Of a stretch of DNA of 64,000 bases, positions 1 through 64,000 are shown one piece after another (position 1 is the stretch's first letter; each line of letters starts with the position of its first letter). The DNA comes from Tritonibacter mobilis (GTDB lineage: Bacteria; Pseudomonadota; Alphaproteobacteria; Rhodobacterales; Rhodobacteraceae). The position numbers were made by a program, and so were the translations under genes. The DNA lies in NCBI RefSeq assembly GCF_001681715.1, contig NZ_LNWY01000012.1, forward strand, positions 1-64,000. Direction: 5' to 3'. A model generated the notes under the pieces. The model saw only the letters and a list, made by a program, of their open reading frames with translations. It was not told where the DNA came from and did not search any database.

Positions 1-71
1 AACAATGAGTCTGGAGCCTAGTCCTGTAGGTCGGGGGCATAGGTCTGCTCATGCATCCCAGCTACCACGCT

Positions 72-90
72 GGATTCACGAGATGAATCC
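72..90. repeat. Short inverted repeat carrying two GANTC sites
   Basis: Arms GGATTCA (72-78) and TGAATCC (84-90) flank a 5-base spacer. Each arm contains a GANTC sequence, the target of the alphaproteobacterial cell-cycle methylase CcrM. The rest of bases 1-219 shows no convincing gene. It could be an operator or a stem of an upstream transcript; nothing else supports a function. Confidence 0.35.
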
Positions 91-219
91 TTCACGGGAT
101 TTACGCAATAGAGCCAAATCTATCGGAAATAGACCGTTCGCTCACATGTCAATTTTCGCAACACCCGCTTAGGTTGAATATTATTCCCCTCATCGTTCAC
201 AAGTTCACTGGGGAATGTC

Positions 220-552
220 ATGCAGGATCTCGATACACGGCTCACACTGTTAAACCGTCCGCGTCTGCTGGCGCGCAGCGCCCGCTTTGGTGCGGATGAT
301 TATGTCCGCCATCGTGATCTGAAACGCCTGCTGCGCAGCCCTGCCTCTCAGGGGTTGGCTGCGATCCTGATGCAATTGCTGGACCTCGAAGCCGCACAAG
401 AAGCCGCGCGCAAATCACAAAACCCCGGATATTCCTTTGCGCGCCACATTGAGGTCCTGATCGCGCTTGTAGCAGAAAGCCGCGTCTATCTTGCTTCGCG
501 CGCCACAAAAGGGACGGCAACAAAAAACGGCGCCACACTGGGCGCCGTCTGA
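220..552 (+). CDS. DUF6477 family protein
   Basis: A 110-residue soluble protein of unknown function that I recognise as the small DUF6477 family of Rhodobacteraceae. The recognisable part is the N-terminal LNRPRLLARSARFGADDY stretch followed by an arginine-rich helix (RHRDLKRLLR). No signal peptide, membrane segment or catalytic motif is visible. It ends 20 bases before the convergent stop of the MttB-like gene. The ATG follows GGGGAA at a reasonable distance. Family assignment is from memory of the motif; no role can be given. Confidence 0.75.
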   Translation: MQDLDTRLTLLNRPRLLARSARFGADDYVRHRDLKRLLRSPASQGLAAILMQLLDLEAAQEAARKSQNPGYSFARHIEVLIALVAESRVYLASRATKGTATKNGATLGAV

Positions 553-572
553 TCAGTCTGAATGGGCTGTGC

Positions 573-2117
573 TTACATAAAGGCGTCGGGCATAGACGCC
601 TTTTTCTCAGCCACATAGGCAACCAGAGCCTCGCGGATCGCCGGATCCAGCTCGGGTTGCTTATAGGTCGCAAGCAGGTGCTCCACGCGGGAAGTTGCAA
701 GCTTGTAAGTGTCGCGCGCGCCTTCTTCTTCCCACTGTTCAAACGGTTTGTAGTCCAAGAGGTTAGACTTCCAGAATGCCGTTTTGAAATTCGCCTGCGT
801 ATGCGCGCAGCCGAGGTAGTGTCCACCCGGACCAACCTCTCGGATCGCATCCATGCCCTGCCCGTTTTCATCCATATAGATGCCTTTGGCCAACCCATGC
901 AGGGCGCCAAGCTGGTCGGCGTCCATCACGAATTTCTCAAAATCCGCGACCAGACCACCCTCAAGCCAACCACAAGAGTGCAGCATGAAGTTCACGCCCG
1001 CCAGCAAGCCCATGTTGAGCGAGTTTGCAGTTTCATATGCGGCCTGCGCGTCGGGCAGTTTAGAGCCGCAGAAAGACCCGGCAGAGCGGAACGGCAGATT
1101 AAGACGCCGTGCCAATTGCCCTGCCCCATATGTGACCATCGATGCCTCAGGTGTACCAAAGGTCGGCGCGCCGGAGTTCATATCGATTGAGGACACAAAC
1201 GCCCCAAAGATCACAGGGGCGCCGGGACGGATCAGCTGACTGTAAGCAACACCGGCCAAAACCTCGGCCAAAACCTGTGTCAGCGTGCCCGCAATGGTCA
1301 CCGGCGCCATCGCGCCCCCGACGATAAACGGAGAGATAATGCAGGCTTGGTTGTTCTGTGCGTAGACCTCGAGAGCGCCCATCATCACATCGTCAAACGT
1401 CATTGGCGAGTTGATGTTGATGAGCGAAGTCATCACGGTGTTTTCCTGCACAAAATCCTTGCCGAACAGGATACCGCACATGTCAACGGAATCCTGCGCG
1501 CGGCTCGGCTCTGTGACTGATCCCATAAAGGGTTTGTCGCTCAACTCCATATGCGCCATCAACATGTCGAGGTGACGTTTGTTCACCGGCACATCCGTCG
1601 GCTCGCACACGGTCCCGCCAGAGTGGTGCAACCACTTCGACATATAGCCCAGTTTCACGAACTTCTGGAAATCTTCCAAGGTTGCATAGCGACGGCCACC
1701 GTTGGCATCGCGCACGAAGGGCGGGCCGTAAACCGGAGCAAGAACAAGATTCTTGCCGCCAATCACCACAGATTTCTCGGGGTTGCGCGCGTGCTGGGTG
1801 AACTCGCTCGGTGCGGTTGCGCAAAGTTTACGCGCCAAACCGCGCGGAATGCGAACCCGTTCGCCCTGCACATCCGCTCCGGCCTCACGCCAGCGATCCA
1901 GCGCGGCGGGATTATCGACAAAATTGACGCCGACTTCCTCAAGGATGGTTTCAGCGTTGGTCTCGATGACCTCAAGCGCCTCTTCGGTCAGCACCTCGTA
2001 GTTCGGAATATTCCGCTCGATATACTTCGCTGTCTCGATTTTGACGCTGGTGCGTTCGGCGCGACGGGCGGCGCCACCGCCACCCCGGCTGCGACGACGT
2101 GGTGCTGCATCTGTCAT
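573..2117 (-). CDS. Trimethylamine methyltransferase (MttB) family protein, non-pyrrolysine type
   Basis: A 514-residue member of the MttB superfamily, cobalamin-dependent methyltransferases that move a methyl group from a quaternary or tertiary amine to a corrinoid protein. Archaeal MttB needs a pyrrolysine encoded by an in-frame TAG. This frame is open throughout, so it belongs with the pyrrolysine-free homologues such as the glycine betaine enzyme MtgB. The first 25 residues are Arg/Gly rich and likely disordered; the conserved barrel follows, including the GSFCGSKLPDAQAAYE and LHSCGWLEGGL stretches. The start is set by GAGGAAG just upstream of the ATG. No corrinoid protein or corrinoid reductase gene is adjacent, so the substrate and methyl acceptor are unknown. 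Roseobacters often carry several paralogues. Confidence 0.85.
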   Translation of the reverse strand: MTDAAPRRRSRGGGGAARRAERTSVKIETAKYIERNIPNYEVLTEEALEVIETNAETILEEVGVNFVDNPAALDRWREAGADVQGERVRIPRGLARKLCATAPSEFTQHARNPEKSVVIGGKNLVLAPVYGPPFVRDANGGRRYATLEDFQKFVKLGYMSKWLHHSGGTVCEPTDVPVNKRHLDMLMAHMELSDKPFMGSVTEPSRAQDSVDMCGILFGKDFVQENTVMTSLININSPMTFDDVMMGALEVYAQNNQACIISPFIVGGAMAPVTIAGTLTQVLAEVLAGVAYSQLIRPGAPVIFGAFVSSIDMNSGAPTFGTPEASMVTYGAGQLARRLNLPFRSAGSFCGSKLPDAQAAYETANSLNMGLLAGVNFMLHSCGWLEGGLVADFEKFVMDADQLGALHGLAKGIYMDENGQGMDAIREVGPGGHYLGCAHTQANFKTAFWKSNLLDYKPFEQWEEEGARDTYKLATSRVEHLLATYKQPELDPAIREALVAYVAEKKASMPDAFM

Positions 2118-2353
2118 TGTTCTTCCTCACGACAGTATGAATTCTGTGCAATCTGATTACCGAAGCAAGATTAAGACGCGCCGAAGGATAACGGCTATTC
2201 TCGCATAAATGCGACATCTGAGACCGGATTTTACGGCAAACTGCCCGGTTTGGACTGCCAAGTTCCGCGCGAAGTCTTGAAAGAAGATGAAAACCCCGGT
2301 GGCAGGTAATCTGACCTCTTGCCAGACGTCCCGCCAGACCCTAAGAGCCAAGC

Positions 2354-3916
2354 ATGACCGAGACAGCCCATGACCGCCTTTTAATTATAGACTTCGGCAG
2401 CCAGGTAACGCAGCTGATTGCGCGCCGCCTGCGCGAGTTGAACGTCTATTGTGAAATCCACCCCTATCAGAATGTCACCATGGACTTCGTGCGCGAATTT
2501 GCGCCCAAGGCGGTGATCTTCTCAGGTGGTCCTGACAGCGTGACGCGCGAGGGCTCTCCCCGCGCGCCGCAAGAGATTTTTGACTACGGTGTGCCGATCC
2601 TCGGCATTTGCTATGGCCAGCAGGTGATGATGCATCAGCTGGGCGGCACCGTTCAGTCCGGCCACGGCACCGCTGAATTTGGCCGCGCCTATGTGACCCC
2701 GACCGAAGAGCGCATCGACATGCTCAGCGGCTGGTTCCTTGACCAGACCGAGCAAGTCTGGATGAGCCACGGCGATCATGTCTCTGAAATCGCACCCGGT
2801 TTTAAGGTTTACGGCACCTCACCCAATGCGCCTTTTGCGATCACGGCGGATCTGGAACGGAATTTCTACGCCGTTCAGTTCCACCCCGAAGTGCACCACA
2901 CCCCCAACGGCAAGACGCTTTATGAAAACTTCGTGCGTCTGGCTGGGTTTGCGGGCGACTGGACCATGGGGGCCTACCGCGAGCAGATGGTCGACACCAT
3001 CCGCGAACAGGTCGGCGACAAGAAAGTCATCTGCGCCCTTTCTGGCGGCGTTGACAGCTCGGTCGCAGCAGCCCTGATCCATGAGGCAATCGGCGATCAG
3101 CTGACCTGTGTGTTTGTGGACCACGGTCTTCTGCGCAAGAACGAAGCCGAAGAAGTCGTCGGCATGTTCCGCGACCACATGAACCTGCAGGTGATCCACG
3201 CAGATGAAACCGAGCTGTTCCTCGGCGAGCTTGAAGGTCAGTCCGACCCGGAAACCAAGCGCAAGATCATCGGCAAGCTGTTCATCGACGTGTTCCAGAA
3301 ATACGCCGATCAGATCGAGGGCGCTGAGTTCCTTGCTCAAGGCACGCTCTACCCGGATGTGATCGAGTCGGTCTCCTTTTCTGGCGGCCCGTCCGTAACG
3401 ATCAAATCGCACCACAACGTCGGTGGCCTGCCGGAAAAGATGGGGCTGAAGTTGGTGGAGCCGCTGCGCGAGCTCTTTAAGGACGAGGTCCGCGCCCTGG
3501 GTCGTGAACTTGGTCTGCCCGACAGTTTCATCGGACGGCACCCCTTCCCCGGACCGGGTCTGGCGATCCGTTGCCCCGGCGAGATTACCCGCGACAAGCT
3601 GGACATCCTGCGCGAGGCGGATGCCATCTACATCGACCAGATCCGCAAACACGGTCTTTATGATGAGATCTGGCAGGCCTTTGTGGCGATCCTGCCGGTG
3701 CGCACCGTGGGCGTGATGGGCGATGGCCGCACCTATGACTACGCCTGTGCCCTGCGCGCAGTCACCTCGGTGGATGGCATGACGGCGGATTACTACCCGT
3801 TCAGCCATGAATTCCTTGGTGAGACCGCAACACGGATCATCAACGAGGTCAAAGGCATCAACCGTTGCACCTATGACATCACCTCAAAGCCTCCGGGTAC
3901 AATCGAGTGGGAATGA
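2354..3916 (+). CDS. guaA: GMP synthase (glutamine-hydrolysing)
   Basis: Converts XMP to GMP using ATP and glutamine-derived ammonia, the last step of guanine nucleotide synthesis. The class I glutamine amidotransferase domain has its nucleophile Cys86 in GICYGQQ and the His177/Glu179 pair in FHPEV. The PP-loop ATP pyrophosphatase motif LSGGVDSS lies at about 229-236. The C-terminal dimerisation domain ends in KPPGTIEWE, the usual end of the family. At 520 residues it has normal length. It stands alone on the plus strand, divergent from the MttB-like gene, and is followed by a strong terminator. Confidence 0.98.
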
Positions 3917-3937
3917 TCTGAGGTCTTCACCTCTTAC

Positions 3938-3969
3938 AAGCCCCGGTGCACTGCGTCGGGGCTTTTTTA
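3938..3969 (+). terminator. Intrinsic terminator after guaA
   Basis: Perfect 8-bp stem AAGCCCCG (3938-3945) / CGGGGCTT (3957-3964) followed by a run of T. It starts 22 bases after the guaA stop codon. Confidence 0.9.
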
Positions 3970-4067
3970 TAGGCACATGAAATCCCGCTTGTTTTTCTAA
4001 ACTTGCACACCTGATATTAACGCCCGGACTGATACGAAGATCGGACACCAAATAAGGGAGTGGTGCC

Positions 4068-4868
4068 ATCTCCGATCTCTATTTTTCTCTCGCCTCGGGT
4101 CGTTCAGGGTCGGCTTGGCTTGCAGATTTCCTCTCAGCCAATCTGGGTTTTCCCGTCATTCACGAACCGCTCGCGATCGAGGATTTCGAAACCCGCATGC
4201 CAAGCATTCGGCTGATGCGCAGCTTCAACACCTATGGGTATAATTCCGAGGTGCGCCAGTTCTGGTCAAATAAGCTCGCCGCTTTACCCACGGATGCCCC
4301 TTATGGCGAAACAAACCATACGCTGGGAAAATGCGGATTGATTGAGGCGCTTGCGGATCATCCGCGGGCGAAAGACGCCAAAATCATCGTGCTGCGCCGA
4401 GATTTGGCCAAGCAATGCGCCAGCTATATCAATCGGCATGATTTCAGCAATATATCGCTGTTGTGGCAGTGGTACCTAGACCCGCAGTACCCCAACAGAA
4501 TTTTGAAATCCGAGCCGTTTCTTAAGCTTGGGCAAGTGGGATGTGCGATATGGTACACCTTGGAAATGGAGTGCCGACAGGTCTACTATCAACGCGTTTA
4601 TTCTGATCGCCTGACCTTCCTGCCAATTCAGCTCGAAACTGTAACCCGCGAGAAAGCGGCCTCCGAATTTCTGACAGAGCTGGGCATTCACCAGAAACCG
4701 GTTTTGCCGAAGAAAAAGAACGCCAATCAGATCTCAGCCCAATCCGAACTTGTCGAGCAAATCGCGATCCATATCCACAATTTGAACTTCAATCCGGAGG
4801 CCATCGTCGACGATTATATCGCGTCAGGGCGTGATCTCGATCTGATGCAGGACCAACGCGCGGCCTGA
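4068..4868 (+). CDS. Sulfotransferase family protein with apparent ATC start codon
   Basis: The first in-frame ATG is at 4197, but the frame is open back to a TAA at 4053. The 43 upstream codons encode a typical sulfotransferase N-terminus, DLYFSLASGRSGSAWLADFL, containing the 5'-phosphosulfate loop. There is no ATG, GTG or TTG in that stretch. AAGGGAG (4054-4060) sits 7 bases before an ATC codon at 4068, exactly where related proteins would start with Met-Ser-Asp-Leu. Read this way the protein has 266 residues, with a second phosphosulfate-binding-like segment at IIVLRRDLAKQCASYI. Either the gene uses a rare ATC start, or the start was lost and only a truncated product is made, or the base is a sequencing error. 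Acceptor substrate unknown. Confidence 0.7.
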   Translation: MSDLYFSLASGRSGSAWLADFLSANLGFPVIHEPLAIEDFETRMPSIRLMRSFNTYGYNSEVRQFWSNKLAALPTDAPYGETNHTLGKCGLIEALADHPRAKDAKIIVLRRDLAKQCASYINRHDFSNISLLWQWYLDPQYPNRILKSEPFLKLGQVGCAIWYTLEMECRQVYYQRVYSDRLTFLPIQLETVTREKAASEFLTELGIHQKPVLPKKKNANQISAQSELVEQIAIHIHNLNFNPEAIVDDYIASGRDLDLMQDQRAA

Positions 4869-4928
4869 TCGGGGTTGACGCTGCTGGGCATTTAACCCTT
4901 TCTGCACAAAAGTACAGCGAGGACCATC

Positions 4929-5822
4929 ATGCCGGGCAGCGCAACCACACCTGCGTCAGAGCAGGACAACACGCTATTGCGCGCTGCGATCTGGATGATC
5001 GGCGCGATTTTGTCCTTTTCGGCGATGGCGATCGCAGGTCGCGAGGCCAGCCTGTCGCTCGATACGTTTGAAATCATGATGTATCGCAGCTTTGTGGGGG
5101 TCATCGTGGTTGCTGCTGCGATCACGGTGCTGCGGCGTTGGCATATGGTCACCACCAAGCGTCTTGCACAGCATGGGCTGCGCAATATGGCGCATTTCAC
5201 CGGTCAAAACCTTTGGTTTTATGCGGTATCCGTCATTCCGTTGGCGCAGGTTTTTGCGTTGGAATTCACCTCTCCGATCTGGGTCATTCTGTTGGCCCCG
5301 TTGTTGCTGGGCGAAAAACTCACACGTATGCGCGGTATTGCCGTCACGCTTGGGTTTATCGGTATTCTGATTGTGGCCCGGCCAAGCCCTACGACATTCA
5401 ACATTGGCCTGGCCTGCGCAGCGGGTTCGGCAATTTTCTTTGCCCTGACCAATATCGCCACCAAACGCCTAACTCGAAATGAGAGCATTTGGTCGATTAT
5501 GTTCTGGCTCACCACGATGCAATTGATCATGGGGATCCTCTTTGCGGGATGGGATTTTGATATCACCCTACCCGATGCGCAAAGCCTGCCATTCATCCTG
5601 ATTATCGGCTGCGCGGGGCTCAGTGCGCACTTTTGCATCACCAATGCGCTGTCACTGGCTCCTGCCGCATTGGTTGTGCCAATTGACTTTGCCCGCCTGC
5701 CCTTTATCGCCCTGCTCGGCTGGTTGATCTATGGTGAGTCGGTTGAAATCTGGCTCTTCGTGGGTGCGGCACTTATTCTCGCGGGCAATTTCATCAATAT
5801 TGTATCCTCCCGGCAACAGTAG
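4929..5822 (+). CDS. DMT superfamily (EamA) transporter
   Basis: A 297-residue integral membrane protein of the drug/metabolite transporter superfamily. It contains two tandem EamA repeats (about residues 18-150 and 165-292), giving around ten transmembrane helices. The first repeat shows the family pattern in which a conserved glutamate (FALEFTSPIWVILLAPLLLGEKL) precedes the repeat end, and the second ends in LGWLIYGESVEIWLF. Members move small metabolites or amino acids, mostly outward; the substrate here cannot be deduced. It starts 60 bases after the sulfotransferase gene and could be cotranscribed with it. Confidence 0.9.
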   Translation: MPGSATTPASEQDNTLLRAAIWMIGAILSFSAMAIAGREASLSLDTFEIMMYRSFVGVIVVAAAITVLRRWHMVTTKRLAQHGLRNMAHFTGQNLWFYAVSVIPLAQVFALEFTSPIWVILLAPLLLGEKLTRMRGIAVTLGFIGILIVARPSPTTFNIGLACAAGSAIFFALTNIATKRLTRNESIWSIMFWLTTMQLIMGILFAGWDFDITLPDAQSLPFILIIGCAGLSAHFCITNALSLAPAALVVPIDFARLPFIALLGWLIYGESVEIWLFVGAALILAGNFINIVSSRQQ

Positions 5823-5836
5823 CCGTATTGACGCAC

Positions 5837-5930
5837 TGTCGCGACACAAGCTGCCGTCCCGTCAACATTGCGAGGTGTGTCACATTCCCTTTACGCTCAG
5901 AGCAGAACGCGATGCGACACAAAATGTCGC
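5837..5930. promoter_or_regulatory. Two TGTCGC/GCGACA palindromes upstream of the FadL-type gene
   Basis: TGTCGCGACA at 5837-5846 is a perfect 10-base palindrome. GCGACA (5914-5919) and TGTCGC (5925-5930) form a second palindrome with a 5-base spacer. Both lie within 120 bases of the ATG at 5954. RegA/PrrA-type response regulators are known to bind GCGNC and GNCGC half-sites at variable spacing, so such a regulator is one candidate. The same half-sites occur upstream of the ABC operon near 45 kb and the oxidoreductase near 59.2 kb. Confidence 0.5.
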
Positions 5931-5953
5931 CAAGCGCCTGAGGGAGGACATTT

Positions 5954-7060
5954 ATGAAACATTATATAGCAGCATCTTTTGCTACGACGCTTCTGGCGTC
6001 CAGCGCCATGGCGAGCGGGCTTGACCGCACCGGACAGCCCATCGGTCTGATCTTTGAGGAGGGCACCTACGCGGAGTTTTCTTTCGCGACAACAGATGTT
6101 GACCTGACAGGTACAGATATAGGGGGTGGTGCTCCCAGCGGAGACGTTGGCGAACGCTTCAATATGCTGAGCGGCGGATTCAAGACAGACATTACCGAAG
6201 AGCTGTCTTTGGCGGTAATCTACGATCAACCCTGGGGCGTAGACGTGAACTACCCCGTCGGTGGATCGGACCTCCTCGGTGGCACCATGGCGCGGGCCGA
6301 TTCCAACGCGATCACCGCACTGCTGCGCTACAAATTGAATGATCGCTTCAGCGTCCACGGTGGCCTGCGTTATCAAGAAATCGACGGTGATATCACACTC
6401 AGTGGCTTAGGCTACGGTGCGCTCTCTGGTTACAACGTCAAGGTTAACCGTGATGGCGCCTTTGGCTGGGTCGCAGGTGTTGCTTATGAAATTCCAGATA
6501 TCGCGCTTAGGTTTGCGCTGACCTATCAATCTGAGATTGAACATAATTTTGATAGGGTGGAAAACAACCCGTTAGCTCTCGGCGGAGCGACACTCAACAC
6601 GAGCGATACGACCAAAACTCCTCAGTCTGTTAATCTCGATTTCCAATCTGGCATCGCCAAAGACACTATACTGTTTGGTAATGTGCGCTGGGCTGAACAT
6701 AGCGTGACGGACCTGAATGTTCTAGCTGGGATTGGTGGACGTGATCTAATCGATCTCGACGACTCCTTCACCTACACCATCGGTGTGGGCCGCCGTTTCA
6801 ATGACAATTGGTCCGCATCGCTTGCCTATATCTATGAGGATGCCGATGGCGACAATCTGGTGTCACCGCTGGCCCCCACACATGGAATGGAAGCCATCCG
6901 CCTCGGTGTGCAGTATCAGACCGAAAAGATGAAAGTCGCTGCGGGCGTACGCTACACCAAACTGGGTGATGCCGCTGCGGCCACCGCTGGCTCAGCGCGC
7001 GCCAACTTCAACGACAACGATGCTCTGAGCCTTGCGGTCAAAGTGGGCTTTTACTTCTAA
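5954..7060 (+). CDS. OmpP1/FadL family outer membrane protein
   Basis: A 368-residue beta-barrel of the FadL/TodX family, which lets hydrophobic substrates such as long-chain fatty acids cross the outer membrane. Residues 1-20 form a signal peptide ending ASSAMA. The mature part alternates polar and aromatic residues, and the protein ends in GFYF, the C-terminal Phe expected for BamA recognition. It is somewhat shorter than the usual 400-450 residues. GAGGGAGGA precedes the ATG. It is a single-gene unit with palindromic sites upstream and a strong terminator downstream. The transported compound is not predictable. Confidence 0.85.
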   Translation: MKHYIAASFATTLLASSAMASGLDRTGQPIGLIFEEGTYAEFSFATTDVDLTGTDIGGGAPSGDVGERFNMLSGGFKTDITEELSLAVIYDQPWGVDVNYPVGGSDLLGGTMARADSNAITALLRYKLNDRFSVHGGLRYQEIDGDITLSGLGYGALSGYNVKVNRDGAFGWVAGVAYEIPDIALRFALTYQSEIEHNFDRVENNPLALGGATLNTSDTTKTPQSVNLDFQSGIAKDTILFGNVRWAEHSVTDLNVLAGIGGRDLIDLDDSFTYTIGVGRRFNDNWSASLAYIYEDADGDNLVSPLAPTHGMEAIRLGVQYQTEKMKVAAGVRYTKLGDAAAATAGSARANFNDNDALSLAVKVGFYF

Positions 7061-7082
7061 ATAGAAGATCAGTTGACAGCTC

Positions 7083-7114
7083 AAAGCCCCGCTTTAATCA
7101 GCGGGGCTTTTTTG
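7083..7114 (+). terminator. Intrinsic terminator after FadL-type gene
   Basis: Perfect 10-bp stem AAAGCCCCGC (7083-7092) / GCGGGGCTTT (7101-7110) with an 8-base loop and a T run. Confidence 0.92.
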
Positions 7115-7219
7115 ATGCTGCTGCAATGCCTTGCGCATCGTTACCTGCCAAGCACAATTGACCTGCCGCTCCAGCCTGTCTAGCAAGGCAGCGTAGACCG
7201 CGAAAAAGGCAGCAGTTTT

Positions 7220-8092
7220 ATGCTTTATACCTCAGCTCAGGCGTGGCGCGACGCGCCCTCCAAACGGGTTCTTTTCTTTGGCATGTCCGGCCTTGGAAAG
7301 ACCTATATCAGCAATATCCTGCGCCATTCCGGTCAATGGTTTCACTACTCTGCCGACTACCGTATTGGCACCCGGTATATGGGTGAATATATCGCCGATA
7401 ACGCCAAGGCAGAGGCGATGAAAGTTCCCTTCCTGCGCGACCTGCTGCTGTCAGATTCCATTGATATTTCCTCCAATATCACCTTTGAAAACCTAAGCGC
7501 TGTGACCGCCTATCTTGGGGTGCCGGGTGATGCGCGTAAGGGGGGCTTGCCGATTGAGGAATATCGCACCCGGCAGGACCAGTTCCGCCGCGCCGAAATC
7601 GACGCACTGCTAGACACGCGCTACTTTATCGACCGCTCGGAGCGGATTTATAGCTATCCGCATTTCATTTGCGATTCCGGAGGCTCCATTTGCGAATGGG
7701 TGGACGCCGATGATCCCAACGATAAGCTCCTGACAGAACTCAGTGCGCACACGCTTCTGGTCTGGATCAAGGGCACCGCAGACCACACCCAAGAGCTGAT
7801 CCGTCGCTTTGATCGCGCGCCCAAGCCGATGGCGTATCAGCCCGCCTTTCTGACCCGCGTTTGGGAAGAATATCTAAGTGAAAACAATATCTCAGACGAA
7901 GATGTTGATCCCCATTCCTTCTTGCGCTGGACCTATGCTCAGGCATTGGCACATCGTCAGCCCCGCTATGAGGCGATGGCAAGGAACTGGGGCGTGACCG
8001 TCACCGCCGATCAGGTGGCACAGGTGCGAAGCACACTCGATTTCGAGGAGTTGATCGCATCCGCCCTTGAGGCACGCTCAGAACAGACTTAA
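7220..8092 (+). CDS. P-loop NTPase of unknown role
   Basis: A 290-residue protein with a Walker A loop at residues 21-28 (GMSGLGKT) preceded by a hydrophobic strand (KRVLFF), as in small kinase-like or ATPase folds. A possible second strand is HFICDSGGSICEW near residue 155, where a Walker B acidic residue could sit. No membrane segment or known C-terminal domain is visible. The end is rich in Trp, Arg and Tyr. It has its own unit between a terminator and metA, 45 bases upstream of metA. I do not recognise the substrate. Confidence 0.7.
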   Translation: MLYTSAQAWRDAPSKRVLFFGMSGLGKTYISNILRHSGQWFHYSADYRIGTRYMGEYIADNAKAEAMKVPFLRDLLLSDSIDISSNITFENLSAVTAYLGVPGDARKGGLPIEEYRTRQDQFRRAEIDALLDTRYFIDRSERIYSYPHFICDSGGSICEWVDADDPNDKLLTELSAHTLLVWIKGTADHTQELIRRFDRAPKPMAYQPAFLTRVWEEYLSENNISDEDVDPHSFLRWTYAQALAHRQPRYEAMARNWGVTVTADQVAQVRSTLDFEELIASALEARSEQT

Positions 8093-8137
8093 TTAACAGC
8101 ACCCTGCTATCTCTAGCGCACCAAAGAAGGACCTGAC

Positions 8138-9076
8138 ATGCCTATCAAGATCCCCGCTGACCTGCCCGCCTACTCCGTCCTGTCGGACGAGGGCGTTATG
8201 GTCATGTCGCCGGATCACGCGGCGCGTCAGGATATCCGTCCGATCAAAATCGGCCTTCTCAATCTGATGCCCAAGAAGATCCAGACGGAGAACCAGTTTG
8301 CCCGTCTGATCGGTGCCACGCCGCTTCAGATTGAATTCTCGCTGATCCGTATGACCGAGCACCAGACAAAGAACACCGCCGCCGAGCATATGGAAGAGTT
8401 CTACCGTCCTTTTGAGGAAGTTCGGGACGAAAAGTTCGACGGGCTGATCATCACCGGCGCGCCGATTGAGCATTTGCCGTTTGAGGATGTGACCTACTGG
8501 CAGGAACTCTGCGAGGTGTTCGAGTGGACCCAGACCAATGTACACTCCACCTTTGGCGTTTGCTGGGGTGGCATGGCGATGATCAATTACTTCCACGGCG
8601 TGCGCAAACATATGCTGGATCACAAGGCCTTTGGCTGTTTCCGGCATCGGAACCTGCAGCCGACCTCGCCCTACCTGCGGGGGTTTTCTGATGATTTTGT
8701 GATCCCTGTCTCTCGCTGGACCGAGATGAGCCAGCGCGAGATTGACGCGGCTCCGGGGTTGACGACGCTGTTGGGCAGCCCGGATGTCGGACCCTGCCTC
8801 GTCGAGGATAAAGGCCACCGCGCGCTCTATATCTTCAACCATTTTGAGTATGACAGCGACACGCTGAAGCAGGAATATGATCGCGATGTCGCCAGCGGCA
8901 CCGAGATCAACGTACCAATCAACTACTACCCGGATGACGATCCAAGCCAGCGTCCGCTCAACCGCTGGCGCAGCCATGCGCATCTTCTTTATGGCAACTG
9001 GGTGTCTGAGATTTACCAGACCACCCCTTATGATGTGGAGCGCATCGGTCTGGATACCACGGACCTCAGGGCCTGA
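8138..9076 (+). CDS. metA: Homoserine O-acyltransferase (MetA fold), predicted acetyl-CoA dependent
   Basis: Acylates the hydroxyl of homoserine, the first committed step of methionine synthesis. The 312-residue length and the glutamine-amidotransferase-like fold are typical. The catalytic Cys142 lies in [10 protein letters not shown], and the oxyanion and dyad region follows near [10 protein letters not shown]. Residue 111 is Glu ([13 protein letters not shown]). In this family Glu at 111 goes with acetyl-CoA use (Bacillus cereus MetA) and Gly with succinyl-CoA use (E. coli), so this copy should be a homoserine O-acetyltransferase despite the usual succinyltransferase label. It is followed 3 bases later by an alpha/beta hydrolase and may be cotranscribed with it. 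Confidence 0.93.
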
Positions 9077-9079
9077 TCT

Positions 9080-10060
9080 GTGCGGATGAGTGCAATTGTT
9101 GCTCTTGGCCTGACGCTCAGCGTTGCGGGTCTTGGTCTTGCCACCGCTCTGCGCGCACCTGCGCGCGAAGCGCAGGCGATGGCCAACCACCCGCCTCAAG
9201 GTCAGTTTGTCACCGTCGATGGCCATCAGGTTCATGTGGTAGAGCGTGGTCAGCCCCAAGGCAGCGCTCCGGATCTGGTGTTGATCCACGGCTCCAATGG
9301 CAGCAGCCGGGACATGACGTTCCGACTGTCGCCTGCATTGGAAGATGCCTATCACATCCTGATTTTTGATCGCCCGGGGCTGGGCTATTCCGATGCCCTG
9401 ACCGAAAAAGGCACCAGCATCCAAACCCAAGCCGCTGTGCTGCAAAAAGCAAGCGCCAGCCTTGGCGTGGACCGCCCGATTGTACTCGGGCAAAGCTATG
9501 GCGGTGCAGTGGCTCTTGCATGGGCAACACAGTTTCCTCAGCACACCGCCGCAGTGGTTAATGTCTCTGGCGTCTCCCACCCTTGGGATGCGGAGTTGCC
9601 GACATTCTATAAACTGACCTCCTCGCGCCTTGGCGGCGCGTTGATCGTGCCCGTTCTGACTGCTTTTGTCCCCAATAGTTATGTGCGTTCCTCTTTGGAA
9701 GAGGTGTTTGCCCCGCAAGCGGTGCCTGAGGGGTTTGCGGAGTATTTCGGTCTGGCCATGAGCTTACGCCGCAGTTCTTTGCGTGCCAATGCCAAACAAC
9801 GCGCCAACCTGCTGAAAGAGATTGAGGCCATAGCGCCGCTATATCCGCAACTTGAGATGCCAATCGAGATCGTGCATGGAACGGCCGATACAACGGTGGG
9901 AATTTCCATTCATGCAGAACGACTTGTGCAGGACAGTTCCACCGCGCGGCTCACCCCGCTACCGGGTGTTGGGCATATGCCGCATCAGACCCATACACAA
10001 TCCATTGTGGATGCGGTGAACCGGGCCGCAGCACGCGCAAACTTGCGTCAATCGCTTTAA
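9080..10060 (+). CDS. Alpha/beta-fold hydrolase, membrane-anchored or exported
   Basis: A 326-residue alpha/beta hydrolase. The N-terminal 22 residues form a hydrophobic anchor or uncleaved signal. The oxyanion-hole motif HGSNGSS is near residue 70, the nucleophile Ser lies in GQSYGGA near 138, the acid Asp is in HGTADTTV near 276, and the His is in GVGHMPHQT near 303. The triad is therefore complete. Two starts are possible: GTG at 9080, 3 bases after the metA stop, or ATG at 9086. The close spacing suggests translation coupled to metA, but no methionine-related substrate can be read from the sequence. Confidence 0.85.
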   Translation: MRMSAIVALGLTLSVAGLGLATALRAPAREAQAMANHPPQGQFVTVDGHQVHVVERGQPQGSAPDLVLIHGSNGSSRDMTFRLSPALEDAYHILIFDRPGLGYSDALTEKGTSIQTQAAVLQKASASLGVDRPIVLGQSYGGAVALAWATQFPQHTAAVVNVSGVSHPWDAELPTFYKLTSSRLGGALIVPVLTAFVPNSYVRSSLEEVFAPQAVPEGFAEYFGLAMSLRRSSLRANAKQRANLLKEIEAIAPLYPQLEMPIEIVHGTADTTVGISIHAERLVQDSSTARLTPLPGVGHMPHQTHTQSIVDAVNRAAARANLRQSL

Positions 10061-10085
10061 CATTGAAGAGTGATGCTTCAGGAAT

Positions 10086-10982
10086 ATGCGGGCAGAAAAG
10101 GATGGGTCTGATATGAGTTTGCCGTTTGACGGAGCAATCAGCGCGTATTTTGAGGAAGCTGCGCCCAAAGAGATCCGCAAAGCGATCGATGACGCGGGCA
10201 AGGACGATATCCTGAACCCGAGCTATCCGTATGACGCGGAAATCTTCAAAGGGGATTACAAGGATCAATACAAGGCGCTGCAGGTCGAACTGGTCAAACT
10301 TCAGGCCTCGGTAAAGGCCTCAGACCAACGTGTCGCCATCGTGTTTGAGGGCCGTGATGCCGCAGGAAAAGGCGGCACAATCAAGCGCTTTCGCGAGAAC
10401 CTTAATCCGCGTGGCGCCCGTGTCGTCGCACTGTCGAAACCCACCGAGACAGAAGCGACGCAGTGGTATTTTCAACGCTATATCTCGCAACTGCCCTCAG
10501 GCGGCGAGATCGTGTTCTTTGACCGCAGCTGGTACAATCGTGGCGTGGTGGAGCAGGTGTTTGAATTTTGCACCCATAGCCAGCGCGAGCACTTCTTTTC
10601 TCAGGTACCAGACTTTGAAAAAATGTTGGTGGATGAGGGCATCCAGCTCTTTAAATTCTGGCTGAACGTGGGTCGCGCGGAACAATTGCGCCGGTTCCTC
10701 GCCCGTGAGCGTGATCCGCTCAAACAATGGAAACTCAGCTGGATCGATGTTGAGGGGCTGAAACGCTGGGACGCCTATTCCAAGGCCATCGAGGAAACCC
10801 TGGAGCGCAGTCAAAGCCCCCACGCACCATGGACAATCGTGCGATCTGACGACAAAAAACGCGCCCGCCTCGAAGCGATCCGCCACGTGCTACAGTCGGT
10901 AGACTACGCCAATAAAGACAAGGACGCGATTGGATCGGCCGATCCTTTGATTTGCGGAGGCCCCGAAATCTGGGATGGCTAA
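10086..10982 (+). CDS. ppk2: Polyphosphate kinase 2
   Basis: A one-domain PPK2 enzyme that transfers phosphate between polyphosphate and nucleotides. It has a Walker A loop at GRDAAGKGG (about 89-97) and a Walker B/DRSWYNR motif ([12 protein letters not shown], about 141-152). The lid-region arginines lie in [15 protein letters not shown]. At about 290-298 residues it has normal class I length. Two starts are plausible: ATG at 10086, or ATG at 10113, which has AAAAGGA about 10 bases upstream and would remove nine residues. The 3' end overlaps the TetR gene by 8 bases, implying an operon. Nucleotide preference cannot be fixed from sequence alone. Confidence 0.94.
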
Positions 10983-11592
10983 ACGCGGCTACCATCACGG
11001 CAATCTCCGTCAGGCTCTTGTGGAGGCTGCGCTTCGCCTCATTGAGGTGAAGGGCCCGACGGGGTTCACCCTTTCTGAGGCCGCCAAGCAGGCCGGCGTC
11101 ACCCCGGCTGCCGTCTATCGCCATTTCGAGGGGCGAGAGGACCTGATTGCCGAGGCTGCGCGCCAAGGGTTCTTGATGTTTGCGGATCTCATGCAGCATG
11201 CCTATGACAAATATCAGCCCTCTGCCCTTGCGGCGTTTGAGGCCACTGGCCGTGCCTACCTCGCCTTTGCGCGCAAACATCCCGGTCATTATATTGCGAT
11301 GTTTGAAAGCGGTGTGTCTGCAAATCGGACACCCGAACTTGCAGAGGCAGCAAGCCGCGCGCGCGGGGTTCTGGAACATGCTGCGACAAAACTCAGCCAG
11401 CATATCCCGGCGGAAAAACGCCCGCCTGCTTCGATGTTTTCGGCCCACATCATGGCCATGAGCCACGGCGTCGTAGAGCTCTACGCCCGAAACGCCCCCG
11501 GCACCGCTTCTCCCTATGCACCGGAGGATCTGTTGGAAACGGGGATCGGGATCTATCTGCGCGGGTTGGGATTGATTGACCCAGACCTCTGA
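10975..11592 (+). CDS. TetR/AcrR family transcriptional regulator
   Basis: A 205-residue one-component repressor-type regulator. The N-terminal helix-turn-helix (about residues 8-55) reads [20 protein letters not shown] followed by EGREDLIAE, the classical TetR recognition helix. The C-terminal ligand-binding domain is helical and resembles the WHG-type subgroup ([16 protein letters not shown]). Its start lies inside the 3' end of ppk2, so it should be translated from the same message. Target genes and ligand are unknown; control of the ppk2 operon is an inference from position only. Confidence 0.9.
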
Positions 11593-11730
11593 CACCTCCC
11601 TACATGCACAACAATTAAGCACTTGAAAAAGGTCTGACGCTTTTAACGCTAGACTTATTCTTGTTTCAGCATGAGTTAATAGCCCTTCCCTAGTTTCGGC
11701 TCCGTTCGCGGTCATTTCGAGGAGTCTGCT

Positions 11731-13881
11731 ATGCGTCTGCGATTGGTAATGTTTCTGGTGATCGGCCCGCTGATCGCATTGGCCTGTTTTTTTGCTGTAG
11801 ACGAATTGCAGATGCAGTGGGACGACTACTCACTTGCGCGCGAAACACGGGAAAAAACGCTCGAAGAGACGCTGGTCAACACACTTGTTCACGAGATGCA
11901 AAAAGAGCGCGGCTATTCCGCAGGCTTCATCGCATCGAAGGGCAAGAACTTTCCACAAGAGCTGTCTGAACAGCGGCAGATGACGGATGAAGCACTGAAA
12001 ACCGTCCTTTCAGACGTGCGCTCTCTCGCGCTCAAAAAACCTGAGCTGTCGGACATGGTGCGCGCTCGTACGGAGCAGCTTGCAGATATGCGTCAACAGG
12101 TTGATGGGTTTGAACTCACCGTGCCGGAAATGGCAAAGTTCTACACTTCCACCATTGGCATGATGCTCGATCTGGCGCGCCCTGTACAATCGGCATCGCC
12201 CTCTCAGAAATTGCAGATGTTGGCTCAGGCGCGGACGTTACTCGGTGCAGCAAAAGAAGCCGCAGGGCTGGAACGCGCTATGGGCGCTACCGGTCTTGGG
12301 GGCGGTTTTGGTCTGCCCTTGCATGATCGTTTTGTCTCTCTGGGCGGCGCGCAGACGGCGCATCTTAACGAGGTGGACGCATTGGTTGATATGGACGTCT
12401 GGATGGCGGAGCTTTTGACAAAAGAAGAATACGCCCAGATTGCGCAGGCTCGAAAAACGATTGTGGATGGCTATGAAAGCGGTGACTTCGGCGATCTGAC
12501 AGCACCGGGTTGGTTTGCCATTTCTACCAATTGGATCAATGCCCTCAGGGCAGAAGAAGAACGTCTCGCCACTGAAATCAACCAGATTTCGACCAGCATC
12601 GAACAACGCGCGGGCACTGCATTTCGCAAGTTTGCGATTCTGAGTGCGGTTGCCGCTTTGGGGTGTTTGGTATTCGCCGTCATCATGTTTGAAAAAGTCA
12701 TCAAACGTATCCATGGGCTGACCGCAGTGGTCGAAGGCTTCACCAAGGGGGACTACGATATCCACGTCGATGGTATCGATGGCAAAGACGAACTCAGCCG
12801 CATGGCCCGTGTGATCTACACCTTCAAGCAAGAGGCGTTGCAAATGATCCGCGACGCCAAGGCGCTGGAGGTCGAACAAGGCAAGCGCAAAAAAGAGCAG
12901 GACTTTGTTGTGAGTGAACTGCGCAATGGATTCTCGCGCCTGTCCGACGGAGATCTGACGGTCAAATTCGACAACACCTTCCCCGCTGATTACGAAGATG
13001 TGCGCGCAGACTTCAACCAAACCATCGGACGGCTACGTGAGTCGATAGAACGGGTGATTGAGGCAGCCAGCAGTCTGCGATCCGGTGCTGCGGAAATCGA
13101 TCAGGCGGCAAGCGACCTTTCGCATCGCACCGAAAGTCAGGCGGCCACGCTTGAGGAAACCGCTGCCGCCCTAGAAGAGTTGACCGCCAGCGTCAAATCT
13201 GCGGCAGATGGCGCGCGTACCGTTGAACGCACCACAGAGGATGCCAAGACCGAAGCCACCCAAAGCGGCACGGTGGTCAGAGACGCCGTAAAGGCGATGG
13301 CGGAGATCGAAAAGGGCTCAGAACAGATTGCACAGATTATCGGTGTGATCGACGATATCGCCTTCCAGACCAATCTTCTGGCCTTGAATGCTGGCGTCGA
13401 AGCCGCGCGCGCTGGCGAAGCGGGACGTGGATTTGCGGTTGTTGCATCCGAAGTCCGTGCTTTGGCACAGCGATCCTCGGATGCGGCAATGGAGATCAAG
13501 TCACTGATTGGAAACAGCTCGCTTCAGGTTGAACGCGGCGTCGATCTGGTGCGCAATGCAGGCCAGGCGCTTGAGAGCATCGTAACCCAGGTCACGCATA
13601 TCTCGACTCTGGTGAGCGAAATCGCCGAAGGTGCTGCGGAGCAATCCACAGGTCTGGAGGAGATCAACACCGGCGTTGTTCAACTTGATCAGGTCACGCA
13701 ACAAAACGCGGCGATGGTTGAGGAAACGACAGCCGCCAGCAATATGCTCAACACCAACGCCCAGCAGTTGGGAGACATTGTGCAGCGGTTCAAAATTCAC
13801 AGTGATCAGACGGCTTCGGCCCCTGCGCAGACTGAGCCCTCAGCGGACGACGAGGCTATCGCTCTGCCCCGTGCCAGTTGA
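11731..13881 (+). CDS. Methyl-accepting chemotaxis protein with NIT-type sensor
   Basis: A 716-residue transmembrane chemoreceptor. A first membrane helix (about 4-22) leads to a periplasmic sensor of about 270 residues with the features of the nitrate/nitrite-sensing NIT domain: helical, with the paired ERGYSAGFIASKG and KEAAGLERAMGATGL segments. The second helix is near 298-318, followed by HAMP and the long coiled signalling domain. The hairpin tip that contacts CheA and CheW is recognisable at IIGVIDDIAFQTNLLALNA. No CheR/CheB-tethering pentapeptide is evident at the C-terminus. It is a single gene with no chemotaxis genes nearby. Ligand assignment to nitrate or nitrite is family-level only. 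Confidence 0.92.
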   Translation: MRLRLVMFLVIGPLIALACFFAVDELQMQWDDYSLARETREKTLEETLVNTLVHEMQKERGYSAGFIASKGKNFPQELSEQRQMTDEALKTVLSDVRSLALKKPELSDMVRARTEQLADMRQQVDGFELTVPEMAKFYTSTIGMMLDLARPVQSASPSQKLQMLAQARTLLGAAKEAAGLERAMGATGLGGGFGLPLHDRFVSLGGAQTAHLNEVDALVDMDVWMAELLTKEEYAQIAQARKTIVDGYESGDFGDLTAPGWFAISTNWINALRAEEERLATEINQISTSIEQRAGTAFRKFAILSAVAALGCLVFAVIMFEKVIKRIHGLTAVVEGFTKGDYDIHVDGIDGKDELSRMARVIYTFKQEALQMIRDAKALEVEQGKRKKEQDFVVSELRNGFSRLSDGDLTVKFDNTFPADYEDVRADFNQTIGRLRESIERVIEAASSLRSGAAEIDQAASDLSHRTESQAATLEETAAALEELTASVKSAADGARTVERTTEDAKTEATQSGTVVRDAVKAMAEIEKGSEQIAQIIGVIDDIAFQTNLLALNAGVEAARAGEAGRGFAVVASEVRALAQRSSDAAMEIKSLIGNSSLQVERGVDLVRNAGQALESIVTQVTHISTLVSEIAEGAAEQSTGLEEINTGVVQLDQVTQQNAAMVEETTAASNMLNTNAQQLGDIVQRFKIHSDQTASAPAQTEPSADDEAIALPRAS

Positions 13882-13951
13882 ACCTGCGATCAGCCAGCCT
13901 AGCTGCTAGGGCAAGTGGCGCGGCAAAGACGCGGTTTCAGGCCGACACGAC

Positions 13952-13983
13952 AAAAGAAAAGGCCGCCCGAAAGGCGACCTTTT
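13952..13983 (-). terminator. Intrinsic terminator after rpsI
   Basis: On the minus strand AAGGTCGCC pairs with GGCGGCCTT (one G-U pair) around a short loop and is followed by TTTTCTTTTG. It lies 24 bases beyond the rpsI stop. Confidence 0.85.
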
Positions 13984-14006
13984 GCATATTGATGTGATCC
14001 AGCAGC

Positions 14007-14498
14007 TTAACGCTTGGAGAACTGGAAGGAACGACGGGCCTTGCGGCGGCCGAACTTCTTACGTTCCACAACGCGGCTGTCGCGGGTCAGGAAGCCTGCG
14101 GCTTTCAGTGCACCACGCAGGGAGGGATCATAAAGCTGCAGCGCTTTGGAGATGCCGTGCTTAACCGCGCCGGCCTGACCGGAGAGACCACCGCCCTTGA
14201 CGGTTGCGTAGACGTCGAACTGGTCTTCCACACCGGCAACGGTGAAGGGTTGACGCAGGATCATCTGCAGCACCGGACGTGCGAAGTATTTGTTGATCTC
14301 TTTGCCGTTCACTTCGACCTTGCCGGAACCCGGCTTGATCCAAACGCGTGCAATTGCGTCTTTCCGCTTGCCAGTGGCGTAGGAACGACCCAGCTCGTCA
14401 CGAACGGGCTCACGCGGGGCCAGCTCTTCGGCTGCGGTTTCGACGCCTGCGACAGCGCCCAGCTCTTCGAGAGTGTTGATCTGATCAGCCATCGTCAT
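14007..14498 (-). CDS. rpsI: 30S ribosomal protein S9
   Basis: The S9/uS9 ribosomal protein, whose C-terminal tail reaches the P-site tRNA. The conserved core ([26 protein letters not shown]) and the basic tail ending [15 protein letters not shown] are intact, including the terminal Ser-Lys-Arg. At 163 residues it is longer than E. coli S9 (130) because of an acidic N-terminal extension of about 35 residues, common in alphaproteobacteria. It shares one base with the rplM stop codon and is therefore translationally coupled to it. Confidence 0.98.
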
Positions 14499-14956
14499 TA
14501 GCTCCGGGTGTTTTTCTTGTTCATGGATTTGACATCCAGAACTTCGGGGCTCTGGGCTTCATGCGGGTGCTCAGCACCAGCGTAGATGCGCAGGTTGGTC
14601 ATCTGCTGACGGGACAGGCGGTTGCCCGGCAACATGCGCTTAACGGCCTGCATGACCACGCGCTCTGGGTGTGCACCCTCGAGGATCTGCTGCTTGGTGC
14701 GGGATTTGATGCCGCCCGGGTGGCCAGTGTGCCAGTAGAAGTGCTCTTCGCGCTTCTTGCCGGTCATCTGGATCTTTTCAGCGTTGATGACGATTACGTT
14801 GTCGCCCATGTCCATGTGGGGGGTGAACGACGGTTTATGCTTGCCGCGCAGGCGGGTGGCAACGATCGACGCAAGACGGCCCAGCACCACGCCCTCGGCG
14901 TCGATGATGATCCACTTCTTGTCGATGTCTGCCGGGGTAGCAGAGAAGGTTTTCAT
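14498..14956 (-). CDS. rplM: 50S ribosomal protein L13
   Basis: The L13/uL13 protein, an early-assembly component of the large subunit. Its typical start ([19 protein letters not shown]) and the core [23 protein letters not shown] and [11 protein letters not shown] motifs are all present. The length of 152 residues is normal for alphaproteobacteria. It heads the two-gene rplM-rpsI operon. The 173 bases upstream contain the promoter region but no feature I can define. Confidence 0.98.
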
Positions 14957-15129
14957 GTCAGGTCAATCCTGTTTGTCGTGACGATAGCGCCGCAAGCGAC
15001 TCCATCTGAATTCGATGGACGGGGTTTACGGCGCTGTCACACAACAGTCAACATAGCAAAACCACATAAAAATTAGCAATTTCAATGGTTTAAAAAATAG
15101 GTATCAAAATACCCCACATTTTAGAGCGT

Positions 15130-16548
15130 TCAAACGCTGATTTGCTCAGGTGGGTTGTCCAAAAGCATACGCAAACGCAGCATTGCATCCTCAAATCGCG
15201 CCAATGTGACATGTCCGTTGATGGCGATGCGCACCGCATTTGGCGCTCGCCCATCGCGCAAGGCAAACTCATCAGCAGAGCGCAGTTGCACCCCCTGCCC
15301 TTCGGCTGCACGGGTAAAAGCCCCAGCACGCCACCCCGAAGGAAGCCGAAGCCACAGAAACGGCACCTGTGAATCCCACGTTAACTCAAAGGCCCCCAGC
15401 GCGTTTACCGCAACCCGGACATATTCGGCCATCTCATCGCGGACAGTCTGGACCAGTTTTTTGCTGCGCGGATCTGACAGCAACACACGTGTGACCTCTG
15501 CCAAAGGCTGCGCCAGACCGAAGAAACCATATTCCGCAACTCGGCGCAGATCCGCAGACTTGCCAACTGGCGCAATCGCAAACCCAACACGCAGCGCCGG
15601 CGTCAGTGATTTGGAGATAGAGGTCACGTGCCAGCTGAGTTCCGGTGCAAGCGCCCGGTAGGTCGGCGCACGCGCCTCTCCCATACGGTAGCAATCGTCC
15701 TCGATCAGCTGCACATTGTGTCGCCGCAAGATCGCGAGGATTTCCTTTCGCCGTTCAAGCGGCGTGAATGTACCGGTGGGATTGTGAACCTCGGGACTGG
15801 TACAAAGCACCGCCGCGCCGGATTTTTTGATCACCGCCTCAAGCGCATCGGGCACAATCCCGTATTCATCAATGGCTACGCCCACAACTTTAGCTCGCAG
15901 TATCTCTGCCGCACGACGAAACCCGGCGTAGGACAGATCCTCGACCAGAATGGTGGGATTGCTATCCTTGAGGATCGCCTGCATGACGGTCATAACCGCG
16001 TTCTGCCCGCCATGGGTCAACACGACATCTCGTTCCGTCAGGGGGCCAAGCGGCGTATCTGACAACCAATCGACCACCGCTTGCCGCACAGGCTGATAAG
16101 CATCCCGTGTCGGGTAATTCAGCAGTGCCAAACGATCACAATCCGCCGCTTTACGCAGGGCTTCACGGATCAGTTTGACCTGTCCGACATCCACAAGACG
16201 CGGACTGAAGAGCGAGACATGATTGGGGTTGGAGCGCTCCAGCAGATGCAATTGGCGCGACCACACGTCATCCATAACAGCCGTTTCACGCTCTGCGACA
16301 AAGGTGCCACGCCCAACTTCTGCTTGCAGGATACCTTCGTCAGTCAGGATGGTATAGGCGCGCGCGACGGTGCCCGGTGTAATGCTGAGCTGATAGGCCA
16401 ACTCCCGCACAGGTGGCAGTTTCGACCCCACCTGCAATGTACCACTCTCGACCGCCAATCGTATCGTATCTGCGACTCGTTTGTATTTCGGGCCGGGCTT
16501 TTCGGCCAACGATCCGGTCAAGGTGGAGGGCCAAATTGTACCCATCAC
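15130..16548 (-). CDS. MocR-type regulator (GntR DNA-binding domain fused to class I/II aminotransferase fold)
   Basis: A 472-residue MocR/PdxR-family transcription factor. The N-terminal winged helix-turn-helix (about 20-88) contains the GntR signature LPPVRELAYQLSITPGTVAR. The remainder is a fold-type I PLP-binding domain with the Schiff-base lysine in SISKSLTPALRVGF. Such proteins sense PLP or amino-acid-derived ligands and usually regulate a divergent neighbour, here the small DUF1127 gene 89 bases away. Aminotransferase activity is normally weak or absent. Target and ligand are unknown. Confidence 0.9.
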   Translation of the reverse strand: MMGTIWPSTLTGSLAEKPGPKYKRVADTIRLAVESGTLQVGSKLPPVRELAYQLSITPGTVARAYTILTDEGILQAEVGRGTFVAERETAVMDDVWSRQLHLLERSNPNHVSLFSPRLVDVGQVKLIREALRKAADCDRLALLNYPTRDAYQPVRQAVVDWLSDTPLGPLTERDVVLTHGGQNAVMTVMQAILKDSNPTILVEDLSYAGFRRAAEILRAKVVGVAIDEYGIVPDALEAVIKKSGAAVLCTSPEVHNPTGTFTPLERRKEILAILRRHNVQLIEDDCYRMGEARAPTYRALAPELSWHVTSISKSLTPALRVGFAIAPVGKSADLRRVAEYGFFGLAQPLAEVTRVLLSDPRSKKLVQTVRDEMAEYVRVAVNALGAFELTWDSQVPFLWLRLPSGWRAGAFTRAAEGQGVQLRSADEFALRDGRAPNAVRIAINGHVTLARFEDAMLRLRMLLDNPPEQISV

Positions 16549-16637
16549 AATCTCCGCTTAGACAATCCGTATCACGTTTTGTACGCATTACATGCCAGTA
16601 CATTCAGATTGCATCAATACAAAATGTGAGACAGACC
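16549..16637. promoter_or_regulatory. Divergent promoter region with candidate MocR operator
   Basis: This 89-base spacer contains TTTTGTA (16577-16583) and its inverse TACAAAA (16618-16624), and two GTAC sites 17 bases apart (16581 and 16598). MocR regulators usually bind short repeats in exactly this position. The repeats are seen; their function is inferred. Confidence 0.4.
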
Positions 16638-16868
16638 ATGACAAATGTGACAGAACACCCGACACACCTTGCCTATCTGACCAACCGTCCGGCCCTGCCG
16701 ATGGTTGCTGAAGCGGCGATCGGATTTGCGGTTCTGGTCACCAAATGGTCCGTCCGAAAGCGCACCCGCCGCCAACTGAGCCGCCTCGACGCCCATCAGT
16801 TGCGCGATATCGGCCTCCAACGAGAGGACGCCATGCGCGAAGGAACTCTTCCGTTCTGGAGACCCTGA
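16638..16868 (+). CDS. DUF1127 domain-containing small protein
   Basis: A 76-residue basic protein with a C-terminal DUF1127 (YjiS-like) motif: LSRLDAHQLRDIGLQREDA. Members are small, arginine rich and often stress induced; several alphaproteobacterial ones act in RNA or phosphate-related regulation, but no activity is established for this one. The true start is the ATG at 16638; the open frame extends further upstream but through the MocR promoter region. It is divergent from the MocR gene and followed by its own terminator, so it is a monocistronic unit probably controlled by MocR. Confidence 0.85.
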   Translation: MTNVTEHPTHLAYLTNRPALPMVAEAAIGFAVLVTKWSVRKRTRRQLSRLDAHQLRDIGLQREDAMREGTLPFWRP

Positions 16869-16893
16869 TCCCCGGGGCACAGAACCAACTGGC

Positions 16894-16921
16894 AGGCCGG
16901 AGCTCGTCTCCGGCCTTTTTT
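16894..16921 (+). terminator. Intrinsic terminator after DUF1127 gene
   Basis: Perfect 9-bp stem AGGCCGGAG (16894-16902) / CTCCGGCCT (16908-16916) followed by six T. Confidence 0.92.
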
Positions 16922-17087
16922 CATTCCTGACAGTGCAAAGCGACTTTCATAAATTTTTGCCTTGATCGAATCTTTGCGCTTTCCTATCTGCCCCTCACTT
17001 TCGGTACCGATCCCAACCCTGAACTCTTATTCGGGGGGGCGCTAAGGACCGTCTGGATTGTCATCTACTGGAACGAAGGGGAGTGTC

Positions 17088-17594
17088 ATGTCTGACGCCA
17101 ACCTCTTCCAACTGGGGATCGGTCTGGAGACAGGCGCCCATGAGGAAGATACCGCCCGCGGTGTACCCACCGCTATTGTGAACTCTTTGGTCGACGCCGA
17201 CCGGGAGGATCACTTCATCCGTCGCGACGGCAAGGTCTTTGCCGGCACCCATTTGATCATCGAAGTGATGAAAGGCACCGGTCTGGATTGTCAGACCCGG
17301 ATTGAGGACGCTTTTCGCAAGATGGTCGAGGTTTGCGGCGCAACCCTGCTGCATATCCACACCCATAAATTCTCGCCGCAGGGCGTATCCGGTGTGGCCG
17401 TGCTGGCCGAGAGCCATATCTCCGTGCACACTTGGCCGGAAATTGGCTACGGCGCATTTGACGTCTTCATGTGTGGCGATGCAGAGCCATGGAAGGCCGT
17501 CGATGTGCTAAAATCCGCCTTTGAGACCGATGTGGTCGAGGTGCGCGAACTGTTGCGCGGCGAGGAAATCGTCGCCAAGGAGATCGCAGCATGA
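17088..17594 (+). CDS. speD: S-adenosylmethionine decarboxylase proenzyme
   Basis: Makes decarboxylated SAM, the aminopropyl donor for spermidine. It is a prokaryotic class 1 pyruvoyl enzyme: self-cleavage should occur between Glu108 and Ser109 in AESHISVHTWPE, converting Ser109 to the pyruvoyl group. An upstream in-frame ATG exists at 17058, but AAGGGGAG at 17076-17083 sits just before the ATG at 17088, which gives a 168-residue protein. It is longer than the 120-130 residues of many class 1B enzymes because of an N-terminal extension of about 40 residues. It overlaps speE by 4 bases. Confidence 0.95.
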   Translation: MSDANLFQLGIGLETGAHEEDTARGVPTAIVNSLVDADREDHFIRRDGKVFAGTHLIIEVMKGTGLDCQTRIEDAFRKMVEVCGATLLHIHTHKFSPQGVSGVAVLAESHISVHTWPEIGYGAFDVFMCGDAEPWKAVDVLKSAFETDVVEVRELLRGEEIVAKEIAA

Positions 17595-18445
17595 CGGATG
17601 AGGTCTGGAACACCGAACGCCTGCACGATCATTTCGCCCAATCCCTACGGGTGAGCGAAATGTATTACGACAGCAAGACCGAGCACCAGCGGCTCAAGGT
17701 CTTTCAGAACGGCACCTTCGGGCGCGTTCTGACGCTCGATGACGTGGTTCAGACCACCGAAGGCGACAATTTCATCTATCATGAAATGCTGACCCATGTG
17801 CCGATCCTGGCGCATGGGGCCGCAAAACGCGTGCTGATCATCGGCGGCGGCGATGGCGGCATTGCCCGCGAGGTGCTGAAACACGCGTCGGTCGAGCATG
17901 TCACCATGGTGGAAATCGACGCTGGCGTTGTCGATTTTTCCAAGGAATACTTGCCAACGCTGAGCCAGGGCGCCTTTGACGACGCGCGGCTCAATCTGGT
18001 GATCAACGATGGCGCGGTCTTCATGAAGGAGACCGATGATAAGTTCGACGTCATCATTGTTGATTCCACCGACCCGATCGGCCCCGGTGAGGTTCTGTTT
18101 ACAGATACATTCTACGGCCATGCCGCCCGCGTCCTGACCGAGGACGGCATTATCGTCACCCAGAATGGCGTGCCCTTTATGCAAGGGGACGAGCTGACCA
18201 ATACAATGCGGGCCTTTCAGGCGCTGTTTCAGGACGCGACCTGTTATCTCGCCACCATTCCGACCTATGTCGGCGGCCCGATGGCGCTTGGCTGGGGCAG
18301 CCACTCGACCAAGGCGCGCAATGTAGATCTGGCAACGCTCGAGGCGCGCTTTGTCGCCGCGAACCTCACCCCCGACTACTACACGCCTGAGGTGCAGAAG
18401 GCGGCGTTTGCCCTGCCGGGGTATGTCAAAAAACTGTTCCCTTGA
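17591..18445 (+). CDS. speE: Polyamine aminopropyltransferase (spermidine synthase)
   Basis: Transfers the aminopropyl group from decarboxylated SAM to putrescine. The Rossmann motif IIGGGDGG is at residues 83-90, the acidic ribose-binding position is in VEIDAGVV, and the catalytic Asp region is VDSTDPIGPG. At 284 residues it is the typical length. The ATGA overlap with speD couples their translation, and together they form a complete spermidine branch from SAM. Confidence 0.97.
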   Translation: MTDEVWNTERLHDHFAQSLRVSEMYYDSKTEHQRLKVFQNGTFGRVLTLDDVVQTTEGDNFIYHEMLTHVPILAHGAAKRVLIIGGGDGGIAREVLKHASVEHVTMVEIDAGVVDFSKEYLPTLSQGAFDDARLNLVINDGAVFMKETDDKFDVIIVDSTDPIGPGEVLFTDTFYGHAARVLTEDGIIVTQNGVPFMQGDELTNTMRAFQALFQDATCYLATIPTYVGGPMALGWGSHSTKARNVDLATLEARFVAANLTPDYYTPEVQKAAFALPGYVKKLFP

Positions 18446-18466
18446 AACAGGTTGAACAGGACACTT

Positions 18467-18502
18467 AAAGAGCGTTCGCGGAGCAACCCGCGGGCGCTTT
18501 TA
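18467..18502 (+). terminator. Probable terminator after speE, shared with convergent gene end
   Basis: An interrupted hairpin (AAAG, GCG and CGCGG arms pairing with CCGCG, GGC and GCTTT) followed by TTTTA. It overlaps the last bases of the convergent PaaI-type gene and could serve both strands. Confidence 0.6.
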
Positions 18503-18922
18503 TCGTTTCGGCGGGATCGAATATGTCATGGTGGAGCGGGCAACCGGCGCGGATTTTCCTTCGGAGAACAGCAGTACATCCCCCACGGCCAAAGTCCGGC
18601 CAAGCTTCAGCAGTCGCGCCTGCCCCAGCAGATCGCAGCCGCTTTCGGGTTTGCGCATGAAATCGAGCGAGGCATTGGTCGTGACCGCAAGCGCCTCGCG
18701 TCCCAGATGCGCCAGCACCAGCGCATAGACGGCAACATCGGCGAGCGCGAACATCGAAGGCCCCGACACGGTGCCACCTGGACGCAGGTGCCGATCCTGG
18801 ACATTCAGGCGCATGGTGATCGCACCGGGACTCAGCTCATCTATGCTGAACTCCCCCCGGATCTGGGGGAAAACATCCTCCAAATAGGCGCTCAGCCCCT
18901 CTTTTTCAAAAACCAATTCCAT
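18500..18922 (-). CDS. PaaI family (hotdog-fold) thioesterase
   Basis: A 140-residue hotdog-fold acyl-CoA thioesterase-like protein. The segment HLRPGGTVSGPSMFALADVAVY corresponds to the family's active-site loop and central helix, with Asp in the ALAD element as the usual catalytic acid. TTNASLDFMRKPESG forms the following strand. No neighbouring pathway gene indicates the acyl substrate. A 6-bp inverted repeat about 20 bases upstream of the start may be an operator. Confidence 0.88.
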   Translation of the reverse strand: MELVFEKEGLSAYLEDVFPQIRGEFSIDELSPGAITMRLNVQDRHLRPGGTVSGPSMFALADVAVYALVLAHLGREALAVTTNASLDFMRKPESGCDLLGQARLLKLGRTLAVGDVLLFSEGKSAPVARSTMTYSIPPKR

Positions 18923-18940
18923 CCCGGAGCCTCCGCCGCT

Positions 18941-18955
18941 GACTGATCGTCAGTC
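18941..18955. promoter_or_regulatory. Inverted repeat upstream of the PaaI-type gene
   Basis: GACTGA (18941-18946), spacer TCG, then TCAGTC (18950-18955): a compact perfect repeat of the size and spacing bound by TetR-type dimers. It lies 18-33 bases upstream of the start codon on the minus strand. No regulator gene is adjacent. Confidence 0.4.
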
Positions 18956-19323
18956 TGCACGCAGTGAAGCGGCGCTCAAGAAATTTTGCATAAAACGCCA
19001 CGGCATTTCAGATCCTGCCTTTCACGGCCTCAGAACTTGTGGTGATTTTTCCTAAAATTTTCGGACAATTCAGCCTTTGTTTACGAATGGCGCGATATTG
19101 TTTCCATATTGAGGCTTCTAAAGAAGGCAAGAAAGTGGCAAGAGTTGGGCAGGCCAACTGGCTTGCCGCAATTCGGGCCGCTGCTTCGGATCGTCCCTCC
19201 TACCGGATCTCTCACCCGGGTTTGACGTCCACGAAGCTGCGGCCCTAATTATTTCCACCTCCCCGCACCGATGACCACCGGGCGATATTGCGCCCGCAGG
19301 CCACCTGCCCTATGTGCCCTGTC
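18956..19323. other. Intergenic stretch with one hairpin and no supported gene
   Basis: About 370 bases between the PaaI-type gene and trmFO. A 53-codon plus-strand frame (19087-19248) lacks a ribosome binding site and I do not accept it. The clear structure is a hairpin at 19137-19167: GGCAAG-AGTTGG, loop GCAGG, CCAACT, a 2-base bulge and CTTGCC, 12 pairs in all, without a T run. It may belong to a leader transcript of trmFO. Confidence 0.5.
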
Positions 19324-20664
19324 ATGACACAAGAGCTTCATATCGTCGGCGGCGGAATGGCCGGATCCGAGGCCGCCTGGCAGGCGGCCCACATGGGCGT
19401 CAACGTGGTGATCCACGAGATGCGGCCCAAGGTTGAAACCTTTGCCCACCAGACTGGCAACCTCGCCGAGATGGTCTGCTCCAACTCCTTCCGATCGGAT
19501 GATGATGAGCAGAACGCCGTGGGCCTTTTGCATTGGGAAATGCGCGCGGCCAATGGTCTGATCATGACCACAGCGGGCGAACATCGCCTGCCCGCCGGTG
19601 GTGCCCTGGCCGTAGACCGCGACCCGTTTGCGGAAACCGTGACGGCCAAGCTCAAGGCACTGCCCAACGTGCGGATCTCTTACGAGGAAGTCACCGACCT
19701 GCCAGCGGACGGTCAGTGGATCTTTGCCACCGGCCCGCTGACCTCGCCTGCCTTGGGTGAGGCAATCCAGCGCGAGACTGGCGCGGAGCGACTGGCGTTT
19801 TTCGATGCCATTGCCCCGATTGTCTACGCCGACAGCATCGACATGTCGCAGGCCTGGATGCAGTCGCGATACGATAAGGGCGAAACCGAGGAAGAGCGCA
19901 CCGCCTACCTCAACTGCCCGATGACCAAGGATCAATACGAGGCCTTCATCGACGCGCTTCTGGCCGCCGATAAGACCGAGTTCCATGAGGGAGAGACGGC
20001 CGGATACTTCGACGGCTGCCTGCCGATCGAGGTGATGGCAGAGCGCGGGCGCGAGACCCTGCGCCATGGCCCGATGAAACCCGTGGGCCTGACCAATCCG
20101 CATAAACCGGACGAGAAAGCTTGGGCCGTGGTACAGCTGCGCCGCGACAATGCGCTGGGTACGCTGTTTAATATCGTCGGCTTCCAGACCAAGATGAAAT
20201 ACGGCGCACAAGCTGATGTTTTCCGTATGATTCCTGGGCTGGAGAACGCTAGTTTCGCACGCCTTGGCGGCATACACCGCAATACATTCCTGAATTCGCC
20301 CACATTGCTGGATCACGAGATGCGGCTGAAATCAAAGCCCAACATCCGCTTTGCCGGTCAGGTCACGGGCGTCGAGGGTTATGTCGAAAGTGCTGCGATG
20401 GGGTTGCTGGCCGGGCGTTTTGCGGCTGCGGAAATCCTCGGCAAAGAGTTACCGCACGTGCCGCAGGACAGTGCCATGGGGGCCTTGATCCATCACATTA
20501 CTGGTGGCGCTGAGGCCAAAACCTTTCAGCCGATGAATGTGAACTTCGGCCTGTTCCGCCCTGTTGACGGGCTGAAAGGTGGGCGTCGCGGGCGCAAGGA
20601 CCGCTACAAAGCCTATACCGACCGCGCCAAGGCGGCGTGGCAGGACTGGCTGCAAAACTTTTGA
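19324..20664 (+). CDS. trmFO: Folate-dependent tRNA (uracil-54-C5) methyltransferase
   Basis: Makes ribothymidine at position 54 of tRNA using 5,10-methylenetetrahydrofolate and FADH2 instead of SAM. The FAD-binding start [18 protein letters not shown], the EMRP segment and the CSNSFRSDD motif with the family's active-site Cys are present. The C-terminus has [11 protein letters not shown]. The ATG at 19324 gives the standard start ([10 protein letters not shown]) and 446 residues; an upstream in-frame ATG at 19288 would add 12 atypical residues. Confidence 0.97.
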
Positions 20665-20700
20665 TGGACGCGCGCATGATCCCGGCTTTAGACTGGGATC

Positions 20701-21315
20701 ATGACTGAAAAGTTCCTCGAAAAGGTCTACGGTCTCAATACAGTTGAAGAGACTGTCGATCATTACAATCGCTGGGCAGCCAGCTATGATGCGGAAATCG
20801 CTGAAAATAATTATGCGACTCCCGGCCGGATTGCGGATGCGCTCTGGTCCGTGCTGCCTGATGCGTCTGTGCCTTTGTTGGATTTTGGCTGCGGGACCGG
20901 GCTCTCCGGGATTGCGCTGCGCCGGGTTGGATATGAGACCATAGACGGTGTTGATCCCTCGCAGGAAATGCTGAACGTCGCCCGCAGCAAGGGCGCGCAC
21001 AGGAACCTGACACAGATCGATCCCGACAGCAGCACGCCGTTCAAATCAGGTGTCTACAAAGCCGTTGTCGCCTGTGGCGTGCTGGGTACCGGGGCGGCAC
21101 CGGCCTCCGTCTTTGGGCATTTGATGCATGGATTAAACCGTGGCGATCTACTGGCATTTTCTCTGAACGATCATGCGCTTGCCGATCCCAGCTACATCGG
21201 TGCGATGAATGAATGGCTTGATTGCGGGGCAGCCCGGTTGCTATTCAAGGAAAATGGCCCACACCTACCGGGCCTCAACTTGAACGCTGACGTCTATGTG
21301 ATTGAAAAAGTGTGA
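20701..21315 (+). CDS. Class I SAM-dependent methyltransferase
   Basis: A 204-residue Rossmann-fold methyltransferase. Motif I is LLDFGCGTGLSG near residue 60, followed by an acidic strand end (GVDPSQEMLNVA). The fold resembles the small-molecule or TPR-associated methyltransferases that begin with a YNRWAASYDAEI element. The substrate is unknown. It overlaps the gluQ start by 4 bases, so the two are coupled. A role in tRNA modification would suit trmFO and gluQ on either side, but that is positional inference. Confidence 0.85.
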   Translation: MTEKFLEKVYGLNTVEETVDHYNRWAASYDAEIAENNYATPGRIADALWSVLPDASVPLLDFGCGTGLSGIALRRVGYETIDGVDPSQEMLNVARSKGAHRNLTQIDPDSSTPFKSGVYKAVVACGVLGTGAAPASVFGHLMHGLNRGDLLAFSLNDHALADPSYIGAMNEWLDCGAARLLFKENGPHLPGLNLNADVYVIEKV

Positions 21316-22160
21316 CCTTCACCACTCGTTTTGCTCCGTCTCCGACGGGGCCACTGCATCTCGGACATGCCTATTCCGCGCTGCTCGCGTCCGATATGGC
21401 CAAACAGCAGAACGGTCAGTTCCTGCTGCGCATTGAGGATATCGACCAATCCCGCGCCCGTGCCTCTTGGGAGGGGCAGATCTATGAGGATCTGACGTGG
21501 CTAGGCCTGACGTGGCCCACACCCGTTTTGCGCCAATCAGATCGCCTGCCACGATACCGTGCGGCGTTGGAACGGCTCAATGCGCGTGGCCTGACCTATC
21601 CATGCCGTTGTAATCGCTCCGATATTGAGCTGGCTGCGGGCGCGCCCCAAGAAGGCGTGCCGCAGTTCGGCCCCGATGGACGGATCTACCCCGGAACCTG
21701 TCGCCAGCGCGGCATGGCGGAGGCCGGTCCGAATGATGTGATCCGCCTCAATATGGCGGCCGCGCTGCAGCAGATCCATCAATTGGCTTTTTTTGAGACA
21801 TCGCAGGATCTTGGCGGGCGTATTTCACTCGAACGGGACCACTTGGTTCAGGCGGTGGGCGACATCATTCTCGTGCGCCGCAATATGGGCAGCTCCTATC
21901 ACCTGTCCGTGGTGGTGGATGATGCAGATCAGGGGATTACCGATGTAGTGCGTGGGGCAGATCTGTTTGAGAGCACGCAAATCCATGTGGTTCTGCAAGC
22001 CCTCCTGGATCTACCCGTGCCGCGCTATCACCACCACCGACTGATCCGCGATCCGCAGGGCAAGCGCCTCGCCAAGCGGGATGACGCCCGCGCGATTGCG
22101 AAATATCGTGCCGAAGGTGCCAGTCCGCAAGACATCAGAGCGCTCGTCGGATTGGATTGA
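21312..22160 (+). CDS. gluQ: Glutamyl-queuosine tRNA(Asp) synthetase
   Basis: A truncated GluRS paralogue that attaches glutamate to queuosine at position 34 of tRNA(Asp). It retains the catalytic domain with the HIGH-like motif PSPTGPLHLGH and the KMSKS-like KRLAKRD near the end, and lacks the anticodon-binding domain (282 residues against about 470 in GluRS). The zinc ligands are visible as CRC near residue 97 and the YPGTC element. ATGA-type overlap with the methyltransferase upstream. It ends 13 bases before the convergent hisI stop. Confidence 0.95.
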   Translation: MTFTTRFAPSPTGPLHLGHAYSALLASDMAKQQNGQFLLRIEDIDQSRARASWEGQIYEDLTWLGLTWPTPVLRQSDRLPRYRAALERLNARGLTYPCRCNRSDIELAAGAPQEGVPQFGPDGRIYPGTCRQRGMAEAGPNDVIRLNMAAALQQIHQLAFFETSQDLGGRISLERDHLVQAVGDIILVRRNMGSSYHLSVVVDDADQGITDVVRGADLFESTQIHVVLQALLDLPVPRYHHHRLIRDPQGKRLAKRDDARAIAKYRAEGASPQDIRALVGLD

Positions 22161-22173
22161 AAAGAGAGAATTA

Positions 22174-22563
22174 TCAGGCCATTGGCGTCATAATCTCAAC
22201 TTCGTCCCCATCGCGCACTGCGGTGTAGAAACAGCTGCGTCGATTGGTGTGGCAAGCAGGACCGGTTTGCCGCACCATCGCCAACAGCGCATCCCGGTCA
22301 CAGTCGATGCGCAGTTCTACCAACTCCTGAACGTGGCCGGAGCTCTCGCCCTTGATCCAGAACGATTGGCGTGAGCGTGACCAATAGGTCACCCGCCCGG
22401 TCTCCAAAGTCTTGGCAACGCTTTCCGCATTCATCCAAGCCATCATCAGGATTTCGCCGCTTTCCACGTCCTGCGCAATGCAGGGCACCAGACCGGCCTC
22501 ATTGTAAGTGAGTGTTTCGGGCGAAAATTTCACCAGATCTTGCATGTCAAAAACCTTTTGCAT
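22174..22563 (-). CDS. hisI: Phosphoribosyl-AMP cyclohydrolase
   Basis: Opens the adenine ring of phosphoribosyl-AMP, the third step of histidine synthesis. The metal-binding signature RIDCDRDALL and the Cys pair in GPACHTNRRSCFY are intact. It is the stand-alone cyclohydrolase (no HisE domain), 129 residues long. A second ATG at 22545 is an alternative start. It is separated from other his genes in this window, and is divergent from the IscU-like gene with only about 60 bases between them. Confidence 0.96.
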   Translation of the reverse strand: MQKVFDMQDLVKFSPETLTYNEAGLVPCIAQDVESGEILMMAWMNAESVAKTLETGRVTYWSRSRQSFWIKGESSGHVQELVELRIDCDRDALLAMVRQTGPACHTNRRSCFYTAVRDGDEVEIMTPMA

Positions 22564-22622
22564 CTCAGGGGCGCGCCCCTATGTATGGGGAACACGGCCT
22601 TAGGGAAACCCAGGAACACGAC

Positions 22623-23075
22623 ATGTCCGGCGAAACCGACCTGATCAAGCTCTACTCCACCAAGATCCTCGCTCTTGCGGCGGATATCCCGCATCAGGGA
22701 CGGCTGGAACATGCCGATGCGACGGTAAAGCGCCGCTCGCCCCTGTGTGGATCAACTGTGACGGTGGATGTGGCGCTGGAGGATGGCAAAGTCGCGCGTT
22801 TTGCACAGGACGTCAAAGCCTGTGCGCTCGGGCAAGCCTCAGCCGCGGTTGTCGGCGCGGCGATCATCGGGCGCAGCACGGGTGAGGTTGAAACAGCGCG
22901 CGATCAGCTCAAAGCGATGCTGACCGAAGGCTGCCCTGCCCCGGATGCCCCATTTGAGGGACTCGAAGTCCTGATCCCGGCCCGGGAATTCAAGAACCGG
23001 CACGCGTCAATTATGCTGGCCTTAGAGGCCACGCTGGAGGCAATGCAGACCGCACAAAAGGCCGACTGCGCCTGA
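22623..23075 (+). CDS. Iron-sulfur cluster assembly scaffold-like protein (IscU/NifU N-terminal type)
   Basis: A 150-residue protein of the NifU-N family. Potential ligand Cys residues appear in RSPLCGSTVTV, DVKACALGQASA and LTEGCPAP, in the three positions used by IscU-type scaffolds. The start at 22623 follows AGGAACACG; the open frame reaches further upstream into the hisI promoter, but that part has no family similarity. No isc or suf partner is nearby. In Rhodobacteraceae this gene commonly sits near hisI. Scaffold or carrier activity is inferred from the cysteines. Confidence 0.88.
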   Translation: MSGETDLIKLYSTKILALAADIPHQGRLEHADATVKRRSPLCGSTVTVDVALEDGKVARFAQDVKACALGQASAAVVGAAIIGRSTGEVETARDQLKAMLTEGCPAPDAPFEGLEVLIPAREFKNRHASIMLALEATLEAMQTAQKADCA

Positions 23076-23115
23076 CCTGCCGCGGTGCCATTCTCTCCTA
23101 AACAGCAGTAAACAA

Positions 23116-23152
23116 GAAAAAACCGCCGCACATCCGGGCAGATGGCGGCGGT
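23116..23152 (-). terminator. Strong intrinsic terminator of the small-protein/RNA unit
   Basis: On the minus strand ACCGCCGCCATC pairs with GATG(T)GCGGCGGT, 12 pairs with a single bulge and a 6-base loop, followed by TTTTTTC. It is oriented to end transcription coming from the 40-residue protein gene. Confidence 0.92.
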
Positions 23153-23165
23153 AAGTCAAAGCACG

Positions 23166-23271
23166 GTCATGCGGGACCCGGGAGACACCAAACACCGGAG
23201 GGAAAACTCTGGTGCGGATCGAACAGGCAATCGATCCTTACGGGACTTGAGGCTGGTGTTCCCGGCATGAC
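23166..23271 (-). ncRNA. Candidate structured RNA (closed stem with two internal hairpins)
   Basis: About 106 bases fold into one compact unit, listed by plus-strand position. The closing stem pairs 23166-23171 with 23266-23271, then 23178-23190 with 23254-23265 (12 pairs, one bulged base). Inside are an 8-bp hairpin (23193-23200 with 23207-23214) and a 7-bp hairpin (23216-23222 with 23231-23237), plus about 16 unpaired bases. It lies between the stop of the 40-residue protein gene and a strong minus-strand terminator, so the likely transcript is minus strand. It could be a 3'-UTR-derived small RNA or an independent one. The bubble-and-stem layout faintly recalls 6S RNA but it is shorter. Structure is seen; function is unknown. 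Confidence 0.65.
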
Positions 23272-23319
23272 AGCACAAAGGAAACTGTGAACGGGTTACA
23301 AAAGGCGTGAAGACGTCGC

Positions 23320-23442
23320 TTAGATCAGGCCCGGCAGGTGCAGACCAACAACCAGCATCACAACCAGCGAGGCTGCGCCAACGGCATCCTGCAGCAGGGT
23401 GGACTGTGAATTGCGCAGTGCGGATTTGAATTGCGTAACCAT
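23320..23442 (-). CDS. Small membrane protein (40 residues)
   Basis: An ATG at 23442 with a strong AGGAGG ribosome site 7 bases upstream opens a 40-codon frame. Residues 1-20 are polar (MVTQFKSALRNSQSTLLQDA) and residues 21-40 form one hydrophobic helix rich in Val, Leu and Ala, ending LHLPGLI. I believe similar proteins occur widely in Rhodobacteraceae without an assigned role. A LexA-type box lies about 80 bases upstream on the same strand, and a structured RNA plus terminator follow. SOS-induced small membrane proteins that block division are known (SidA of Caulobacter); any such role here is inference. Confidence 0.75.
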   Translation of the reverse strand: MVTQFKSALRNSQSTLLQDAVGAASLVVMLVVGLHLPGLI

Positions 23443-23522
23443 CTGGAAACCTCCTCGATCTCTGTCATGCGTTCGTGACGCCTTGTTGTCCTTTTGTTCT
23501 CATTTTGCGCGAGTCGTGTAAA

Positions 23523-23557
23523 GAACTTTTTGAGAACATTTGCGAACAAAGTAGAAC
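23523..23557 (-). promoter_or_regulatory. LexA-type SOS box and phased GTTC repeats
   Basis: Read on the minus strand, GTTC-N7-GTTC (plus-strand GAAC at 23523 and 23534) matches the direct-repeat LexA site of alphaproteobacteria. Two more GAAC copies follow at 23544 and 23554 with 10-base spacing. The box is 52 bases past the recG stop and 81 bases upstream of the 40-residue protein start, so it should control the latter, not recG. Confidence 0.65.
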
Positions 23558-23588
23558 AAAGACAAGAGCGCCTTCCCGGAGGGGCAGA

Positions 23589-25679
23589 TTATCCCACTGA
23601 AATCAGTCGGATAGCCTCATCCTGACGCAACAGCCACAACAGCGTGCGCGCCGCGCGCCCCCGGTCACTGGTCAAATCCGGATCAGAGGTCATCAGGGCG
23701 CGTGCATCACTCTGGGCGATTGCCATCAGATCCGCTTGTCGTTCCAGATCCGCGATCCGGAAACGCGGCAGGCCGGATTGGGCGGTGCCGATGACATCCC
23801 CCGCGCCACGCATCTGAAGGTCTGTTTCGGCAATGACAAAACCATCCTCGCTCTCGCGCAGCACCTCAAGCCGCCTGCGCCCGCCCTCGGTGAGCGGTGG
23901 CTGATACATCAACAGACAGGTGGATTGAGCCGTACCGCGCCCGACACGTCCGCGCAGCTGGTGCAATTGCGCAAGGCCAAAGATTTCGGCACGCTCAATC
24001 ACCATGATGGAGGCATTGGGCACATTCACCCCCACCTCGATCACCGTCGTTGCGACCAGAACCCGGGTGCGCCCCTCCTGAAAAGCGGCCATGGCCGCGT
24101 CTTTTTCTGCCGGGGGCATCTGACCATGCACCAGCCCCACCACATCATCGCCCAGCACCGCCCGCAGGTGTTTGAACCGCTCATCGGCAGCGGTCAGATC
24201 CATGACCTCGGATTCTTCGACCAGCGGACAGACCCAGTAACACTGCCGTCCCTCGGCAATGGCGCGGCGCAGGTGGTCCACCACCTCGGACATACGTTCG
24301 GTGCTGAGGATCGCGGTCTTGATCGGTTTACGTCCCGGTGGCTTCTCGTCGAGGATCGAGACCTCCATATCGCCGTATTGGGTCAACGCCAGCGAGCGCG
24401 GGATCGGCGTCGCGGTCATCACCAGCACATCGGCACGCTTGCCCTTTTCGGCCAGTTCCATCCGTTGCCGCACACCAAAGCGGTGCTGTTCGTCGACAAT
24501 GACCAGCCGCAAATCGTCAAAGACAACATCCTGCTGAAACACCGCGTGGGTGCCGACAAGGATATGAATATCGCCACGTTGCAGCGCCTCGGTCTTGGCG
24601 CGCCGGTCCTTGCCCTTGTCACGCCCGGTCAGGATCTCAAGCACCACTCCCGCATCATCGGCCAGGGGTTTCAGCCCCTCAAGGTGTTGACGCGCAAGGA
24701 TTTCTGTCGGCGCCATCATCACACCCTGGCCACCAGCCTCCACGGCCACCAGCAGCGCCATAAAGGCCACCAGCGTCTTGCCCGCCCCGACATCGCCTTG
24801 CAGCAACCGGTTCATACGCCGCCCGGAGGCCATATCGGCGGTGATTTCTTCAATCGCGCGCCCCTGTGCGCCCGTGGGCTTATACGGCAGTGCAGAGAGC
24901 ACTTTGCTTTGCAGTTTTCCCGTGGCGACTGAGCTGCGCCCCGGCTGTTCACGCTCCATCGAGCGGGCAATGGCCAGCGTCAGTTGATGGGCGAACAACT
25001 CATCATAGGCAAGCCGGGCCCGCGACGGGGCTTCGGGCTCCAGATCGCTCAGGTGCCCCGGCGCATGGGCTGTGGCGATGGCCTCGTGCCAATCCGCCCA
25101 GCCCCGTTTGGTCTTATAGGATGCATCCATCCATTCGGTGAGTTCGGGCACCCTTTGCAAGGCGCTCTGCACCGCCTTGAACATGGTTTTCTGCGTGATG
25201 CCGTGGGTCAGGTGATACACCGGTTCGAAATCCGGAATATCGCCCGCCTCCTCCAGCGGCAGCATGTGATCCGGGTGGACCATCTGCGCCATGCCGTCGA
25301 ACAGTTCCAGCTTGCCCGAAACCACACGGCGGGACCCTTCCGGCAATTGCGCGGTCAGATAGCGGCTGCGCCCGTGGAAAAAGACCAGTTGAAACTCCGT
25401 TTCCTGATCCGCCACATCGATCCGGTAGGCCCCGCCCTTGTTGCGCGCGGGGCGATGGCGTCCGACCGTGATCTCAACCGTCGCCGTCGTAGGTAACTCA
25501 AGCCCTCGAATGGTCTCGCGCCGACGCCGATCCACAAGGCTATAGGGCAGAGAGAACAACAGATCCCGTGGTGCCGTGATCTGCAACTGTGCAAAGTGCT
25601 CGGCGATTTTCGGCCCGACACCTTGCAAAGTTTCTAATTCCGCAAAAAGCGGGAACAGTTGTTCCGGACGTCCGCTCAT
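23589..25679 (-). CDS. recG: ATP-dependent DNA helicase RecG
   Basis: Branch-migrating helicase that remodels stalled forks and recombination intermediates. The N-terminal wedge domain (OB fold, about 60-180) is followed by superfamily 2 motifs: Walker A GDVGAGKT, the DEQH box (VIVDEQHRFGVRQR) and motif VI region QLRGRVGRG. At 696 residues the length is normal. It starts 7 bases after the ligA stop, so ligA and recG form an operon in which both products act in DNA repair. Confidence 0.97.
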   Translation of the reverse strand: MSGRPEQLFPLFAELETLQGVGPKIAEHFAQLQITAPRDLLFSLPYSLVDRRRRETIRGLELPTTATVEITVGRHRPARNKGGAYRIDVADQETEFQLVFFHGRSRYLTAQLPEGSRRVVSGKLELFDGMAQMVHPDHMLPLEEAGDIPDFEPVYHLTHGITQKTMFKAVQSALQRVPELTEWMDASYKTKRGWADWHEAIATAHAPGHLSDLEPEAPSRARLAYDELFAHQLTLAIARSMEREQPGRSSVATGKLQSKVLSALPYKPTGAQGRAIEEITADMASGRRMNRLLQGDVGAGKTLVAFMALLVAVEAGGQGVMMAPTEILARQHLEGLKPLADDAGVVLEILTGRDKGKDRRAKTEALQRGDIHILVGTHAVFQQDVVFDDLRLVIVDEQHRFGVRQRMELAEKGKRADVLVMTATPIPRSLALTQYGDMEVSILDEKPPGRKPIKTAILSTERMSEVVDHLRRAIAEGRQCYWVCPLVEESEVMDLTAADERFKHLRAVLGDDVVGLVHGQMPPAEKDAAMAAFQEGRTRVLVATTVIEVGVNVPNASIMVIERAEIFGLAQLHQLRGRVGRGTAQSTCLLMYQPPLTEGGRRRLEVLRESEDGFVIAETDLQMRGAGDVIGTAQSGLPRFRIADLERQADLMAIAQSDARALMTSDPDLTSDRGRAARTLLWLLRQDEAIRLISVG

Positions 25680-25686
25680 GATGTGC

Positions 25687-28056
<2,370 letters not shown>

Positions 28057-28082
28057 TTAATGCTCGCTAATGCGCGGTGCGC

Positions 28083-28802
28083 TTAAGCGCCGACTGCCAT
28101 CCGTGGACCACCTGTGGCGTGATCTTCTTGCGGATCGCGCAGCACATAGCCACGGCCCCAAACGGTTTCGATGTAGTTGTCACCATCGGTTGCCGTGCTG
28201 AGTTTCTTGCGCAGCTTACAGATAAAGACGTCGATGATTTTCAGCTCTGGCTCATCCATGCCACCGTAGAGGTGATTCAGGAACATTTCCTTGGTAAGGG
28301 TTGTGCCCTTCCGCAGGGAGAGAAGCTCCAGCATCTGGTATTCTTTACCAGTCAGATGCACGGATTTACCTTCAACGTCCACAGTCTTGGCATCAAGGTT
28401 AACCGAGATTTTGCCCGTCTTAATGATCGACTGGGAATGTCCCTTAGAGCGACGGATGATCGCGTGGATACGCGCCACCAACTCTTCGCGGTGGAAAGGT
28501 TTGGTCAGATAATCATCCGCCCCAAAACCAAAGCCCTTAATCTTATTCTCGGTGTCATCAGCGCCAGAGAGGATCAGGATTGGGGTCTCGATGCGCGACA
28601 GACGCAGCTGACGCAGAACCTCATGACCGTTCATATCTGGCAGGCCCAGATCCAGCAGGATCAGGTCATAATCGTAAAGTTTTGCCAGATCGATGCCCTC
28701 TTCGCCGAGGTCAGTCGTGTATACGTTCAAGTTTGCATGAGTCAGCATCAGCTCGATGCTTTTCGCCGTCGTGGGATCATCCTCGACCAGAAGAATGCGC
28801 AT
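28083..28802 (-). CDS. ctrA: Cell-cycle response regulator CtrA
   Basis: OmpR-type master regulator of the alphaproteobacterial cell cycle; in Rhodobacterales it controls motility, gene-transfer-agent and quorum-linked functions. The receiver domain has Glu-Asp-Asp at 7-9, phospho-accepting Asp51 and Lys near 102 ([11 protein letters not shown]). The C-terminal winged helix contains the strictly conserved [20 protein letters not shown] recognition region. Length is 239 residues. It ends APRMAVGA-like with Ala-Gly-Ala rather than Caulobacter's Ala-Ala degradation tag, though the end is similarly small and hydrophobic. It lies 125 bases downstream of sciP on the same strand. Confidence 0.97.
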
Positions 28803-28861
28803 ATTGGGTCTCCGCCTGTACTCTGTTGTCCTCAGGTTGCGTTAACCTTGCTGGGAAAAGG

Positions 28862-28876
28862 TTAATGTCCCGTTAC
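28862..28876 (-). promoter_or_regulatory. Candidate CtrA binding site upstream of ctrA
   Basis: TTAA-N7-TTAC (28862-28876) differs by one base from the CtrA consensus TTAA-N7-TTAA. Further TTAA half-sites lie at 28842, 28885 and 28909, all in the sciP-ctrA spacer. Autoregulation of ctrA is known in the group; this placement fits it. Confidence 0.5.
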
Positions 28877-28927
28877 CATGATGGTTAATTTTCGCAATTC
28901 GTACAAGTTAACACGGCGGTTTTTACC

Positions 28928-29206
28928 TTAGGGATTACGGTAATCCTTCAACCGGGTGGTTTTCAGCGCGTCTTCTCCATGGTCTGCAACCGCCGCGACC
29001 CAGCTTCTGAACTCTTCTTCGCTCAGATTGTAGAGACGTAGCGCTTCGGTTTGGGGAATCAATCCATACAAAACGCCGCGAACGACCGCCGCTTTACGCG
29101 ACGCCACCCACCGTTTTGTTGTTTGAGGCGGCAAATCCGCACGAGTCATGACTGTTCCGTCCGGTAGAGTGACCGCACGGGGGCCATCAACTTTCTTTAA
29201 AAACAT
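28928..29206 (-). CDS. sciP: CtrA inhibitor SciP (DUF1153)
   Basis: A 92-residue helix-turn-helix protein that in Caulobacter binds CtrA and blocks activation of its promoters. The family features are clear: LKKVDGPRAVTLPDGT at the start, DLPPQTTKRWVASRKAAVV (helix bundle), and the SEEEFRSWV element. The ATG at 29206 has AAGGG eight bases upstream and gives the canonical start; an in-frame ATG at 29266 is ignored. Placement directly upstream of ctrA on the same strand puts regulator and antagonist together. Confidence 0.93.
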   Translation of the reverse strand: MFLKKVDGPRAVTLPDGTVMTRADLPPQTTKRWVASRKAAVVRGVLYGLIPQTEALRLYNLSEEEFRSWVAAVADHGEDALKTTRLKDYRNP

Positions 29207-29363
29207 CGCTATGCCCTTACTAGGATGCGTATTCAGCTTGGTCAGGGCAGAGTGGCGTGGAGGCATTAACGGTAAGTGAAATCGGCCCCTTGAGAATACT
29301 TAGCATTTTCCTATATTCTTCGATGCTTTCCATCTCCTCTTCCGGACCCGTAAGGAGTACGCC

Positions 29364-30509
29364 ATGGCACTGGACAATGAGGCACCAGTGAATTCGCTAG
29401 GTTTTGCAAAATCTCCCGCCGAGACGCGTGTCGTCGTTGCTATGTCTGGCGGCGTCGATAGCTCTGTTGTGGCGGCATATCTGGCGGAACAGGGCTATGA
29501 TGTGGTCGGCGTGACGCTACAGCTTTACGACCACGGGGCGGCACTGGCCAAAAAAGGCGCCTGCTGCGCCGGCATTGATATTCACGACGCCCGCCGAGTC
29601 GCGGAGGAGCGCGGCTTTCCACATTATGTTCTGGATTATGAGAACATTTTTAAGGATGCCGTGATTGACGAGTTCGCCGACAGCTATCTGGCCGGGGCGA
29701 CGCCGGTGCCCTGCATCCGCTGCAACGAGCGGGTGAAGTTCAAGGATCTGCTGGAAACTGCCAAGGATCTGGAGGCTGATTGCATGGCAACCGGTCACTA
29801 TATCCAGCGCAAGATGGGCGAACACGGGCCGGAGCTGCATTCCGCCGAGGATGCCAACCGCGATCAGAGCTATTTCCTGTTCTCCACCACGCCCGAGCAG
29901 CTCGATTTCCTGCGCTTTCCGCTGGGTCACCTGCCCTCTAAGGACGCAACGCGTGAGATGGCGGCGCAATATGGCCTGTCGGTTGCGGATAAACCGGACA
30001 GTCAGGACATCTGTTTTGTCCCCAATGGCGACTATGCCTCGGTGATCGAAAAACTGCGCCCCGGTGCGGCGGAGCCGGGACAGATCGTGCACGCCGATGG
30101 CCGCGTGTTGGGAGGCCACAACGGTGTCATTCACTACACCATTGGTCAACGTCGCGGCCTTGGCATCGGCGGGCTGAGCGAGCCGCTCTATGTGGTGAAG
30201 CTCGATGTGGACCAAAAACAGGTCATCGTCGGACCAAAGGACATGCTGGCCACCCGCCGGGTGCCGGTGCGCGAGATCAACTGGCTGGGGGATGAGCCTA
30301 TTACCAGCCGCACGGAATGGCATCTGAGCGTCAAGGTGCGCTCCACCCGCCCACCGCGCGATGCGATCATCCGGCCGATCTCGGACACCGAGGCGGAGGT
30401 GGAACTCTTCTCCGCCGAGGAAGGCATTTCGCCCGGTCAGGCCTGTGTGTTCTATGATCCAAACGGCAGCCGCATCTTTGGCGGTGGCTGGATCTGGAGA
30501 GGTCACTAA
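29364..30509 (+). CDS. mnmA: tRNA 2-thiouridine(34) synthase
   Basis: Thiolates U34 of Lys, Glu and Gln tRNAs. The PP-loop [15 protein letters not shown] is near residues 27-41. The two catalytic cysteines lie in [11 protein letters not shown] (about 110-120) and [12 protein letters not shown] (about 213), as required for persulfide transfer. The C-terminal beta-barrel ends [10 protein letters not shown]. Length 381 is normal with an N-terminal extension of about 20 residues. It is divergent from sciP and convergent with lpxB, with a terminator between. Confidence 0.97.
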
Positions 30510-30513
30510 AACG

Positions 30514-30537
30514 AGGGAGCCTCCGGGCTCCCTTTTG
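30514..30537 (+). terminator. Intrinsic terminator after mnmA
   Basis: 8-bp stem AGGGAGCC (30514-30521) / GGCTCCCT (30526-30533), tetraloop TCCG, then TTTT. It may also act on lpxB transcripts from the other side. Confidence 0.85.
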
Positions 30538-30563
30538 ATTTGCTCAGACTCTTTAGTGTCGCG

Positions 30564-31730
30564 TCAAACCTGCGGCAATCTCTCAAGGACCGCGCGCGCG
30601 GCACGCAGGCCGGGGGCATCGCCCCCCTCGCCAACCCGATCCATCGTTAGACGCATGGCATCCTGTTGTGCGTCAGGCGCGCTCAGCACCTGATCCAGCC
30701 GCGCCGCGATATTTTCGGCGGTGCACTCGGGACCAAGGCATTCCGGCACCACGCGGGTCTCGCTCACCAGATTAACCAATGTCACCGTATCAATCAGCGC
30801 CATGCGCTTCATGATCTGCCACGTGAGCCAATTGAACCGATAGGCAATCACCATCGGGGTACGCGCGGCGGCAAGTTCCAAAGACACCGTTCCCGATGCA
30901 GCCAGTGCCAGATTTGCGGTGGCAAAGGCTGCGCGTTTGTACGCGGCAAACTCAGCGACCGCATGATCAGCAGGATCAAGCACGATACAGCCCTCGGGCC
31001 AGTCGGTGAGTTTTTCACGCACCAAGGGCGCCACATGCGCGGCTGCCGGAACGACGATCCGGTGCTCCGGGTGTTTGGCGTGGAACTCACGCAGGGCTGC
31101 GCCGAAGACATCCGCAAGCCGTGCAACCTCTGAGCGGCGCGAGCCCGGCAGGGCCAGCAACACCGGCGCATCGCCCAGATTGAACACCGCACGGAAGGCC
31201 GAAATCTCAGCCTCTGTCGCCTGAGGTTCCGCCACCACCGGATGGCCGACAAAATCGCACTCCATCCCAGCGGCTTCCATGTAAGGTGGCTCGAACGGCA
31301 GCAGCGCCAGCACATGGTCGATGACCTTCGCCATCTTTGTCGCGCGCCCCGGACGCCAGGCCCAGACGGAGGGCGCGACATAGTGCACGGTGCGAATATC
31401 GCTGGCGTCTTTTACCAACTTTGCAACGCGCAGTGAAAAATCCGGGCTGTCGATGGTGATCAACACGTCGGGCTGCATGGCCACCACAGCATCGGCGGTT
31501 TCCTGAATGCGGCGCTTGAGGTCGAAATACTTTGGCAGAACCTCAGCGATTCCCATGACGGAGAGTTCCTCCATCAGGAATTGCGAGCGGAGCCCCTCGT
31601 CCTGCATCAGGCTGCCGCCGATGCCTTCAAAGGACACAGCCGGAGACAGGTCCTTGAGGCCGCGCATCAATGCGGCACCGAGCCGGTCGCCCGAAGGCTC
31701 ACCAGCGAGAATAAACACCCGAAGGCTCAT
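30564..31730 (-). CDS. lpxB: Lipid-A-disaccharide synthase
   Basis: Condenses UDP-diacylglucosamine with lipid X to form the lipid A disaccharide at the inner membrane. The GT-B fold signature starts VFILAGEPSGD, with VHYVAPSVWAWRPGR and LPGSRRSEV downstream. The ATG at 31730 lies 4 bases past the lpxI stop and gives 388 residues; an in-frame upstream start at 31796 would extend into lpxI. Last gene of the envelope cluster. Confidence 0.96.
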   Translation of the reverse strand: MSLRVFILAGEPSGDRLGAALMRGLKDLSPAVSFEGIGGSLMQDEGLRSQFLMEELSVMGIAEVLPKYFDLKRRIQETADAVVAMQPDVLITIDSPDFSLRVAKLVKDASDIRTVHYVAPSVWAWRPGRATKMAKVIDHVLALLPFEPPYMEAAGMECDFVGHPVVAEPQATEAEISAFRAVFNLGDAPVLLALPGSRRSEVARLADVFGAALREFHAKHPEHRIVVPAAAHVAPLVREKLTDWPEGCIVLDPADHAVAEFAAYKRAAFATANLALAASGTVSLELAAARTPMVIAYRFNWLTWQIMKRMALIDTVTLVNLVSETRVVPECLGPECTAENIAARLDQVLSAPDAQQDAMRLTMDRVGEGGDAPGLRAARAVLERLPQV

Positions 31731-31734
31731 GGGA

Positions 31735-32523
31735 TCAGGCCTGACGCAGCCAGAGGAACATGCCCCGGCGGTCGCACGCGGCGATGACCTCTTCACGGTC
31801 CAGAACGATCACGCCCTCGGCCTCAAGGACAATGCCGTTCAGACCGGCCATGGCCGCACCTTCGACGGTGGCCGGACCAATGGTCGGCAGATCGGCGCGC
31901 CGGTCCTGCCCGGCTTTTGGGGCCTTGTAGAACAAACCACCCTGCCCGTCCGGACGATTGGCGAGGCTCGCGAGCATCCAATCCGTGCCAAACAGGGTCT
32001 CGATTGCAATCGCCTGACCAGACCGCACCGCGCAGGCCTGCCCGATGTCGGCTGCACTCAGGCCAAAGGCGATGACCGAGGCACGCTCTGCATCCGCCTT
32101 GTCGATCTCGCCCGGCTGTACCTTGGTCGGGACGCCCTCATCCATCAACAGATCCGGTGCGATTTCATGGGCGGCCTTCACGGCAAAGCCGCTCTGTTCG
32201 AGAATGCCGATCACCGCCCGCAGCGCCCCGTCATCGCCTGCGGCAATGGCCGCCTGCAACACCGGCACCAAAGGCAAAGTGGCAGCATCAATCGCGCCCG
32301 GATCTATCTGAGGTCGCGTCACGGCACCCGCCAGGCAGACCTCGCTCACACCTTGGCTTTTTAGTTGTTCCAGAAAGCTGCCGAGTTGTTCGAGGCGAAA
32401 GGTAACGTCCGCCTCGACGAGGTCGGGTTCAGACCCTGCCATGGCACACACCATGGGGCGCTCCGGCAAACGTGCGATCAACTCGGCTGGCAAAGCGCCG
32501 CGTCCGGTAATCAGTGCAATCAT
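31735..32523 (-). CDS. lpxI: UDP-2,3-diacylglucosamine pyrophosphatase LpxI
   Basis: Hydrolyses UDP-2,3-diacylglucosamine to lipid X; it replaces the unrelated LpxH of enterics in most alphaproteobacteria. The family (DUF1009) start LITGRGALPAEL and the C-terminal DLPTIGPATVEGAAMAGLNG with its catalytic-site Asp are present. It has 262 residues. It sits between lpxA and lpxB, supplying the step that joins them. Confidence 0.94.
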   Translation of the reverse strand: MIALITGRGALPAELIARLPERPMVCAMAGSEPDLVEADVTFRLEQLGSFLEQLKSQGVSEVCLAGAVTRPQIDPGAIDAATLPLVPVLQAAIAAGDDGALRAVIGILEQSGFAVKAAHEIAPDLLMDEGVPTKVQPGEIDKADAERASVIAFGLSAADIGQACAVRSGQAIAIETLFGTDWMLASLANRPDGQGGLFYKAPKAGQDRRADLPTIGPATVEGAAMAGLNGIVLEAEGVIVLDREEVIAACDRRGMFLWLRQA

Positions 32524-32536
32524 GTCGGGACCTTTC

Positions 32537-33322
32537 TCAGCCGCCGGGGGTCAGAAAATGGCGGTCGCTCTGACCGGTAATAAAGGAGACGATTTCCTGC
32601 ACATATTCGCTGTCGTTTTCGTCGCCCAATCGGCGGGCGCGTTCGGAAAACGTCCCCTCGCCCTGCGCCAGCATCTGAAACGCGGCCCGGAGTGCGGTGA
32701 TGTCCGCACGGCTCACCCCACGACGTTTGAGGCCAACAAGGTTCAACCCGTCAAGCTCCCCGCGTGAGGCCTGCACCAGACCGTAGGGAATGACGTCATT
32801 GGTCACCATGGTGACAGCGCCAATGATGGCACCACGCCCGATGCGCACCCATTGGTGAATGCCCGAAAGCCCCCCAATGATAACGTCATCCTCCAGCACG
32901 CAATGGCCGGCCACGGCGGCAGAGTTCACAACGATCACCCGGTCCCCGATCTGAGCATCATGCGCAATATGGCAACCCGCCATAAACAGCCCATCATCAC
33001 CGATACGGGTAATACCGCCACCGCCCTCGGTGCCCGCATTCACAGTCACATGCTCGCGGATACGGTTGCGCTTGCCGATGACAGTACGGCATTTCTCGCC
33101 TTTGAATTTCAGGTCCTGCGGGATTTCGCCCAGCACAGAAAATGAAAATACAACGGTGTCATCGCCGATCTCGGTGTCGCCGGTGACCACCACGTGGGAT
33201 TTCAGGATCACGCGGTCGCCCAACACCACCTCAGCGCCGACGATGCAAAAGGGGCCGATTTCGCAGCCTTCGCCGATTTTGGCGCCATCCTCGATAATGG
33301 CGCTGGGGTGAATAGTGTTCAT
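32537..33322 (-). CDS. lpxA: UDP-N-acetylglucosamine O-acyltransferase
   Basis: First step of lipid A synthesis, transferring a hydroxyacyl chain from ACP to UDP-GlcNAc. The left-handed beta-helix hexapeptide repeats run from residue 2 to about 185 (IHPSAIIEDGAKIGEGCEIG onward), and the catalytic His is in MAGCHIAHDAQIGD. At 261 residues it is typical. Its start codon shares one base with the fabZ stop. Confidence 0.97.
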   Translation of the reverse strand: MNTIHPSAIIEDGAKIGEGCEIGPFCIVGAEVVLGDRVILKSHVVVTGDTEIGDDTVVFSFSVLGEIPQDLKFKGEKCRTVIGKRNRIREHVTVNAGTEGGGGITRIGDDGLFMAGCHIAHDAQIGDRVIVVNSAAVAGHCVLEDDVIIGGLSGIHQWVRIGRGAIIGAVTMVTNDVIPYGLVQASRGELDGLNLVGLKRRGVSRADITALRAAFQMLAQGEGTFSERARRLGDENDSEYVQEIVSFITGQSDRHFLTPGG

Positions 33323-33804
33323 CAGCCGTCCTTTCCGTCCCGGTCGATCATCGCGGTAAACTCGGCCTCAGCCGCCAGTTCACCATCAACAGTGGCGCGA
33401 CCGGAGAATTTGAAGATCTTGCCACCGGGCTTGCCGCGCACCGTTTCCACATGCATTTCCAGCACGTCTCCGGGGACAACCTTGCGGCGGAATTTGCATT
33501 TGTCGATATTCATGAAATAGATCAGCATATCGGTGCCGATCAGATCCATGCCAACCCCCAGCATCACGCCCGAGGTCTGCGCCATAGCCTCAACGATGGT
33601 GACACCCGGCATGATCGGGGTGCCCGGGAAATGGCCCTGGAAATGCGGCTCGTTCATGGTGACGTTCTTGATGCCACGCGCGGATTGATAGCCGTCGATA
33701 TCAACCACCTTGTCCACCAGCAAAAACGGATAGCGATGTGGCAGGATCTGTTGGATCAGGCCGATATCGGCACTTTTGAGGTCAGGATTGGCGTCAGCAC
33801 TCAT
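33322..33804 (-). CDS. fabZ: 3-hydroxyacyl-ACP dehydratase FabZ
   Basis: Hotdog-fold dehydratase of fatty acid elongation. The catalytic His is in [20 protein letters not shown] together with the downstream Glu. It is 160 residues, normal for the family. It competes with lipid A synthesis for the same hydroxyacyl-ACP, which explains its place next to lpxA. In many bacteria lpxD lies just upstream; here only 63 bases separate fabZ from the Skp-like gene. Confidence 0.96.
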
Positions 33805-33867
33805 GGGTCACGTTCCGTTGGTTTCATCAGATGTGTGTCGTAGCAATTGCAGCTATTTGGAGCAAGC

Positions 33868-34491
33868 TCAGGGCTGGTTGCTGTCGGGAGCGTTCTCATC
33901 GAGCCCTTCCCCAAGGATAGCATCGATTCGCGCGATGGCGAGGTCGGTGACATCAATGGAGTCAGCGCTCAAGAGAACTGTAGATTGCTCAAGAATAGCC
34001 GCGGCACCCGTCTCCGCCATGATCTGCTCAAGGATCGGGATCGAGGTTTGCCGAAACTCACGCCGTGCCTCATCGCGGGCATTGGTGATTTCGAGAAACT
34101 TCGCTTCTTGTGTGCTGCGCGTTTCTTGAACTTTTTGATCGAACGACTGAGCAAGCGCTCTGAAAGCGTCCGGATCCGTTGTGGATCGCCGCTCTGCCAG
34201 ATCAAGCTCTTCGGCGCGCAACTCCGCCTCTATACGACGGTTTTCGGCCATTAGGACAGCGCTGCGCCCTTCCATTTCGCGCGCGATGCGCTGACCGTAC
34301 TCACTCTCGGAGAACATGCGATCAGAATGGATTGTGAGCAGCAAGCTCTTGGGGATTCCGAGGTTCTGTTCGAGAGAAAACCCACCCAACCCGACATTGG
34401 GCGCTGCCTCTTGCGCTTGCAAAATGCTGCTGGACAGCAGGGTCACAACCCCTGCTGTCCAGATGATTTTTAGTGGTCTAACGCGTCGCAA
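33868..34491 (-). CDS. OmpH/Skp-like periplasmic chaperone
   Basis: A 207-residue exported protein of the OmpH family, which holds unfolded outer-membrane proteins on the way to BamA. The signal peptide covers residues 1-26 (ending SILQAQ). The middle is a long charged coiled coil (REMEGRSAVLMAENRRIEAE), the tentacle region of Skp. It is larger than E. coli Skp (161) and ends in an acidic tail. It lies 5 bases after the bamA stop. Confidence 0.88.
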   Translation of the reverse strand: MRRVRPLKIIWTAGVVTLLSSSILQAQEAAPNVGLGGFSLEQNLGIPKSLLLTIHSDRMFSESEYGQRIAREMEGRSAVLMAENRRIEAELRAEELDLAERRSTTDPDAFRALAQSFDQKVQETRSTQEAKFLEITNARDEARREFRQTSIPILEQIMAETGAAAILEQSTVLLSADSIDVTDLAIARIDAILGEGLDENAPDSNQP

Positions 34492-34496
34492 CAGGG

Positions 34497-36836
34497 TCAG
34501 AACCGCGCCTGAATGGTCAGGTCGAAGTTGCGTTCCTTGTCAAAGTCTTCCTTGACCAGCGCTTTGGAGAAGTTGAACCGCAGTGGGCCAAGACCCGTGG
34601 TCCACAAAAGCGAGAAGCCAACGACGTGGCGGAAAGAGCCATCGCGACCAACAACGTTACCACCGCCAGCAGCCGCATTCGTATCTTCAAGCCCCCAGAG
34701 GTTGCCAATATCATAAAAGACACCGCCACGCAGACCGAGTTCTTCTGGAAGTCCCAACGGGAACTCCGCGTCAAAACGTGCAACCGCATAAAGGTTCCCG
34801 CCCAGAGCGTCGTCATAACCGGGGCTCATGTCGCGTGGGCCGATACCGCCCGGCTCGAAACCGCGCAGCGTCTCCGATGTCAGCAGGAAACGGTCGACGG
34901 TGCGGCTTTTGTTATCGCCGAGCCATCCAAGGTATCCCGCTTCCACAGTGGCCCGCAGTGTGACCTCTTCATTAAACACGAGCTTCTGCGCGACGATTTT
35001 ACTGGTTGCGCGGATATATTCGTTGTCACCTCCAAGGCCCGCGTAATCGACGCCACTTTGGATCAGGAAGCCAGCGGTCGGGTTAAGACCGGTGCGACGG
35101 CTATCGTAGGTCAAAGTAGCGCCAATCGAACTGGTGGTGCGCTTACCTGCTGCGATCTCTCGCTGCAAAACAGGCCCGACACGTGGTAGACCGCTGCTAT
35201 TTGGCCCGCGGCTTTCCATCTCGTTTTGTTCGAAACCATAGCGCAGCTGCAGCGATGTAGTGTCGCTCGCGTCAAAGGTGATGGACGGACGGAAGATCAC
35301 CGATTTGGTGTCATATTCCGAATAACTCGATTCCGTCTCGCTCAGACCCAAGTCGATGGCAAACTGCAGATCACGGCCCAACAGCTTGGGCTCTACAAAG
35401 CGCATGTTATACGCCTCGGTGTCCTGTGCAGTCGAGATATTGAACGACAACTGCTGACCACGGCCCAAGAAGTTGTTCTCGGAAATACCGATGGCGACAC
35501 CGATACCGTCATCAACCGAGTAAGACCCACCTAGGGTGAAAGACCCCGTTGGCTGTTCCTCGACGTCGACGTCAACAATCACCTCACTCGGTGTGCTGCC
35601 CTGACGCACGTCCACTTCCGACTGGGAGAAGAACCCCAGGGCTTTGATACGTTCAGCACTGTTACGAATCTCACGCTGGTTGAGCGGATCGCCTTCAACA
35701 ATATTGAACTGACGGCGGATCACCCGATCAAGCGTGGTGGTATTGCCCTCGATATCGATGCGTTCAACAAAGATACGCGGACCGCGCACCATCGCGAATT
35801 CAACATCAAGTGTCAGATCACGGTCATTGCGGGTGACACGCGGCTCAACCCGCAGAAAATCGATCCCCTGCCGTACTGCCAACTGTTCCAACGTCTGAAT
35901 GGCGTTCTCAATCACCAGCGGCGAGTAGGTTACACCCCGTTTGACGCGCAACTGGCTGCGGTACACATCCGGATCAGCATCGGCAAATTCGCTGGTGACG
36001 GTAATATCACCGAACTCGAATTTCTGCCCTTCAGTGACATCCACCACGAGGAAGGCCGCGTCGCGTTCCTTGGTGACTTCAGCGTTGACGCTGTTGACTC
36101 GGAAATCGACATAGCCGCGTGAGCGATAGAAATCAGTCAGGACCTGGCGGTCGAACTGAATGCGATCTTCGATCAACGTGTCGCGGTTGATCAATGCACG
36201 AAGGAAGGTTGCCTGTTTGGTTTCCAACACGCGGCGCAGACGGCGGTCGGAATAGGCACGGTTCCCCACAAAGGACACGCGTTCGACTTCGACGGTGTCA
36301 CCTTCGGAAATTTCAAAGACGAGATCGACGCGATTGTCGTTACGACGGATGATGCGCGGCGTCACACGCGAGGCCAAACGCCCCTGTGCGCGATAAAGCT
36401 CCGCAATCGCGCCAGCGTCGCGCTCCGCCTGATCGGCACTGAACACACGACGGGGCGAAGACTGAATCACCTCGGCCAAAGCATCATCTTTGAGGCGTTT
36501 GTTGCCTTCAAAATTGATCCGGCTGATGGTCGGATATTCGACCACTTTGATCACCAGCGTATTGCCACGCGGAACCAGTTCAACCGACTCGAACAATCCG
36601 CTGTCGAACACGCCGCGATAGGCATCATTCAACGCACCACCGCTCACCCGCTCGCCACTCGACAGCCCGGTGTAGGCAACGATGGTCGAGCTTTGGATTC
36701 TCTGGTTCCCTTCGACGCGCACGTTAGTGAAACGGTACTCTTGGGACTGAACCGGCAGAGGCGCTATTCCAAGCCCAACCGCAAGAACCGCAGAAAGCGC
36801 GGTAGAACCAAGAAAGCCTTTAAAAGAAACGGACAT
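34497..36836 (-). CDS. bamA: Outer membrane protein assembly factor BamA
   Basis: Central beta-barrel of the BAM complex. A signal peptide (residues 1-31, ending PVQSQ) is followed by five POTRA domains (about 32-430) and a 16-strand barrel that terminates in IQARF, with Phe last. The conserved barrel loop motif VRGF-like element appears as LRGFEPGGIGPRD. The ATG at 36836 follows GGGAGAG and gives 779 residues; an in-frame ATG at 36893 lacks that support. Confidence 0.97.
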   Translation of the reverse strand: MSVSFKGFLGSTALSAVLAVGLGIAPLPVQSQEYRFTNVRVEGNQRIQSSTIVAYTGLSSGERVSGGALNDAYRGVFDSGLFESVELVPRGNTLVIKVVEYPTISRINFEGNKRLKDDALAEVIQSSPRRVFSADQAERDAGAIAELYRAQGRLASRVTPRIIRRNDNRVDLVFEISEGDTVEVERVSFVGNRAYSDRRLRRVLETKQATFLRALINRDTLIEDRIQFDRQVLTDFYRSRGYVDFRVNSVNAEVTKERDAAFLVVDVTEGQKFEFGDITVTSEFADADPDVYRSQLRVKRGVTYSPLVIENAIQTLEQLAVRQGIDFLRVEPRVTRNDRDLTLDVEFAMVRGPRIFVERIDIEGNTTTLDRVIRRQFNIVEGDPLNQREIRNSAERIKALGFFSQSEVDVRQGSTPSEVIVDVDVEEQPTGSFTLGGSYSVDDGIGVAIGISENNFLGRGQQLSFNISTAQDTEAYNMRFVEPKLLGRDLQFAIDLGLSETESSYSEYDTKSVIFRPSITFDASDTTSLQLRYGFEQNEMESRGPNSSGLPRVGPVLQREIAAGKRTTSSIGATLTYDSRRTGLNPTAGFLIQSGVDYAGLGGDNEYIRATSKIVAQKLVFNEEVTLRATVEAGYLGWLGDNKSRTVDRFLLTSETLRGFEPGGIGPRDMSPGYDDALGGNLYAVARFDAEFPLGLPEELGLRGGVFYDIGNLWGLEDTNAAAGGGNVVGRDGSFRHVVGFSLLWTTGLGPLRFNFSKALVKEDFDKERNFDLTIQARF

Positions 36837-36952
36837 AGCACTCTCCCGGCGCACTTCGCGGGCAAGTGCCGCGTTTTTCCCCCAGACCATCAATTATAAC
36901 CCAATTATTATAGCAGCTTGATAAGCTGCGTACCGGGTTTGGACCCGCTTGT

Positions 36953-36991
36953 CAAAAACAAGAAAAGCAGCGGGCACCATGCCGCTGCTTT
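36953..36991 (-). terminator. Terminator-like hairpin between the 42-residue protein gene and bamA
   Basis: Perfect 10-bp stem AAAGCAGCGG / CCGCTGCTTT (36964-36973 with 36982-36991), followed on the minus strand by TCTTGTTTTTG. It should reduce read-through from rseP, implying that bamA has its own promoter in the next 110 bases. Confidence 0.75.
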
Positions 36992-37047
36992 AGTGTTTCA
37001 CGTAACACGTTTTGCGCCCGGTGAAATCCGCGTTTCACCCCCGTCAA

Positions 37048-37176
37048 TCAAAGAATGGACGCGATCCAGATACCTGACAGTATCGCCGCCGAAATCGCCC
37101 CTACGAACAGGAAACGGTCGGCGTTGAGGCGGACCAACAGGTCCAGCCCTGCATAAGATTGCTGCAGCGATTGCAT
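37048..37176 (-). CDS. Small single-pass membrane protein (42 residues)
   Basis: An ATG at 37176 with GGGAG about 6 bases upstream opens 42 codons ending at TGA 37048. The N-terminal half is amphipathic (QSLQQSYAGLDLLVRLNADR) and the second half is one hydrophobic helix (FLFVGAISAAILSGIWIASI). Coding is supported by the ribosome site, the clean amphipathic/hydrophobic design and a terminator just downstream. It sits between rseP and bamA, where no gene is usually annotated. A role alongside outer-membrane assembly or RseP is possible only by position. Confidence 0.65.
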   Translation of the reverse strand: MQSLQQSYAGLDLLVRLNADRFLFVGAISAAILSGIWIASIL

Positions 37177-37259
37177 GCTTGCTCCCACTATTCACGTTAG
37201 ATCCCGATTTGATCGGAATCGCTCACCCGTGGGTCAGTCTAGGCAAGATTTGTGGCGAC

Positions 37260-37302
37260 ATCTGGGCAGGAGAAAGGCGAGCCCGCCTCATCCTGCCCAG
37301 AT
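37260..37302. repeat. Long hairpin between rseP and the 42-residue protein gene
   Basis: ATCTGGGCAGGA (37260-37271) pairs perfectly with TCCTGCCCAGAT (37291-37302); inside, AGGCG (37275-37279) pairs with CGCCT (37284-37288). This gives 17 pairs in total. No T run follows on either strand, so it is probably an mRNA-stabilising or processing stem in the rseP 3' region rather than a terminator. Confidence 0.7.
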
Positions 37303-37336
37303 ACCCGCCAGATACGCAAAGGAGACATCGCCAGAT

Positions 37337-38689
37337 TTAGCAGAACAACAGATCGTTGCTGACCGAGAAGATCATCAGACCAAGGATCAGCGTGAGGCCA
37401 ATCATCATCAGGATCTGCATGGCGCGATCGTTGGGGGGCTTTCCGGTCACCGCCTCATAGGCAAAGAACACCAGATGCCCGCCGTCCAGCACTGGCACTG
37501 GAAACAGGTTCAAAAGCCCAATGCCCGTCGACAGTGCCGCAATTAGCCAGATAAAGTTCATCGCGCCCTGACTTGCCAGCGTACCGGAGATTTCCGCAAT
37601 CGCCACTGGACCGGAGAGATTACAGGTGCTGATCTGCCCGGTGATCATGTGCTTCAACCCAGAGAGGGACTGCTCGATCATGATCCAGACCTGCGTGACC
37701 CCCTGCCCGACAGCCGCGAGCGGCGACACAGATTCGCGGGCCGGATCAAACGCCAGACCGCCAGCGATGCCGATCCGCCAATTGGTTTGAAAACCACCCT
37801 CGGCAGTGGGCTCATCGGTGCGCCGTGGGCTTAGGATCAGGTCGCGCGTTTGCCCGTTATTCCAGACGGTCAGCTCCAGCGGTTCGCCCGCGCCAGTCTC
37901 AACCCGTTCCTTGAGATGAGAAAAGGCAAAGATCTCCTCGCCATCGACCGCAACAATCACATCGCCCTCGCGCAATCCGGCGTCCGAGGCCGCGCTGCGG
38001 GGCGCAACGCCGGTTACAATGCTGGGCGTTAGATATGGCCCCTGCGCGATGGTCTCCTGACCATTGCGAGACACGCGGTACTCCAGCACTTTTTCAACCG
38101 GAATGCTGTCTTCAAAGGCGGCCCATGCAACGCCATCAGCGAAATCAGGCGTATCAATCCCTGCCACTGCAAGAATCTCATCTCCGGGCTGCAAGGTATA
38201 ACCCGCTGCAGGCAAGTCTTTGACCGCCCCCACCGCGAGTGGCTCCTGCATCTGCCCCCGGCTCAGGTTCACACCCGTAAAGATGACGGCGGCGAGGATG
38301 AAATTGAACACCGGACCCGCAGCAACTGTCGCGGCACGCGCCCAAAGCGGGGCGCCATGCATGGTCTTGCGTAGCATTTCCGGGTCACTCTGCGCCGCAG
38401 TTATCGCACCGGAATCCTTGCCCGACGCGGCATCCGCATCGCCAAGGAATTTCACAAACCCGCCGAAGGGAAACGCCGCCAGTTGCCAGCGCGTGCCGCG
38501 CTTATCGACCCGGCTGGCCAATACCGGACCAAACCCAAGCGAAAAGACCTCCGGATGAATGCCACTCCAGCGCCCAACGATATAGTGTCCGTATTCATGT
38601 ACGAACACGATGATCGAAAGCACCACGACAAAGCTGCCAATCGTGTAAAGGAACCCGCCCAGTTGCGAGACCAGAAATACTGCGTCCAA
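37337..38689 (-). CDS. rseP: RIP metalloprotease RseP
   Basis: Site-2 intramembrane zinc protease that cleaves anti-sigma factors and signal peptide remnants. HEYGH at residues 31-35 in the first membrane helix supplies the zinc ligands and catalytic Glu. The third ligand motif NLFPVPVLDGGH is near residue 390. PDZ sequence lies around 135-300, with GVAPRSAASDAGLREGD typical. At 450 residues it has normal length. It follows dxr by 4 bases. Confidence 0.96.
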   Translation of the reverse strand: MDAVFLVSQLGGFLYTIGSFVVVLSIIVFVHEYGHYIVGRWSGIHPEVFSLGFGPVLASRVDKRGTRWQLAAFPFGGFVKFLGDADAASGKDSGAITAAQSDPEMLRKTMHGAPLWARAATVAAGPVFNFILAAVIFTGVNLSRGQMQEPLAVGAVKDLPAAGYTLQPGDEILAVAGIDTPDFADGVAWAAFEDSIPVEKVLEYRVSRNGQETIAQGPYLTPSIVTGVAPRSAASDAGLREGDVIVAVDGEEIFAFSHLKERVETGAGEPLELTVWNNGQTRDLILSPRRTDEPTAEGGFQTNWRIGIAGGLAFDPARESVSPLAAVGQGVTQVWIMIEQSLSGLKHMITGQISTCNLSGPVAIAEISGTLASQGAMNFIWLIAALSTGIGLLNLFPVPVLDGGHLVFFAYEAVTGKPPNDRAMQILMMIGLTLILGLMIFSVSNDLLFC

Positions 38690-38693
38690 AACT

Positions 38694-39866
38694 CTATCCT
38701 GTTCGTTGCGTCACGACCTGATCCGCCGCCTGTCGCGCCAGATCGTCAACTTGGGTGACGTTTTCAAGTGTCATTGAGGCGTCAATAAGGCCCGGCTGAG
38801 CCTCAAGCGCCTCCAACACCTGTTCAGTTATGGTGGCCATATCGAGAAAGCCAATGCGACCCGCGATAAAGTGATCAAGCGCCCGCTCTTTGGCCCCGTT
38901 AAAGGCCGCGCCGCTCAACCCGCCGCGCGCCATCACGTCCTGCGCCAGACGGAGCGCCGGATAGCGCTGCAGGTCCGGTGCGCGGAATTCAAGCTGCCCG
39001 ACAGCCGCGAGATCCAGTCTCTCAACCGGCAGTTCCTTGCGATGCGGCCAATGCAGCGCATATCCAATAGCGTGGCGCATATCAGGCGCGCCAAGGTGGC
39101 TCATCAACGCACCATCGCGAAAGCCCACCAGCGCGTGCACCAGCGATTGCGGATGCACCAGAACCTCAATCTGCTCGGGCGAGATGCCAAAGAATTCTCT
39201 GGTTTCAATGACTTCGAGCGCCTTATTGAACATAGACGCGCTATCTATGGTGATCCGCTGCCCCATATCCCAGTTGGGATGCGACGAGGCCTGCGCCAGC
39301 GTTGCGGTTTTTAAATCCGCAAGCGGCCAATCCCGAAATGCCCCGCCAGAGGCCGTGATGATGATCCGCTCCACATCCTCGATCTGTTCGCCGACAAGAG
39401 CCTGAAACACTGCGGAATGCTCGCTATCTACGGGCAGGATGCGCGCGCCATGCTGTGCGGCGGTTCGCATCAACAACTGTCCCGCGCAGACCAGCGATTC
39501 CTTGTTGGCAAGCGCCAGTGTCGTTCCTTGCTCCAGCGCCTTTAGGCCCGGTGCAAGACCTGCTGCGCCCACAATCGCTGACATGATCCAATCAGCCGGG
39601 CGGCTGGCAGCCTCCACCAAGGCCTGCGCGCCCGCGGCGGCCTCCACGTTGCTTCCGGCCAACGCAGCGCGCAGTTCCGGCAAGCGCGCTTCATGCGCGG
39701 TGATCGCAATTTCGGCGTTCAGCTCGATTGCATCACGCGCCAGTTGCGCCACATTGTGACCACCGCTCAATGCCACGACATCATAGCCTTCCGGCGCCCG
39801 GCGGATCAGGTCAATCGTGCTCTGACCAATAGAACCCGTTGCACCGAAAATGGATATTTTTCTCAT
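38694..39866 (-). CDS. dxr: 1-deoxy-D-xylulose-5-phosphate reductoisomerase
   Basis: Second enzyme of the MEP isoprenoid pathway, NADPH dependent. The nucleotide-binding start ISIFGATGSIGQST, the metal-binding DSEHSAVFQAL and the flexible active-site loop near ASSHPNWDMGQRITIDSASM are conserved. It is 390 residues long. It supplies precursors for the undecaprenyl phosphate made by uppS in the same operon. Confidence 0.97.
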   Translation of the reverse strand: MRKISIFGATGSIGQSTIDLIRRAPEGYDVVALSGGHNVAQLARDAIELNAEIAITAHEARLPELRAALAGSNVEAAAGAQALVEAASRPADWIMSAIVGAAGLAPGLKALEQGTTLALANKESLVCAGQLLMRTAAQHGARILPVDSEHSAVFQALVGEQIEDVERIIITASGGAFRDWPLADLKTATLAQASSHPNWDMGQRITIDSASMFNKALEVIETREFFGISPEQIEVLVHPQSLVHALVGFRDGALMSHLGAPDMRHAIGYALHWPHRKELPVERLDLAAVGQLEFRAPDLQRYPALRLAQDVMARGGLSGAAFNGAKERALDHFIAGRIGFLDMATITEQVLEALEAQPGLIDASMTLENVTQVDDLARQAADQVVTQRTG

Positions 39867-39914
39867 CTAGAACCTATTCGTCGTCGTCCTCTCCCCGGTC
39901 TCCCGAGGGTGAGG

Positions 39915-40712
39915 TCATCCCCAGATGACAGCGATCAAAAAGCAGAGCGCGCCTGCCCCCAGCATCCCATCAAAGCGATCAAACACACCGCCATGACCGG
40001 GAATAAGCTGGCTGGAGTCTTTGACATCCATGCGCCGCTTCAGAGCGCTTTCGGCGATATCGCCTGCCTGACTGGCCATCGACACGAGGACTGAAATCCA
40101 GATGAGGTTTGCAGGCAGTCCAGCGAAAACAGAGAAGATCAAACCGACACCCGCTGCAGCCACCCAACCGCCAGCGGTGCCGGACCATGTTTTCTTGGGG
40201 CTGACAGCTGGCCAGAACTTTGGCCCGCCGAAATATTTTCCTGCAAAATAGCCAGCGACATCGGTCGCCACCACCACGCAGATTAACCAGACGGTCCAAC
40301 TGACCCAGAAGGCATCACGAAGCCATACCAGCCCAAAGCCACCCAGCAGCACCCATGCGAGAATGATCAGAAAGGATGTCTTTCGCTGCTCCAGAACACG
40401 AATGCCGAGCAACAGAGGCAGCGCGAGAACCGGCACCGCCACAATCAGCGGCATAAAACAGGCAAGAAACACCAAAGCAGCTGCTGCAACGCCATATCCA
40501 AGAGCGGCCAAGCTGTTGTCTTTGCGATACATTCGGGTCACTTCCCAGAACACCGCACCGACGCTCAGCGATACAAACAACGCAAAGGCCACCCCGCCCA
40601 GGTAACTGGCCCCTCCACCCACCAAGAGCAAAACCAGAGCCGACGCAGTGCGCGGCCCCAGATCCGCCCAACGACTGGATTTCACAGCGTGCGAGGACAT
40701 GGAGTTTTTCAT
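39915..40712 (-). CDS. cdsA: Phosphatidate cytidylyltransferase
   Basis: Integral membrane enzyme forming CDP-diacylglycerol. It is a 265-residue protein with about seven membrane helices. The C-terminal CDS signature is complete: SMASQAGDIAESALKRRMDVKD followed by LIPGHGGVFDRFDG. The start ATG overlaps the uppS stop by 4 bases; an internal ATG four codons later is an alternative. Coupled to uppS, so the two lipid-precursor enzymes are co-translated. Confidence 0.95.
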   Translation of the reverse strand: MKNSMSSHAVKSSRWADLGPRTASALVLLLVGGGASYLGGVAFALFVSLSVGAVFWEVTRMYRKDNSLAALGYGVAAAALVFLACFMPLIVAVPVLALPLLLGIRVLEQRKTSFLIILAWVLLGGFGLVWLRDAFWVSWTVWLICVVVATDVAGYFAGKYFGGPKFWPAVSPKKTWSGTAGGWVAAAGVGLIFSVFAGLPANLIWISVLVSMASQAGDIAESALKRRMDVKDSSQLIPGHGGVFDRFDGMLGAGALCFLIAVIWG

Positions 40713-41479
40713 TTCTTTACAGCCCCGAAGCGTCTGTCGCGATTGCCAAAATTCTGGCAGAGCCGAGCCAGCTCATCTGAGGAGAAATCCGGCCAGAGCG
40801 TATCGATAAACTCATATTCCGAGTAGGCCGACTGCCAGAGCAGAAAGTTCGAAATCCGCGCTTCGCCGGATGTGCGGATCACCAGATCCGGGTCAGGCAA
40901 CACATGTGTATCGAGATATCGTGGCAGTGTTTCCTGATCCACATCAGCAGGATCGAGTTTACCATCGGCCACATCCTGCGCCAGACGTTGGGTGGCACGG
41001 GCCACCTCATCGCGACCGCCGTAGTTCAGCGCAATGGTCAGATGGGTGCCATCGTTGCCTTCGGTCTCGTGCTCCAACGCATCCATCAGCTGCACAAGCT
41101 TAGTGTCCAGCCGCACCCGGTCTCCGATGAACCGCACGCGCACGTTCTTGGCCGCCAGTGCCTTCATTTCCTTGGAAATATAACGACGAAACAGGCTCAT
41201 GAGCCCCGCGACTTCAACTTGGGTGCGTTTCCAGTTTTCGGTCGAGAACGCAAATATCGTCAGATATTTGATGCCCAATGCGGGGCAGCATTCCACCACT
41301 TCGCGCACACGACGCGCGCCTGCGTGATGCCCAAAAAGCCGTGGCCGCCCGCGCGCCTGCGCCCAGCGGCCATTGCCGTCCATAATGATCGCAACATGTC
41401 TAGGCCCGTCACCAATGCCCGGCGCCGCATTCTCCGCACCAGCCGCAACCGGGGTTTCGCTATCCGTGACGAGTGACAT
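40709..41479 (-). CDS. uppS: Di-trans,poly-cis-undecaprenyl-diphosphate synthase
   Basis: Cis-prenyltransferase making the C55 carrier lipid for peptidoglycan and polysaccharides. The catalytic Asp34 lies in IIMDGNGRWA, followed by FGHHAGARRV and the C-terminal RTSGEARISNFLLWQSAYSE signature. It has 256 residues, with a nonconserved N-terminal extension of about 25 residues. It lies 9 bases after the frr stop. Confidence 0.96.
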   Translation of the reverse strand: MSLVTDSETPVAAGAENAAPGIGDGPRHVAIIMDGNGRWAQARGRPRLFGHHAGARRVREVVECCPALGIKYLTIFAFSTENWKRTQVEVAGLMSLFRRYISKEMKALAAKNVRVRFIGDRVRLDTKLVQLMDALEHETEGNDGTHLTIALNYGGRDEVARATQRLAQDVADGKLDPADVDQETLPRYLDTHVLPDPDLVIRTSGEARISNFLLWQSAYSEYEFIDTLWPDFSSDELARLCQNFGNRDRRFGAVKK

Positions 41480-41488
41480 ATGCGCTGA

Positions 41489-42052
41489 TCAAACCTGCAT
41501 GATTTCGGCTTGTTTGGTCTCCAGCGCGGCGTCCACGGCCTTGATCATCTTGTCGGTCAAATCCTGCACCTCGGCTTCCCAGAACTTCTGGTCATCCTCG
41601 GACATACCCTCGGACTTGGCTTTCTTGATTTGATCCATCCCGTCACGGCGTACGTTACGAACAGAGACGCGTGCGTGTTCAGCGTATTGGCCCGCAACTT
41701 TGGTCAGCTCACGGCGGCGCTCCTCATTGAGCTCCGGAATCGGCAACATAATGATGGTACCGTTGAGCTGAGGGTTGATGCCAAGGCCAGACTCACGGAT
41801 GGCTTTTTCCACCTTACCGACGAGACCCTTGTCCCAGACGTTGATGGTAACCATGCGCGGCTCAGGCACGTTCACGGTGCCGACTTGGTTGATCGGAGTC
41901 TGCGATCCATACGCGTCAACCATCACTGGCTCCAGCATCGAAGCGGAGGCACGACCGGTTCGCAGGGACGCGAATTCGGTTTTCAGGTTGGCCATCGCGC
42001 CATCCATGCGGCGTTTCAGATCGTCGGTGTCCAGTTCAAACTCTTCAGACAT
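41489..42052 (-). CDS. frr: Ribosome recycling factor
   Basis: Splits the post-termination ribosome with EF-G. The L-shaped, two-domain protein has 187 residues. The conserved [20 protein letters not shown] and [15 protein letters not shown] segments are present, and the C-terminal helix region reads [18 protein letters not shown]. Found downstream of pyrH in the standard order; 174 bases separate them. Confidence 0.97.
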
Positions 42053-42226
42053 GCTGCTCTCCCCTTGCTTGAGGCGGTCTTGAGGACGGCTCTTACGCCA
42101 TCACATGTGTATTGTATAGCGATCTCGGCGGACAAACACCCGCGAAACCTTCGGAACTCGGTGAAATCCCACGCAAAACACGCGCCAGATTGCCGACGCG
42201 TGTCGCAGGGTGTCAGCCTCGCGGGG

Positions 42227-42976
42227 TTAGCCGTGCACCTTGGTATAAGTGCCCTCGCCTGCCAGAACGCCACGGAAACCGCCGGGTTCATCCAGACCAA
42301 ACACAATCAGAGGCAGATTGTTGTCACGCGCCAGCGCGATGGCCGAAGCATCCATGACCTTCAGGCGTTTGGCCAGAACATCGTCGTAGCTCACGCTGTC
42401 ATACCGCTTGGCATCGTCGTTGGTTTTGGGATCCTTGTCGTACACCCCATCAACGCCGTTCTTACCCATGAAGATCGCTTCGCAATTCATTTCATTGGCG
42501 CGCAGGGTCGCGGCGGTATCGGTGGTGAAATAGGGGTTACCTGTGCCCGCGGCAAAGATGCAGACCCGTTTCTTCTCAAGGTGGCGCACGGCCCGGCGTC
42601 GGATGTAGGGTTCCGCCACCTCATCCATGCGAATGGCCGAGATCACCCGGGTATAAACGCCCAGATCTTCGAGCGCGGATTGCATCCCCAGCGCATTCAT
42701 CACCGTGGCAAGCATCCCCATGTAATCCGCAGTGGTGCGTTCCATACCCTGCGCAGAACCCGACAGCCCACGAAAGATATTGCCGCCCCCGATCACCATA
42801 CAAATCTCAACACCGAGATCGTGAACGGATTTCACTTCTTCGGCGATTCTGCGAACGGTCGGCGGATGCAGGCCAAAACCCTGCGTTCCCATCAGGGCCT
42901 CGCCGGAAATCTTCAGCATCACACGTTTATAACTAGCGGCCGTTGAGACGTCCGGCTGATCAGGGCTCTGGGGCAT
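42227..42976 (-). CDS. pyrH: UMP kinase
   Basis: Bacterial UMP kinase of the amino acid kinase fold, phosphorylating UMP to UDP. Features are [12 protein letters not shown] near the start, [11 protein letters not shown] for phosphate binding, and the UMP-site [16 protein letters not shown]. At 249 residues it carries a short nonconserved N-terminus. It is the first gene in this window of the pyrH-to-lpxB cluster; the usual upstream partner tsf is not next to it, because miaA lies there divergently. Confidence 0.97.
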
Positions 42977-43129
42977 GTTGCGCTCCGCAATATGTCGGGG
43001 TTAAAACTCGCGGCAAAATGAAGCAAAAGCCGCCGAGGATCAATCCAACCTGCCGGATAATTGCCGATCTTCTTCAGAACGCCTCTCGCAAACACAGGCC
43101 GGCTTACATATGCGCAGCGGAAAGCCTTG

Positions 43130-43993
43130 ATGGACATAGATAATATCCCCGCCGACAGGCCTGTACTCATCGCCGGACCCACCGCGTCGGGGAAGTCGGA
43201 ACTGGCACTTCGCATCGCGGAGCGAGATGGCGGTGTCATAATCAACGCCGATGCCAGTCAGGTCTATGACTGCTGGCGCGTCGTGACCGCGCGCCCATCC
43301 GCCCAGGACGAATCCCGTGCGCCGCATCTGCTCTATGGTCATCTGGCCTATGATGCGCCCTACTCCGCCGGGCACTGGCTGCGCGAGGTGACGCCCCTGC
43401 TCAACGGCCCCGAACGCCCAATTATCGTTGGCGGCACCGGGCTTTACTTTTTGACGCTAACCGAAGGCATGGCCGAAATCCCCGCCACGCCAGCTGCGAT
43501 ACGGGCAGAAGGGGACCAGATGTCGCTTGAAGCGCTCAGTGATGCCTTGGATGACACCACCCGTATGCGGATCGATATGAAGAACCGCGCCCGTGTGCAG
43601 CGCGCATGGGAGGTCCTTCGCGCCACCGGGCGCGCGCTTGCCGACTGGCAGGATGACACCCCGCCACCGGTTTTGCCCTATGAAAGTTGCACCGCCTTGG
43701 TGGTTGAGGCCGACCGGGACTGGCTGGAAGCGCGCATCAGACGCCGCTTTTCGATGATGATCGCCAATGGCGCGCTTGAGGAAGCGCGCTCGATGCTAGG
43801 GCGCTATGATCCCAACCTGCCGTCCTGCAAGGCAATTGGCGTGCCGGAACTCATGGCCCATCTCAACGGCGATCTCAGTCTGGCCGAGGCCGAAGAAAGC
43901 GCCTCTGTCGCCACCCGCCAATATGCCAAACGTCAACGCACATGGTTCCGTTCACGCATGAAGAAATGGCAAAGGGTCAGCCCTTCGCCATAA
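43130..43993 (+). CDS. miaA: tRNA dimethylallyltransferase
   Basis: Adds dimethylallyl to A37 of tRNAs reading UNN codons. The P-loop [11 protein letters not shown] is at about 13-23 and the catalytic Asp is in [10 protein letters not shown]. The tRNA-recognition element [21 protein letters not shown] follows. The ATG at 43130 with GGAAAG upstream gives 287 residues; the longer in-frame start at 43061 adds an atypical N-terminus. Substrate supply is linked to dxr in the divergent operon. Confidence 0.95.
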
Positions 43994-44127
43994 GCGCAGC
44001 GCGATAGATGCGTAAAAATCAGCCCTTACTCGCCTTTCTTGAACAAATTTTGCAAAAAAATTGAACGAATCACCGGCACAGGCCAATCTCGATTTCAACG
44101 AGAATAAGAACAGCTTTTCACCGCAAG

Positions 44128-44958
44128 ATGCCATTTGATCCAAACACCCATGGGCCGTTAGATGTAAGCCCGCTGCTGCGGCTTATGTCGGCTGGCAATT
44201 GGCAGATTGAGCTCGCGCATGAGCGCGACTGTCATCTGGTGATATGGGTGACACGTGGTCAGGGACGTATGCTGCTGGATGGCCAATGCCGGGGGTTTGG
44301 TCCGCACACCGCCATCTGCGTTCCTGCGCGCACTTTATTCTCGCTTGAGCTTGGCCGACAAAGCATCGGTCAGGTTCTCCAGATCGGCGAGGATATCCCC
44401 TGCGGCCTGCCAGATACGCCCATGCAGATCCGTATCAATGATATGCAGGAACAGGCCCGCATCAACTCCCTGTTTGATGCAGCACTGCGCGAACAGCAGG
44501 TGAACGACGACCATACCGCTCAGGCAATCAGAAGTTACGCCGACCTGATTGGGATTCACATGCAGCGTCTGTGGCAAACCGCCCCAGAAAACAGCAAACT
44601 TTCCGCGGCGCGCAAACTCTGCCGCGCCTACTGCGCGCGATTGGCCGAGGATAGCGAAGGTGCCTATAACATGGCCGGGCACGCAGCGGCACTGGGCGTC
44701 ACACCGACACATTTAACCCGTGTCTGCCGACAAGAGACTGGAAAGACCGCTGCCGCGTTGCTCACGGAACGCCAATTGCACGCCGCCCGAAGCCTTCTGA
44801 TCCGCACTTCGCTGCCGATGCGTGACATTGCACAAAGCCTCGGCTTTGGCAGCGCCGCCTATTTCACCCGGTTCATCACGCAGCACACAGGCAGCACACC
44901 GAGCGCTTTGCGCAAGAAAGCGCGCCGCCCAGCGACCAGCGCCTCCACGCATCACTGA
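44128..44958 (+). CDS. AraC family transcriptional regulator
   Basis: A 276-residue regulator. The N-terminal half is a cupin-like ligand-binding domain ([27 protein letters not shown]). The C-terminal half has the two AraC helix-turn-helix motifs: [20 protein letters not shown] and [19 protein letters not shown]. It lies immediately upstream of an ABC importer operon in the same direction, and a distinctive palindromic region separates them. Activation of that operon by this protein in response to the imported compound is the simplest model. Confidence 0.92.
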
Positions 44959-44977
44959 CTCGCTGAAATTTTCAGAT

Positions 44978-45030
44978 TTCTGGACACAAGTGTCTTTTTG
45001 TCAAAAGCGACAGGAAAAATGTCGCTTTTA
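44978..45030. promoter_or_regulatory. Two-block regulatory element upstream of the ABC importer operon (copy A)
   Basis: Block 1 is TTCTGGACACAAGTGTC (44978-44994), containing the inverted repeat GACAC-AA-GTGTC. Block 2 begins GTCAAAA at 45000 and contains AAAAGCGACA / TGTCGCTTTT, a perfect 10-bp inverted repeat with a 7-base spacer (45003-45029). Both blocks recur at 59166-59218. Candidate operator for the AraC protein or a RegA-type regulator. Confidence 0.6.
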
Positions 45031-45205
45031 TACACTTTCATGCCGATACTGTGCATTGACCTGCCTGCTCAACTGGTGCCGTATAGTGGGGATGGGGAAA
45101 CTTTGTGACAATTCAAACACCTCAACACGATGCCCGCCTGCGAACGTCAGGATGGTGTCATGCGACAGGTCGCCGCCCCACGACGCTCTAGACAGGGAGA
45201 CATAT

Positions 45206-46873
45206 ATGACCACCACCAAACTCAAGAGCTCGACGACCCACCATTGGGCGGCAGAGATGCATGCGCAGGAGTTGAAGGCCGGAAAGATCTCGCGCCGCGA
45301 GTTCCTGACCCGCGCCACTGCGCTGGGCGTTTCAGCCACTGCGGCCTATGGTATGATCGGCCTGAGTGCCCCGGCCCGCGCCGCAGAAGGCATGAAAGAA
45401 GGCGGCACGCTGCGCGTCCAGATGGATGTACGTGGCCTGAAAGATCCGCGCACGTTCGACTGGTCCGAAATCGGCAACGAGATGCGCGGCACGCTCGAGT
45501 ATCTGGTTGAGTACAACAACGATGGCTCTTTCACCCCGATGCTGCTGGAAAGCTGGGAAGTGAACGACAGTGCCGACGAATATATCCTGAACGTCCGCAA
45601 GGGTGTGAAGTGGAATAACGGTGATGACTTCACCGCCGAAGACGTGGCGCGCAATCTCAAGGGTTGGTGCGACAAGGACATGGAAGGCAACTCCATGGCT
45701 GGCCGTTTTGGCAGCCTGATCGATCCTGACACCAATCAAGCGCTGGAAGGTGCGATTGAAGTCGTCGACAGCCACACCGTGAAGCTGAACCTGCCCAATT
45801 CCGATATCTCGATCATTCCGGGCATGGCGGACTATCCGGCGGCAATCACCCACGCGAGCTTTAGCGCTGATGACGCGCAAAATGCGGTGGGCACCGGACC
45901 TTACCTGATCTCTGAACTGGAAGTCGGCGTAAAATGCACCCTCACGCGCAACGAGGACCACACATGGTGGGGCGAAGAGGTGTTTGGCAAACCTGCGCTC
46001 GACAGCATCGAATATATCGATTTCGGCACCGACCCGTCCTCGTGGCTGGCCGCACTGGAATCCGAAGAAGTTGACATGCTCTATGAATCCGTTGGGGAAT
46101 TCATCGACGTGATGGACTCGCTCGGCTTTGTGAAATCCGAAGTTGTTACCATGTCCACCATCGTGGTGCGCCCGAACCAGCTCGCTGAGGTGGACGGCAA
46201 GAACCCTTACGCGGATCAGCGCGTCCGCAAGGCGCTGCAGATGGCCGTCAATAACGACATCTGCCTTGAACTTGGCTATGGCAACCGCGGTGTCACCGCC
46301 GAAAACCACCACGTGGGTCCGGCACATCCTGAATATGCCGAACTGCCCAAACAAGAAGCGGATCCCGAAGGCGCCCGCGCCCTGATGGAAGAAGCTGGGA
46401 TGATGGATTTCGAGCATGAGCTGATCTCCATTGACGATGACTGGCGCAAGAACACCACCGATGCGGTGGCTGCACAGCTGCGGGATGCCGGCTTTAAGGT
46501 AAAGCGCACGGTTCTGCCCGGCTCTACCTTCTGGAACGACTGGACCAAATATCCGTTCAGCTCCACCAACTGGAACCACCGCCCGCTTGGCGTTCAGATC
46601 TGGGCGCTGGCCTATCGTTCCGGCGAGGCATGGAACGAGTTTGGCTGGTCCAACCCGGAGTTTGACGCCATCCTCACCGAGGCACTTGCCATCGCGGATG
46701 TCGACAAACGTCGTGAAGTCGTCGCCAAGGGCGAAAAGCTCATTCAGGACGAAGGCGTTACGATCCAACCTTACTGGAAGTCACTCTTCCGCCATATGCG
46801 CGAAGGTGTGAAGGGTGCCGATATGCACATCGGCTATGAGCACCACCATTACAAATGGGGTTGGGCGGCCTGA
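45206..46873 (+). CDS. ABC transporter substrate-binding protein, family 5 (dipeptide/oligopeptide type), Tat exported
   Basis: A 555-residue periplasmic binding protein of the DppA/OppA family. The N-terminus carries a twin-arginine signal, [12 protein letters not shown] (residues 29-40), followed by a hydrophobic stretch and cleavage near SAPARAA. Tat export suggests folding in the cytoplasm. Family features include [22 protein letters not shown] and the [10 protein letters not shown] segment. The ATG at 45206 has AGGGAGA upstream; the frame is open well before it but through the regulatory region. Family 5 proteins bind peptides, glycosides, opines or other cations, so the ligand is open. 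Confidence 0.93.
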
Positions 46874-46896
46874 CCGCCTGAACCGCAATTCAAAAA

Positions 46897-46930
46897 GGCC
46901 GCTCTCGGTGTCCCTCACCGGGAGCAGGCC
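46897..46930 (+). promoter_or_regulatory. Hairpin between binding-protein and permease genes
   Basis: GGCC, CTC and CGGTG pair with CACCG, GAG and GGCC around a 5-base loop, without a T run. Stems at this position commonly stabilise the upstream mRNA so that the binding protein is made in excess over the membrane components. Confidence 0.6.
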
Positions 46931-47034
46931 AACAAGAACAAGAATAAGCTCACGACAACGAGGCCCCCACGGTTCTGTGCGCCCAGCACCGAACGACCTC
47001 AGGGCCAGCTGACCGCCAGTCTGCAGGGGAACAC

Positions 47035-48087
47035 ATGGGACTATTCATATTGCGCCGCTCGGGCGTGATGATCATTACGGCGTTGTGCCTGACGTTCATC
47101 GTGTTCGTGATGACCAACCTCTACCCGAACCTCGAAAAGCTCGCCAAAACCGAGGGTAACTTCCGAATGTCGGACGAAGCCGTTGCAAGCTGGCTGGACA
47201 AGAATGGCTACGGCCAGCCGATGCTGGTCAAATATGGTCAATGGCTTGGTGTGGTGCCGGGGTGGCAACGCCTGAGCGATGAGGGAGTCACCGGGCGCTG
47301 TATTGATGGTGCCGTTTCAGAAGATGAGGCCGCGCAAGCCCCGCGTTTCTGCGGTATCCTGCAGGGCGATTGGGGGTACTCCACCCGATTTAAGACTGAT
47401 GTGAGCGAGATCATCCAGACCCGGCTTGGCAACACTGGCTATCTGATGATGTGGGTTTTGATCCTGATGGTGCCTTCGGCGCTCATTATTGGTGTGCTGG
47501 CGGGCATGCGCGAAGGCTCTGCCACCGATCGGTCGCTGTCAACGCTGTCCATCATGACCACCGCAACGCCGGAATATGTCTCTGGCGTGATCTTCATTGC
47601 GGTGTTCACCTCCTCCACCGTGGGGCTCAAATGGTTTAAAGGCACTGCCACCTCTGCGATGGAAAACCCGACGTTTGAGAACTTCTTCCTGCCGGTTCTG
47701 ACCATTGCACTTTATGGCATGGGGTATATCGCGCGCATGACACGCGCCTCGATGACCGAGGTGATGACCGCGCAATATATCCGTACCGCGCGCCTTAAGG
47801 GGGTGAGCTTTCCCAATATCGTCCTGAAGCACGCCCTGCGCAACGCGTTGATTGCCCCCTTTACGGTCATCATGTTGCAGTTCCCCTGGCTGCTGAACGG
47901 TGTGGTGATCGTCGAAAGCCTGTTCAATTACAAAGGTTTCGGCTGGTCGCTGGTAGAGGCTGCTAGCAACAATGATATTGAGCTGCTACTGGCGATCTCC
48001 GTTGTCTCTGTCGTCGTGGTTCTGCTGACGCAGCTGATTTCTGACATCGGCTACATCTTCCTGAACCCTCGCATTCGCATCTCATAA
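47035..48087 (+). CDS. ABC transporter permease (DppB/OppB type)
   Basis: A 350-residue inner-membrane permease of the dipeptide/oligopeptide/nickel class. The N-terminal helix (IITALCLTFIVFVMTNL) precedes a large periplasmic loop with a possible disulfide pair (Cys in TGRCIDG and RFCGIL). The core has five more helices. The cytoplasmic EAA loop contacting the ATPase is visible as YIRTARLKGVSFPNIVLKHALRN. It lies in an operon with the second permease 15 bases downstream. Confidence 0.93.
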   Translation: MGLFILRRSGVMIITALCLTFIVFVMTNLYPNLEKLAKTEGNFRMSDEAVASWLDKNGYGQPMLVKYGQWLGVVPGWQRLSDEGVTGRCIDGAVSEDEAAQAPRFCGILQGDWGYSTRFKTDVSEIIQTRLGNTGYLMMWVLILMVPSALIIGVLAGMREGSATDRSLSTLSIMTTATPEYVSGVIFIAVFTSSTVGLKWFKGTATSAMENPTFENFFLPVLTIALYGMGYIARMTRASMTEVMTAQYIRTARLKGVSFPNIVLKHALRNALIAPFTVIMLQFPWLLNGVVIVESLFNYKGFGWSLVEAASNNDIELLLAISVVSVVVVLLTQLISDIGYIFLNPRIRIS

Positions 48088-48102
48088 GGCAGGAGGCATC
48101 TC

Positions 48103-49539
48103 ATGGACCCTTTGACTTGGACAGGCTCTCTCGCCTTCATCACTCCGATCTTTATGATCGCACTGCTTTTATTGGCAGCTACCATCGCCATCTGGGTTGT
48201 TGTTTCGATCTTCAGCGCTGGCACCCGTCATGTGGCGAATGCCGATGGCACCATGTCGCTTGCGGGCAATCCGCAGGCGATGGCGGCACTGGGGGTGCGT
48301 CTGGCCTTTCTCGCCGTCGCGGCGCTTGGGTTGGCCTATCTGGTCATGGGCCTGATCATGGGCACCGAGGCCGGAATTGTTGGGGCCATGTCGCGACAGA
48401 TGTGGCCCACATGGCTCGCGCTCGTAACGCTGTTTAGCCTGTCGATCCTCTTTAAACGTCGCTTGGGTCTTTATGGAAAGCTGTTTGACAGCCCCATTGG
48501 CATGGTCGGTTTTACCCTTGTGATGTTCTGGGTCTTTACCGGTGTGTTTGCGGCGATGGATCTGATCGCCACGCACGATCCGCTGGCGCAAGCCTCTGGC
48601 ATGAAAAACAAAGTACCCGGCACGCCATTGCGTGGCGCGGAGGCAGGCGAATATGCGTGGTATCTCTTGGGCGGCGACAATCTCGCACGAGATGTGTTCT
48701 CGCGTATGGTCAAGGGCGCTTGGGAGGTTCTGAAATACGCCCCGCTTGCAACGCTCTTTGCCTTTATGGTCGGGATCACGCTGGGCCTGCCTGCGGGGTA
48801 TTACGGCGGAAAACTCGACACCTTCTTGTCCTTCCTCGCCAACCTCATTCTGGCTTTTCCGGTGATCTTGCTGTTCTACCTGCTGGTCACACCTGAGATT
48901 GTCGCAACCGGCTTGCCACAGTTTATGGCGGTTGTGCTTTTTGCCTTTCCGATGGTGTTTTGCGGCGTGCTGATCCATTCGAGATTTCGCACGCAACCGG
49001 CGAAAAACACCTTCTGGCTGCTGCTGGTTCTGGGGCCAATCTTTCTTCTCTATATGTCTCTGATCAACGCCCAAGGCTCCAAGATCGACTTCTGGCCCCT
49101 GGACTTCTTTGACATTCCGGGCGGCGTGTTGGTGGTTTTTGTGTCGGTGGTTTTTGTGAACTCACCCACAGTGTTTCGGATCGTGCGTGGCCTTGCGATG
49201 GACATCAAGACCCGAGATTATGTGGCAGCGGCACAAACCCGTGGCGAGCGCCCGTGGTATATCATGCTCTGGGAGATCCTACCCAATGTGCGTGGGCCGC
49301 TGATTGTCGATTTCTGTTTGCGCATCGGATACACCACCATCCTATTGGGAACGTTGGGATTTTTCGGTCTTGGCCTGCCCCCGGAAAGCCCGGACTGGGG
49401 GTCCACCATCAATGATGGGCGCAAACTCCTGTCGATCTACCTGCACCCGGCCTTGCCGCCTGCGGTGGCATTGATGAGTTTGGTGCTGGGGCTCAATTTG
49501 CTGGCGGACGGCCTGCGAGAAGAGAGCCTCCGGGACTGA
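48103..49539 (+). CDS. ABC transporter permease (DppC/OppC type) with long N-terminal membrane extension
   Basis: Second permease of the importer. The C-terminal 300 residues are standard, with the EAA loop YVAAAQTRGERPWYIMLWEIL and the final LNLLADGLRE. At 478 residues it is roughly 150-180 longer than typical DppC because of an N-terminal part containing about three extra hydrophobic helices (residues 8-32, 63-88 and 98-112). A further insertion between core helices reads LLVLGPIFLLYMSLIN. The extension is unusual for this family and could be a subfamily trait. It pairs with the upstream permease in a heterodimer. Confidence 0.9.
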   Translation: MDPLTWTGSLAFITPIFMIALLLLAATIAIWVVVSIFSAGTRHVANADGTMSLAGNPQAMAALGVRLAFLAVAALGLAYLVMGLIMGTEAGIVGAMSRQMWPTWLALVTLFSLSILFKRRLGLYGKLFDSPIGMVGFTLVMFWVFTGVFAAMDLIATHDPLAQASGMKNKVPGTPLRGAEAGEYAWYLLGGDNLARDVFSRMVKGAWEVLKYAPLATLFAFMVGITLGLPAGYYGGKLDTFLSFLANLILAFPVILLFYLLVTPEIVATGLPQFMAVVLFAFPMVFCGVLIHSRFRTQPAKNTFWLLLVLGPIFLLYMSLINAQGSKIDFWPLDFFDIPGGVLVVFVSVVFVNSPTVFRIVRGLAMDIKTRDYVAAAQTRGERPWYIMLWEILPNVRGPLIVDFCLRIGYTTILLGTLGFFGLGLPPESPDWGSTINDGRKLLSIYLHPALPPAVALMSLVLGLNLLADGLREESLRD

Positions 49540-49548
49540 TGAAAGCAC

Positions 49549-49598
49549 TGCCGGGGGCGCTGCCCCCGGACCCCCGAGATATTTTGGGTTAGAAGAGG
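49549..49598. repeat. REP-like intergenic palindrome of the Rhodobacteraceae type
   Basis: CCGGGGGC (49551-49558) pairs with GCCCCCGG (49562-49569), followed by ACCCCCGAGATATTTTGGG. I recall this hairpin-plus-GAGATATTT layout as a frequent intergenic element in Rhodobacteraceae genomes. It lies inside an operon between permease and ATPase genes. Only one copy was noticed in this window. Confidence 0.55.
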
Positions 49599-49635
49599 TT
49601 GATCACGCCTCATTCCGCCCACCAGGGAGACAAAA

Positions 49636-51723
49636 ATGAGCAAACTTGCAGATTATGACGGCCCGATCCTTGAGATTGACAAGCTGTCGATCTCCTTCTT
49701 CACCCGCCTGCGCGAAATTCCGGCGGTGATGGATTTCTCTGTCGCGGTGCAGCCGGGGGAAGCCGTGGGGCTGGTGGGAGAATCGGGTTGCGGGAAATCC
49801 ACTGTGGCGCTGGGCGTGATGCAGGATCTTGGCAAGAACGGGCGCATCGTTGGCGGGTCGATCAAATTCAAAGGGCGCGATCTGGCCCAGATGAGTGCCG
49901 ATGAGCTGCGCGATGTACGCGGCAATGAGATTGCGATGATCTATCAGGAGCCGATGGCCTCGCTCAACCCGGCGATGAAGATCGGCAAACAGTTGATGGA
50001 AGTGCCGATGATCCACGAAGGTGTTGGCGAAAAAGAGGCCTACGCCCGCGCCCTGGAAGTGGTAACCGACGTTAAACTACCGGACCCCAAGCGGATGCTG
50101 AATTCCTATCCGCATCAGCTCTCTGGCGGTCAGCAGCAGCGGATCGTTATTGCGATGGCGTTGATGTCGAAACCGTCGCTGCTGATCCTCGATGAGCCGA
50201 CCACCGCACTGGACGTGACGGTGGAAGCGGCTGTAGTGGAACTGGTCAAAGATCTGGGCAAGAAATACGGCACCTCGATGCTGTTTATCTCTCACAACCT
50301 CGGGCTGGTGCTGGAGACCTGTGACCGGATTTGCGTGATGTATTCGGGCGAGGCGGTGGAGCGTGGCTCGATTGAGGATGTGTTTGATCACATGCGTCAC
50401 CCCTACACGCAGGCGCTGTTTCGGTCGATCCCGCTGCCCGGTGCAGATAAGAACGCACGCCCACTGGTAGCAATTCCCGGCAACTTTCCCCTGCCCCACG
50501 AGCGCCCAAAAGGCTGCAATTTTGGGCCGCGCTGCGATTACTTTGAGGCCGGGCGCTGTGATGCAGGCGACATCCTGATGGAACCCGTACCCGGCAATGA
50601 GCGCCACCATACGCGCTGTCTGCGCTTTCAGGAGATCGACTGGGACGCGCCCATCGCTCTGGGCGAGCAAAAGGCCAAGAATGAGCCGGGGCGCGTTGTG
50701 CTCAAAATGGACAAGCTCAAGAAATATTATGAGGTTACCGCCAATGCGCTGTTCGGCGGTGGCGCCAAGAAGGTGGTCAAGGCCAATGAAACGCTGAGTT
50801 TCGAGGCGCGCGAATCCGAAACCTTGGCGATTGTCGGTGAATCGGGTTGCGGCAAATCGACTTTTGCCAAAGTGCTGATGGGGCTGGAGACCGCCACCGA
50901 CGGCGAAATCCTTCTGGACAACCGCAATATCGAGGATATCCCGATTGAGGCGCGCGATCCCAAGACGATTTCCGATGTACAGATGGTGTTTCAAAACCCG
51001 TTTGACACGCTCAACCCGTCAATGACCGTGGGGCGTCAGATCATCCGGGCACTGGAGATCTTTGGCATCGGAGAAAATGATGCGGCGCGCAAGCAGCGGA
51101 TGCTGGAGTTGTTGGATCTGGTAAAACTGCCACGTGCCTTTGCCGACCGGATGCCCCGGCAGCTTTCAGGCGGGCAAAAACAGCGGGTGGGTATTGCCCG
51201 CGCTTTCGCCGGTGGGGCACGGATTGTTGTCGCAGATGAACCTGTCTCGGCACTGGATGTTTCGGTTCAGGCCGCCGTCACTGATCTGTTGATGGAAATT
51301 CAGCGCAATGAGAAGACAACGCTGCTGTTCATCAGCCATGATCTGTCGATTGTACGCTACCTAAGCGACCGGGTTATGGTGATGTATCTCGGCCATGTGG
51401 TTGAACTGGGCGACACCGAACAAGTGTTCTCGCCCCCTTATCATCCTTATACCGAGGCGCTGTTGTCGGCGGTTCCCATCGCCGACACCTCGGTCGAGAA
51501 AACCCATATCGTGCTGGAAGGCGATATCCCGTCGGCCATGAACCCGCCATCGGGTTGCCCGTTTCAGACCCGATGCCGCTGGAAATCAAAGGTGCCCGGC
51601 GGGCTTTGCGAGGTTGAGGTGCCGCCGATTCAAACACTTGCCGGTGGGCATCAAATCAAATGCCACCTGAGCGATGAAACGCTCGAGAGCATGGAGCCGG
51701 TGATTAAAATCGCTGCCGAGTGA
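49636..51723 (+). CDS. ABC transporter ATP-binding protein, two fused ATPase domains (DppD-DppF type)
   Basis: A 695-residue fusion of both ATPase subunits. The first domain has Walker A GESGCGKST at about 48-56, signature LSGGQQQR and Walker B LLILDEPTTALD. The second has GESGCGKSTFAK near 400, LSGGQKQR and VVADEPVSALD. Each domain is followed by the oligopeptide-family C-terminal Cys-rich element (GCNFGPRCDYFEAGRC and GCPFQTRCRW), thought to bind an iron-sulfur cluster or zinc. With the binding protein and both permeases it completes a self-sufficient importer. Confidence 0.95.
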   Translation: MSKLADYDGPILEIDKLSISFFTRLREIPAVMDFSVAVQPGEAVGLVGESGCGKSTVALGVMQDLGKNGRIVGGSIKFKGRDLAQMSADELRDVRGNEIAMIYQEPMASLNPAMKIGKQLMEVPMIHEGVGEKEAYARALEVVTDVKLPDPKRMLNSYPHQLSGGQQQRIVIAMALMSKPSLLILDEPTTALDVTVEAAVVELVKDLGKKYGTSMLFISHNLGLVLETCDRICVMYSGEAVERGSIEDVFDHMRHPYTQALFRSIPLPGADKNARPLVAIPGNFPLPHERPKGCNFGPRCDYFEAGRCDAGDILMEPVPGNERHHTRCLRFQEIDWDAPIALGEQKAKNEPGRVVLKMDKLKKYYEVTANALFGGGAKKVVKANETLSFEARESETLAIVGESGCGKSTFAKVLMGLETATDGEILLDNRNIEDIPIEARDPKTISDVQMVFQNPFDTLNPSMTVGRQIIRALEIFGIGENDAARKQRMLELLDLVKLPRAFADRMPRQLSGGQKQRVGIARAFAGGARIVVADEPVSALDVSVQAAVTDLLMEIQRNEKTTLLFISHDLSIVRYLSDRVMVMYLGHVVELGDTEQVFSPPYHPYTEALLSAVPIADTSVEKTHIVLEGDIPSAMNPPSGCPFQTRCRWKSKVPGGLCEVEVPPIQTLAGGHQIKCHLSDETLESMEPVIKIAAE

Positions 51724-51764
51724 TTTGGCTCCGCACCTGCCCTTGCAGGGTAAATCGCGACGTG

Positions 51765-51799
51765 AAAAGGCCTCACCTGTTCGGGTGAGGCCTTTTTAT
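51765..51799 (+). terminator. Intrinsic terminator of the ABC importer operon
   Basis: Perfect 13-bp stem AAAAGGCCTCACC (51765-51777) / GGTGAGGCCTTTT (51784-51796) with a 6-base loop, then T-rich sequence. It is symmetric enough to act on both strands. Confidence 0.93.
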
Positions 51800-51864
51800 T
51801 TTCTTACACTCCGGTGAATGCGGCAGGGGCGTATCTATACGCGGCCTGCCAAGCCGTCACAGGA

Positions 51865-53280
51865 TCAGCGCAGCGTTGCGTCGAAGGTTTCCCATGCCGA
51901 CACCCAGCGCTCGCCGCCAAGCTCATCAAAGACAGGCTTTAGCTGGGCCTCATAGGGCTGCCACTGGTTTTGGGTCTCAGTGGAAAGTTCCTCCTGACCC
52001 AGCATGGTGGCGATATTGTCCACATCACACAGTGCATTTGGCTTCAGACATGCTGCGTTGAACTCCAGACCTGCATGCTCCAGCAGCAGACTGATTTCGC
52101 GCTCAGAGTTCTGCACCAGCGCCTCGTAGGACTGAAGACGCATGGTGTCGCCAAGTTTCGCGGCATAGTTGGTCGCGGAGGAATAGACAGTCCGCATCAC
52201 CTGCGCGATCCATTCCGGACGTGACGCAAGCGCGTTTCCGTTCAGCACGTTAGACGCGATATTGGCGAGCGCCGTCTCCATCGGATGGCGCGACATAAAG
52301 ACGAACTTCGCCTCCGGGAACAGGAACTGCGCCAGACCAAACTCCAGACACCCCAGCGGGTGTGCGTCAACAATGGTCTTGCCACCGGCAACCTGACCAC
52401 CCAGAGCACGCTCCAGATAGTACTGGCGGAAGATGTCGATTTCTTCGGCACTCAGTTGCTCCAACCAATCCCAGTAGTTACAGGGACGACCGGTTTTTGC
52501 CAGATGCATACGGATGGCACCATGGGTGCGCGACAGAGCCGTGTTTTCCCCAACGCTAAAGACGCCCGGATGCTGCGCCATGATGCGGTCAACCAGACCG
52601 GTGCCCGCCATCGGCATACCGCCGACAAAGACCAGCTTTGGCAGAAGAGAGGCGTCCTCAGAGGCCGGGCGCGGCTCAAACATCTGTTCCTGTTCAGCGA
52701 CCATTTCGTCAAAGATGGCCGGAGCGAAGGGACCAGCGACTTCTTGACGCGCGGATTGGAACAGGGTGAACGCAGCATCCACCTCGCCCGCGGAATGGGC
52801 AATTTGCGCCAGCGCATAATGGATCAGTGCGCGGTGCTTGCTGTCGAGGTTTTCACGCTCGGACAGAGAAATCATGCGCTGCGCGTAGAGGCTATCGACA
52901 GAGAATGTCTCAATCCCGTTGAGCGCAGTCAGCGCCGGAATAGAATTGGGATCGCGTTTCAGCACCTCTTCAAAGGCCTGTTCTGCGCCCAGCAGATCGC
53001 CCTTGGTCTGCAACATCAGTCCGAGTTTACCCCAGGCGGATGTATCATCAGGCGCGTTTTCGGTGATGTGGCGCATGACGTTGACAGCGTTGTCGTAATC
53101 ACGCATCTCAAAAAAGCAATCGGCGGTGCGATCAAGCAGGCCAGCATCCAGCTCACCTGATTGAACAAAGGGCAGCATCACGCTGAGAGAGCGCGCATAT
53201 TTGCCCGTGGCCATCAGACCGTCGACTGTTGCAAATGCCTCGGTCAAGGCATCAGGAGTGTGGCTGTTTTCTACCAGCAT
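51865..53280 (-). CDS. TPR-sulfotransferase fusion protein
   Basis: A 471-residue protein. The N-terminal ~160 residues are tetratricopeptide-like helices (DYDNAVNVMRHITENAPDD and LGAEQAFEEVLKRDPNSI). From about 205 onward is a sulfotransferase domain: LVFVGGMPMAGTGLVDRIM matches the 5'-phosphosulfate loop, although the usual Ser/Thr-rich pattern is partly replaced by Met-Ala, and FVFMSRHPMETALAN matches the 3'-phosphate motif. TPR-sulfotransferases of bacteria are usually of unknown substrate. It is a single gene, and the second sulfotransferase-type gene in this window. Confidence 0.85.
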   Translation of the reverse strand: MLVENSHTPDALTEAFATVDGLMATGKYARSLSVMLPFVQSGELDAGLLDRTADCFFEMRDYDNAVNVMRHITENAPDDTSAWGKLGLMLQTKGDLLGAEQAFEEVLKRDPNSIPALTALNGIETFSVDSLYAQRMISLSERENLDSKHRALIHYALAQIAHSAGEVDAAFTLFQSARQEVAGPFAPAIFDEMVAEQEQMFEPRPASEDASLLPKLVFVGGMPMAGTGLVDRIMAQHPGVFSVGENTALSRTHGAIRMHLAKTGRPCNYWDWLEQLSAEEIDIFRQYYLERALGGQVAGGKTIVDAHPLGCLEFGLAQFLFPEAKFVFMSRHPMETALANIASNVLNGNALASRPEWIAQVMRTVYSSATNYAAKLGDTMRLQSYEALVQNSEREISLLLEHAGLEFNAACLKPNALCDVDNIATMLGQEELSTETQNQWQPYEAQLKPVFDELGGERWVSAWETFDATLR

Positions 53281-53408
53281 GTGTTGTTCGCCCTTCTGTA
53301 ACGATGGGCCGAAATTGCTGGACAGAAGTGAATCCCCGGTAAAGCGCTTGGTTCGAAAATGTGTCTTTTTCTTGGAATTTAACGCCCAATTCGTTGATGA
53401 GAGGTGAC

Positions 53409-54545
53409 CTACTCTTTCAGGAGCGCCTCATAGCGGGAATCAGTGAGCGTTTTTAGAAAGGCAACCAGCGCATCTATCCGTCGGTCATCCAACGCAGGCC
53501 CATGCGTCAGCTCTGTTTCGGAGAGTGTCTCTGCCACCGGAATATCGCCCCAAGGCGCGCCGGTTTCCGGGTTGATCTGCGCGCTCTCGGCTTTGCTGTT
53601 GTAGCGATTGTAAAACGCAACAACAGTGCGCAGATCCTGAAAGACCCCATTATGCATATAAGGACCGGTCACCGCCACATTGCGCAGGGTCGGCGTCTTG
53701 AACTTGCCGCGCTCCTTTGGATCATTCACCAAAGGATTATCGAGCAACCCGTTGTCGACCCAATCCGCAGCGACCCCGTTTTCGGATCGCCCAGCAAGGT
53801 TCGCAGGCACGCCGATATTGTGATAGCGGAAATCAGTGAAAGGCTCAGCCGGGTCCATCGCACTCCGGCGCAACTGGTGACATTGATTGCAGTTGGTGAA
53901 CTGCTGCGAGAAGAACAACAGCCGTCCTAATTCTTCTTCTTTTGTCAGTTCCGCCGCGCCGCGAAGAAAACGGTCATATTTGCTGTCAAAGCTCTGAAAG
54001 GTCTCAGTGCTCTCGAAACGTGCAAGCGCTGCGGTGAGCGCCTCAAACCCTGCCTCTACATCCTTTGTAATGTCGACGTCATAGAGGGTTTGAAAGGCGG
54101 TGACATAATCTTCCTGCTCGGCCAGACGGGCCATCGCATCCGCCTCTGTTGCAAGCCCGAGTTCAATCGGGTTGAGGATCGGCCCTCCGGCTTGCGCCGC
54201 AAGGTCAGCGGCCCGCCCATCCCAGAACTGCCCACCGACCCATTCACCATCTGCGTTTTGATGGAATGCCGGCGACAGCATTGCATAGGCCGCAGTCGGC
54301 GCATGGCGCGCACCGAGCGACTGGCCGTCGTCCCCACGCGAAAACGCGCCCTCAGCGTCCCGGCGCGGATCAGCAAAACCCGCATTTGGATCATGACAGC
54401 TGGCACAGGATTGGGTGCGATTAAGTGAGAGGTCTGTTTCAAAAAACAGTGCCTCCCCCAACTCCTCGGCCGTCTTAAAGGGGGCCGCAGCCAAAGGAAC
54501 AGCGCTCAGCAACAGGCACGTGGTTTGGGACAGAAGCTTGAACAT
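53409..54545 (-). CDS. Di-haem cytochrome c peroxidase/MauG family protein
   Basis: A 378-residue exported di-haem protein that reduces hydrogen peroxide or performs MauG-like oxidations. A signal peptide (1-21, ending PLAAA) is followed by two haem-binding motifs, CASCH at 47-51 and CNQCH at 219-223. The conserved stretch GPYMHNGVFQDLRTVVAFYN near 300 belongs to the family. No methylamine dehydrogenase genes are nearby, so a peroxidase role is more likely than cofactor maturation, but this cannot be settled by sequence. Confidence 0.9.
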   Translation of the reverse strand: MFKLLSQTTCLLLSAVPLAAAPFKTAEELGEALFFETDLSLNRTQSCASCHDPNAGFADPRRDAEGAFSRGDDGQSLGARHAPTAAYAMLSPAFHQNADGEWVGGQFWDGRAADLAAQAGGPILNPIELGLATEADAMARLAEQEDYVTAFQTLYDVDITKDVEAGFEALTAALARFESTETFQSFDSKYDRFLRGAAELTKEEELGRLLFFSQQFTNCNQCHQLRRSAMDPAEPFTDFRYHNIGVPANLAGRSENGVAADWVDNGLLDNPLVNDPKERGKFKTPTLRNVAVTGPYMHNGVFQDLRTVVAFYNRYNSKAESAQINPETGAPWGDIPVAETLSETELTHGPALDDRRIDALVAFLKTLTDSRYEALLKE

Positions 54546-54683
54546 CGTAGTCTCCGGGATCGCCTAGGCGGTCTAGCGCAGCTCCGGGCCAAATTCCAGA
54601 TGTAGAAAGGACGCAGCCCTCAGAGAGCTGCGCCCTTTCTCACTCCCACAGTCCCACCCGCGGGTATTCTCACTCTCTGGTGC

Positions 54684-55058
54684 TCAGACCAGATAAACAA
54701 TCAACACGGTCAGCAGGTTGATCGACGCAAATTGCAAAAGTTCAGGATTGGACTTTGCCCGCATGGCACCCAGAACCGCCGCCAACACAGCGGCTGCAAA
54801 TCCGCCGAGCGCCAGCGCGCCGATCAGATCGCCAAAGAAGCCCGTGCCTGCGCCCCAAGGTGAGCCATCAAGCCCCATCCCTTTTAAGAGAAGTCCAAGC
54901 AGCGCTCCCAGCGCGACCCCAAGCAGAGACGGGCCAATGTCGCGGCCTGCATCATGACCGTGATGATCAAGAATTCTGTCGATCAGTTCAGGACGCGGTC
55001 TTGCGCCGGGTTCCCAACCCATGCGTGACACCTGACCTTCAAACGATTTCCCACTCAC
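54684..55058 (-). CDS. Hypothetical membrane protein
   Basis: A 124-residue protein that I do not recognise. Residues 1-38 are polar and include RPRPELIDRILDHHGHDAGRD. Three hydrophobic, glycine- and alanine-rich helices follow (about 42-60, 72-97 and 106-124), the last reaching the C-terminus (LLTVLIVYLV). Codon usage resembles the neighbours. It is a single gene between the peroxidase and the transglycosylase, both on the same strand but not closely spaced. Confidence 0.65.
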   Translation of the reverse strand: MSGKSFEGQVSRMGWEPGARPRPELIDRILDHHGHDAGRDIGPSLLGVALGALLGLLLKGMGLDGSPWGAGTGFFGDLIGALALGGFAAAVLAAVLGAMRAKSNPELLQFASINLLTVLIVYLV

Positions 55059-55220
55059 TGCACTTCCCTCCGTGTTGAGGAGAGATTTACGTCTGATTAA
55101 GGCAGATTAATGACCCGTTAACGAAGGTCGCGGGGCAAATGGTTAACGCGTCGTAACTTTTTGACTTCCAGCGCCCGAACTTCGGCAGAATCCCGCCAGC
55201 GTTTTGCGGTTGTTTGCCGA

Positions 55221-55796
55221 TTAGCTGCCGAGAATTTTGCGCACGTAGTTTTGGGTTTCCTTGTAAGGCGGCACGCCTCCGTGGCGCGTCACAGCCTCCG
55301 GTCCCGCATTATATGCCGCCAGTGCAAGCCGCCATGAGCCGAACTTGCGATATTGTTGCGCGAGGTATTTGGCGCCGCCGCGCAGGTTCTCTGCGGGCAC
55401 CAATGGGTCGACCCCCAGTATACGAGCGGTCTGCGGCATCAACTGGGCCAGTCCCAAGGCCCCTTTGTGCGACTGGGCGGCAGGGTTCCAATTGCTCTCT
55501 TGCTGCACCAAACGCAGGAAAAGATCCTCAGGAACACCATTTGCACGCGCCGCACTGCGGGCCACCTCAAGATACTCGCCACGATAACTGCCACGGTAAA
55601 TGGGCAAGACATCGTCCTTGAGACTGTCTGGTTTCAGTCGTTCTGAGCCGCGATACTGGCTGGCGCCGCGGGTGTCCAAAAATTTGGTCTGTGCCGCAAA
55701 TACTTTGCGCTTGGTATTGTTGTTGAACAGATCAGCGGCCACAGCAGGTGTGGCCAGAACCGTCACGATGAGGGCAGCAGTCGAAATACGTTGCAT
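55221..55796 (-). CDS. Lytic transglycosylase, SLT domain
   Basis: A 191-residue exported peptidoglycan lytic enzyme. The signal peptide spans 1-21 (ending PAVAAD). The SLT core has the catalytic Glu in [10 protein letters not shown], then [27 protein letters not shown] and the final [22 protein letters not shown]. The length is that of short soluble SLT proteins. It may support cell-wall turnover or insertion of envelope complexes; no secretion or phage genes are adjacent. Confidence 0.92.
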
Positions 55797-56065
55797 GTGA
55801 TAAATCGAAAACTCGTCGGTTTAGCTGGCGACAATATAGCGGCCCGGTCCGTAAAATGAAAGGTAACAGCACCACCTTGCCGCTGTACGGCCCTGCCAAC
55901 AGCGTAAATCTGGTGTTTGACCGTCAATCCCGCGCCTGATGCTCTTTCATCGCACGGTCAGGCTCGTTACTCTGCCCTGCAGACAATGGGCGGGATTCGA
56001 CATGCCGCTCTGGCGATGCGCCGCAATCGCTCACGAATAGATAAGAAACAAAGGACAGGACCCAC

Positions 56066-56599
56066 ATGGCCGGATCCCTGAACAAAGTAATGCTCATCGG
56101 CAACCTTGGCCGCGATCCGGAAGTGCGTAGCTTCCAGAACGGCGGCAAGGTCTGCAACCTGCGGATCGCGACGTCGGAGACGTGGAAGGACCGTAACACC
56201 GGTGAGCGCCGTGAAAAAACCGAATGGCACTCTGTTGCGATCTTCAACGAAGGTCTGGTGCGTGTCGCAGAGCAATTTCTGCGCAAAGGGTCCAAGGTCT
56301 ATATTGAAGGCCAACTGCAAACCCGCAAATGGCAGGACCAGAGCGGTCAGGACCGGTATTCTACCGAAGTCGTGCTGCAAGGCTTTGGCTCGACGCTCAC
56401 CATGCTTGATGGTCGCGGCGAAGGTGGTGGCGGCGGTGGCTTTGGCGGTGGTCAAGGCGGCGGCGATTACGGTGGCGGCGGTGGCGGCTACGGTGGTGGT
56501 GGCAGCTACGGCGGCGGCGGTGGCGGCGGCAACCAAGGCGGTGGCTTTGGTGGCGGTGGCCCCTCGCAAAACATCGACGACGACGAAATCCCGTTCTGA
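56066..56599 (+). CDS. ssb: Single-stranded DNA-binding protein
   Basis: Tetrameric OB-fold protein protecting single-stranded DNA and recruiting repair partners. The OB fold covers 1-112 ([52 protein letters not shown]). The linker, about 120-165, is almost entirely Gly with Tyr, Gln and Ser in tandem GGG repeats. The C-terminal tip DDDEIPF is the conserved partner-binding tail. It is 177 residues long. No LexA box was seen upstream. Confidence 0.97.
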
Positions 56600-56626
56600 T
56601 CGTCAGGCACCTACGCCAAATAGATC

Positions 56627-56652
56627 AAGGGCCGACATGTGTCGGCCCTTTT
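56627..56652 (+). terminator. Intrinsic terminator after ssb
   Basis: Stem AGGGCCGACA / TGTCGGCCCT with a 2-base loop region, followed by TTTTTATT, starting 28 bases past the ssb stop. Confidence 0.92.
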
Positions 56653-56711
56653 TATTACCTGACATTCTGTTGCCTGAGGTTCTATCGCCAGCCTACAGCG
56701 AGCGTTTGAGC

Positions 56712-59129
56712 TTATCCGCGCATGCGTGCGCCGTCCGCATCAAACAGTGGCTCTGTAATCAGGCGAGCCGCATGTTTCTTGCCAAGGATTTCAATCTCAA
56801 CCGTCAGCCCTTCGCGAGCGCGCTCCACCGGCACAAACCCAAGCGCAATAGATTTCTGCGCGAAGTGGCTGTAGCCGCCAGAGGTGCAGAACCCCACCAC
56901 GTCGCCGTCCAGCCAGATCGGCTCATAAGCGACCACATCCGCATCATCTGCATCGACCTCAAAGGCACAAAGCTTGCGGCTGACACCTGCATCCCGCTCT
57001 GCTTCGGCTGCCGCGCGACCGATAAAATCAACCGGTTTCTTAAAGGAGATAAAGCGGTCCAGACCGGTCTCCGCAGCGGTGTAGTCCGGTGAAAACTCCG
57101 ACAGCCAAGAGCCGAAGAACTTGTCGAGCCGCAGGGACATCATCGCGCGCATACCGAAGGGTTTCATGCCGTGGTTTTGCCCCTCCCCCCAGAGAGCGGC
57201 CCAGAGCGCGCGCTGACTGGGAAGGTCACAATAGATCTCGTAGCCAAGATCACCGGTGTAGCTCACCCGTTGAACCACGCACTCCACCATGCCCACGGTC
57301 AGGTGGCGCACATCCAGAAAACGCATGTCGGAGATATCGCTGCGTGTGCAGGCTTGCAGCACCTCGCGCGCCTTGGGGCCAGCGATCTGAAAGCCGTTCA
57401 CCTGATCGGAGACATTGTCGACCGTCACACCCTCATCGAGGTTCTGCAAGAACCAACGCATGTGGTAGGCCTGCGCGCCATAGGACGCCGTAAGCTGGAA
57501 ATCACCTTCGCCAAGGCAAGAGATGGTGAAATCCCCAATCAATCGCCCCTTCGGCGAGAGCATCGGCGTCAGGCTGAGGCGCCCCTTTTGCGGAACACGC
57601 CCCGCCATGATCCGATCAAGCCAAGCGCGGGCACCCGCGCCTTTGACACGGTATTTCCCGAAGTTGTGGATCTCATTGATGCCAACCGCCTCGCGCACCG
57701 CCTTTACTTCCCGCGCTGTGGCATCAAAAGCGTTGGAGCGGCGGAACGAGGGTGTCTCGTAACGCGCCTCGCCGTCAGCCGCGAAATAGTTCGGGATCTC
57801 CATGCCGTATTGGTGGCCCCAAACCGCGCCCATATCGTCAAAAATGTCGTACATCGGCGTTGTGCGGAAGGGACGCGCGGCTGGCAGTTCCTCGTTCGGA
57901 TAAGCGATGGAAAACCGTTTCTGATAGTTCTCGATCACTTTGGGTCGGGTGTAGCCGGGCGTGATCCAATTGCCGTAACGTGCAACATCCATGGCAGCGG
58001 TGTCGCGTTCACATTCGCCAGTTGTCATCCATTGCGCCAGCATCAACCCGACGCCACCACCCTGAGAGAACCCCGCCATCACCGCACAAGCCGACCAGTA
58101 GTTGCGCACGCCCGGCACCGGTCCAACCAGCGGGTTGCCATCGGGTGCAAAGGTGAACGGTCCGTGGATCACTGATTTCACTCCCGCCTCAGCAAGCGCG
58201 GGGAAACGTTTATACGCAAAATCAATGCTGTCTTCGATCTTATCAAAGTCGTCGGGCAACAATTCATGGCCGAAATTCCAAGGCGTGCCATCTACGGCCC
58301 AAGGGCGACAAGGCTGCTCATAAAAGCCGATGCAAAGCCCGCGGCCCTCTTGCCGCAAATAGCTTTCGCCCGCCGGGTCCATGACATGGGGATGTTCGCC
58401 GCCGCCGGCGATGATCTCGGCAATCATCGGCACCTCGTCAGTGACGATATACTGGTGCTCCATCGGGTGCAGGGGGAAGTAAATTCCCGCCATCGCGCCA
58501 ACTTCACGCGCCCAGAGGCCACCTGCATTGACGATATGTTCAGCGTGGATGGTGCCTTTTTCAGTCACCACATCCCATGTGCCGTCCGCGCGCTGGTTGG
58601 TCTCAATCACCTTGCAGTGGGTCTCAATAGTGGCTCCTCCCATGCGCGCCGCCTTGGCATATGCGTGGGTCGTGCCAGAGGGATCAAGGTGGCCATCAAG
58701 CGGATCGTAGAGCCCACCGATGATCCCGTCGATATTGGTAACAGGTGCGATTTTCTTTATTTCTTCGGGGCTTACGATCTCAGTTTCAAGCCCCATAAAA
58801 CGGTGCTTGGCCCGCTCCGCCTTCAACATGTCAAAGCGTTCTTGATTGTCCGCCAGTGTCACACCGCCCACATGGTGCAGGCCACAGGACATGCCGGTAA
58901 TCGCCTCCAGCTCTTTATAGAGCTTAATGGTGTAGCCCTGCAGCGCTGCCATATTGGTGTCGCCATTAAGCGTGTGAAAGCCCCCCGCGGCATGCCAGGT
59001 CGAGCCAGAGGTCAATTCCGATCGTTCGATCAGCATGACATCGGACCAGCCGAGTTTGGTTAGGTGGTAAAGAACGGAGCAGCCGACAACGCCGCCCCCG
59101 ATAATGGCCACGCGGGTGGTGGTTTTCAT
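56712..59129 (-). CDS. GcvT-fused FAD-dependent oxidoreductase (sarcosine/dimethylglycine dehydrogenase type)
   Basis: An 805-residue two-part enzyme. The N-terminal oxidase domain has the FAD motif VAIIGGGVVGCSVLYHL (GxGxxG at 11-16) and His46 in STWHAAGG, the position of covalent flavin attachment in sarcosine and dimethylglycine dehydrogenases. The C-terminal ~370 residues form the GcvT-like tetrahydrofolate domain (RVSYTGDLGYEIYCD, MRAMMSLRLDKFFGSW), which captures the released formaldehyde as methylene-THF. Substrates of the family are N-methyl amino compounds. Its promoter region carries the same two-block element found upstream of the ABC importer operon, suggesting shared regulation. 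Confidence 0.93.
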   Translation of the reverse strand: MKTTTRVAIIGGGVVGCSVLYHLTKLGWSDVMLIERSELTSGSTWHAAGGFHTLNGDTNMAALQGYTIKLYKELEAITGMSCGLHHVGGVTLADNQERFDMLKAERAKHRFMGLETEIVSPEEIKKIAPVTNIDGIIGGLYDPLDGHLDPSGTTHAYAKAARMGGATIETHCKVIETNQRADGTWDVVTEKGTIHAEHIVNAGGLWAREVGAMAGIYFPLHPMEHQYIVTDEVPMIAEIIAGGGEHPHVMDPAGESYLRQEGRGLCIGFYEQPCRPWAVDGTPWNFGHELLPDDFDKIEDSIDFAYKRFPALAEAGVKSVIHGPFTFAPDGNPLVGPVPGVRNYWSACAVMAGFSQGGGVGLMLAQWMTTGECERDTAAMDVARYGNWITPGYTRPKVIENYQKRFSIAYPNEELPAARPFRTTPMYDIFDDMGAVWGHQYGMEIPNYFAADGEARYETPSFRRSNAFDATAREVKAVREAVGINEIHNFGKYRVKGAGARAWLDRIMAGRVPQKGRLSLTPMLSPKGRLIGDFTISCLGEGDFQLTASYGAQAYHMRWFLQNLDEGVTVDNVSDQVNGFQIAGPKAREVLQACTRSDISDMRFLDVRHLTVGMVECVVQRVSYTGDLGYEIYCDLPSQRALWAALWGEGQNHGMKPFGMRAMMSLRLDKFFGSWLSEFSPDYTAAETGLDRFISFKKPVDFIGRAAAEAERDAGVSRKLCAFEVDADDADVVAYEPIWLDGDVVGFCTSGGYSHFAQKSIALGFVPVERAREGLTVEIEILGKKHAARLITEPLFDADGARMRG

Positions 59130-59165
59130 GGGTCCGTCTCCCTGTCAGGATCGCATTTCCTTTCA

Positions 59166-59218
59166 TTCTGGACACATGTGCCCATTAGTCCAGTCAAAAA
59201 ACGACACTGCATGTCGCT
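59166..59218. promoter_or_regulatory. Two-block regulatory element upstream of the GcvT-type oxidoreductase (copy B)
   Basis: Block 1 TTCTGGACACATGTGCC (59166-59182) matches copy A at 15 of 17 positions. Block 2 starts GTCAAAA (59193), followed by CGACA-N5-TGTCGCT (59202-59218), matching copy A except for spacer length. The element lies 37-89 bases upstream of the start at 59129 and is inverted relative to the gene compared with copy A. Confidence 0.6.
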
Positions 59219-59248
59219 CAGACATATCGCCCCTCCCGCCCGGCAGAC

Positions 59249-59341
59249 CTATCCCTGTCGGGATAGCCGTTCCGGTTGGGCCAAGCGCCGCGCGCCCCGA
59301 AGGGGCGCGCGGCGCTGGTCGCTTCGGGCTTTACCCGAAGC
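59249..59341. repeat. Array of three consecutive hairpins
   Basis: CTATCCC/GGGATAG (59249-59266, loop 4); AGCGCCGCGCGCCCC/GGGGCGCGCGGCGCT (59284-59316, 15 perfect pairs, loop GAA); and GCTTCGGG/CCCGAAGC (59321-59341, loop 5). The array fills the spacer after the CNNM-type gene stop and before the oxidoreductase promoter. There is no T run, so it probably protects the 3' end of the message or is a REP-like element. Confidence 0.75.
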
Positions 59342-59376
59342 GAAACACCTCTACAGAGATCGGTGCGAATTGCTTG

Positions 59377-60690
59377 TTAGCTGTTCAGGGGGCGGATTTT
59401 CAGACCGGTCACGCGATTGCCCTCTCGCGCCGTGACCTCGAAACGGAAGCCGTGGAAAGAGAACACTTGCCCCACGGTCGGGATCATCTGCGCCTCGTGA
59501 ATAACAAGACCCGCCACCGTGTTCGCTTCAAGGTCTGGCAGGTTCCACTCCATCGCCCGGTTCAGGTCGCGTATGGTGGTGGCACCTTCAACAATGAAGT
59601 TGCCGTCCCCGGTCTTGCGCGCAAAACTCTGTTCCGCCGGGTCAAATTCATCCGTGATTTCGCCAACGATCTCTTCGAGGATATCCTCAAGCGTGATCAG
59701 ACCCTGCAATGAGCCGTACTCATCCACCACCAGCGCAAAATGCGTCCGCATCCGCAAGAATTGGCGCATCTGATCATCAAGCGTGGTGGTCTCTGGAACG
59801 AAATAAGGGGGTTTGCACACCTCAGCGATCTGAAAATCGCGCAGCGCCGAGGCATCCCCATCGGGACCGCCGATTTTGGCATACATCTGACGCAACAGAT
59901 CCTTAGCGTGCACAACACCGATAATGTTTTCCTGATCCTTGCGAAACAGCGGCAACCGTGTGTGCGAGGAGGTCAGACATTGCTCCAAAATGGCTTCGGG
60001 GTCTGCCTCGGCATCAATCATCTCAATCTTGGAGCGATGCAGCATGATCTCTTCGACGAAGCGGTCAGAGAGATCGAGCGCCCCCAGAATACGGTCGCGG
60101 TCTTCTTTCTCAACCACCCCTTCGGAGTGGCCGATCTGAAGCGCGCCGACAATTTCCTCACGCACTGCCATGATGTGGCTGTCCGGGTCGATCTGAACAC
60201 CAAATATCCGCAGCACACCTCGCACAAAGAACCGCACAGCCCCCACGATGGGTGCCAGAATTTTTACAAGCGTCGCAATGATCGGCGCAACAGCGGCAGC
60301 TGCTTTCTCAGAGTTGGTGATAGCGTAGGTCTTGGGCAGAACCTCAGCGAAAATCAACACCAGAAGGGTCATGACCAATGTCGCCAGCGCCACGCCGCTT
60401 TCGCCAAATATCTTGGTAAACAGAGACGTGGCAAGCGACGCTGCGAGAATGTTCACGAGGTTATTGCCCAAGAGAACCGAGCCAATCAGTCTCTCATTGT
60501 CCTCGGTGACTTCCAACGCCACCTCGGCACCGCGCGATCCCTTGTCGGCCTGACTGCGCAGCTTGCCGCGCGAGGCCGCCGTCAGCGCGGTTTCTGACCC
60601 CGAAAAGAACCCGGAAAGCACCAGCAACAGAACAATGCCGCCGGCAGTGATCCAGAAGGAAGTGTCAAGTACGGTAGCAGCGCTGTCCAT
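59377..60690 (-). CDS. CNNM/CorC (HlyC/CorC) family membrane protein with CBS pair
   Basis: A 437-residue protein of the DUF21/CNNM family linked to magnesium or cobalt efflux. The N-terminal membrane domain (about 10-190, three to four helices) contains the SGFFSGSETALTAASRGKL motif. A CBS pair (about 205-330) has the acidic linker and HSKIEMIDAEADPE-type sequence. The C-terminal CorC/HlyC domain (about 345-437) starts DGNFIVEGATTIRDLNRAM. Export of divalent cations is a family-level inference. It lies downstream of xerD in the same direction, 79 bases away. Confidence 0.93.
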   Translation of the reverse strand: MDSAATVLDTSFWITAGGIVLLLVLSGFFSGSETALTAASRGKLRSQADKGSRGAEVALEVTEDNERLIGSVLLGNNLVNILAASLATSLFTKIFGESGVALATLVMTLLVLIFAEVLPKTYAITNSEKAAAAVAPIIATLVKILAPIVGAVRFFVRGVLRIFGVQIDPDSHIMAVREEIVGALQIGHSEGVVEKEDRDRILGALDLSDRFVEEIMLHRSKIEMIDAEADPEAILEQCLTSSHTRLPLFRKDQENIIGVVHAKDLLRQMYAKIGGPDGDASALRDFQIAEVCKPPYFVPETTTLDDQMRQFLRMRTHFALVVDEYGSLQGLITLEDILEEIVGEITDEFDPAEQSFARKTGDGNFIVEGATTIRDLNRAMEWNLPDLEANTVAGLVIHEAQMIPTVGQVFSFHGFRFEVTAREGNRVTGLKIRPLNS

Positions 60691-60769
60691 TATTGGGTCC
60701 TGATAAGCGTGGGATTTCTGTGGTTATGGGGTGCCAGGCGCTGTGGTTCAAGCGGCGCAGGCCTCTAAT

Positions 60770-61723
60770 TCACTGGGAATCGTCGTCTTTTGTTGCAAGC
60801 GGATGATGCCGATGCACCAGTTCAGCCAGCCGCGCGTCCAGCACATGGGTGTAAATCTCGGTGGTGGCGATATCCGCATGCCCCAAAAGCGCTTGGATCG
60901 CCCGCAGATCTGCGCCGTTTTGCAACAGATGCGTGGCGAAGGCGTGGCGTAAAGTATGCGGCGTTACCTTTTCCGGTGAGACGCCTCCCGCGACCGCAAG
61001 TTCCTTGATCAGCAAGTAGAACCGGTGGCGGGTCAGATGGCCTTCCTTGCTGCGCGATGGAAACAGGAACCGAGAGGGCTTATGCCCCTGCCCTTCTCGC
61101 TTGTCTTCAACTGCGTCGCGCACCTCAATCCATGTGCTAAGCGCCATACGTGCAGGCGGTGACAGCGGCACCATCCGTTCCTTGCCGCCCTTGCCGAGGA
61201 TCAACAGCATATTGGGATCACCGCGTGCTGCGGAGACGGGCAAGGAGACCAACTCGCTCACCCGCATGCCTGTGGCATAGAGCAGTTCCATCAGGCAGGT
61301 GTTTCGCAGCCTGTCGGCCTCGGTCCGGCCCACCGTGCGCGCGGCCCCAAGCAGCCTGTCGACCTCATTCTCATCAAGGGTCTTTGGCAGTGATTTCTCC
61401 CTCCCCGGCCCTTTGATCTGCAGTGCCGGGTTGTCTTGCCGCCACCCTTCTTCAAAAGCGAAACGATAGATCTGTTTGATCGCAGACAAGCGGCGGGCGC
61501 GCGTGGCGCGGCTAAGACCCTCGGCATCGCAAGAGATCAGGTAGGCCTCAATATCACTCTGCTGCATCTGCGCAAATGACGTGCCTTTATGTGCCATCCA
61601 AGCTGTGACATTGCGCAGGTCGCGCCCATAGGCGAGCAGCGTATTATGTGCCGCACCAAGTTCAGCGGCCTGCGCATCCAGAAAGGTCGAAATCCACTGC
61701 AGATCATCGTCAGGCGCGCGCAT
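60770..61723 (-). CDS. xerD: Tyrosine recombinase XerD
   Basis: Site-specific recombinase acting with XerC at dif to resolve chromosome dimers. The core-binding domain covers about 1-95. The catalytic residues are present: Arg in TGMRVSELVSL, Lys in GKGGKERMVP, HTLRHAFATH (His and Arg), GHADIATTEIYTH (His), and the Tyr nucleophile. At 317 residues it is standard. Family assignment to XerD rather than XerC rests on the overall match and context. It starts 3 bases after the stop of the upstream hypothetical gene, so it is probably cotranscribed with it. Confidence 0.92.
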   Translation of the reverse strand: MRAPDDDLQWISTFLDAQAAELGAAHNTLLAYGRDLRNVTAWMAHKGTSFAQMQQSDIEAYLISCDAEGLSRATRARRLSAIKQIYRFAFEEGWRQDNPALQIKGPGREKSLPKTLDENEVDRLLGAARTVGRTEADRLRNTCLMELLYATGMRVSELVSLPVSAARGDPNMLLILGKGGKERMVPLSPPARMALSTWIEVRDAVEDKREGQGHKPSRFLFPSRSKEGHLTRHRFYLLIKELAVAGGVSPEKVTPHTLRHAFATHLLQNGADLRAIQALLGHADIATTEIYTHVLDARLAELVHRHHPLATKDDDSQ

Positions 61724-61726
61724 CTG

Positions 61727-63259
61727 TCAGCTTCCTCGCGGCAACAGCAACAGTTGCAGGGCAGCCCGGCGCGCGATGTCTTCAAGCCCCATCAGCCTGA
61801 ACGCCGCAAGCGACAAGGCAGCCGCTTCCAGATTGCCATCCGCCCCGTGGCTGAAACTCTTCATGGTGACCAAAATGGCCTCTCCCAACCGTCCCTGATC
61901 CAACAACAGCTTTTGCGCGGCGGGCATTTCACTCTCTTGCGCAAACCCACGCACAATCGCCTTTTCCTGCGGGCTCGCCGCGAGATCCGATGCAGGCTCT
62001 CCCTTCGCAAGCGTGGCGAGGAAACGGCTCTGGCGGGTTTGATCCGGTGGCGTTGCGGCGGCGCTTTCATACTCTGACGACAACAGACGCAAGCGCCATG
62101 CAATCACGGCTGCTTTCCCATCAAGTTTGATCTTAGCCAAGCGCGGCGCAAAGAGATCGGCCATCGCCATCTCAAGCCCCGCAGCCTGCGCCGCAGACCA
62201 GAATGCAGGTAAGGTTTTCCGCACGGCTTCCGCGCTTTGGGTATTCAGCGCGGTATCAAATCGCTGCACCGCTTCGACGCGGTCCCAAATCCCACCAGAA
62301 GCAGCAGGTTTGCGGTCCGTAAACAGGCCAAGCAGTTGGTTTGGGTTCATCGCGCGACTGCGGGTCAGACGCTCTGCGCCCTCAAGCTGTGCTTTCCATC
62401 CCGCGATGTCACGCAGGTCCGCACTTGCAAAGGCACGGGGCAGCATTGTTGTGGGCATCGGCTCGCCAATCGCTTCGAACATGCGAAACTCCAGCGGCGT
62501 GGGGCTCGCTGGTAGCGGCAGTGGTGGCATCCCTTCGTAGATGTCGGGATTAAGGAAGCGATCCAGAATCGCCATATCCTGTTTGCCAATGAGGGACAGC
62601 GCATCGGCTGTCTCCAGCATCAGGGCTGCGGTCGGCCAATCTCCCCGGCGCGCGGCACAGAAAATGCGCGCGGAATAATCCTGCATCAAATAAGGATCAG
62701 CCGTAAGTGCCGCGCAGCTGCGCTCTTCATCGCCATTTAGCAGTGTCGCATCAAACCACCGATCAAACCGCGCGGGGCTTTGGGTGGGCCCGGCCTCTTG
62801 TACCAAGGCCTGCACGGGTTCCGTCGCTCCCAATTCACGCAGCCGGTCCAGCCGCGCCAGCAAGATCTGGTCATCATCGCGAAACGGCGGCCGCGCTTCC
62901 GTAAGCAACAGCGTCATCAGCAGGGACTGCATCGCGGGCAGGTCATAGACCGGAACATCCCGGATAAGAGCGGCCAATTGATCCGCAGGACTGCCCTGCC
63001 AGAGGGTGATCGGCAGTCCCGTTCTGGCCTCAGGCACCAACCCCACCGGCGGCAACAATCGCTCCAGCGGGGTTACGGTGATATCGGGGCCATGCGCGCT
63101 CTGCGCCACGGGCGGCTCTTGCAAGAGTGTCGGCGGAATATTGGCAACCGGAGGAGCGGTATTCAGCCAATCAATCGCAGCCAGCGGTTCTCGCGCCAGC
63201 GCAGATGTCGCCGTCAGCAGAAATGCGCCAAGAGCCAGCGAGACGGTCTTAGTCGGCAT
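61727..63259 (-). CDS. Hypothetical exported protein
   Basis: A 510-residue protein with a signal peptide at residues 1-22 (PTKTVSLALGAFLLTATSALA) and no recognised domain. The mature part is predominantly helical and Ala/Leu rich, with a Pro-rich stretch near 30-75, and resembles helical-repeat periplasmic proteins. One possible internal disulfide pair is Cys in RSCAAL and IFCAARR. The ATG at 63259 is chosen because it begins the signal peptide; an upstream in-frame ATG at 63310 would not. It overlaps the 49-residue gene by 11 bases and precedes xerD by 3, suggesting one operon. Confidence 0.8.
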   Translation of the reverse strand: MPTKTVSLALGAFLLTATSALAREPLAAIDWLNTAPPVANIPPTLLQEPPVAQSAHGPDITVTPLERLLPPVGLVPEARTGLPITLWQGSPADQLAALIRDVPVYDLPAMQSLLMTLLLTEARPPFRDDDQILLARLDRLRELGATEPVQALVQEAGPTQSPARFDRWFDATLLNGDEERSCAALTADPYLMQDYSARIFCAARRGDWPTAALMLETADALSLIGKQDMAILDRFLNPDIYEGMPPLPLPASPTPLEFRMFEAIGEPMPTTMLPRAFASADLRDIAGWKAQLEGAERLTRSRAMNPNQLLGLFTDRKPAASGGIWDRVEAVQRFDTALNTQSAEAVRKTLPAFWSAAQAAGLEMAMADLFAPRLAKIKLDGKAAVIAWRLRLLSSEYESAAATPPDQTRQSRFLATLAKGEPASDLAASPQEKAIVRGFAQESEMPAAQKLLLDQGRLGEAILVTMKSFSHGADGNLEAAALSLAAFRLMGLEDIARRAALQLLLLPRGS

Positions 63260-63398
63260 TGAGCACCACAGGCTTGCGCACCTCCTCGGAGGGTGCTGAG
63301 AAATCCGCACCGAACCAAGGCCCTACGTAGGCATATGCAATCAACGCGATTGCCGCCAATAGGATGAGGATAGCCAAGTATTTTATTAAACGTGCCAT
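63249..63398 (-). CDS. Small single-pass membrane protein (49 residues)
   Basis: A 49-codon frame beginning at the ATG 63398 and ending 11 bases inside the next gene. The N-terminus is one hydrophobic helix (RLIKYLAILILLAAIALIAYAYVG) followed by an acidic, Pro-containing tail (GADFSAPSEEVRKPVV). The overlap with the exported hypothetical gene implies coupled translation, and the layout (membrane anchor plus exposed tail) suggests an accessory subunit. I do not recognise the family. The ribosome site is weak. Confidence 0.6.
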   Translation of the reverse strand: MARLIKYLAILILLAAIALIAYAYVGPWFGADFSAPSEEVRKPVVLNAD

Positions 63399-63481
63399 GG
63401 GGGTCCCGGAGCCTGCTTCTTTGTGTGTTTTGAGAGTTTTATATATGGCCTTTTTGCCAATATCACGTCATTCACAGAAGA

Positions 63482-64000
63482 ATGAGCGAAAATCACCAAA
63501 TCACCGATGCGACGGCAGAAAGTTGCGCGCCGGGAAAATTGAAGAAGACCATTGTGCTGGTGGGGATGATGGGTGCCGGGAAAACCGCCGTAGGGCGGGC
63601 TTTGGCTGCGCGGCTGGATGTTCCGTTTCTCGACAGCGATCACGAGATCGAAGCCGCCGCCAATATGTCGATCCCCGAGATATTCGCCCGCGATGGTGAG
63701 CCGTTTTTTCGCGAAAAGGAACATCAGGTCATCACCCGTCTTCTGAAAGAGGAGTGCGGTGTCCTGTCGACCGGTGGCGGTGCCTTTCTGGCGGAGCGAA
63801 ACCGAACAGTGATGTCAGAAGCTGGTGTGTCCGTCTGTCTGCAAGCTGACCTTGATGTGCTGTGGAAGCGCGTCAAAGGTCGCGACACACGTCCGCTGCT
63901 CCGGTCCCCCGATCCATACAAATCGCTCTCGGATCTTTATCACGCGCGGGTGCCGATCTATGCGCAGGCGGACCTCAAGGTGATCTCCGACGGGCAAGTT
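63482..64000 (+). CDS. aroK: Shikimate kinase, 5' part only
   Basis: Phosphorylates shikimate in aromatic amino acid synthesis. The first 173 codons are inside the window and the frame runs off the right edge. Walker A is GMMGAGKTAVG at about 27-37, the shikimate-binding Asp and Arg are in FLDSDHEIE and EPFFREKE, and the GGGAF loop (VLSTGGGAF) lies near 98. A nonconserved N-terminal 20 residues precede the core. It is divergent from the 49-residue protein gene; aroB is the expected next gene. Confidence 0.95.
   Translation, partial: MSENHQITDATAESCAPGKLKKTIVLVGMMGAGKTAVGRALAARLDVPFLDSDHEIEAAANMSIPEIFARDGEPFFREKEHQVITRLLKEECGVLSTGGGAFLAERNRTVMSEAGVSVCLQADLDVLWKRVKGRDTRPLLRSPDPYKSLSDLYHARVPIYAQADLKVISDGQV

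Follow-up and report, generated by a model that had tools for sequence, protein, structure and literature searches.

A LexA-type box, a one-helix peptide gene and a structured RNA form a conserved unit beside recG in Rhodobacteraceae

In this study, we undertook a comparative analysis of a short minus-strand region in a stretch of 64,000 nucleotides from Tritonibacter mobilis (hereafter, the window) and found that a LexA-type box, a gene for a 40-residue membrane peptide and a structured RNA ending in a terminator make up one unit, which is adjacent to recG in most of the Rhodobacteraceae genomes searched and appears to be a component of the DNA-damage response that has gone uncharacterised. 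From sequence comparison, the unit itself, its conservation, the coding constraint on its frame, the pairing in its RNA and its independence from recG are established. We further propose, with a little more belief than doubt, that it is a tightly LexA-repressed, self-contained SOS unit with two outputs, a membrane peptide and an RNA that probably acts in trans. The observation behind the original prediction, which had been made from the window alone, is real and was understated.

The upstream neighbour of the unit is recG (23589..25679, minus strand), which the window sequence and the locus comparison place outside it. Behind recG on the minus strand follow, in order, the box, TTTACA, TGA-GAACAA, AGGAGG, the 40-codon frame, the folded RNA and the terminator. 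The box, GTTC-N7-GTTC (GTTCTCAAAAAGTTC), is present at 23523..23537, downstream of recG as the original prediction had it, and a third GTTC half-site stands six bases upstream of it at 23544..23547. Abutting the box is a putative -35 element, TTTACA (23517..23522), and 17 bases after it comes the hexamer of a putative extended -10 element, TG-A-GAACAA (23494..23502), which contains an inverted GTTC half-site; the promoter role we give to both relies on the consensus of the compared loci and, for the latter, on its fixed spacing. The Shine-Dalgarno sequence AGGAGG (23450..23455) precedes the 40-codon gene (23320..23442, stop included), whose ATG is at 23442 and whose TAA is at 23322-23320. Both the frame and its ribosome-binding site are therefore as originally described, and the gene does start near the box, although the ATG lies 80 rather than 81 bases after it. 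The structured RNA occupies 23118..23278, with a long closing stem (about 23276-23260 with 23183-23161) and a hairpin with a UUGCCUGU loop (about 23236-23215), and its final part is the anticipated strong intrinsic terminator, CCGCCGCC...GGCGG plus a T run (23117..23151), with the stem at about 23151-23123 and the T run extending to 23117.

The comparison sample comprised 110 loci drawn from the 262 family genomes with a peptide match, namely the 30 best-scoring loci and 80 chosen by hand from the matches listed, mostly in less fragmented assemblies, with the start codons of the 80 picked by a custom Shine-Dalgarno score. The loci represent 109 genera because two of them (L001 and L002) share one genus. 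When searched for within 200 bases, the exact box was found 69–110 bases before the start codon in 109 of the 110 loci, versus none for the reversed motif, none in a stretch inside recG and one in a downstream stretch of the same loci. Conservation of the box upstream of orthologues, a check proposed with the original prediction, is thus borne out. Three half-sites (GTTC-N6-GTTC-N7-GTTC) are present in 97 loci, TGn(G/A)AAC lies exactly 20 bases after the box in 101, and a consensus drawn from 109 loci reads GTTC-N6-GTTC-N7-GTTC-TTTACA-N14-TGAGAACAAA. We read TTTACA as the -35 and GAACAA, 17 bases away, as an extended -10 element; since the former is directly behind the box, LexA would sit against the -35. 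Our argument for the box rests on its position because the bare motif is no rarer in this genome than its reversed control (104 versus 170 matches, i.e., chance level), and the genome-wide count was accordingly dropped as evidence. Elsewhere in the window, a second exact GTTC-N7-GTTC occurs at 44491-44505 on the minus strand and is probably a chance match.

GTTC-N7-GTTC is the LexA motif of alphaproteobacteria (PMC3323433, PMC13384398), and in the same genome it is also found upstream of the recA and lexA matches. With lexA present, recA and lexA having the same type of box, and such a box conserved in orthologues at the putative promoter, the unit has the features of a LexA regulon member, and its sequence points to tight repression by LexA and induction by damage. 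Of the damage-responsive small-protein/RNA module originally envisaged, the module itself is upheld by the box, coding and RNA-pair comparisons, whereas the response to damage is what its operator suggests.

A single-sequence search identified the peptide in 262 of 394 family genomes, and a profile of 30 members had matches in 340 of 390 genomes of the order, covering 132 of 139 genera. Among the matches listed, each genome has one, except for a single genome with two. Nine of 385 genomes matched in a class-wide profile search, of which five are family members and four are marginal; the marginal matches were rejected as homologues beyond the family, three being inside frames of 290–495 residues and one in a 35-residue frame, and the search gave no convincing match outside the family. 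Searches with the peptide gave no match in Pfam, PHROGs or the PDB, nor among 72,556 records of plasmids and 50,697 of phages; in NCBIfam, the sole hits were from two of the 30 members to an unrelated model (best E 0.055).

The peptide is 34–45 residues long across the 110 loci, with 40 residues in 91 of them. As originally proposed, it has a single hydrophobic stretch: the best 19-residue Kyte-Doolittle mean is 2.05 in the window and at least 1.6 in 109 of the 110 loci, and the predicted structure is one helix spanning residues 2-39 (pLDDT 84, pTM 0.44). Seven residues (T15, D19, G22, L26, L34, H35 and P37) are invariant in the 30 members. The first 15 residues have a median net charge of one positive, and the last 12 are without lysine or arginine in all 110 loci. 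The peptide would insert in the membrane as a single helix, and the positive-inside rule would place its C-terminus outside because of the lack of positive residues there. Purifying selection on the frame is evident from two sets of sequences, which also settles a proposed check on its coding constraint. The first set took a single locus from each genome and kept the 91 of the 110 loci whose frame has 40 codons, the 19 loci of other lengths being excluded; dN/dS was 0.56, and 38 of 44 disjoint pairs were below 1. The second set consisted of the 149 frames that are unique among 166, for which dN/dS was 0.48 and 67 of 74 pairs were below 1. Pairs that were saturated or too close were excluded (1433/4095 and 3624/11026, respectively).

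Evidence for the RNA came from a covariance model (R1) built from 10 loci other than the window, to which the window RNA matched with 54.8 bits (E 2.7e-12). The structured element seen originally is therefore genuine, and no other convincing match occurs in its own genome, where the next two have 16.3 bits. Among 100 sources (the window standing in for L001, and L128-L132 and L134-L138 being excluded), the model matched 97. Of these, 84 scored at least 40 bits, 10 of them model seeds, and 13 scored 25–40 bits, a range in which the terminator supplies much of the score; L090, L092 and L115 had no match. A common layout emerged when selected sequences were folded one by one. The lead is UUUCUGCCUGCG and is followed by a long closing stem, which has an unpaired strand, (A/G)UCCCAC; inside are hairpins with the loops CUGUCCCAA, CUGCCUGUCC and UGCCUC, and the terminator comes last. 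The window RNA is a divergent version that retains the long stem and one UUGCCUGU hairpin. Folding z-scores had a median of -2.3 over 108 RNAs, 60% of which were below -2.

Conservation of the RNA pairs, likewise proposed for checking, was found in two alignments. RNA stretches were obtained from 107 of the 110 loci; filtering by motif and length retained 64, of which 40 entered alignment A2 and 10 entered alignment A3. In the fitted alignment (A4, all 100 rows, weak ones and three second matches included), double changes were present in 34 of 39 pairs (515 cells versus 119 in shuffles), counts that lean to the structure because it had been set by hand beforehand on 10 close sequences; the terminator is helix 9 of this alignment and has 99% of its cells paired. 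In the sequence-only alignment of 40 RNAs, for which 32 pairs were counted with the middle hairpins excluded, double changes were found in 24 pairs (104 cells versus 25.9), and sliding the partner strand abolished the covariation. RNAalifold on the first MAFFT alignment recovered the terminator only, as alignment gaps had broken the long stem.

One short motif, CUGYCY, recurs in the RNA at 3.29 copies per molecule versus 0.50 in shuffles, with at least three copies in 80 of 108 RNAs. The first CTGCC is at a median of 10 bases past the stop codon (105 of the 108 have one). Such repetition of a loop motif suggests several equal binding sites, either for a protein or for G-rich messages. In Rfam, positions 23000-23650 of the window had no match up to E 1, and 12 loci had none that reached the gathering score. 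To the extent covered by Rfam 15 and our literature search, the RNA family has no earlier description, although the supplement of PMC8632094 could contain it.

In the mechanism that we propose, which combines these sequence features with established SOS biology, LexA bound to the triple GTTC operator against the -35 would keep the promoter tightly off, and DNA damage would lead to cleavage of LexA and opening of the promoter. A single transcript would give rise to two products, the peptide and the 3′ structured RNA. The 40-residue peptide would enter the inner membrane with its N-terminus in, following the positive-inside rule, and by analogy with SidA would most likely slow division or envelope growth until repair is complete; perhaps it is a division brake. 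The RNA would present several copies of CUGYCY in unpaired parts and probably act in trans; it would either pair with G-rich messages or hold an RNA-binding protein. A tentative extension, to which we give only minor credence, is that the RNA is an SOS-triggered decoy, a junction whose C-rich CUGYCY loops capture either a class of G-rich messages or an RNA-binding protein. A single LexA-controlled transcript would then both brake the envelope, by way of the peptide, and rewire translation, by way of the RNA.

Of the other explanations, the one that survives best, though we think it doubtful, is that the peptide is the sole product and that the RNA serves, as a conserved 3′ UTR, to stabilise and end the message, with no role in trans. 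Consistent with this, the RNA begins just past the stop codon and finishes in a terminator, and two loci (L092 and L248) have kept the box and peptide while the structured RNA is missing, which means that the RNA is not always needed. However, a plain 3′ UTR needs neither a covarying long stem nor 3.3 copies of one loop motif, and the RNA accompanies the peptide in 97 of the 100 sources.

It is unlikely that the unit is instead a type I toxin-antitoxin system, in which an SOS toxin like TisB would make cells dormant by depolarising the membrane and an RNA would restrain the toxin. The small hydrophobic helix, the single net positive charge in its first 15 residues and the tight-looking LexA control would suit such a toxin. 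However, the RNA is on the same strand and in the same transcript as the peptide, and complementarity to the toxin message, expected of a type I antitoxin, was not found for this sense 3′ RNA. Its duplexes with its own leader and frame were weaker than those of shuffles (by a mean of +0.68 and +1.47 kcal/mol, respectively), and leaders with complementary motifs numbered 16 of 108, compared to 36 of 108 in shuffles. In addition, the unit is a single chromosomal copy kept across genera, with no plasmid or phage match. The duplex energies speak against an antitoxin role of the sense RNA and led us to reject control of the peptide in cis by its own RNA; the lack of pairing beyond shuffles fits a role in trans, which we consider probable.

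The possibility that the box serves recG, with the remainder being a tail of that gene, arises from the presence of the recG C-terminus upstream in 108 of the 110 loci and from a report of LexA regulation of recG in some alphaproteobacteria (PMC3323433). We regard it as very improbable, and rejected the box as recG's, since the box is behind recG and points away from it and since the recG of one genome (G034) has no box behind it, whereas the box, 40-residue peptide, RNA and terminator of that genome stand together elsewhere (L219, 1280-1650). On this sequence evidence the unit is independent of recG. The weakest alternative, a spurious frame beside a common motif, draws on the 104 bare motifs in the genome (themselves fewer than the reversed control) and is scarcely credible given the position of the box, the coding constraint, the covariation and the spread of the peptide over 340 of 390 genomes.

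Variants and losses of the unit were also identified. In the genus g24, seven of nine genomes read have the unit (L249, L250, L252, L253, L254, L256 and L257), in six of the seven as a variant with a peptide of ~31 residues, a short RNA and a different terminator but the box kept; L251 and L255 have no unit behind recG. The peptide and RNA have shrunk in the same genomes, which hints at a shared role. Lack of a peptide match did not always mean absence, as some of the genomes concerned have a diverged copy. The RNA model matched 16 of 26 genomes lacking a peptide match and had no match in 10, with some of the 16 matches, being weak and away from recG, taken as false. It fetched 22 loci from the 26 genomes, and the 12 that include recG all have a hydrophobic frame of 38–42 residues behind it, with a D-x-x-G core in 11 (L232 has E) and the exact box in 10. 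A second set, overlapping in part with this one, consisted of 17 recG loci (17 of 18 genomes were read, G014 being without a clear recG); the box and peptide were present in 13 of them and lacking in four, one of which has the unit elsewhere in its genome. Outside the family, any box within 450 bases was found at two of the 67 recG loci examined among 113 non-family matches listed; one is of the GTTC type and one of the GAAC type, and both were read as chance and rejected.

The apparent control of the unit and the architecture of its peptide resemble those of SidA, TisB and DinQ. SidA of Caulobacter crescentus is an SOS-induced inner-membrane protein of 29 residues that stops division through FtsW (PMC4211646). 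The Rhodobacteraceae peptide, a very small, predicted single-pass membrane protein with one helix behind a LexA-type box, is similar to SidA in size, build and box, the features compared, although at 40 residues it is longer. TisB and DinQ of E. coli are also SOS-induced single-helix membrane peptides, and the likeness to them lies in a small helical membrane peptide with SOS-type control. Their RNA partners (IstR-1 and AgrB, respectively) are antisense, whereas the RNA here belongs to the sense transcript, and its pairing to the leader and frame does not exceed that of shuffles. SgrS/SgrT is a dual-function RNA in which, as in this unit, a short frame precedes an RNA with its own conserved structure. 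The Rhodobacteraceae unit similarly has a frame under coding constraint in its predicted transcript, but has LexA-type control, and the action of its RNA is a proposed one. In CsrB and RsmZ, which are decoy RNAs, a GGA motif is repeated in several unpaired loops. The recurrence of one short motif over several unpaired loops is shared by the RNA described here, although its motif is CUGYCY rather than GGA and it is linked to a peptide gene. The HRC and uORFC motifs are comparative RNA finds from the same order, made in a Rhodobacterales genome, but the two treated in the main text of that study are at cco genes and cysS (PMC8632094), not at the recG unit. A literature search of article texts and abstracts found no earlier description of the unit.

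Few neighbours of recG are as steady as this unit in the Rhodobacteraceae, whose members are abundant in the sea and in soil, yet none of the protein and RNA families searched matches it. With it come a candidate checkpoint peptide for the Rhodobacteraceae, a conserved RNA family that is new, and an opportunity to test whether SOS control extends over a peptide and an RNA that share a promoter. How division is held after DNA damage in alphaproteobacteria beyond Caulobacter could be tested directly with one small deletion. Separately, another RNA was recognised in the window at 47664-47842 on the minus strand, where Rfam identified Cis52_sRNA (RF02647; 144.9 bits, E 2.3e-28), whose counterpart cis52 in R. 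pomeroyi is antisense to an oligo/dipeptide transporter permease (PMC4809877).
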